Positions 1 to 32,253 of a stretch of DNA of 32,253 bases are shown piece after piece. The first letter of the stretch is position 1. Each line of letters opens with the position of its first letter. The position numbers and the translations under genes are program-made. Location of the stretch: assembly GCA_028278645.1 (NCBI GenBank), contig JANQDZ010000089.1:1-32253 (forward strand). The letters run 5' to 3'. The notes under the pieces are model-generated. The model was given only the letters and a program-made list of their open reading frames with translations, had not been told where the DNA came from and did not search any database. Origin of the DNA: Longimicrobiales bacterium (GTDB lineage Bacteria > Gemmatimonadota > Gemmatimonadetes > Longimicrobiales > Gaopeijiaceae).

Positions 1-233
1 GGGGGTGCGGCCCCGCATAGGGAGCTTGCGGATGCTAGACAAGGAAGGACGACGAATGCGATGCTGAAGCATCGGGGAGGAGTTCTGACGCAGTATAGCA
101 CCGCAACATCCCTATGCCCTTCGGGTTACCACGGCACGGGGCCATCTGCGTCGTTGGGACTTCTCGACGTAGCGCATGGCTATGCCAGCGAAGCCCCGCC
201 TTGCATATGGCCCCGTGGCAGGCGTAACGGGGC
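1..233. other. Structured non-coding element (candidate leader RNA, ncRNA or repeat)
   Basis: No convincing gene lies here, but the DNA is full of long complementary arms. Positions 15-31 pair with 101-117 (15 base pairs around a 2-base internal mismatch) and enclose a perfect hairpin, 59-64 with 69-74 and loop TGAA. Positions 135-145 pair perfectly with 207-217 (11 bp) and enclose a hairpin of 146-153 with 165-172. Positions 210-216 can instead pair with 227-233 (7 bp), followed by a pyrimidine tract containing TTTT, like a weak terminator. The last two stems exclude each other, as in an attenuator. The element ends 31 bases before the GTG of the next gene and reaches the window edge, so its left boundary is unknown. 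It could be a cis-regulatory leader, a free ncRNA or a REP-like repeat. The stems are seen; any function is inference. Confidence 0.5.
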
Positions 234-264
234 TCGCCCCCTTTTCCCAACACCCTTTTAACCC

Positions 265-1143
265 GTGAATCGATTCAGGCACCTGACAGCGGCTACTCTG
301 GTGGTCTGTGCCCTCCCGCTGGGTGTGGAGGGCCAGCTCATCTTCGATTGGCCCCTGAGGGCCGCGCCTCAGCCTGAGCCGGTGGTGACCGGCGCCGGAG
401 CGGTGTTCTGGAACCCGGGCAGCCTGATTCCGGAGGTCGGAACCAGTCGGGAGGTCTTCATCATTCACGTGGACGGCCCGGACGCCACAGGAGTTGGCGG
501 GGTGGCGTTGTCCGGGGTCACCGACCTCCCCATGGGCTTCCATGCGGGAGTTGGGTATTGGCACCTCGGGGTCAAGGACATCCCCCGCACCACCACCTCC
601 CCCCATCACGAGATCGGGGAGATCAACGTCTCGGAAGACGTGATGGTGGTGTCCCTGGCCCGCTCACTGGCCGGCCTGGTAGGAATCGGAGGGGGGTTCA
701 GGCTCCAGCGGGGCACGGCGGGAGAAGAAGCCAGGAGCCGAATCGAGGGTGAGATTGGTGTCCATCACCAGTCTGGATTGCCTCTATCCCCACGCTTCGG
801 ATTGACGCTGAGAGGCCTCGGAGGTGAGCTGAAACCACACGCCGGTACCGAAGTATCCCTTCCACCACTTGCTTCATCTCGAATTCCGATCCGAGTGGGC
901 TACGGAGTCCAAACCGACGGAAAGCTCAAACCCGAAGACCACCGGATCTCTTTGAGAGGCTCATGGATGGATCAGGTCCACCTGGGAACCGGATTCTCCT
1001 ACTTGGGAGAGGGGAATGGCTGGACGTCCCTTTGGATGATAGGCGCGGAGATAGGGAGGTTCTCCGTGTCGATCCTCCGGGAGTCCCTGGCAAACGGATT
1101 CGGATCGATCCACTTCTTCCAGGGGGCGGTCCGGTTCCCGTAG
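265..1143 (+). CDS. Unknown secreted, probably outer-membrane beta-barrel protein
   Basis: I do not recognise a named family. The 292-residue product opens with a signal peptide: basic NRFR, a hydrophobic stretch to about residue 20, and a likely cut after VEG at about 23. Residues about 42-55 read GAGAVFWNPGSL, close to the A-x-x-NPA-x-L motif near the N terminus of PorV/FadL-like barrels. The rest alternates glycine-rich, amphipathic short strands. The chain ends in aromatic-rich FFQGAVRFP; a terminal aromatic strand is usual for barrels inserted by the BAM complex (there the last residue is typically Phe; here Pro follows it). The start is GTG at 265, with no clear ribosome binding site; a structured element lies just upstream. 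rlmN follows after 70 bases and may be co-transcribed. The outer-membrane assignment is inference from the signal peptide and strand pattern. Confidence 0.7.
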   Translation: MNRFRHLTAATLVVCALPLGVEGQLIFDWPLRAAPQPEPVVTGAGAVFWNPGSLIPEVGTSREVFIIHVDGPDATGVGGVALSGVTDLPMGFHAGVGYWHLGVKDIPRTTTSPHHEIGEINVSEDVMVVSLARSLAGLVGIGGGFRLQRGTAGEEARSRIEGEIGVHHQSGLPLSPRFGLTLRGLGGELKPHAGTEVSLPPLASSRIPIRVGYGVQTDGKLKPEDHRISLRGSWMDQVHLGTGFSYLGEGNGWTSLWMIGAEIGRFSVSILRESLANGFGSIHFFQGAVRFP

Positions 1144-1213
1144 TCGGCCACTGTCTTCCACAAATCCGTTTTCGCCGGACTCAAGGTGTCCATCCGAGGA
1201 TTCGAGAAGGTAA

Positions 1214-2296
1214 ATGGGAAAAGAGAAAGACATTCTCGGTTTGACGCCGGAGGAGTTGGGCAAGGGATTGGAGGCCCACTTCTCTGAGCGGGACCAACCG
1301 GCGTACCGAACCGCCCAAGTGCGGGAATGGATATTCGACGGCCTCGCTTCCGGGTTCGGGGATATGACGAATCTCCCTCTCAAAGAGAGGGAGGCGTTGG
1401 CCCAGTCGTTTTCGATCAACGAGCCGGAGGTCGCATCCGTCGCAAAGTCGAAGGACGGGACAGTCAAACACCTGTGGCGTCTGGGCGACGGGGAATTGGT
1501 TGAGTCGGTCCTCATCCCCACCGAAGACCGACTGACTCTTTGCATCTCCTCACAGGCCGGGTGCGGGATGGGTTGTACCTTCTGCGCCACCGGGTTCGGA
1601 GGGCTCAGGAGGAACCTGACGGCGGCCGAGATCGTAGCTCAATACCGAGCTTCACAGCGGTGGGCGTCAGAGGAAGGGAGAGGTCGTATCGGGAACCTCG
1701 TGTTCATGGGCATGGGGGAACCGCTAGCCAATAGGAAGGCCCTTTTCCCCGCCCTCACCATCCTCAACCAGGGGTACGGCGTCGGCGCCCGCCGGATCAC
1801 CGTATCAACCGTGGGACTGGTTCCAGGGATCCTGGAACTATCGAAGAGGCCGGAACAGTTTCGGCTCGCTCTCTCCCTCCACGCTCCATCGAGTGAGCTG
1901 AGGCGGACCCTGATCCCCTTGGAGGACCGCTACCCGCTTCCCGAAGTCGTGAGCGCGTTGAAGACCTTCGATGAGGCCGGCGGGAAGAGGATCACCTTCG
2001 AATACACTCTGATCAGCGGGGTCAACGACCACGAGCACCTCGCTCCGCAGCTGGCTGAACTGGCTTTCGGACTTCAGGCGTTCGTCAACTTGATCCCCTT
2101 CAACCCCATACCCTATCAGGACTGGGAGCCGAGCCCTACCGAACGGGTAAAGCTATTTGCGAGAGTCATGGAGGAGAGGGGCGTGCCCGTGGCTGTGAGG
2201 GAGCCACGGGGTAGGGATATCGACGCAGCCTGCGGTCAACTGCGAGCGGGTGCTCTTTCGAAGGAACACCCGCCGGAGGGTACTCCCCTCAGTTGA
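1214..2296 (+). CDS. rlmN: 23S rRNA (adenine2503-C2)-methyltransferase RlmN
   Basis: A radical-SAM enzyme that methylates C2 of A2503 in 23S rRNA and, in many bacteria, A37 of some tRNAs. The 360-residue protein has the radical-SAM cluster motif CGMGCTFC with cysteines 117, 121 and 124. The family's methyl-carrying cysteine is at 340 in the C-terminal DAACGQL. Other family hallmarks are FMGMGEPLAN, the STVGLVPGI stretch and the LALSLHAP strand. Length is normal for the family. The ATG at 1214 follows GAGAAGG at a short spacing. Its last 8 bases overlap the end of lepB on the other strand, so the two converge with no room for a terminator between them. Confidence 0.97.
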   Translation: MGKEKDILGLTPEELGKGLEAHFSERDQPAYRTAQVREWIFDGLASGFGDMTNLPLKEREALAQSFSINEPEVASVAKSKDGTVKHLWRLGDGELVESVLIPTEDRLTLCISSQAGCGMGCTFCATGFGGLRRNLTAAEIVAQYRASQRWASEEGRGRIGNLVFMGMGEPLANRKALFPALTILNQGYGVGARRITVSTVGLVPGILELSKRPEQFRLALSLHAPSSELRRTLIPLEDRYPLPEVVSALKTFDEAGGKRITFEYTLISGVNDHEHLAPQLAELAFGLQAFVNLIPFNPIPYQDWEPSPTERVKLFARVMEERGVPVAVREPRGRDIDAACGQLRAGALSKEHPPEGTPLS

Positions 2297-3068
2297 TGAA
2301 GTCCCCGATCCGGCCCCACCGGATCTCTTTCAGCCATGGGAAGGGCCGCAAGGAGCCCTTGTTATAGGAGAAGTAGACCATCACAGCCCGACCTTCCAGG
2401 CGCCACCCCTCCAGGAACCCCCAGTAGCGGCTGTCCAAACTCGTATCCCGGTTGTCCCCCAACATGAAGTATCGATCCTCAGGGATGACAAGAGGGCCCC
2501 AGTTGTCCCTGGTGGGCGTGTAAGATCCATTCGACGCCCCCGGGATCAGGTACTCCTCCTGCCAAGTCATCCAAGGGTGGGCATCATCCCTGGTGTCCGA
2601 GTGCTGCACGAAAGGTTCGTCCTGGGCCTCCCCGTTCACAAACAGGACTTTGTTCCGCATCTCCACGGTGTCCCCTGGGAGCCCCTTCAATCGCTTCACC
2701 AGTTTCAGGTCTTCCTCGTGCGGAGGATCGAAGACGAGGATGTCTCCGCGCTCCAACTTCGAATAGCCGGGGATTCTCCAGGAGGTCCCCGGGACCTGGC
2801 TGCCCACCGCCGCTCGATTCACGAGGAGGAGGTCCCCGACGAGCAGGGTGTCCTCCATGGATCCGGAGATAATAACGAAGGTGTGGATCAAGAAGGTGCG
2901 GATGAAAAGGAACAGGACGATCGCTATGGCGAGGGACTTCCCCCATTCCACAAGGGAGTTTTCGCCGGCCTTGGCCCCTTCCCCACCCTTCTGTCTATTG
3001 GAAGCGGTCCCTTTCGGGCCGTGACCCCCGCTTGCAGGCTTCTTGGTCCGCCGATTTCTCTTTGCCAT
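2289..3068 (-). CDS. lepB: Signal peptidase I
   Basis: Membrane-anchored serine/lysine protease that removes signal peptides from exported proteins on the outer face of the inner membrane. Residues 1-40 are a basic, glycine-rich cytoplasmic tail, followed by one transmembrane helix at about 44-66. The catalytic serine is Ser70 in SGSM and the general base is Lys125 in LVKRLKGLPGD. The conserved MLGDNRDTSLDSRYWG box lies near the C terminus. At 259 residues it is a normal single-anchor type. The gene is last in a run panB-panC-yqeK-LytR_C-lepB; it starts 11 bases after the LytR_C stop. The long basic N-terminal tail is somewhat unusual. The 3' end overlaps rlmN by 8 bases. Confidence 0.96.
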   Translation of the reverse strand: MAKRNRRTKKPASGGHGPKGTASNRQKGGEGAKAGENSLVEWGKSLAIAIVLFLFIRTFLIHTFVIISGSMEDTLLVGDLLLVNRAAVGSQVPGTSWRIPGYSKLERGDILVFDPPHEEDLKLVKRLKGLPGDTVEMRNKVLFVNGEAQDEPFVQHSDTRDDAHPWMTWQEEYLIPGASNGSYTPTRDNWGPLVIPEDRYFMLGDNRDTSLDSRYWGFLEGWRLEGRAVMVYFSYNKGSLRPFPWLKEIRWGRIGDFIN

Positions 3069-3079
3069 GTCCTAAGGCC

Positions 3080-3586
3080 CTATTGTTGATCAGGAGCCGG
3101 AGATGTCCCCTTTCGGAGGAACCGCCTGATGTCCCACCAAGGCACATCGGGTTCGGCGGCCTCCGGAACGGTTCCGGGACGCTCCCAGTCCGGCCCCAAC
3201 TTGACCGTGACGTCAAGAAGAAGAGTGGAGTCCAGCTCCGTTCGGGCCGAAGGAATTCCCAGTAGCTGACGCACAACCTGGGCTTTGGCCAGGTCCCCCA
3301 CTCGATCTATCACTACGGACGGATCATCCGTATAGGTTCTTGCATTTCCATAATACACGACATCATACCCCAGGTCCCGCAGGACCCGGGTCGCCTCCAG
3401 AGCTACGCCGGAAACCCCGGCCGCATTCAACACTTCAACCTTCACTCGCTCTCCGGGCCCTCGATGAGTGGAGGGATGGCCGGGTCCTGACTCCTCTTCC
3501 CCACCACTGGAAAGCGCAGTCCCCAGGAGTATTCCCCCTCCTGAAAGGAGAACCACCAGGACTAAAACTCTGAGGCGCTTGCCCAC
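3080..3586 (-). CDS. LytR_C (LytR/CpsA/Psr C-terminal) domain protein
   Basis: A 168-residue protein: an N-terminal hydrophobic anchor (LRVLVLVVLLSGGGILLGTAL) and, after a Gly/Ser/Glu linker, one LytR_C domain. That domain is recognised by VKVEVLNAAGVSG, then a helix, DLGYDVVYYGNA, the paired V-I-D-R strand and a C-terminal DVTVKLGPD strand. It lacks the catalytic LCP domain that attaches cell-wall polymers, so it is a stand-alone version, probably facing the periplasm. I chose GTG at 3586 because it follows AGAGGG at a good spacing and leaves only a 25-base overlap with the upstream HD gene. The frame is open to 3739, but that extension is basic, low-complexity and lies inside the HD gene. 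Stand-alone LytR_C genes are often found near yqeK, as here. Exact role unknown. Confidence 0.8.
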   Translation of the reverse strand: MGKRLRVLVLVVLLSGGGILLGTALSSGGEEESGPGHPSTHRGPGERVKVEVLNAAGVSGVALEATRVLRDLGYDVVYYGNARTYTDDPSVVIDRVGDLAKAQVVRQLLGIPSARTELDSTLLLDVTVKLGPDWERPGTVPEAAEPDVPWWDIRRFLRKGTSPAPDQQ

Positions 3587-4203
3587 GGCTCGCCCTCTGA
3601 AAGCAGGTTCCACATGTCCACGGCCTCGAGGCCCAACGGGCGCCTCCGTTCGAGTAGGGACCCGAGACGATCCGCCAAGATCTCTTTCACGACCTCTCTG
3701 AGGTCCCCAGCAGCCCGTTCCCTGAGCTCGGCCCTCCAATCCTCTCTCATTTTCCGCCCGGGTTCAAGGAAATCCGCAGCGACCAGGGCAAACCCGATCT
3801 CACCAAAGTCTTTTGAGCCAACCGTATGGTAGGAGATGGCGTGAAGGAGCTCTTCGTCGTCGACTCCCTCTTTTCGCAGAAAATCAGCCGCAGCCGGACC
3901 GTGGAGGACTTTTCCGGGCAGTTCGTCGAAAGGCGCGGGCACATGCCCCCTGAGACGCTCGGGGTCTTCATCCCTCAGGGCGTCGTGGAGGTATCCGGCC
4001 GCCATCCACCGGATCTTCTCCCTCTCCGATTCTCCCCTGCGCGTCGCCCACTCTCCGAGCAGGGTAGCGACACGCACCATATGGGCCCTCCGCTCTTCAC
4101 CGGCCACCGTCCATTCCGGTAGCTGACCCTGGGCAGCGGAGACCAGGGTGGGATGAAGCTCTGCAGGCTGGTCGGGAGGAGATCTCGGCGGGGATAGGGG
4201 CAC
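3562..4203 (-). CDS. HD-domain hydrolase, YqeK-like
   Basis: HD-superfamily metal-dependent phosphohydrolase. The family's signature is visible: His in RRAHMVRV, the HD pair in AAGYLHDALRD, a later HGPAAADFL, and HAISYHTVG, which matches the YqeK group (symmetrical Ap4A hydrolase). YqeK splits diadenosine tetraphosphate into two ADP. The neighbouring LytR_C gene supports YqeK, since the two often travel together; nadD and rsfS, other common partners, are absent. The start is uncertain: GTG at 4203 lies just beyond the panC stop and gives 213 residues, a usual size with a short N-terminal extension. The open frame runs upstream to 4707 through panC, but that part is Pro/Arg/Gly-rich shadow sequence. 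Confidence 0.8.
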   Translation of the reverse strand: MPLSPPRSPPDQPAELHPTLVSAAQGQLPEWTVAGEERRAHMVRVATLLGEWATRRGESEREKIRWMAAGYLHDALRDEDPERLRGHVPAPFDELPGKVLHGPAAADFLRKEGVDDEELLHAISYHTVGSKDFGEIGFALVAADFLEPGRKMREDWRAELRERAAGDLREVVKEILADRLGSLLERRRPLGLEAVDMWNLLSEGEPWASASEF

Positions 4204-4208
4204 TGGTT

Positions 4209-5057
4209 TCAGCTCGTGAGGATGTGGTTGTCGATCAGTCGGGTGCGACCGCAATGGGCGGCCAGCGCCACGACACAACCCGGATACGCTTCCCCTACCT
4301 GTTCCAGGGTCTCCGGATCTACCACTTCCCCATACTGAAGGTCCAGCAGGGGATAGCGGCTCAGCTCCTCGGCGAGGATTTTCCTCAGCCCCGCCGGGTC
4401 CCGCACCCCGGATTGGAAAGCGGCCTGGACACGGGTGAGGCCGGCCGAGAGGCCAACGGCGTCCGACCTTTCCTCCTCGGACAGGAGAACGTTCCTGGAG
4501 CTCATGGCAAGGCCGTCGGATTCCCTGACGATGGGTCCGAGGAGGATCTCCACACCCATCTCCAGGTCCCGAACCATCCTTCGGATCAGGGCTGCTTGTT
4601 GATAATCCTTCTGCCCGAACACCGCCGTCTTCGGGCGAACCAAGCCGAACAGGCGTGCTACTACCGTAAGGACTCCGCCGAAATGGCCGGGGCGGTAGGC
4701 ACCACACAGTTTCTTCGCCAGAGGGCCGGGATCGACCGTGATTTGGGGGCTTCCCGCCGGGTACATTTCCCCTAGCGCGGGAGAGAATACCAGGTCTGCA
4801 CCCCGATCGCGTAGCAGCGAAAGATCCCTCTCGAGGTCCCGCGGATACCGGTCCAGGTCCTCGTCGGGTCCGAACTGCAACGGGTTGACGAAGACGGACA
4901 CAGCGACGTAGTCCGACCTTTCCTTGGCAAGGTCCACCAGGGAGAGGTGGCCCTCATGGAGGAAGCCCATGGTTGGAACGAGGCCTACAAGGAGCCCCCG
5001 ACCTTTTGCGGTTTCCAGGTGGCTTGCCAGCTCGACCCGGTGAGCGGTGAGGATCAC
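4209..5057 (-). CDS. panC: Pantothenate synthetase
   Basis: ATP-dependent condensation of pantoate with beta-alanine to pantothenate, the last step before coenzyme A synthesis. The 282-residue chain shows the nucleotidyltransferase motif in VPTMGFLHEGHLSLV (HxGH), then VSVFVNPLQFGP, the FGQKDYQQ loop and SSRNVLLSEEER near the C-terminal domain. All are standard for PanC. It starts with GTG, overlapping the panB stop in a GTGA junction, which suggests translational coupling. The HD gene begins only a few bases past its stop. The beta-alanine source (panD) is not in the window. Confidence 0.96.
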   Translation of the reverse strand: MILTAHRVELASHLETAKGRGLLVGLVPTMGFLHEGHLSLVDLAKERSDYVAVSVFVNPLQFGPDEDLDRYPRDLERDLSLLRDRGADLVFSPALGEMYPAGSPQITVDPGPLAKKLCGAYRPGHFGGVLTVVARLFGLVRPKTAVFGQKDYQQAALIRRMVRDLEMGVEILLGPIVRESDGLAMSSRNVLLSEEERSDAVGLSAGLTRVQAAFQSGVRDPAGLRKILAEELSRYPLLDLQYGEVVDPETLEQVGEAYPGCVVALAAHCGRTRLIDNHILTS

Positions 5058-5890
5058 GGGTCTTTTGAGAAACTATGTTCGGGACCGGGATAGCTCCCGC
5101 CCTTCACCTCGTCTATGTAGGCCTTCAGGGCCCTCAGAACCTCCTGGTCCAAGTCGGCAAAGCGCTTGAGGAACTTCGGCCGGAACCCGCCGTTCAGACC
5201 CAACGCATCGTAAAGGACCAATACCTGGCCATCACACTTGGGGCCGGCTCCGATACCGATGGTGGGAATCGTGAGGTCTTCGGAGATCTCTTCAGCAAGG
5301 TCAGCGGGGACCAGCTCCAGCACCAACGCGAAGCAACCGGCTTCCTCCAGCGAGCGGGCCTGATGCCGGAGCCGTTCGGCCGTCGCAGCCTCACGCCCCT
5401 GCACCCGATAACCGCCGAGAGCATGGACCGACTGGGGTGTCAGGCCCAAATGACCCATGACCGGGATCCCTGCCCTCACGAGAGTTTCAACCGTGCTGCA
5501 AGTGGGCGCAGCTCCACCCTCCAGCTTGACTGCCTGGACTCCGGTTTCTTTCAGGACCCTCCCCGCATTCCGGAGCGCATCTTCCGTCGACACCTGATAT
5601 GAGAGGAAAGGCATGTCCAGAACGAGAAAGGTCTCCGGCGCCCCCTTCCTGACCGCTTTCCCGTGGTGAATCATCTCGTCCAACGTGACCGGGATGGTGG
5701 AGGGGTACCCTAAAACGACCTGCCCCAAAGAGTCGCCAATGAGGACAAGGTCCACCTCAGCCTCTTCCACGAGGCGGGAGAAGAGAACGTCATAGGCGGT
5801 AATGGCGACGATCTTCTCGCCCTGCCGCTTCATCTCCAGGAATCGAGGGATCGAACCCCGGGGTTTCGGCGATTGGGTTTCGGTGGACAA
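5054..5890 (-). CDS. panB: 3-methyl-2-oxobutanoate hydroxymethyltransferase
   Basis: First committed step of pantothenate synthesis: adds a hydroxymethyl group from methylene-tetrahydrofolate to ketoisovalerate, giving ketopantoate. Hallmarks in order are VAITAYDVLFSRL, LIGDSLGQVVLGY, the metal-binding region, VMGHLGLTPQSV, and TIGIGAGPKCDGQVLV. I chose the TTG at 5890 because AGGAAG sits 6 bases before it, giving 278 residues, a typical PanB length. A GTG at 5968 is also in frame but would add an arginine- and cysteine-bearing tail not expected in the family. It is the first gene of the minus-strand pan block and lies divergent from rqcH, with about 170 bases between for promoters. Confidence 0.95.
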   Translation of the reverse strand: MSTETQSPKPRGSIPRFLEMKRQGEKIVAITAYDVLFSRLVEEAEVDLVLIGDSLGQVVLGYPSTIPVTLDEMIHHGKAVRKGAPETFLVLDMPFLSYQVSTEDALRNAGRVLKETGVQAVKLEGGAAPTCSTVETLVRAGIPVMGHLGLTPQSVHALGGYRVQGREAATAERLRHQARSLEEAGCFALVLELVPADLAEEISEDLTIPTIGIGAGPKCDGQVLVLYDALGLNGGFRPKFLKRFADLDQEVLRALKAYIDEVKGGSYPGPEHSFSKDP

Positions 5891-6058
5891 GGGGCACTTC
5901 CTTTTCTTGGCCAGAAACAGTGGCACGATCCTGCTTTGGCAGGCGCGGGGCCCGAAGGTTATGAGCACCGAAGAGGGCTGTCAAACCTCCCTGGGGAACC
6001 TCTAATACTCCCCTACCCCAACTCGCCTCCCCCGGTCCTCCAGCCTTACCTTGAGGCC

Positions 6059-7726
6059 ATGTCGATGATATGGGACGCTGCGCTCACATCCGCCGTGGCG
6101 AAGGAGCTGAACGGCCACCTGAGAGGTGCTCGTCTCCGAGCGCATTTCTTCGATTGGAACCGTAGGAAGCTCACCCTCTTCTTCCGCTCCCATACCCTTC
6201 GATGGTCGCTGCATCCGGGTGAAGGATGGGTCACGCTTTCCGACGCGGTGGAACCACCAGATGAATCACGCCGCCTGGCCGCAGAGGTCCTGGGGGTCCA
6301 GGCTCTGCCGGACGAACGTGTCGTCCGGATTCCGCTTCGGAAAATCCGGGGTCGGGTCCGGAGAAATTCCGTTATCCTCGAACTGATCACGAACCAATGG
6401 AACGCTCTGGTCGTCGAGGAGCCTGGGGAATGGATCCGACACATTCTGTGGACTCGGCGCTCGGGCACCCGGGATCTATCCGTTGGCCAGGCGTACTCTC
6501 CGCCGGACCCCTCGACCCGTTTGGGTCGGGATCGGGAGTTTACCCCCGGTGAGTGGGCGGAGTTGGTGCGAGAGCCACGGGAGAACCCGAACGCTCTCTT
6601 GGAGACCGTGGCCTTCAGCTCTCCCCTCAACCTCCCTGCCCTCCTTGAGAGGGAGGGATCGAGCACCTCTGAGTCGTCGGAAACCGGGATGGGCGGTGCC
6701 GGTGCCGGACTGGCTGGATACCCACTCTGGCTTCGTCTCAAGTCCCAGGAATCTCCCGAGCCCTGTGTCCTCGAAACCCCTCGAGGTAACCAGCCTTATC
6801 CATTTTTGATAAAAGGCTTTACCAGTACCTCGTTCCCAACGGTTCTTGCAGCCATGGAGGTGGTCGCGGAGGGGAGTTCTACCGGGTCGGCTCCGGATCA
6901 CGGACTCCTGGATCAGGTCGGACGGGCCGTTCACCAGATGCGAGGAAGAGTGAAAGGCCTGGAGCGGGAGATGGCCGAAGCGGCCGATCCAGAGGTATTC
7001 CGGATGAAGGCCAATCTCTTACTCGCCAGGTTGGGGGAGGTGAAAAAGGGTGCTACGGAGATTTCCCTGACCGGATTCCACGGGGAGGTGGTCTCACTTC
7101 GCTTGGATCCCACCCTGAGCCCCCATGAGAACGCCGAGGCTTTCTACCGGGAGGCTGCACGCCAGGAGCGGGCTCAAGAAAAACTACCACCCTTGCTCGA
7201 ATCGACCCGGAGACGTCTGGAGGAACTCGAACATCTGGAAGAAGAAGTGCGAGAGGGGACGATCTCCCCGGAGGAAGCACGGGCCCTCCTTCCGGCGGGG
7301 CCCAAAAGGGGCCGCAGAGGTGGTCCCGGATCAGAGGTCCGCCTCCCGTACAAACGCTACCGAAGCAGCGGGGGGCTGGAGATCCGGGTCGGCCGAGGGT
7401 CCTCGGACAACGACGCCCTTACTTTCCAGCATTCCCGGCGAGAGGACGTCTGGCTGCATGCGCGGGAGGCGTCAGGCGCCCACGTGGTCCTCAGATGGAC
7501 CGACGATGCATCTCCGCCAGCCCGGGACTTGGCCGATGCAGCGGGTCTCGCGGCCCTACATTCGAAGGCCAGGCACGCCGGGATCGTTCCGGTGGATTGG
7601 ACGCGGAGGAAGCATGTTCGAAAGCCCCGGAGGACCCCTCCGGGGACCGTGGTCTTGGAGAAAGCCACGACCCTGTTTGTGGAACCGGATCCGGCCCTGC
7701 CGGATCGGTTGGCCTGGCAGGAATGA
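6059..7726 (+). CDS. rqcH: RqcH / NFACT-family ribosome quality control protein
   Basis: RqcH binds stalled 50S subunits carrying peptidyl-tRNA and directs C-terminal alanine tailing of the incomplete chain, marking it for proteolysis. The 555-residue protein has an N-terminal NFACT-N (FpgN-like) domain to about 270, a helical middle at about 280-440 rich in Glu/Arg/Leu (likely coiled coil) and a C-terminal NFACT-R domain from about 450. The last carries the conserved VWLHAREASGAHVVLR stretch and DWTRRKHVRKP. The ATG at 6059 begins the conserved N-terminal region; the frame is open upstream to 5873 but that part overlaps panB. The conserved Asp-Arg pair of NFACT-N seems to read Glu-Arg here (LPDERVVRI). 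It stands alone between divergent panB and convergent trpA (24 bases away). Confidence 0.9.
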   Translation: MSMIWDAALTSAVAKELNGHLRGARLRAHFFDWNRRKLTLFFRSHTLRWSLHPGEGWVTLSDAVEPPDESRRLAAEVLGVQALPDERVVRIPLRKIRGRVRRNSVILELITNQWNALVVEEPGEWIRHILWTRRSGTRDLSVGQAYSPPDPSTRLGRDREFTPGEWAELVREPRENPNALLETVAFSSPLNLPALLEREGSSTSESSETGMGGAGAGLAGYPLWLRLKSQESPEPCVLETPRGNQPYPFLIKGFTSTSFPTVLAAMEVVAEGSSTGSAPDHGLLDQVGRAVHQMRGRVKGLEREMAEAADPEVFRMKANLLLARLGEVKKGATEISLTGFHGEVVSLRLDPTLSPHENAEAFYREAARQERAQEKLPPLLESTRRRLEELEHLEEEVREGTISPEEARALLPAGPKRGRRGGPGSEVRLPYKRYRSSGGLEIRVGRGSSDNDALTFQHSRREDVWLHAREASGAHVVLRWTDDASPPARDLADAAGLAALHSKARHAGIVPVDWTRRKHVRKPRRTPPGTVVLEKATTLFVEPDPALPDRLAWQE

Positions 7727-7750
7727 GCGACGAGGAGTAATGGGGGGTGA

Positions 7751-8560
7751 TCAGTCCGCAGCCGGAGCTCCGTCCATTCCCTCCCTCAAACCCTTCAGGA
7801 AGGCACCGGCCCCGGATACCCCACCCTCGTCAAAAGCGTTGATGAGCGCGCTTCCGACCACGACGCCCTCGCACACCCCAGCCACCGAGGCAGCCTGATC
7901 CGGTGTCGAAATGCCGAAGCCGATGGCGATGGGGAGGTCCACTTCCTGACGAATAACCGCTACTTCCCTACCCAGATCCGATCGCAGGTCTTGCCGGGCT
8001 CCCGTCACCCCTGTTCGAGAGATGAAGTAGATGAACCCGGAACCACCCTCCGCCACCTCGTTGATCCTATCCCGACCCGTCGTGGGAGCCACGAGCCGAA
8101 TGAGATCCAGGTCGGAGGAGATGATCTGGCCTTCCAACTCAGGATCGGCCCCTGTAGGGAGATCCGTCAGCAATAGTCCCTGTGCCCCAGCAGCCGTGGA
8201 GGCTTGAAGGAATTCCGGCAGGCCATACTGGAGAACGGGGTTCAAATACGTGAAGAGCACAACCGGAATATCGTGGGAGGTCCTGAACGTCCTGAGGAGA
8301 TCCAGGGTCCCTTCCACCGTCATCCCACCTTCCAACGCCTCGAAGGACGAGCGTTGGATGGTCGGGCCGTCGGCAAGAGGGTCACTGAAAGGGATCCCCA
8401 GCTCCAGGATGTCGCCTCCGGACTCGGCCACCAGCCGCATGAGCTCCAGGGAGATCTCCCGGTTCGGGTAGCCAGCCGTGAGGTAGGGAATCAGGACGCC
8501 TCGGTTCTTTTCCCGATTGCGTGCAAAACAGTCCTGGATGGAGACTGGGGATGAAGTCAT
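7751..8560 (-). CDS. trpA: Tryptophan synthase alpha subunit
   Basis: Cleaves indole-3-glycerol phosphate to indole and glyceraldehyde 3-phosphate and passes indole through a tunnel to TrpB. The 269-residue TIM barrel shows the catalytic pair Glu53 (ILELGIPFSDP) and Asp64 (PLADGPTIQ). The phosphate-binding end has IGFGISTPDQA and VVGSALINAF. Length is normal. It is the last gene of the minus-strand trp operon, 14 bases after the HD-GYP gene and not next to trpB, which is the usual partner. No clear ribosome binding site precedes its ATG, so translation may depend on coupling to the gene before it. Its 3' end faces rqcH with no visible terminator between them. Confidence 0.97.
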   Translation of the reverse strand: MTSSPVSIQDCFARNREKNRGVLIPYLTAGYPNREISLELMRLVAESGGDILELGIPFSDPLADGPTIQRSSFEALEGGMTVEGTLDLLRTFRTSHDIPVVLFTYLNPVLQYGLPEFLQASTAAGAQGLLLTDLPTGADPELEGQIISSDLDLIRLVAPTTGRDRINEVAEGGSGFIYFISRTGVTGARQDLRSDLGREVAVIRQEVDLPIAIGFGISTPDQAASVAGVCEGVVVGSALINAFDEGGVSGAGAFLKGLREGMDGAPAAD

Positions 8561-8574
8561 GGGTGAGCTAACTG

Positions 8575-10017
8575 TCAGACTAGATAGTCACTGACCTTGA
8601 CGCCGTACTTCTCGGGGTCAGTGGTCTTAATGATGGTTCGGGGCGGGGCTCCCGTTTCTGAATCCGTCGCGGCCAGATCCAGCGACACCGGCTCGGCCAG
8701 CGGGACACCCAGCGAGTCGGAAATCACCTTCACGGTCGGCTTGTGGAGGTTGTCCGGATCTTTGCTGACACCACACACCACGGCCATCTCCATGCTGTCC
8801 AGAATGACCAAGGTCCCGATGGGGTAGACCCCGGTTGCATTGATCAGCGCTTTGACCAGGAGTGGGTCCTGGCCACGCCTGGGATTGTCCCGCATTTCGG
8901 CCAGGACCAGGTCCGGCGGGTTGGGCTGGTACTGGTAGCTCCGAATCGAGGTTCCTGCGTCGAAGGAATCCGCCACCGCCACGATCCGACTGAAGAGGGT
9001 CGGTCTCCGAGGCCGTCGGTTCTTTGGGTACCCGGCCAAATCCACCCTCATGTGATGCTCGTACGCCATCAGCATCTGACGGTAGGGCATATCCGGGAAT
9101 CCGTGAAAGTGGAAGAGGGACAAGAGCCCCTCAGTGGGGTGCTGTTGGAGCTCGAACCACTCCTCGTCATCCAAGCCGCCGGGTTTGTTGATGATCTCGT
9201 GATCGATGCGACTCTTCCCGAGGTCGTGGAAAAGAGCCCCTAGGCCCAGCTCGTAGAGCTGAAGTTTGGTGAGGCCGAGGCGTTCCCCAATGAGCACGCT
9301 GAAGATGCACACGTTTACACTGTGGGTGAACGTGTACTCGTCGTAGTCCCTGAGCGTGGTCATGGTGATCATAGAAGTCTCATCGGCCAAGACCTGGTCG
9401 ACGATTCCCTGTACAGCCCGCTTCACCTTCCTGACGTTCACCGCTTTCCCCATCCGGAAGTCGGTGAAGGCTTCCTTCGCGAGGTTCACCGACTGGGCGT
9501 AGGTCCGTTTTGCGGCGTCCAGAGTTTCCTCTTCCAGCTCCGGCTCCTTCACCTCGCTGCTCGGGATCACCTGCAGATGGAGGATAGGGGCACCTGCCAT
9601 CCGGTCCATAAAGGCCGTGAATGGATCCTGGTCACCTGGATCCCGGAGCAACAGAGACAGGAAAGGGGCCCACTCCGCTCGGTCAATTCCCTGGAGTACT
9701 TCGATGGCGCCTACCCCGTGGCCGGTTACCGTTTGCGCGAAGCTCCCGAAGGTGGAGTAGTTCGATAGATCCAACCGGAGTCGGGTTTCGTTGAAGAAGA
9801 AGAAATCTCCGACGACCCTCAGCTCCACCGAGCCCTCTTCGAGCGTGAGTTTCGAGACAAGGTCGTGTAGGTCGTCGAGGGCCTGCTGAACTGCAGAGTT
9901 CTCGAGGGGGTAGAGCTTCAAAGCCCTGAGGACCGAATAGAGCCTCGTGAGCAGCTGCCGGCCCTCTTCCTGGAGGAGGGCCGTGCTCTTGGTCGGGGGA
10001 GAATCATTCTTCGTCAT
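8575..10017 (-). CDS. HD-GYP-like domain protein with a novel N-terminal module
   Basis: A 480-residue cytoplasmic protein without membrane segments. Residues about 20-128 form a domain I cannot name, which resembles the N terminus of the HEAT protein encoded just upstream. From about 180 comes an HD-GYP-like domain: His in FTHSVNV, the HD pair in ALFHDLGKS, NKPGGLDDEEW, the HP of LQQHPTEG, a paired HH followed by GYP, and VADSFDA. HD-GYP enzymes hydrolyse cyclic di-GMP. The signature here is degenerate: HHMRVDLAGYP replaces HHExxDGxGYP, so the Glu metal ligand is Met. It may still cleave a nucleotide or be a binding-only sensor. ATG at 10017 has AGGG 8 bases upstream and lies 4 bases after the HEAT gene's stop. 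Its place between trpB and trpA is unexpected. Confidence 0.88.
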   Translation of the reverse strand: MTKNDSPPTKSTALLQEEGRQLLTRLYSVLRALKLYPLENSAVQQALDDLHDLVSKLTLEEGSVELRVVGDFFFFNETRLRLDLSNYSTFGSFAQTVTGHGVGAIEVLQGIDRAEWAPFLSLLLRDPGDQDPFTAFMDRMAGAPILHLQVIPSSEVKEPELEEETLDAAKRTYAQSVNLAKEAFTDFRMGKAVNVRKVKRAVQGIVDQVLADETSMITMTTLRDYDEYTFTHSVNVCIFSVLIGERLGLTKLQLYELGLGALFHDLGKSRIDHEIINKPGGLDDEEWFELQQHPTEGLLSLFHFHGFPDMPYRQMLMAYEHHMRVDLAGYPKNRRPRRPTLFSRIVAVADSFDAGTSIRSYQYQPNPPDLVLAEMRDNPRRGQDPLLVKALINATGVYPIGTLVILDSMEMAVVCGVSKDPDNLHKPTVKVISDSLGVPLAEPVSLDLAATDSETGAPPRTIIKTTDPEKYGVKVSDYLV

Positions 10018-10021
10018 GATA

Positions 10022-11779
10022 TCAACCCTCACCCCTCAAAGCCCGACTCACCGCGCTCTTCACAACCGGGTCTTGTTCCTCCGCAGCTCTCTCCAAGGCC
10101 GCTGTGGCCTCTGGGGCCTTCATCTTACCCAGGGCGAGGGCGGCACAGGCCCGGATCTCTCCCGACTCCTTCCTTCCCAGGAAACCCCGGCCGTTCAGGA
10201 AACCGTCCAGAAGCTTCACTCCGTCGGGATCCTGAATGAGGCCATAGCTCTCAAAGAACGCGATCTGCTCGGAAAGGTCGGCGTGCCGGATGTCCTTGCT
10301 TTTGATGGCCTCTCGGAACTTGGGAGCGGAAGGTCCGTAACGAAGCTCCCCAAGAGCCTTGGCAGCGGCGATTCGAATCTCACGCTCCGGATCGGAGAGA
10401 GCATCGAGCAACGCCCCCATGGCAGCCGGCATTTTGAGCTCTGTGGAGGCAGTAATGGCCGCCAGGCGCACCCCCGGGTCCTCGTGGGAGAGGAGCCTGG
10501 CGACCTGGGCCGCTGAGTCCTTCAGCTGAAGGGAGCCAACCAGGCTCACAGCCCCTGCGACCACCACCGGGTCCTCGTCTTCCAGACAATCCACTAAAGC
10601 TTCGGAGTACTTCTTCGCGATTCCCCTCACCGAATCCTGGATGATCGTCTTTACCCGGGGGTCTTCGGCCTCTTCGGCGGCCCGCAGGAGTGGACCCAGG
10701 GAGTCGGCCCGGAGGTGTCGGAGGAGAGAGGCAAGCTCCGTTGGATCCGGGGAGATGGATCCGTCTTCCAGCGCCTGGATCAGCTCCCTCAGAGTTTCGG
10801 CTCCACTGACTTCATCGAGGATTTTCTCGGCCGCAATCCGATGGTCCGGCTTGAGGGCATCCTCGGCCGCGAGGAGGCGAACCAGCTCTTCAAGGATCGA
10901 CCCGGCAGCGGCCAGGAGTCCACGGCTCAGGAAGCTGGGAAGGAGGAGCTCGAAGATCTCCAGAATCTCGGTCTGGCGGTCCGGGAAGCGGGGTTCTTCA
11001 ATACGATCGAACAAAGCCGCCAGGACTTCCCCGCGGAGGTCACGCTCCATCTCGATCCGGATTTCTTCCTGGAGGCGCTCCATCTCCAGAGGGTCGAGAG
11101 AATAGAGAGTCGGATTAAAGTCCGCCGCGCTGACGAGACCGGCATTGTCGAGGCCCCCGCCGGCATCGGCGGCCGAATCCCCGGCCTCTTCCATGGCCTC
11201 CGGCCCGATTTCCTCCTGGATGATCTGCTCAAACCCGCCGAAGCCCCCATCCCCGGGCGTGGGTAGTTCCAGATCCATTCCCTGGACCAGGAGGTCGATA
11301 TAGCTATAGGTGAAGTACTTGAGGTCGGCTTCCCAGAGGATGGTCAGAAGATCGTCACCCTCAGGCCGAAGGTCCCTCGCCCTATTCAGGACCTGGAGAA
11401 ACTTCACCAGTTCGTGGACCTCCAGGCCCTCATGGAGTGTGAACTCCCTGATCCCGTCCTTAAACAAAAGGAACGCGAGGGAGTCGGCTCTGGAATCACT
11501 CTCGTAGACAGTTTCCCCCATCCAGACGAACCGCTTTTCCTCGACGGTAACGGGGAGGCGGTCCATCCCGCTCCAGAGAGCCCCCAAGGTCTCCCCGAGC
11601 TGGGACACGAATCGTTGGTATACCGGGTTGTTCTCGTCGTAAAGCTGGTGGGCCCGAAGAGCCTTCCCGAGCACGACAAAGAGACCTTCCACCTCCTCCT
11701 TCGGGAGATCGGAAGTATCGACCCAGTCAAGGCCGTTTCCGGTATCGGAAGTCTCTGCGTCGGGTGGGGTTTGGGTCAC
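10022..11779 (-). CDS. HEAT-repeat protein sharing its N-terminal module with the HD-GYP protein
   Basis: A 585-residue soluble protein. Residues about 30-135 (LFVVLGKALRAHQLY, then VTVEEKRFVWMGETVY, then LHEGLEVHELVKFLQVL) resemble residues 20-128 of the downstream HD-GYP protein. A linker at about 165-225 is acidic and glycine-rich. Residues about 225-585 are alpha-helical and, from about 370, show HEAT-type repeats with the typical DP-V-x-x-A-A-x-A-L pattern, as in DPVVVAGAVSLVGSL, DPGVRLAAITASTEL and EREIRIAAAKALGEL. Such repeats usually serve as protein-binding scaffolds. It starts 4 bases past trpB's stop and ends 4 bases before the HD-GYP start, so all three are likely translated together. 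No enzymatic motif is visible. Function unknown. Confidence 0.88.
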   Translation of the reverse strand: MTQTPPDAETSDTGNGLDWVDTSDLPKEEVEGLFVVLGKALRAHQLYDENNPVYQRFVSQLGETLGALWSGMDRLPVTVEEKRFVWMGETVYESDSRADSLAFLLFKDGIREFTLHEGLEVHELVKFLQVLNRARDLRPEGDDLLTILWEADLKYFTYSYIDLLVQGMDLELPTPGDGGFGGFEQIIQEEIGPEAMEEAGDSAADAGGGLDNAGLVSAADFNPTLYSLDPLEMERLQEEIRIEMERDLRGEVLAALFDRIEEPRFPDRQTEILEIFELLLPSFLSRGLLAAAGSILEELVRLLAAEDALKPDHRIAAEKILDEVSGAETLRELIQALEDGSISPDPTELASLLRHLRADSLGPLLRAAEEAEDPRVKTIIQDSVRGIAKKYSEALVDCLEDEDPVVVAGAVSLVGSLQLKDSAAQVARLLSHEDPGVRLAAITASTELKMPAAMGALLDALSDPEREIRIAAAKALGELRYGPSAPKFREAIKSKDIRHADLSEQIAFFESYGLIQDPDGVKLLDGFLNGRGFLGRKESGEIRACAALALGKMKAPEATAALERAAEEQDPVVKSAVSRALRGEG

Positions 11780-11783
11780 TGGC

Positions 11784-12980
11784 TCACAGGGTTAAGGATT
11801 TCTGCTCCAGCTTTGCGACGTGGGCCACATCCTTGTCACCTCGACCGCTGAGGCAAACCAGGATCGAACCAGGAGCAGAACCGTCCTGGTTCAACCTGGA
11901 AAGGTAGGCCAGGGCATGCGCCGTCTCCAGAGCGGGGATAATCCCTTCCGTCCGGGCCAACCGATGAAATGCCTCCAAAGCCTCGTCGTCTTGGACGGAT
12001 ACATAGCGAGCACGACCGGAATCCCTCAACTGGGAGTGCTCTGGTCCAACACCCGGATAATCCAGACCCGCCGAGACGGAATGGGCCGGTGCCACCTGAC
12101 CATCCTCATCTTGTAGAAGATAACTCAGGGAACCATGTAATACACCAGGCTTTCCGGCTGAGAGGGATGCCGAATGCCTCTGGGTTTCGATTCCCTCTCC
12201 TGCGGCTTCCACCCCGACGAGGGACACATGGGGGTCATGGAGGAAGGCGTGGAAGATCCCCATGGCGTTGGATCCCCCACCGACACAGGCGACGACGGTC
12301 CCGGGCAGGGATCCAGTGGCTTCGAGCATCTGCTCCTTCGCCTCCTGTCCGATCACCGCTTGGAAATCTCTCACCAGACGCGGAAAAGGATCCGGACCGA
12401 CCACGGACCCGATGATGTAGTGGGTGTCGCGAACGTTGGTCACCCAATCGCGGATGGCCTCGTTCGTCGCGTCCTTCAAGGTTCGGGTGCCGGAGGATAC
12501 GGGCCGGACCTCGGCACCCATCAGTTCCATTCGGTAGACGTTCAGCGCTTGGCGGGATACGTCCTCATCCCCCATGTAGACAACGCAGTCCAGTCCGAAC
12601 AACGCGCAGGCGGTGGCCGTGGCCACGCCGTGTTGGCCGGCGCCGGTCTCAGCGATGATCCGCTTTTTCCCCATCCTCAAGGCCAGGAGGACCTGCCCGA
12701 GGGTGTTGTTGATCTTATGGGCCCCGGTGTGGTTGAGGTCTTCCCGCTTCAGGAATACGGGGCCGACGCCCACCTCAGCTTCAAGACGGCGAGCGCGGTA
12801 GAGGGGGGACGGACGCCCGACAAAGTCTTTGAAAAGAGCACCCAGCTCCTTCCAGAAACCCTCTTCTCCCTTGGCAGCTTCGTAGGCTTCCGAGAGTTCG
12901 TCCAAGGCAGGAATCAGGGTTTCAGGTACGTATCGTCCTCCAAACGGCCCGAATCTGCCCACCTCGTTTTGGACCTTCAA
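11784..12980 (-). CDS. trpB: Tryptophan synthase beta subunit
   Basis: PLP enzyme that joins indole and serine to make tryptophan. The 398-residue chain begins [15 protein letters not shown], carries the PLP lysine Lys89 in [10 protein letters not shown], the phosphate loop [12 protein letters not shown] and the late [12 protein letters not shown] segment. It is a standard TrpB1 type rather than the TrpB2 form. The start is TTG at 12980, in a TTGA overlap with the trpF stop and preceded by GGGGAG at about 8 bases. The downstream partner is the HEAT gene, not trpA. About 3.2 kb separates trpB from trpA although both subunits form one complex. Confidence 0.97.
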
Positions 12981-13657
12981 CGTTCGGCTCTCCCCTTTTC
13001 GCTCACCCTTCGCGCGTTCCGAATGAAGTCTTCCACGCGAGAGGGGCTCTTGATACCCGGTTCCTTCTCCACCCCTGAACTGACATCAACAACGTGCGGA
13101 CGAAGGTGGGCGACGGCCTGGGGAACGTTCTCCGGCGTGAGGCCCCCGGCAACCCCCAAGAGGAGCCCATCCGGGACTTTGTCTCGCACATCCGCCACGG
13201 CCTCCCAAGAAAACGCCATGCCGGTCCCGCCACCTTTTGTGGGGTGCCAAGTGTCCAGTAGGAGGCCGTCCACCACCTTACCGAAGCGAGAGATCCCCTT
13301 CACCAGGTCGTCAGGGCTCTGCACCTTCACCGCCTTCCATACCGCCCAGGGCCCCTGGCCCCGGAGTATCTCCACGAACTCCGGCGATTCTTCCCCGTGG
13401 AGCTGGATCACGTCCGGTCCGACGATCTCCGCAGCTGAAGAAACCACTTCGACGTCCTGATTCGCCACCACGATCACGGACCGGGCCGCCACACCGCTCA
13501 GAACGTCTTTTGCCTCTTTGGGCGTCCGGAATCGGGGAGTGTCCGCGACCAGCACCACCCCCAGGTATTCAGCTCCCTTGCCTGCGGCGTGAAGGGCGTC
13601 CTCCCTCCGAGTCAGACCACAAACCTTCACACTGGTCTTTTGCACCCCTGACTCCAT
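12977..13657 (-). CDS. trpF: Phosphoribosylanthranilate isomerase
   Basis: Isomerises phosphoribosylanthranilate to the deoxyribulose form, the third step of tryptophan synthesis. Visible family marks are [12 protein letters not shown] at the first strand with the catalytic Cys, [28 protein letters not shown] with the catalytic Asp, [10 protein letters not shown] and [16 protein letters not shown]. At 226 residues it is slightly long. I chose ATG at 13657 because GGGGA precedes it by 6 bases; GTG at 13678 is possible but would overlap the trpC stop. It overlaps trpB by 4 bases. Confidence 0.95.
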
Positions 13658-13670
13658 CACCGGTCCCCGT

Positions 13671-14498
13671 TCAATCACTCGTCCGTCCTACCCTGGGACG
13701 CCCGGCGAGTTCTGCGGCGGCCGCCTCCGGCTCCGGAGCCCGAAGGAGGGTTTCGCCCACCAGGATCCCGTGGACTCCAGCAGCCCCGAGGGTATCGACC
13801 TCCTGGGGCGTACGAATGCCACTCTCGGATACCACGGTCACGTAATCAGGGACGGAGGCGAGAAGCCCCAGCGTCACGTCCAGGGATGTGGTGAAAGTCT
13901 GGAGGTTCCGGTTGTTGATTCCCAAGAGGCGGGCGCCGGCTTTCAGCGCCCGGCCTACCTCAGAGGCGTCGTGGACCTCCACCAACGGGGTAAGGCCGAG
14001 AGCGACGGCCTCGGAGTGGAGGGAGGAGAGGGCATCGTCGGTGAGGATCCGGACGATCAGAAGGACGGCATCAGCCCCGGCCGACCGAGCTTCGAGGAGC
14101 TGGATAGGGTGAAGAATGAAGTCCTTCCGGAGAATCGGAATGCCGACAACCTCTCGAACTGCACGCAGATCGTCCAGGGAACCCCCGAAGTACTCCCGGT
14201 CCGTCAGGACGCTCACCGCCCCCGCACCCGCTTGCTCATAGGAAAGGGCGAGGTCCGAGGCCACGAGGTCCCGTCGGATGTGCCCCGCCCCGGGGGACCT
14301 ACGTTTCACCTCGGCTATCAGGCGGACCTCCCGGTCCCACCGAAGGGCCACCGACAGGTCACGGGCAGGCGGAGCGCTTTCCAGCGCTTTCCCAAAATCG
14401 ACTTCTCGCGGAAGGAGGGCTTCCACCTCCCTCCTTTTTGTCTGGACGATCTTATCGAGGATGCCAGATCCCTCTCGGGAACCTTGCGTTTCGGGCAA
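13671..14498 (-). CDS. trpC: Indole-3-glycerol phosphate synthase
   Basis: Closes the indole ring, giving indole-3-glycerol phosphate. The TIM barrel shows ILDKIVQTKRREV at its start, LIAEVKRRSPGAG with the catalytic Lys, the SVLTDREYFGGS loop, ILRKDFILHPIQ, LLGINNRNLQTF and VSESGIRTPQE. All are standard. The start is uncertain. TTG at 14498 gives 275 residues and lies in the gap before lexA. GTG at 14564 would run 11 bases into lexA on the other strand. It is the first gene of the trp operon and shares its upstream region with the lexA promoter, so regulation of the two may interact. Confidence 0.94.
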   Translation of the reverse strand: MPETQGSREGSGILDKIVQTKRREVEALLPREVDFGKALESAPPARDLSVALRWDREVRLIAEVKRRSPGAGHIRRDLVASDLALSYEQAGAGAVSVLTDREYFGGSLDDLRAVREVVGIPILRKDFILHPIQLLEARSAGADAVLLIVRILTDDALSSLHSEAVALGLTPLVEVHDASEVGRALKAGARLLGINNRNLQTFTTSLDVTLGLLASVPDYVTVVSESGIRTPQEVDTLGAAGVHGILVGETLLRAPEPEAAAAELAGRPRVGRTSD

Positions 14499-14512
14499 CG
14501 TTCGGGTATCCT
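14484..14512 (+). promoter_or_regulatory. Predicted lexA promoter
   Basis: TTGCGT at 14484-14489 and TATCCT at 14507-14512 are separated by exactly 17 bases and lie 41 bases before the lexA ATG. The match to the housekeeping consensus is partial (3 of 6 and 4 of 6). The two candidate SOS half-site pairs overlap its spacer and expected start point, which supports it indirectly. Confidence 0.4.
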
Positions 14513-14529
14513 GTATTCGGTTCTTGTTC
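14489..14529 (+). promoter_or_regulatory. Two candidate LexA boxes (GTTC-N7-GTTC type)
   Basis: TTTC-N7-GTTC at 14489-14503 and ATTC-N7-GTTC at 14515-14529 each match 7 of 8 fixed bases of the direct-repeat SOS box known from Alphaproteobacteria. The half-sites are 11 bases apart, one helical turn, in both cases. The first sits between the predicted -35 and -10 elements and the second just past -10, where a repressor would block transcription. The sequence match is seen; LexA binding is inference. Confidence 0.42.
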
Positions 14530-14553
14530 GGGTTTTTCTGGAGGGAAGTGACG

Positions 14554-15162
14554 ATGCCCCTCACGAAGCGTCAAAAAGAGATCCTGGATTTTATCCACGG
14601 CTTCATTGATGAGCACGGGTATGCCCCGAGCTTCGAGGAGATCGCCCATTCCTTCGGCTACTCCTCCTTAGCCACGGTCCACGAACACCTGAGCAATCTG
14701 GAGCGAAAGGGATACATCCGGAAGTCCTATAACGAGAGCCGATCCATCGAGATGGTTCCGGAGGACGTATCCGTTTCAGCCATGGAGCTCCCGCTCCTTG
14801 GGACGGTGGCCGCGGGCCTACCCATCGAAGCCATCCAGGAACAGGAATCCCTGGCCGTTCCGCTGGACATGGTCAGACCGGGAAAGGACAACTTTGTCCT
14901 GAAGGTCGAAGGGGATTCCATGATCGACGAACAGATCAGGGACGGAGACTATATCGTTGTCAGTTCCCAACCGACTGCGTCCGACGGTGAGGTGGTCGTC
15001 GCGTTGGTGGGAGGAGACTCGGTGACGGTAAAACGACTCTTCCGTGAATCGGGTGACCGGATCCGGCTTCAACCGGCCAACTCCACCATGGCCCCGATCT
15101 TGGTCGACGCTGCCGACGTGGCCGTGCAGGGGGTTGTGGTCGGCCTGATCCGACGGTTTTAG
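14554..15162 (+). CDS. lexA: LexA SOS repressor
   Basis: Repressor of DNA-damage genes that cuts itself when stimulated by RecA filaments. The 202-residue protein has an N-terminal winged helix (residues 1-65, with APSFEEIAHSFGYSSLATVHEHL as the helix-turn-helix region). The self-cleavage site is Ala87-Gly88 in VAAGLP. The catalytic dyad is Ser122 in EGDSMID and Lys160 in SVTVKRL. All residues needed for autocleavage are present. The ATG at 14554 follows GGAGGGA at about 8 bases; the frame is open upstream to 14278 but that is antisense to trpC. lexA sits inside the trp cluster on the opposite strand, divergent from trpC and convergent with trpD. Confidence 0.97.
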   Translation: MPLTKRQKEILDFIHGFIDEHGYAPSFEEIAHSFGYSSLATVHEHLSNLERKGYIRKSYNESRSIEMVPEDVSVSAMELPLLGTVAAGLPIEAIQEQESLAVPLDMVRPGKDNFVLKVEGDSMIDEQIRDGDYIVVSSQPTASDGEVVVALVGGDSVTVKRLFRESGDRIRLQPANSTMAPILVDAADVAVQGVVVGLIRRF

Positions 15163-15171
15163 GAGGCTGGC

Positions 15172-15351
15172 GTGCGGAAGACGATCCTGGTGGGACGGTT
15201 AACTCAAAGAAGCTCTGAAATCGTTGTTGTAGAAGGAGTTACGTACTCCCCGATCCCGGGCCCGTGGACTCTTCGGGCCATGGTTCGGTCTGATAGCCCA
15301 CCGTCCGAGCCGCTAATCGAGGGAGTTCGACGCCTCCCGAAGCTCCCGTAG
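15172..15351 (+). CDS. Possible 59-residue small protein downstream of lexA
   Basis: GTG at 15172 follows a perfect AGGAGG (15161-15166, overlapping the lexA stop) at the ideal 5-base spacing. The frame stays open for 59 codons to a TAG at 15349-15351. The predicted peptide begins VRKTILVGRL, contains IVVVEGVTYSPIP and ends RRLPKLP; it has no family I recognise. Its last 39 bases overlap the 3' end of trpD on the other strand. Codon third positions are less GC-rich than in neighbouring genes, which argues against it. A 6-bp hairpin (15259-15264 with 15274-15279) lies within it. The strong ribosome binding site is the main support. Confidence 0.3.
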   Translation: MRKTILVGRLTQRSSEIVVVEGVTYSPIPGPWTLRAMVRSDSPPSEPLIEGVRRLPKLP

Positions 15352-16368
15352 TTTCTCCAAACCCGCCCCGGAATTCAGCCCATCCTGAGCCAACTCCAGA
15401 GCCTCGGGAAGGCTGTCACCCCGCCCCGACACATAGAGGGCCCCCGCAGCATTCAGAAGGACCGCAGCCCTGGCTCCACCGTTTTCCCCCCCACTCAGGA
15501 CCTTGGTAATAACCGCGGCGTTCTCCTCTGGGGTCCCACCTTTCAGTGAGTCTGGGGAGAACGTCCCAAGGCCCAGCTGACCAGGGGTGATCATCCCCTC
15601 CAAGATGGCCCCATCTTCTCTGAGCTCGGCTACCTGCGTGGGTCCCAAAGGGCTCATTTCGTCCATCCCTGGCGAGCCGTGCACCACCAGGGCCCGCTTG
15701 TGTCCGAGCTCTCGAAGGGCTTCCACGATAAGCCAGAGGATTCCCGGCTCGGCGACTCCCACCATCTGCCTGAGGGCGCCGGCGGGATTCGTGAGGGGAC
15801 CCAGGAGATTCATGATCGTGGTGATCCCCAACTCCTGCCGGACCGGGGCCACATGTCGCATGGCCGGGTGGAGCAGAGGTGCGAACATAAAAACGATCCC
15901 GGTCTCCTCCAGGACCTTCCCCATGCTCTCGGGAGACAGCTGAATCTTCACGCCGAGGGCTTCGAGGACGTCGGCGCTCCCACTTTTGGAGGTAAAGGAC
16001 CGGTTGCCGTGCTTCGCCACGCGGACTCCTAGGCCGGCCGCCACCAGCGCCGCCGCGGTGGAGATATTGAAGGTGGTCAGGGCCCCACCCCCGGTCCCAC
16101 ACGTATCCGTGAGTTCCTCTGAATCCGACGCCGGTACAGGCACCATGGCCTTTCGGAGGGCTCTCACACCCCCGGCAACTTCACCAGGGAGTACGCCACG
16201 GGTCCGGAGACCCATGAGGATGGCTCCGACCTGGACCGGCGAAGCTGAGCCGGAGATTACGGCGGAAAACACCTCCTCGGCAGCATCCGGAGGGAGAGCT
16301 TGACCCTGGGCCACCTCTTCGATGAAGGGCCGAAGGTCCTTCTCAGGGCCTTGGTCGGGTCTGGTCAT
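15313..16368 (-). CDS. trpD: Anthranilate phosphoribosyltransferase
   Basis: Transfers phosphoribose from PRPP to anthranilate, the second step of tryptophan synthesis. The family motifs DTCGTGGGALTTFNIST (PRPP/pyrophosphate binding), VAKHGNRSFTSKSGSADVLEALG, HPAMRHVAPVRQELG and NLLGPLTNPA are all present. I chose ATG at 16368 because AAGGAG precedes it by 7 bases, giving 351 residues; the frame is open to 16410. It is not fused to a TrpG glutaminase domain. It lies on the same strand as trpC-F-B-A but is cut off from them by lexA and so probably has its own promoter. trpE and trpG are not visible. Confidence 0.96.
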   Translation of the reverse strand: MTRPDQGPEKDLRPFIEEVAQGQALPPDAAEEVFSAVISGSASPVQVGAILMGLRTRGVLPGEVAGGVRALRKAMVPVPASDSEELTDTCGTGGGALTTFNISTAAALVAAGLGVRVAKHGNRSFTSKSGSADVLEALGVKIQLSPESMGKVLEETGIVFMFAPLLHPAMRHVAPVRQELGITTIMNLLGPLTNPAGALRQMVGVAEPGILWLIVEALRELGHKRALVVHGSPGMDEMSPLGPTQVAELREDGAILEGMITPGQLGLGTFSPDSLKGGTPEENAAVITKVLSGGENGGARAAVLLNAAGALYVSGRGDSLPEALELAQDGLNSGAGLEKLRELREASNSLD

Positions 16369-16505
16369 TTCGTGTCTCCTTCTTCCCTTCCCCTGAAGCT
16401 CCGAAGTCACAAAGACTCCTCAGCGCGCCCTCTTCAACGTTTCAATCGCCCGCGAAAGAGTCCGCTAACGGTACCTAATCGAGGGCGGTCCGGTCCAGCC
16501 TTTTC

Positions 16506-16533
16506 TTGACGTTCCCCACCTCCCCTCTACCTT
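16506..16533 (+). promoter_or_regulatory. Predicted truA promoter, possibly giving a leaderless mRNA
   Basis: TTGACG (16506-16511) matches the -35 consensus at 5 of 6 bases, and TACCTT (16528-16533) follows after 16 bases. Only 6 bases separate TACCTT from the truA GTG at 16540, and no ribosome binding site is visible. Transcription would therefore start at or near the start codon. It would drive the long truA-to-add block. Confidence 0.4.
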
Positions 16534-16539
16534 GTCGGC

Positions 16540-17322
16540 GTGAGCCCAGAAGCTGAACGCCGATTCCGCCTGACCGTCCACTACGACGGCACCTATTTCC
16601 TTGGCTGGCAACTCCAGGCCCAAGGCCGGACCGTGCAAGGGGAAATGGAGGCGGCATTGTTGCGCCTGACCGGGGCAAGGCGCCCCGTGGTCGCCGCCGG
16701 GCGAACGGACAGCGGCGTCCACGCCACTGGGCAGGTGGTGGCTCTCACACTCCCGGTCCGGTGGGGCCCGGAGGAGCTGTACCGAGCACTGAACGCTACC
16801 CTCCCGGACGATATCTGGGTCGAAGCATTGGAGGAGGTCGACTCTGACTTTCATCCCAGGTATGCCGCCCACGCCCGGAGCTATCGATATCAACTGGGCC
16901 TTTCGGACGCAGCCTTCTCTCCCTTTCATCGCCCTTGGTGCTGGCCCTTGATCCGCGGAGTGGAGGTAGATCTCCTGCATCAGGCTGCAGCCCTGATCCT
17001 GGGCGAGCATTCGTTCAAAGGGTTTGCCAAGGTGGGCCAGGAAGCCCGGGGAGATCGGTGTACCGTTACGGAGGCGGAGTGGGTCCGGTGGAATGAATGC
17101 GGGCTGGCATTCCATATCACGGCGAACCGGTTTCTCCACCATATGGTTCGGTATCTCATGGGGACCATGGTGGAGATCGGTTGGGGTCGGAGGCCCCTTC
17201 AAGACCTGGCCGAGCTCCTCACCGCGCCGGGAACGGGCTTGGTCACCTCTGCCCCTGCCCCACCCGAGGGCCTGTTTTTGACGAAGGTACACTACCCCGG
17301 TGATGATTCCGGGCTAGATTAG
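16540..17322 (+). CDS. truA: tRNA pseudouridine(38-40) synthase
   Basis: Converts uridines 38-40 in the anticodon arm of many tRNAs to pseudouridine. The 260-residue chain shows [15 protein letters not shown] at the N terminus, the catalytic Asp57 in [21 protein letters not shown], and [12 protein letters not shown] near the C terminus. Length is normal. It starts with GTG and lacks a ribosome binding site. It is the first of nine same-strand genes (truA, fsa/tal, htrA, purB, purC, psd, pssA, purF, add) with short gaps or overlaps. Confidence 0.95.
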
Positions 17323-17353
17323 GGCTTTCCTTTCAACTTCTTTCGGATGTGTC

Positions 17354-18010
17354 ATGAAAATCTTCTTGGACACCGCGAACATCAGTGAGATTCGCCGGGC
17401 CGCCGAAGCGGGCCTTATCGACGGGGTCACCACCAATCCCACCCTTCTCGCCAGGGCATCGGGCGGAAAAGACGCAAAGGAGATTTTTAAAGAGATCGCC
17501 GAGATCGTCGATGGCCCCGTCAGCGCCGAGGTGGTGGGCTTGGACGCGGAGACCATGCTGTCCGAAGGCCAACGCCTCGCCGAACTTCACCCCAACATCG
17601 TGATCAAGGTCCCCCTTACCGAGGACGGCCTAAAAGCCTGCCGGCAGTTCAGGGCGGAGGGGATAGGCGTGAACGTAACCCTATGCTTCTCTCCCTTGCA
17701 GGCCCTTCTGGCTGCGAAGGCGGGTGCCACGTTTATTTCTCCGTTCGTCGGCCGGCTGGACGACATCGCCGCTGACGGAATGCAGCTGATCTCACAGATC
17801 CGGCAGATCTACGACAACTACGGGATGGAAACAGAGATTCTGGTCGCCTCCATTCGACATCCGCAACACGTGGTGGAATCGGCCCTGATGGGCGCGGACT
17901 GCTCGACCATCCCCCCGAAGGTGCTATGGCAGCTCGCGAAACATCCCCTGACCGACAAGGGTATCGACGCGTTCCTCGAGGATTGGAAAACCCTGGGACA
18001 GGACCTTTAG
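17354..18010 (+). CDS. Transaldolase / fructose-6-phosphate aldolase family protein
   Basis: A 218-residue small transaldolase of the TalC/FSA subfamily, a Schiff-base TIM barrel. It opens [13 protein letters not shown], with [10 protein letters not shown] following and the Schiff-base Lys85 in NIVIKVPLT. The GVNVTLCFS and [11 protein letters not shown] segments are also standard. Enzymes of this size act either as transaldolase in the pentose-phosphate pathway or as fructose-6-phosphate aldolase; sequence inspection alone does not separate them, but many bacterial members with this motif set are transaldolases. GGATGTG precedes the ATG. It follows truA by 31 bases and precedes htrA by 10. 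Confidence 0.93.
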
Positions 18011-18020
18011 CTCTGAAAGC

Positions 18021-19565
18021 ATGAACAAGGAACTCTTTGAGAAGCGGAACCCTGGCCAAACCGGCACGCCGGGGACCGTTGTAGGAGCGGTGGTTTTTGC
18101 TTTCATCGTGATGATCCCCGTTTCCGGATGTACAGGGGAGTCGGCTCGGAACGGTGTCGAGGAAGCGCAAGCCAGAGAGACCGGGGAGGCCTACGCCGAA
18201 ACGGTAAGCGCCAACCTGGAGCCCGCCGTGGCGGACGGCTCCCTCCAGGCACCCACGGCTGCCGGGGCTTCCCAGTCGTTGGATCAGAGTCGGAGCACTG
18301 CCTTGGTCCGGGCCGCAGAACGTGTGGCACCGGCAGTGGTCAGCGTGAGTGTCATTCGCCGGCAACAGGTCAGGGCCCGAAGCATGTGGGACATGTTCAT
18401 GGGTCCCTCCGCTCGTCTCACCAGCGGATTCGGATCGGGTGTCCTCATCCGCCCTGCCGGCCACACCGAGGGTTTTGTCCTCACCAATGAGCACGTAATC
18501 CGTGGCGCCCGACAGGTACTGGTTACCCTGCCGGATGGAAGAGAGTTCGAGCCGGAACTCGTGGGTGCCGACGGACTCACGGACGTGGCCGTTCTTCGAC
18601 TCCCGGAAGAGGACCTCCCGTACGCGCCCCTGGGCACGTCGCGAGGTCTCCTCATCGGTGAATGGGCCATGGCCATCGGGAACCCCTTCGCATACCTACT
18701 CTCCAACTCCGAGCCCACGGTGACGGCAGGCGTGGTGAGTGCTACTGGCCGAAACATCATCCCATCAGGGCAGGAAGACCGAGGTTTCTACCTGGGGATG
18801 ATCCAGACCGACGCCTCTATCAACCCGGGGAACTCTGGAGGACCGCTGGTCAATAGCCTGGGTGAAGTGATCGGGGTAAACACGTCCATCTTCTCCAGGA
18901 GCGGAGGTTCGGAAGGCCTCGGCTTCGCCATTCCCATCGACCGGGCCATTGGCGTAGCCGAGGATCTCATTCAGTTCGGGGAGGTTCGGAGGGCCTGGAC
19001 CGGGATGGACGTAGAGGCGGCGGAAGCGGACGACTGGGGACGGACCCGGGGGGTCAGGGTGTCCTCAGTGGCTCCCGGTTCCCCGGCCGATGAGGCGGGT
19101 CTGGATGTCGGGGATCGCCTTCTCGAAGCAAACGGCCGCAACTTGGGGTCCCCTCTGGACTTTCAGGCCGTCCTTCTGGACGCCAAAGCGGGAGACGGGG
19201 TGGATGTGATCGTTGAGGGCCGAAGACGAACAGTGACCCTCGTGGCCGAAAGCCTCCCCACCTCCAGGGCGGAGCGGGTGGAGATTCTGCGGGATCTCGA
19301 GGTTATCACTGTGACGCCTGAAGTACGGGCGGAGCGAGGCATCCGGTCCGAAGCCGGTGCCCTCATCACCGGGATCCCGGCGCCGATGGCCAGAAGCCGT
19401 TCACTGGCTCGAGGGGACGTGATCTTACGGATCAACAACACACCCATCACCTCGGCGGAAAGCGCCGCCGCAGCCCTTAGGGCTCTTCCTTCCGGCGTGA
19501 GGGTCGTCCTGTATCTGGAGAGGGACGGGCATTTGCGCATCGGAGAGTTCGTTACCCAAAGATAG
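18021..19565 (+). CDS. HtrA/DegP-family serine protease, putative lipoprotein
   Basis: Envelope quality-control protease with a trypsin-like domain and two PDZ domains, 514 residues. The catalytic triad is His158 (TNEHVIRGA), Asp188 (GLTDVAVLRL) and Ser272 (NPGNSGGPL). PDZ1 covers about 315-395 (VRVSSVAPGSPADEAGLDVGD) and PDZ2 about 430-510. The N terminus has a hydrophobic stretch at about 20-33 and then VSGC, a plausible lipobox with Cys37. This suggests a lipid-anchored form in the periplasm, which is not the usual soluble DegP arrangement. The 90 residues between the anchor and the protease are polar and probably a flexible tether. The gene lies 10 bases after fsa/tal and 46 before purB. 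Confidence 0.93.
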   Translation: MNKELFEKRNPGQTGTPGTVVGAVVFAFIVMIPVSGCTGESARNGVEEAQARETGEAYAETVSANLEPAVADGSLQAPTAAGASQSLDQSRSTALVRAAERVAPAVVSVSVIRRQQVRARSMWDMFMGPSARLTSGFGSGVLIRPAGHTEGFVLTNEHVIRGARQVLVTLPDGREFEPELVGADGLTDVAVLRLPEEDLPYAPLGTSRGLLIGEWAMAIGNPFAYLLSNSEPTVTAGVVSATGRNIIPSGQEDRGFYLGMIQTDASINPGNSGGPLVNSLGEVIGVNTSIFSRSGGSEGLGFAIPIDRAIGVAEDLIQFGEVRRAWTGMDVEAAEADDWGRTRGVRVSSVAPGSPADEAGLDVGDRLLEANGRNLGSPLDFQAVLLDAKAGDGVDVIVEGRRRTVTLVAESLPTSRAERVEILRDLEVITVTPEVRAERGIRSEAGALITGIPAPMARSRSLARGDVILRINNTPITSAESAAAALRALPSGVRVVLYLERDGHLRIGEFVTQR

Positions 19566-19611
19566 ACGCTGAATGCGACCTGGACCCGCCGGGGATCGGC
19601 CCCGGTGGACA

Positions 19612-21093
19612 ATGAGTTTTTTCAATCGGACGACCGACGTGACAGACGAAAAACACCGGATCGGTTACGCCCACCCCTTGGCGGAGCGATACGCCTCCCA
19701 AGAGATGCTGGAGGTGTTCTCCGCTCAGCACCGGTTCGAAACCTGGCGCAAACTGTGGATCGCCCTGGCTGAGGCCGAGATGGAAATGGGCCTCCCGGTG
19801 ACGGAAGAGGCCATCGCCGAGATGAAGGCGGGTTTGGAGGATCTGGATTTCCAGAAAGCCGCCGAATACGAACGGCGGTTCCGGCATGACGTCATGGCCC
19901 ACGTCCATTTGTACGGGGACGTGGCTCCTTCGGCTCGGGGGATCATCCACCTCGGAGCGGCCAGCGCCTTCATCGGCGATAACACCGACCTCATTCAACA
20001 CCGAGAAGGCCTCCTGATCCTTCGGGCAAGGGTCATCCGCTGCGTTCAGGCTCTGGCGGCCTTTGCCCGAGAGCACAGAGCCCTTCCCACCCTGGGTCTC
20101 ACCCATTTCCAGCCGGCCCAGCCCACCACGGTCGGGAAGCGGGCGACTCTGTGGATTCAGGATTTCCTGCTGGATTTGGAGGAAATCGAGTTCCGGCTCG
20201 AAACCCTGAGGTTCAGGGGTATTCGGGGAACGACCGGGACCCAGGCGTCCTTCCTTTCTCTCCTCGAGGGTGACCACGACAAGGTGGACCGGCTGGAATC
20301 CCTCGTGGCCGAAAAAATGGGCTTCAGCCGGGCTTTTGGCGTCACCGGCCAAACGGCCTCGAGGAAGGTGGATCAGGCGCTCCTTGCTACCCTGGCTGGA
20401 ATCGGTTCCTCCGCGTCCAAAATGGGGAATGACCTCCGCCTGTTGGCACACCTGAGGGAGGTGGAAGAGCCCTTCGAAAAGGAACAGATCGGTTCCTCCT
20501 CCATGCCCTATAAGAGGAACCCCATGAGAGCAGAGAGGATTTGTGCACTCTCTCGTCACGCCATTACCCTGGCCCAGGATCCTGCCTTCACCGCAGCCAC
20601 CCAGTGGTTGGAGCGGACGCTGGACGATTCCGCGAACCGGAGAGTGGCGGTCCCGGACTCCTACCTCTCTATTGACGGGGTCCTGGTCTTGGTTGAGAAC
20701 ATAGCTTCCGGATTGGTCGTGAACCCCATGGTCATCCGCCGGAACCTGGAGGAACATCTTCCCTTCCTGGCCACAGAAACGGTCATGATGCTGGCCACCC
20801 AACGGGGAGGTGACAGGCAGGAACTGCACGAACGAATTCGTCAACATTCTCTGGATACAGCCCGGCTCATGAAGGAAGAGGGCATCCGGGCCGACCTTCT
20901 CGGCAAGATCGCTGAGGACCCGGCATTTGGGATGAGCATCGACGAGCTGAGAGAACTAGTGAACCCTCAAGACTTCGTTGGCCGGGCCCCTGAACAGGTA
21001 GACCGATTCCTGGCTGAGTGGGTAGACCCGGTCCTTACTCGATATTCCGAATCCACCCTGTCCGTCCTTGGAGAGCCCGATGTCCGTGTCTGA
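19612..21093 (+). CDS. purB: Adenylosuccinate lyase, animal-like ADSL type
   Basis: Catalyses two purine-synthesis steps: release of fumarate from SAICAR and from adenylosuccinate. The 493-residue protein has the fumarase/aspartase signature GSSSMPYKRNPM on the mobile loop with the catalytic Ser, and LTHFQPAQPTT with the catalytic His. Segments such as RGTTGTQASFLSLLEGD, PFEKEQIGSSSMPYKRNP and ERTLDDSANRR read more like human ADSL than like the B. subtilis or E. coli enzymes, as I recall them. ATG at 19612 is preceded by GGTGG. An in-frame ATG at 19573 would add 13 residues. Its 3' end overlaps purC by 14 bases. Confidence 0.95.
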   Translation: MSFFNRTTDVTDEKHRIGYAHPLAERYASQEMLEVFSAQHRFETWRKLWIALAEAEMEMGLPVTEEAIAEMKAGLEDLDFQKAAEYERRFRHDVMAHVHLYGDVAPSARGIIHLGAASAFIGDNTDLIQHREGLLILRARVIRCVQALAAFAREHRALPTLGLTHFQPAQPTTVGKRATLWIQDFLLDLEEIEFRLETLRFRGIRGTTGTQASFLSLLEGDHDKVDRLESLVAEKMGFSRAFGVTGQTASRKVDQALLATLAGIGSSASKMGNDLRLLAHLREVEEPFEKEQIGSSSMPYKRNPMRAERICALSRHAITLAQDPAFTAATQWLERTLDDSANRRVAVPDSYLSIDGVLVLVENIASGLVVNPMVIRRNLEEHLPFLATETVMMLATQRGGDRQELHERIRQHSLDTARLMKEEGIRADLLGKIAEDPAFGMSIDELRELVNPQDFVGRAPEQVDRFLAEWVDPVLTRYSESTLSVLGEPDVRV

Positions 21094-22030
21094 GAGCCCA
21101 AACCCAACGCTTCACCAAAGTGACCTTCCCCTCCCCCTTCTCCGTAAAGGGAAGGTACGGGACGTCTATGAGGCCGGTCCCGAGATGCTCCTCATGGTTG
21201 CTAGTGACCGGGTCAGCGCCTTCGATGTCGTCCTTCCTCAAGGAATCCCCCACAAAGGGGAAGTGCTCACTCAAGTCACCGCCTGGTGGCTCTCGAAGCT
21301 GGAAGCTTCCTTCGACCACCATCTCATATCGGTGACCCCCGACGAAATCAGCGAGAGGGTCCCTGACCTGAAGGGGATCGAGGACCAGTGGGCCAGGCGC
21401 TCGATGCTCGTGAAGCGGACGGATCCCGTCCTGGTAGAGTGTGTGGTTCGGGGGTACATCACCGGCTCGGCGTGGAAGGAGTACAAAGCCCAGGGGACCC
21501 TGGCTGGCGAAGCCCTGCCCCAGGGCCTCGTCGAAAGCGGGCGCCTCGAGCCAGCCATCTTTTCTCCGGCAACAAAGGCTGAAGAGGGAGACCACGACGA
21601 GAACATCACCTTCGACGCGGTCGTGGACTTTCTCGGGCCGGACCTTGCCCATGATCTCCGGCACAAAGCCATGGAGATCTACGCTTTTGGTGAGAGAACG
21701 GCGGAGGAGCGGGGGATCATCCTGGCCGACACAAAGTTCGAGTTCGGCAAACTCCCGGACGGGACCATTCTCCTTATCGACGAAGTCATGACCCCGGACT
21801 CTTCGCGTTTCTGGCCCAGGGAACACTACGCTACCGGCCGAGGCCAACCCTCTCTGGACAAACAACCGATCAGAGACTATTTGGACGGCTTGTCCGATTG
21901 GGATAAAAAACCGCCCCCGCCCGACCTTCCTCCCGAGGTCGTGAAGGCGAGTTCCGACCGGTATCTGGAGATTTTCCGACGCCTGACGGGGATCGAGCTC
22001 GGCGCCTATGTCCCGCCGTTGTTCGGATAG
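21080..22030 (+). CDS. purC: Phosphoribosylaminoimidazole-succinocarboxamide synthase
   Basis: ATP-dependent joining of CAIR and aspartate to form SAICAR, the substrate of the purB product just upstream. The 316-residue chain is the longer type seen in yeast Ade1 and many bacteria: LLRKGKVRDVYE, ASDRVSAFDVV, VECVVRGYITGSAWKEY, SPATKAEEGDHDENI, ADTKFEFG and LIDEVMTPDSSRFWP. ATG at 21080 is preceded by GGAGAG. An in-frame ATG at 21068 is less well placed. It overlaps purB by 14 bases and is followed after 51 bases by psd. Confidence 0.96.
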   Translation: MSVSESPNPTLHQSDLPLPLLRKGKVRDVYEAGPEMLLMVASDRVSAFDVVLPQGIPHKGEVLTQVTAWWLSKLEASFDHHLISVTPDEISERVPDLKGIEDQWARRSMLVKRTDPVLVECVVRGYITGSAWKEYKAQGTLAGEALPQGLVESGRLEPAIFSPATKAEEGDHDENITFDAVVDFLGPDLAHDLRHKAMEIYAFGERTAEERGIILADTKFEFGKLPDGTILLIDEVMTPDSSRFWPREHYATGRGQPSLDKQPIRDYLDGLSDWDKKPPPPDLPPEVVKASSDRYLEIFRRLTGIELGAYVPPLFG

Positions 22031-22081
22031 GCGACGCCGGATGGAGGGGGGTATTTTCGCGGCTGAATCCATGGGACCACA

Positions 22082-22774
22082 ATGATCCGAATGGCCCCGG
22101 AAGGGTGGCCGTTTGTCCTGCCCAGCCTGGCTCTCACCGCCCTGTCGGGCCTGGGCGCCGCCCTTTCCCCGGTGGATCAGGGAGCACTCCCTACGCTCCT
22201 CCTTGCCGCTACGGTGTTCCTCGGCCTGCTGACGGGCTTCATCGTATTCTTCTTTCGGAACCCTCGTCGTGGACGCCGGGATGGAGACGGCCTTGTCCTG
22301 GCTCCGGCCGATGGGCGGATCGTCGAGATCGTGGAAGGGGAGCCCAACGACCTCTTCGCCCAACCCGGCACCCGGATCTCGATCTTTTTGAGTATCTTCA
22401 ACGTTCACGTTCAGCGGGCTCCCATTACCGGCCGCATCGGCTTGAAGGTTTACAAGCCGGGCGGGTTTGCGGTGGCTTGGAAACCCAGGGCCAGCGAAGA
22501 GAACGAACAGGCCACCCTCGGGATCGTGGCCGATGGCCACCGGGTCATGGTCAGGCAGATCGCCGGCCTCGTTGCCCGAAGGATTGTCACCGATCCGGAA
22601 AAGGGGGATTTGGTGCCTCAGGGGAGCCGCATCGGCCTCATCCGGTTCGGATCTCGGGTGGACCTGATGGTCCCTGAGGACTGGGACATCACATGCCGGA
22701 AAGGTGATCGAGTCAAAGCAGGCCTGACGGCCCTCGCACGGGTGCCCAAGTACGAAGACGGAGGCCATGGATGA
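22082..22774 (+). CDS. psd: Phosphatidylserine decarboxylase proenzyme (PSD-A type)
   Basis: Converts phosphatidylserine to phosphatidylethanolamine at the inner membrane. The 230-residue proenzyme has a hydrophobic N-terminal region (about 10-58, likely two membrane-associated helices), then VLAPADGRIVEI, IFLSIFNVHVQRAP and the self-cleavage site Gly190-Ser191 in IRFGSRVDL, which yields the pyruvoyl cofactor. This short form is the PSD-A subgroup. It overlaps pssA, which makes its substrate, by 4 bases (ATGA). The start has only a weak ribosome binding site; ATG at 22091 is an alternative. Confidence 0.95.
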   Translation: MIRMAPEGWPFVLPSLALTALSGLGAALSPVDQGALPTLLLAATVFLGLLTGFIVFFFRNPRRGRRDGDGLVLAPADGRIVEIVEGEPNDLFAQPGTRISIFLSIFNVHVQRAPITGRIGLKVYKPGGFAVAWKPRASEENEQATLGIVADGHRVMVRQIAGLVARRIVTDPEKGDLVPQGSRIGLIRFGSRVDLMVPEDWDITCRKGDRVKAGLTALARVPKYEDGGHG

Positions 22775-23709
22775 GGAAGTCCAACTCGGGCTCGCACGAC
22801 GGAGGCGGTCGCCGAAGGCCGCACCTCCGGCAGGGGATCATCATCCTTCCGTCCGCATTTACCCTGGGGAACCTCTTCTTCGGGATCTATGCCCTGATCA
22901 CGGCCGCCCGAGGAGACCTGATCTGGGCGGGGTGGTTCATCGTTTTCGCCGCCATCCTGGACTTGGCTGACGGCCGAATCGCTCGTTTCACCAGGACGGG
23001 ATCGAGCTTCGGGGCAGAGCTGGACTCGCTGGTCGACGCCATTTCTTTCGGCGTGGCTCCTGCCTTCATCCTTTATCAGCTCTTCCTATCGGAAACCGCC
23101 TACGGATGGGTCCTCTCTTTCGCCTACGTGACGGCGGTTGTCCTCCGTCTGGCCCGGTTTAACGTGGAGCAAGGCGGAGAGGCAAAAACTCATTTTCACG
23201 GCCTCCCCTCTCCAACTTCTGGCATGATTCTGGCGACCTTCTATCCCTTCAGCCAGACGGCCTTTTTCCAGACCTATCTTGGTGACCTCCCGTGGTCCAG
23301 CATAATGGGCGTCGTAACGGTCATCCTGTCGGTCCTTCTCATGAGCCACATTCCCTATGCGCTCTTCCCACGGATCGGGTTTAAGACTCCACGGGGGAGG
23401 TTCAACACGGTCGTGGTCATGGGTGGGCTATTCCTGGCCATCACGGTGCCCAGGTACTACTTCTTCCCCGTCCTGGTTCTGTACACGTCGTGGGGCCTTC
23501 TGAAAGCCTTGCTTTTGGGCCTCCTGGACCGTCTCCCGGATCGGGATCCCCTCCTGGACGAAGAAGAGGGAGATGACTCCGGCGCGGAGGTGCGGCAGGT
23601 GGATTACCGGGACGTTGCCCCAGGCCGGTTCAAGCGGAGGCGGAGGAAGAGGCGCGGGCGCCGGGAACCGGGCACCGAAGACCAAGCCCGTCCGAAGGAT
23701 ACCCTTTAA
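22771..23709 (+). CDS. pssA: CDP-diacylglycerol-serine O-phosphatidyltransferase
   Basis: Makes phosphatidylserine from CDP-diacylglycerol and serine, feeding psd. The CDP-alcohol phosphotransferase motif is complete: Asp67-Gly68, Ala71-Arg72, Gly81, Asp85 and Asp89. Several transmembrane helices follow, ending at about residue 250. The 312-residue length includes a charged C-terminal tail (about 255-312) that is acidic and then strongly basic (RFKRRRRKRRGRR), probably cytoplasmic and possibly lipid-binding. The N terminus is also basic. It starts in an ATGA overlap with psd, with GGAGG upstream, and ends 29 bases before purF. Confidence 0.95.
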   Translation: MRKSNSGSHDGGGRRRPHLRQGIIILPSAFTLGNLFFGIYALITAARGDLIWAGWFIVFAAILDLADGRIARFTRTGSSFGAELDSLVDAISFGVAPAFILYQLFLSETAYGWVLSFAYVTAVVLRLARFNVEQGGEAKTHFHGLPSPTSGMILATFYPFSQTAFFQTYLGDLPWSSIMGVVTVILSVLLMSHIPYALFPRIGFKTPRGRFNTVVVMGGLFLAITVPRYYFFPVLVLYTSWGLLKALLLGLLDRLPDRDPLLDEEEGDDSGAEVRQVDYRDVAPGRFKRRRRKRRGRREPGTEDQARPKDTL

Positions 23710-23738
23710 GGTTTGCCCCTATAGAAGAAAGTCGGTCG

Positions 23739-25181
23739 ATGACAGAAAGACTGGAGACCATCAACGCGCATTCCCTGGATGAGTCTCCCCGGGACGAGTG
23801 TGGGGTCGTGGGCGTCACCGGGATACCGGCCGCCGCAGAGAAGGTCTTCCTGGCCCTGTATGCTCTCCAGCACCGGGGGCAGGAATCGGCAGGGATCTGC
23901 GCCGTGAACAACGGTGACGCCCGGCTCCACAGGAGACTGGGCCTGGTGGCTGAGGTCTTCGACGCAGACGTCCTCGGATCACTCCCTGGACCGACGGCTC
24001 TCGGGCACGTCAGGTATTCAACGGCGGGTGGGGGTCAGCTGGCAAACGCCCAGCCCATCATGGTGAAGTATGCCCAAGGTGACCTCGCCATAGCCCACAA
24101 TGGGAACCTCACCAACGCCCATGACATCCGGAAAAGACTCGTTCAAGAAGGCGCGATCTTCCAGACCGATTCCGATTCCGAAGTCATCATTCACCTCATC
24201 GCCCGCTCGAGGCACGACACCATCGAAGGGCAGATCGACGACGCCCTCACCTACCTGGAGGGGGCATTTTCTCTGATCATATCGGTCGGTAACGACCTGT
24301 ACGCGGTTCGAGATCCCCGGGGCTTCAGGCCCCTGGTTTTGGGGCGGAAGGATGAGGGGGTGGTGGCGGCAAGTGAGACCTGCGCATTGGACATCATCGG
24401 GGCCGAGTTCATCCGGGACGTTCGCCCCGGAGAGGTCCTGAAGCTGACCGGGTCGGAGATTCAGCCGCTGCGAAGCCTACCCCCGGCCGCCCAACAAGCC
24501 CCGTGCATCTTCGAGTTGGTGTACTTCGCCCGGCCCGACTCGGACGTTTTTGGACAGAGCGTCGACCGGGCCCGCCGACGATTCGGACAGCAACTCGCCC
24601 GGGAGCACCCGGTGGACGCAGACGCGGTTCTGGCGGTTCCGGATAGCGCCAACTCCGCCGCCCTGGGCTTCAGCGAAGAAAGTGGAATCCCGTTCGAGCT
24701 GGGCCTGCTCCGGAACCACTACGTTGGCCGGACCTTTATTAGGCCGTCCCAAGAGGACAGGGACTTCAGCGCTCGGGTGAAGTACGCCCCGGTTCGGGGA
24801 GTGCTGGAAGGAAGACGTGTTGTGGTGGTGGACGACTCCCTGGTGAGAGGAACCACCAGCGGGAGTCTCGTAAACATTATCCGGGAAGCGGGCGCGACAG
24901 AGGTCCACGTTCGGATCGCCAGTCCGCCGGTTCGATTCCCGTGCTACTACGGGATCGACATGCCCACGAAGGAAGAGCTGATGGGCCACCGGTTCCCGAT
25001 CCCGGAGATCCAGAAACGTCTCGGCGTGAACTCTTTGGGGTATCTCTCCTTGGAGGGCATGGTGGGGGCCGTGTCGGAAGCAGCGCCGTTTTGCAACGCC
25101 TGCTTCTCGGGAGACTACCCTGCCCCACTCGTGGACCTGGATAAAGGACTGATCCAACCCGGCGACGTGAAGTGCTGCTGA
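23739..25181 (+). CDS. purF: Amidophosphoribosyltransferase
   Basis: First committed step of purine synthesis: glutamine plus PRPP gives phosphoribosylamine. The 480-residue chain begins with a short propeptide; Cys21 in DECGVVGV becomes the N-terminal nucleophile after processing. The glutaminase domain has LQHRGQESAGI, GHVRYSTAG and AHNGNLTNA. The transferase domain has the PRPP loop VVVVDDSLVRGTT. C-terminal cysteines (PFCNACFSGDYP) and one in VRFPCYYGID suggest the B. subtilis-like [4Fe-4S] form. The last 10 bases overlap the add start. Confidence 0.96.
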   Translation: MTERLETINAHSLDESPRDECGVVGVTGIPAAAEKVFLALYALQHRGQESAGICAVNNGDARLHRRLGLVAEVFDADVLGSLPGPTALGHVRYSTAGGGQLANAQPIMVKYAQGDLAIAHNGNLTNAHDIRKRLVQEGAIFQTDSDSEVIIHLIARSRHDTIEGQIDDALTYLEGAFSLIISVGNDLYAVRDPRGFRPLVLGRKDEGVVAASETCALDIIGAEFIRDVRPGEVLKLTGSEIQPLRSLPPAAQQAPCIFELVYFARPDSDVFGQSVDRARRRFGQQLAREHPVDADAVLAVPDSANSAALGFSEESGIPFELGLLRNHYVGRTFIRPSQEDRDFSARVKYAPVRGVLEGRRVVVVDDSLVRGTTSGSLVNIIREAGATEVHVRIASPPVRFPCYYGIDMPTKEELMGHRFPIPEIQKRLGVNSLGYLSLEGMVGAVSEAAPFCNACFSGDYPAPLVDLDKGLIQPGDVKCC

Positions 25182-26209
25182 CCCGGGAGCAACTGCACTC
25201 TCTTCCGAAGGCCGAACTCCATGTTCATTTGGACGGGAGTCTTCGTCCCTCTACAATGCTGGAGCTGGCGGCGGAGGCGGGGATCAGACTCCCTGAATCG
25301 GAACCTGTCGCCCTTGCCGAGGCGGTGAAAGTCAGTGGGTCAGGAGACTTGGCGGAGTACCTGGACAGGTTCGCCTTGACCCTTCCCCTCATGCAAACTC
25401 CCGGGGCTTTGGAGCGTGCAGCGTTCGAGCTGGCCGAAGATGCCTGGGAAGAGAACGTACGGTACCTGGAAGTCCGGTATTCACCCGTACTCCACTCCGA
25501 GGGAGGGATGTCTTTTGCCGAAGCCGTTGCCGCCCCCTTGGAAGGTCTCTCCCGGGCCGAAGGGGAGCTGGGAATCCGAGCCGGCTTGATCATCTGTGGG
25601 ATCAGGACCATGGACCCCACCGTTTCGCTGCGGATGGCGGAACTTGCAGTGGAGTTCATGGATCAGGGCGTGGTGGCCTTCGATCTGGCCGGGGCGGAGG
25701 GCGGAAATCCCCCCGGGGACCATCGGAAAGCTTTCCAGCACGCTGCCGACCACAACCTGGGCATCACCGTCCATGCAGGAGAGGCCGACGGGCCAGGGTC
25801 CATCGCCCAGGCTCTGCATGAATGCCATGCCCGGCGCATCGGCCACGGCACCCGGCTCATGGAAGACCCGGCCCTCGAGGCTTTCGTAAACGATTTCCGG
25901 GTGCCCTTGGAGGTCTGTTTGACCTCCAACGTCCAGACTCGAGCTGTGCCGTCCGTGTCCGAGCACCCGTTCCGACGCTACTTCGACGCCGGTCTTGTGG
26001 TGACCCTCAGTACCGACAACCGCCTCTTTTCGGCCACCACCCTCACGGAAGAGTACTGGCTGGCCCATGAACATCTCGGCTTTGGGCTGGAGGAGCTGAG
26101 GGAGGTTTCCCTCCTCGGCTTCCAATCGGCCTTCCTCCCCTACGAAGCGAAGGTAAACCTCCTGGAAGAAGTGGAAGCGGAGCTCGAGGGCCTGGCCAGC
26201 CCATCCTAA
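25172..26209 (+). CDS. add: Adenosine deaminase
   Basis: Zinc hydrolase converting adenosine to inosine in purine salvage. The 345-residue TIM barrel shows the metal ligands His17 and His19 in ELHVHLDGS, VHAGEADGP with His and the catalytic Glu, RIGHGTRL, and LSTDNRLFS with the late Asp ligand. The STDN form instead of STDD occurs in some bacterial members. An adenine or aminofutalosine deaminase is possible from the superfamily, but the motif set favours adenosine. GTG at 25172 overlaps the end of purF. It ends the long plus-strand block and faces the large lipoprotein gene. Confidence 0.92.
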   Translation: MLLTREQLHSLPKAELHVHLDGSLRPSTMLELAAEAGIRLPESEPVALAEAVKVSGSGDLAEYLDRFALTLPLMQTPGALERAAFELAEDAWEENVRYLEVRYSPVLHSEGGMSFAEAVAAPLEGLSRAEGELGIRAGLIICGIRTMDPTVSLRMAELAVEFMDQGVVAFDLAGAEGGNPPGDHRKAFQHAADHNLGITVHAGEADGPGSIAQALHECHARRIGHGTRLMEDPALEAFVNDFRVPLEVCLTSNVQTRAVPSVSEHPFRRYFDAGLVVTLSTDNRLFSATTLTEEYWLAHEHLGFGLEELREVSLLGFQSAFLPYEAKVNLLEEVEAELEGLASPS

Positions 26210-26278
26210 CCGCCAGCGCTTTCCCCCTCGCCTCATAGAGCCCGACTAAGCGGAACTCCCTAAAAGGCAAAAGGCAAA

Positions 26279-26306
26279 CCCCCGCCCGGCTTTCGCCGGA
26301 CGGGGG
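26279..26306 (-). terminator. Strong hairpin terminator in the add/lipoprotein convergence
   Basis: Positions 26279-26290 pair with 26295-26306 (11 base pairs and one mismatch) around the loop TTTC. On the minus strand the stem is followed by TTTGCCTTTTGCC, so it fits the end of the lipoprotein transcript best. On the plus strand only a weak CTTTG follows, though it may still stop the add transcript. Confidence 0.7.
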
Positions 26307-26319
26307 TCGCTTTGTCACG

Positions 26320-26337
26320 CCCTGGCCGAAGCCAGGG
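26320..26337. terminator. Second hairpin between add and the lipoprotein gene
   Basis: A perfect 7-bp stem (26320-26326 with 26331-26337) with loop CGAA. It lies 14 bases past the lipoprotein stop and just before the larger hairpin for a minus-strand transcript. It lacks its own T-run, so it is more likely an accessory stem than a terminator on its own. Confidence 0.4.
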
Positions 26338-26351
26338 GCTGAAGTGTGCGT

Positions 26352-29300
26352 TTACGGATGGATGATCGACACGCCATCGGCGGTGACCAGGAAGGCCCCA
26401 CCGTCGGTGCCGGTTTTCAGGCCGGCTGCATGGAACTGGTCGCCAGCGACCGCGTTCAGGCAGACGGAGTCGATATCCGGATCGATGAGGAGATCGTTCG
26501 CGTCGAACTGCTCCACCAGCTCGTAGTCATAGATGCGGTTGAAGCCCTGGTCATACTGGGTCTTCACGGACATCTCGCCACAGATGGTCAGCGTGGTGAA
26601 GGCAGCATCCTGGTGAACCAGGAAGACCCTCTCGAAGAAGGGGTTGATCACCGAGTTCGGAGCGGTGTGACGCGCGATGAAGTCGTTCGGATCGGCGTTC
26701 ACGTCTTGGTCGATCAGCTCGAAGGTCTCGATGATGCCCGAAGCCACGGACGGCCACGGAGCAGGCGTGGAGTTGGTCCAGCCACCCACGTCGAAGAGGG
26801 TGAAGGTCTCGGTGCCGGTTGCCGCGGACGGACCGTTACCCAGGATGTCGGTTGCGATCCAACCGGTGATATCCGTGGGCAGCAGGTCGTCGTCCTCCAT
26901 CAGGAGGTCGGCGTCCAGGCCGTCGATGAAGTTGAAGTCATCTACGACCGCACCAGCAGCGGTAGTGAAGTCGATCCGCCCGACGATCCCCAGGTTGAGG
27001 TCAGCAGCGACCTGCAATCCGGCGTTGTAGGTGTACGGACCGAGCTGGTCGAAGGAATAACCCATGTCCCACGGAGACTGGGCCGGATCCACCGCCACGG
27101 ACGGATACACGACCTCTAGGTCAGCCGCGACGTTGTTATGGTCGGCATCGGTGGGGTAGGTCATGGAAACCTGGACCTCGTCAACCTCGAAGTCGTCGGT
27201 TCCCCAGAAGTAGAACAGGCCGGGTGCGCCGGCGGTGTAGGCTAGGGCGCCCCTCTGGAAGTCAACCAGGACCGGGATGTTCACCTGGTCCGTGGCGAAG
27301 TCCTGGCTCAGAGAAGCGGTGTTACCAGCCATGTCGGTGACCGTGGCCATCCAGACATAGAGACCCGGATCGTCGGGGTCGAAGTGACCACCGGCCAGGT
27401 CCATGCAGTCCTCCAGTCCACCGACGGTGGCCGTGGAGCGTACATGGGTCGGGCTCGCCAACGCGGACAGCCATGCCGGACCGGCAGTCTCGTCGGACTC
27501 GGTGGTGGCGTCTGCGATGTCCGGATAGTACCGGGTGATGCTCTGGTCAACCGGGCCGACGGTCGAGGCACCGAAGTCCTGCTGGTGGAAACCAGCAGCG
27601 TTGTCGGTGGCGTCCACGCCGAACCCAACGACCGGCATCGGGCTAGCGATGTTGAACAGGTTATCCGGATCGTTCAGGCCCTCGTCAATAGCCGGGTACG
27701 GAGCCGTACAAGCGACCACCGCGTTGGCTCCCGGGCTATCGCCGATCATGTAAGCAGCCGGGTTCAGGATGTCCTTACCGAAGCCCTCTACCCCGTTGTG
27801 GGCGGGCAGCAGCGGCAGGAAGGCGTTCTGCGGCGGGTTCCCGAGGTAGTCGGTCCCGAAGCCGCAGATCATGTGACCGTCAACATCCCAGTCAGAAGTG
27901 TTGGTGGGATCCAGCTCTGCGTTCGTAACTGCCACGTCGCAGGCCCAGTAGTCGATCGTGGATGTGTCGATCCACAGTCCGGGCAGCCTGGCTTCACGGG
28001 AATCCCAGTCCGCTCCCACGCCACCATCAGCCAGCTGGATGGGGTCGTCGTCCCGGAAGGGGTCGCCGCCGCCATCGAGGACAACGAGGCCATCGATGAG
28101 GGAGTAGTCGGCGTTGATCCACCATTCGTCCCAATCCGCCATGAAGGCGACGGGCTGCATGGTTACCGTCGGACCAATGTTGTCGATGTTCAGGTCGTCG
28201 GCTGCGTCGATCTGCGCCGGAATGGGCTCGGAGATGACCAGACGCCGCGGGCCGACAGTGCCGTCGCTGAGGAAGAACTCAGCGCCGATTGCGGCCATCG
28301 GAGAGGCCTGAGCCATGACTGCGGTGCCGTCGGGGCCCACACCGGTGGCGTAGGTGACGGCGTAGTCATTGTGATCCGGCCAAACGTTACCCTCGAAGCC
28401 GGTGCAGAGGTAGTTGTTCGTGATGCTGATCCCGGCGAGGTGGTCACCGGCAACCGTGCCCGTGCCGGTGGCGGCGCAGGCAGCGGCGAAGGTCACCGCC
28501 GTCGGGGTTTCAGTGGTGTAGGAGATGAAGACCGGGCCGGAGAACGTAGCGGAGCCCCTGTTCCAGAGCGTACCACCGCTGGTCGTATAGTCGTTATAGC
28601 CCTCATCCATCTCGAACAGGAGGTTACCACCGAAGTCGTTGCCCGGCAGGATCAGGTCGTAGTTCTCGATAACGATCGGAACCTTGTTCGCCGGGGTGGG
28701 CTCGAGGGGTACCTCGACCACGTAGAGGTTCGCGGACACTTCGTTCCCACCGTTCTTCACGGCAGAAGTCCACAGACCGTTCGTCCCCATCATGAGCTGG
28801 TCAGTGGGAACCGTGACGGTGATCGGATCGGACGGTCCAGCCATCTCGGCCCCACCAACCGGGACCTGGAACTGCTGAGTGGCTACAACCACGTCGCCGA
28901 TGAGCACGTCAACGTAGTCCGGAGTCTGGTCGTTCCGCTCGACGTTGAGCGTGACCTCGATCTGCCCCATGGTCGCGCCGACGATGGGCGCACCACCCTT
29001 GGTGACAGCGGAGATCGAAACGGTTGCCGGCTCGGCCGGAGTGGTTCCGGCAAAGTTCACGACAGCCGTCTGCCCAGCTACGGCATCCACGTTCTTGGCG
29101 AGAGTCTCGAACGTCACGTCATCGGAAGGCGGCGTGACGGTGACGGTGTAGGCGCCCGGAGTGAGGTTACCGAAGGAGTACGCACCCTGCGGGCCTGTCT
29201 CGGCGTCTACCGCCGCAGCGAGGTCTCCACCGGACAGAGTGACGGTCACTCCAGCGGTGCCGACGTTGTCGATGGTGACGGCACCGGCGATGGTGGCCAT

Positions 29301-29921
29301 CTGTACGGCTTCACCCGGGAACGAGGCGCTCTGGGTCTCGCCTACGCCGACCGTGACCGTGGCGGTCTGGGAAGCGAAGGTGACACCTGCGACGTTCGCA
29401 ACGGTGACCGTGTAGGTCCCAGCGCGGAGACCCGTGGCGAAGTACTCACCACCAGCGTTCGTCGAGTAGCTGTTGTTCACGCTCTCGGGACCGCCAGCAA
29501 CGGTGACGGCCACGCCTGCGAGCGGTGCACCGCTAGCACTCACAACACCGGTGATGGTGGAAGTTTTGATGTAGGAGCCAGGGAAGTCCACCGTCTGGGT
29601 CTCACCGTTTACGGTGATCGTGGTGGCTCTGCCAGTTTGGCCCCAGGAAACATCTGGGTGCGACGAAGGATCAATGGATACCCCGTAGCTGCCGCCGGGA
29701 ACGTTGGTAAACGTGTACGTTCCGCCAGCACCAGTGGAAGCCGACTGGTCCACGGTACCAACCAGCGTTACTGCCACGCCGGCCAGACCGGTCCCGTCCG
29801 CGGAAACCGTACCCGTCACGGTCCCGAAGACTTCCGGCTCGACAGGGTCATCGTCCTCGTCACAGGCGGTCAGCGGCATCGCCACCAACGCAGCCATGAG
29901 GAGAAACCGAAGGTGCTTCAT
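26352..29921 (-). CDS. Large acidic lipoprotein with three CarboxypepD_reg-like domains
   Basis: An 1189-residue surface or periplasmic protein without a known specific role. The signal peptide MKHLRFLLMAALVAMPLTAC ends in a lipobox with Cys20, followed by DEDDD. Three Ig-like carboxypeptidase-regulatory-type repeats follow at about 31-117, 118-205 and 208-292, each with a G-x-V start, LAGVAVT-like strand and G-x-Y-x-V-x-V end. The next 900 residues hold no domain I recognise; they are rich in Asp, Gly and aromatics and contain about eight cysteines. By my count only 9 lysines occur in the whole chain. I chose ATG at 29921 because it starts exactly at a lipoprotein signal; the frame is open to 30023. 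No operon partner is visible; the gene stands alone between two hairpin regions. Confidence 0.85.
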   Translation of the reverse strand: MKHLRFLLMAALVAMPLTACDEDDDPVEPEVFGTVTGTVSADGTGLAGVAVTLVGTVDQSASTGAGGTYTFTNVPGGSYGVSIDPSSHPDVSWGQTGRATTITVNGETQTVDFPGSYIKTSTITGVVSASGAPLAGVAVTVAGGPESVNNSYSTNAGGEYFATGLRAGTYTVTVANVAGVTFASQTATVTVGVGETQSASFPGEAVQMATIAGAVTIDNVGTAGVTVTLSGGDLAAAVDAETGPQGAYSFGNLTPGAYTVTVTPPSDDVTFETLAKNVDAVAGQTAVVNFAGTTPAEPATVSISAVTKGGAPIVGATMGQIEVTLNVERNDQTPDYVDVLIGDVVVATQQFQVPVGGAEMAGPSDPITVTVPTDQLMMGTNGLWTSAVKNGGNEVSANLYVVEVPLEPTPANKVPIVIENYDLILPGNDFGGNLLFEMDEGYNDYTTSGGTLWNRGSATFSGPVFISYTTETPTAVTFAAACAATGTGTVAGDHLAGISITNNYLCTGFEGNVWPDHNDYAVTYATGVGPDGTAVMAQASPMAAIGAEFFLSDGTVGPRRLVISEPIPAQIDAADDLNIDNIGPTVTMQPVAFMADWDEWWINADYSLIDGLVVLDGGGDPFRDDDPIQLADGGVGADWDSREARLPGLWIDTSTIDYWACDVAVTNAELDPTNTSDWDVDGHMICGFGTDYLGNPPQNAFLPLLPAHNGVEGFGKDILNPAAYMIGDSPGANAVVACTAPYPAIDEGLNDPDNLFNIASPMPVVGFGVDATDNAAGFHQQDFGASTVGPVDQSITRYYPDIADATTESDETAGPAWLSALASPTHVRSTATVGGLEDCMDLAGGHFDPDDPGLYVWMATVTDMAGNTASLSQDFATDQVNIPVLVDFQRGALAYTAGAPGLFYFWGTDDFEVDEVQVSMTYPTDADHNNVAADLEVVYPSVAVDPAQSPWDMGYSFDQLGPYTYNAGLQVAADLNLGIVGRIDFTTAAGAVVDDFNFIDGLDADLLMEDDDLLPTDITGWIATDILGNGPSAATGTETFTLFDVGGWTNSTPAPWPSVASGIIETFELIDQDVNADPNDFIARHTAPNSVINPFFERVFLVHQDAAFTTLTICGEMSVKTQYDQGFNRIYDYELVEQFDANDLLIDPDIDSVCLNAVAGDQFHAAGLKTGTDGGAFLVTADGVSIIHP

Positions 29922-30078
29922 AGTGTGTCCCATCCATTTCTGGAGGTTACGAAGTGCCCGCTGGCCGCCAACCTCTCTCGAGCGTCGATCTCGCCAACCC
30001 CCGCGTCCTGCCAGGGGCCCCATAGGGGCGGGAAATTACCGCAGGTTCTGGCTGCAATTACAATGCCATATATGCGAG

Positions 30079-30113
30079 TAGCGTAAGTTCCCTTGGGACA
30101 AGAACTTACGCTA
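30079..30113. repeat. Perfect 12-bp inverted repeat with 11-base spacer
   Basis: Arms 30079-30090 (TAGCGTAAGTTC) and 30102-30113 are exact reverse complements. It lies about 160 bases upstream of the lipoprotein start. On the plus strand a small 5-bp hairpin and TTTTTT follow, but no plus-strand gene ends here. It could be an operator or a hairpin in a leader. Confidence 0.75.
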
Positions 30114-30144
30114 ACCTGAAAGCCTCGGGTTTTTTACAGTTTTC

Positions 30145-30176
30145 TGACAGACCCTCAGATTTCTGAGGGTCTGTCA
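30145..30176. repeat. Perfect 15-bp palindrome downstream of fbp
   Basis: Arms 30145-30159 and 30162-30176 are exact reverse complements with only 2 bases between them. It starts about 32 bases beyond the fbp stop, where a terminator would be expected, but no T-run follows on the minus strand. It may be a terminator of another type, an mRNA-stabilising stem or a protein-binding site. Confidence 0.75.
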
Positions 30177-30208
30177 CGAATCATCAAAAAGTCAAGGAAA
30201 ACCGGGTC

Positions 30209-31231
30209 CTAACACGGCAATTCCGGGTCCTGCCGCAGGAATTCCTCGGCCATGTCCACATACTCCCTGGTTCCGAGGAACAGGGGGGTCCGCTGGTGGA
30301 GGTCCTTGGGGACGATATCAAGGATATCCCTCTCCCCATCCGAAGCTCTGCCTCCGGCCTGCTCGCAGACCAGGGCGATGGGAGCGGCTTCATACAAGAG
30401 GCGGAGCTTTCCTTCGGGGCTGGCGGCGTCCCTGGGGTACATGAAGATCCCACCCTTCAGAAGGGTCCTGTGGAAATCCGCCACCAGGGAACCGATGTAC
30501 CGGGAACGGAAGGGCTGCATCTCCTTGTCACCCATTCCCTTCAAGCACGCGACCATGCGTTGTTGCCCCCGAGCCCATTTCTGGAAATAGGCTTCGTTGA
30601 CCGAGTAGTAACGCTGAGGGGGATCGGGGAGGCGGATGTTCTTGTGGCTCAGGAGGAATTCCCCAATGGATGGGTCCAGGGTGAAACCGTGGACTCCGGT
30701 CCCACTGGAATACACCATCATGGTGGAAGAGCCATAGAGCACGTATCCGCCGGCCACCATGACCCGGCCTGGCTGGAGGCAGTCCTGGAGTGTGCCCCGT
30801 TCCCCGCTGGAGATTTTCCGGTAGATGGAGAAGATGGTACCGATGGAGACGTTCACATCGATGTTGGAGGAGCCATCGAGGGGATCATAAACCAGAACGT
30901 AATCCCCTACCGGAAACTCCTCGGGAATGGGAATGAGCCCTTCCTCCTCCTCGGAAACCATGCAACACAGGTTTCCACTGTGGTCCATGGACTTGTAGAT
31001 CACCTCCTGGGCAAACTCGTCCAGCTTTTCCACCTGCTCACCCTGGACATTCTCCCGGCCTACCTTGCCGAGGATGTCCACGAGGCCGGCTTTGGCCACC
31101 TCTCTCTGGATCAGCTTCGCTGCTAAAGCCAGGTCTGTGAGGATGTTACTGAGGGCCCCGGTGGCCTCAGGGTATTTCCGCTCCTCCTCCATGATGTGCC
31201 GATCGATGGTTACGACAGCACTGTCCGCCAT
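30209..31231 (-). CDS. fbp: Class I fructose-1,6-bisphosphatase
   Basis: Gluconeogenic phosphatase producing fructose 6-phosphate. The 340-residue chain has the metal and phosphate site [21 protein letters not shown], the preceding VSEEEEGL acidic stretch, [26 protein letters not shown] and [17 protein letters not shown], all typical of class I. I chose ATG at 31231 for its normal family length and a GGGGAGAG upstream; the frame is open to 31321 with an unlikely arginine-rich tail. It follows the ComEC-like gene by 118 bases. The substrate link with the transaldolase-family gene in the same window is metabolic, not positional. Confidence 0.96.
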
Positions 31232-31349
31232 GGCGACTCGCTCTCCCCTAGATGGAAGAAACGAGCTCCCGCAACCGCCTCGAGAGCTCAACCGATCCCA
31301 ATACCTGATACTATCCCTCATGGGACACGGGAAGCAACAGGACTGGTAC

Positions 31350-32253
31350 CTATTTTCGCTCCTGGGAAAGAGAATAACTCCCGTCTCGTTTTCCCCTCAC
31401 AGTCAGAGAGCCGTGACGGTCGGTTCGGAGGACCTTGGCCCCCGCGCGGGAGAGGCGAGCCAGGACGTCGGGATGGGGATGCCCGAATCGGTTCCGCTGG
31501 CCTACCGAGATCAACGCTACCTCAAAACCCGCCCGGAGGACGAGGTCTGGAGAGGTCGATGTCGAACTCCCGTGGTGGCCAACTTTCAGGACGTGGACCC
31601 TGGGCGAGAGGAGCCGGCGGAGGAACAGCGCCTCCGACGCTTCGGGGGCATCGCCCGTGAGCAACATGCTGAACTCCCCGTACCGTACCTCCAGGACCAA
31701 AGAAGCGCCGTTGGCCCCATCCAGTTCCCCTGCTCTCCCCGATTCGTCGGGGGCGAGGACCCGAATGATCATCCCGTCGAGGTGAAGGGAATCCCCTGCC
31801 TCGGCTCCATACCAAGGGACCCCCCGGGCCTTGGCCGATTGAAGAGCCCCCAAGAAGGCATCCGTCCCCGTCGCCATCCCCGGGTCCATGACAGCGTCAA
31901 CTGGAAAGGCATCCAGGACCGCCCGAGCCCCCCCCACGTGGTCCATATCGGGATGTGTGAGGATCATCAGGTGCAACCGGCCTACTCCTCGTCTTCGGAG
32001 AAACGGAAGGACTCTGCGCTCCCCAGCGTCGAAGCTTCGGGTCCTCGGGCCGGCGTCGATCAGAATCCATCTCCCTGCAGGAGACTTCAGGAGGGTTGCG
32101 TCCCCCTGCCCTACATCCAGAACCACGAGCTCCACCCCCCCGGTTTCCAGAAGGCGCAAACCCGGAGGGCCCAGCCAAAGTCCGCAGGCAAGGGAAATCA
32201 CCGTCAGGCGGGTGCGGGTCACTCGGCTCCCAGGCAGTCGGAGAAGGGTGAGG
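31350..32253 (-). CDS. ComEC/Rec2-like protein, C-terminal part (cut by window edge)
   Basis: The visible 300 residues hold a metallo-beta-lactamase-fold domain of the type found at the C terminus of ComEC, the inner-membrane DNA uptake channel. Motifs are [27 protein letters not shown] (metal binding), [22 protein letters not shown] and [15 protein letters not shown] at 32222 could start a separate hydrolase. However, the frame stays open through the last 31 bases to the edge, and a hydrophobic segment precedes the domain, as expected if a membrane part lies beyond the window. I therefore treat it as partial. A ComEC would indicate natural competence. Confidence 0.82.

Follow-up and report, generated by a model that had tools for sequence, protein, structure and literature searches.

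A HEAT-repeat protein and an HD-GYP protein that share an unnamed N-terminal module form a conserved gene pair in at least four bacterial phyla

Organization of the locus

The window analyzed here is a stretch of 32,253 nucleotides from a Longimicrobiales bacterium of the phylum Gemmatimonadota, and on its minus strand trpB, a gene for a HEAT-repeat protein, a gene for an HD-GYP protein, and trpA follow one another with gaps of 4, 4, and 14 bases. The HEAT gene (10022–11779, 585 aa) is the first of the pair and begins with a GTG at 11779, just past the trpB stop. The HD-GYP gene (8575–10017, 480 aa) is the second and begins with an ATG at 10017, upstream of which stands GAGGGGTGAGG; the frame can also be read from a GTG at 10032, an alternative start farther upstream. 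The HEAT stop codon occupies 10024–10022 and leaves exactly 4 bases (10018–10021) before the HD-GYP ATG, the spacing given in the preliminary description of this DNA. The minus-strand genes trpB (11784–12980) and trpA (7751–8560) are the upstream and downstream neighbors in Gemmatimonadota by synteny, and are treated here as context outside the unit. Elsewhere in the trp cluster (13671–16410), trpC and trpD flank lexA, which is arranged head-to-head with trpC; many Gemmatimonadota regions preserve this order.

The HEAT protein carries the N-terminal module described below (residues 27–158; 11306–11701, minus strand) and, toward its C-terminus, HEAT repeats at approximately residues 327–580 (10040–10801, minus strand), where Pfam HEAT_2 matches in four stretches. 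It scores 89.4 bits against PF13646 (HEAT_2; cut-off 27.7) and 39.9 bits against PF02985 (cut-off 23.5). Other HEAT-repeat proteins of bacteria (PF13646; PBS lyase CpcE/F among them) have similar repeats, but here there is an extra N-terminal module. An identity as a PBS lyase or CpcE-type protein was rejected on NCBIfam scores of 32.7 bits against 300 for NblB and 17.9 against 330 for CpcE.

The HD-GYP protein, also read from the minus strand, comprises the module (residues 16–150; 9568–9972), a conserved linker (residues 160–205, AKRTYAQSV...; 9403–9540) whose columns are nearly invariant among relatives, and the catalytic domain (residues 222–375; 8893–9354), to which the Pfam HD and HD_5 profiles match. 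A match to DUF3391 (PF11871) is weak and sub-threshold, at 22.7 bits against a cut-off of 27.8, and covers only linker residues 155–197 with profile positions 93–135.

The shared N-terminal module

A single-sequence BLASTP comparison of the two proteins gives a weak match, 26% identity over 127 aa with an E-value of 0.008. Profiles of the module built from 41 HD-GYP and 38 HEAT relatives align far more clearly with hhalign (probability 97.6%, E 4.6e-12, score 75.6, 131 columns), over HD-GYP residues 16–150 and HEAT residues 27–158. The best of 60 column permutations reached a score of 23.9, the reversed profile 12.8, and other domain pairs of both proteins at most 18.2. When the whole 4.9-Mb genome was searched in six frames, the HEAT-module profile matched two places only, the HEAT gene itself (3e-60) and the N-terminus of the HD-GYP protein (4.1e-7), and the reciprocal search with the HD-GYP-module profile returned itself (9.9e-62), the HEAT gene (5.9e-4), and then one chance-level match (E 0.68). 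A chance resemblance of the two N-termini is ruled out by the column permutations, the reversed profile, and the genome-wide searches. As judged by profile comparison, the first ~130 residues of the two proteins are homologous, which supports a duplication that placed one alpha/beta module in both.

AlphaFold2 models of the modules, made independently, have a mean pLDDT of 93.8 for the HD-GYP protein and 90.8 for the HEAT protein. Compared by element order and not by superposition, both contain the same ten elements, H-H-E-E-E-H-E-H-H-E, of which the first two helices are long. The preliminary description had aligned the N-termini by eye, and had proposed a profile–profile comparison and predicted structures as checks. 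The alignment is borne out by the hhalign result and the genome-wide matches, and the motifs picked out by eye fall at matching positions in both modules; since the ten elements come in identical order in the two models, the folds agree as far as element order tells.

The module has no counterpart among named families. Neither N-terminus matches a named Pfam or NCBIfam family, and among 41 diverse module sequences no family in these collections matches more than one of them, with a best E-value of 0.0007. Searching the PDB by sequence and by fold returned nothing convincing, a result that does not in itself prove a new fold. Foldseek gave no match with E below 0.5 for either model and VIA-align no Z of 8 or more, and these comparisons with the PDB matched the module to no known ligand-binding or dimer fold. 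We discounted a VIA match to the nuclear pore entry 7fik: with 51 aligned residues it spans just one third of the module, and its Z of 7.4 is of a size often reached by unmatched models. Among the PDB sequence matches, only a cytochrome c555 trimer had a low E-value; the aligned stretch is ~30 residues long and reaches no domain threshold. An identity with a known domain was thus rejected in Pfam, NCBIfam, and the PDB, by sequence and by fold.

The HD-GYP enzyme

The catalytic domain scores 46 bits against PF01966 (cut-off 22) and 39.2 bits against PF13487 (HD_5; cut-off 27.2). Among 41 relatives, H264, D265, H293, H321, H322, and the GYP motif are present in all, H232 in 40, K268 and D353 in 39 each, and D350 in 38, with Glu in the other three. 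The HD diad and the GYP loop are therefore present, as are all seven metal ligands common to both HD-GYP groups, with ligand roles taken from PmGH (PMC4159591). At the position of the eighth ligand, PmGH Glu185, 35 of the 41 have Tyr and the others P, H, or Q; the Glu or Asp of three-metal enzymes is absent, and the protein fits the subfamily with Y/F at this position, which is predicted to bind two metals (PMC4159591). The HD-GYP protein is thus probably an active nucleotide phosphodiesterase, judging from its conserved catalytic residues, in keeping with the nucleotide-signaling output proposed in the preliminary description, and its substrate is possibly c-di-GMP or 3',3'-cGAMP.

Its best PDB relatives by sequence are 5z7c, a 3',3'-cGAMP phosphodiesterase, and 4mcw (PmGH). 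With the phosphodiesterases PmGH, V-cGAP3, and RpfG it shares the HD and GYP motifs, and with PmGH seven of eight metal ligands. It differs from known HD-GYP enzymes in the Tyr that replaces Glu185, in reading HHMRVDLAGYP where HHExxDGxGYP is usual, and in having both an N-terminal module that matches nothing in Pfam, NCBIfam, or the PDB and an adjoining HEAT partner with the same module.

RpfG has a receiver domain, whereas Pfam detects no Response_reg in the present HD-GYP protein, whose proposed partner is a HEAT protein with the same N-terminal module and not a GGDEF protein. RpfG works by direct contact with GGDEF proteins, through its GYP motif (PMC4159591), and the likeness lies in an HD-GYP protein that would act through protein contact. 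In PmxA, an HD-GYP enzyme of Myxococcus, Cache and HAMP domains stand in place of the module (PMC4877007).

Distribution of the gene pair

In all 40 Gemmatimonadota regions examined from the window's class, the HD-GYP gene comes immediately after the HEAT gene, and the commonest junction in these relatives is a start/stop overlap of about 4 bases. The genome collection yielded 79 named loci; in 64 a HEAT-module partner lies upstream, and the other 15 end too soon upstream. None of the 64 loci that extend 1.6 kb or more upstream is without the partner. In loci where a partner could be seen, the pairing of the module HD-GYP protein with a HEAT protein is obligate.

The genome scan also returned L213 (Zixiibacteriota), L218 (Eisenbacteria), and L219 (Thermodesulfobacteriota), of which L213 and L219 carry the complete pair. 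Among the genomes sampled, the module profile found a match in 65 of 148 from Thermodesulfobacteriota, 48 of 50 from Zixiibacteriota, and 37 of 47 from Eisenbacteria, and most matches in these three phyla are same-strand tandem module pairs, ~1.4–2.3 kb apart. There are at least 55 tandem pairs among the 150 matches listed for Thermodesulfobacteriota, 40 in Zixiibacteriota (40 of the 50 genomes sampled have a pair), and 49 in Eisenbacteria; some of the single matches listed are contig ends or have sub-threshold partners. Every one of the 40 pairs examined from these phyla encodes a module-HEAT and then a module-HD-GYP protein. The pairing is therefore kept in one order in at least four phyla (Gemmatimonadota, Zixiibacteriota, Eisenbacteria, and Thermodesulfobacteriota), and the layout is neither rare nor confined to the lineage of the window. 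No fusion of HEAT and HD-GYP in a single chain was seen among the loci examined.

Gemmatimonadota also contain a second, diverged type of pair with identical layout (e.g. L132, L136, and L137). HEAT-module proteins occur without an HD-GYP neighbor as well, which indicates that the module does not require an HD-GYP partner. In a further Gemmatimonadota family, of ~520 aa, the module is combined with HEAT repeats, and no second module gene was detected alongside (L131, L134, L135, L138, and L139). At another Gemmatimonadota locus (L130, 145–5780), three module genes are consecutive, HEAT-like, HD-GYP, and HEAT-like. In L077, a second copy of the pair lies outside the trp context; its HEAT gene carries an early in-frame stop codon (~5320–5511), and the adjoining HD-GYP gene is open. 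At several loci (L264, 5271–5966; L269, 653–1348; also L265, L267, and L273), a small HEAT-repeat protein is encoded immediately downstream of the pair, on the other strand. A module family of 740–760 aa (L286, L288, L289, and L290) has no repeats found by the HEAT profile, and Pfam finds nothing in L286. Downstream of a Thermodesulfobacteriota pair, on the same strand (L262, 3–1410), lie genes that are receiver-like (by eye), CheW (Pfam), and PAS-like (by eye); these are a possible signal input for the pair.

Evolution of the modules

When 70 modules were placed in a tree, the HEAT and HD-GYP modules of the type found in the window separated into two clades with good support (SH-aLRT 100 and 99), each with members from Gemmatimonadota, Zixiibacteriota, and Thermodesulfobacteriota and with similar internal branching; the deep branches between pair types lack resolution. 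Because the two clades each span three phyla and branch similarly, the tree fits one duplication that preceded the spread of these pairs, which would afterward have been inherited or transferred as a unit.

Divergence of the HEAT protein is correlated with that of the HD-GYP protein beyond four neighboring control genes, with partial r of 0.52–0.66, against 0.47 and 0.57 within the proteins and −0.08 to 0.47 for the control genes. The highest value links the HEAT repeats with the HD-GYP domain (0.66), so the excess is not confined to the modules. The co-divergence supports the proteins as a unit, without singling out the modules as the place of contact.

Association with cyclic-dinucleotide signaling domains

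The module and HEAT repeats are found together with other c-di-GMP domains, as assigned by domain profiles. Several large single proteins have N-terminal GGDEF and AAA domains followed by one or more modules and HEAT repeats (L277, L280, and L296 by Pfam). They belong to a set of Thermodesulfobacteriota proteins of 1180–1460 aa with the module, mostly in two copies, and HEAT repeats (L277, 3053–7420 and 7899–12212; L278; L279; L280; L296), and Pfam finds N-terminal GGDEF and AAA_16 in both L277 proteins, L280, and L296; the two L277 genes are consecutive. Other proteins have the module, HEAT repeats, a cNMP-binding domain, and a C-terminal PilZ (L281, 83–4492; L283, 3315–6173; L284, 3484–8553).

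GGDEF genes are present in 37 of 39 relatives. Across 23 genomes of the window's family, GGDEF matches number 0–2 in the four without the HEAT gene and 6–16 in the 19 with it (Mann–Whitney p 0.002, for genomes that are not independent of one another).

Discussion

The HD-GYP enzyme described here is of a known kind, and what is new is the unnamed domain and the fixed two-gene unit across phyla. The preliminary description had proposed a two-protein device of undescribed layout and had suggested a search for the pair in other genomes. The device holds up as a unit, given that the search found the pair in at least four phyla, and the literature searched on HEAT with HD-GYP, GGDEF, PilZ, or Gemmatimonadetes holds nothing describing this layout. 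That the pair is kept adjacent and in the same order over such a range points to an undescribed two-protein signaling unit.

The reading we prefer, and think moderately probable, is an ancient, obligate unit of two proteins, with a cyclic-dinucleotide phosphodiesterase under the control of the HEAT protein via the paired modules. Both proteins would begin with copies of one alpha/beta module derived by duplication, and would be made together from translationally coupled genes, the HEAT protein first. At its two-metal center, the HD-GYP protein would hydrolyze c-di-GMP, or possibly another cyclic dinucleotide, 3',3'-cGAMP, and the HEAT protein would bind this enzyme, most likely module to module. 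The HEAT repeats may then recruit another protein or complex, which would place or switch the phosphodiesterase. The physical heterodimer, the direction of control, the input signal, and the substrate are parts of this model that we infer; heterodimerization through the modules and sensing, as in the preliminary description, are plausible guesses. The HEAT protein, which that description cast as a scaffold output, may equally well be conceived as the input or adaptor side.

Contact between the two proteins is favored because the module HD-GYP protein always has a HEAT-module neighbor where the upstream DNA is visible, and because some GGDEF proteins contain two modules in tandem, an arrangement suited to modules that pair mutually. 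The same two observations speak against an alternative that we regard as unlikely, in which the module is a general domain for homodimerization or higher-order assembly, each protein self-assembles, and the genes are adjacent for the sake of a shared pathway, with no direct contact between the modules. This alternative draws on the presence of the module in solo HEAT proteins, on the divergence of the HEAT-side and HD-GYP-side modules into separate clades, and on co-divergence that is not concentrated in the modules.

A GAF/PAS-like small-molecule sensor, with each protein sensing the same ligand alone and feeding two outputs, seems to us a poor candidate for the module. A compact alpha/beta module N-terminal to a signaling enzyme does occupy the usual position of a sensor, and the insignificant Foldseek matches to the module models include GAF domains. 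However, no fold match is significant, and the conserved residues differ between the two modules, whereas a common ligand pocket should have kept the same ones. A role in tryptophan metabolism, with the pair regulating the trp operon or regulated as part of it, is very improbable and largely refuted: in most Gemmatimonadota loci examined the pair is flanked by trpB and trpA, closely spaced in the window, but it persists between lexA and panB (where the flank is visible) in loci with no trp genes detected (L062, L063, L080, and L081), and additional copies outside the trp context (L076, L077, L088, L089, and L091–L093) and the pairs of other phyla have different neighbors.

The controlled two-protein phosphodiesterase that we prefer can be extended, more tentatively and with somewhat less than even confidence, to a wider system in at least four phyla. 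Paired modules would hold an obligate HEAT/HD-GYP heteromer, to which, in some genomes, the GGDEF-AAA-module-module-HEAT proteins would add a synthesis arm and the module-HEAT-cNMP-PilZ proteins a receptor arm. If this is true, one adaptor fold connects the synthesis, breakdown, and reading of the signal. As it connects HEAT repeats with HD-GYP, GGDEF, and PilZ proteins, the module merits a family entry of its own. To our knowledge, the control of HD-GYP enzymes by partner proteins is little understood, and the pair offers a test case for it, with two proteins, one shared module, and one predicted enzyme activity.
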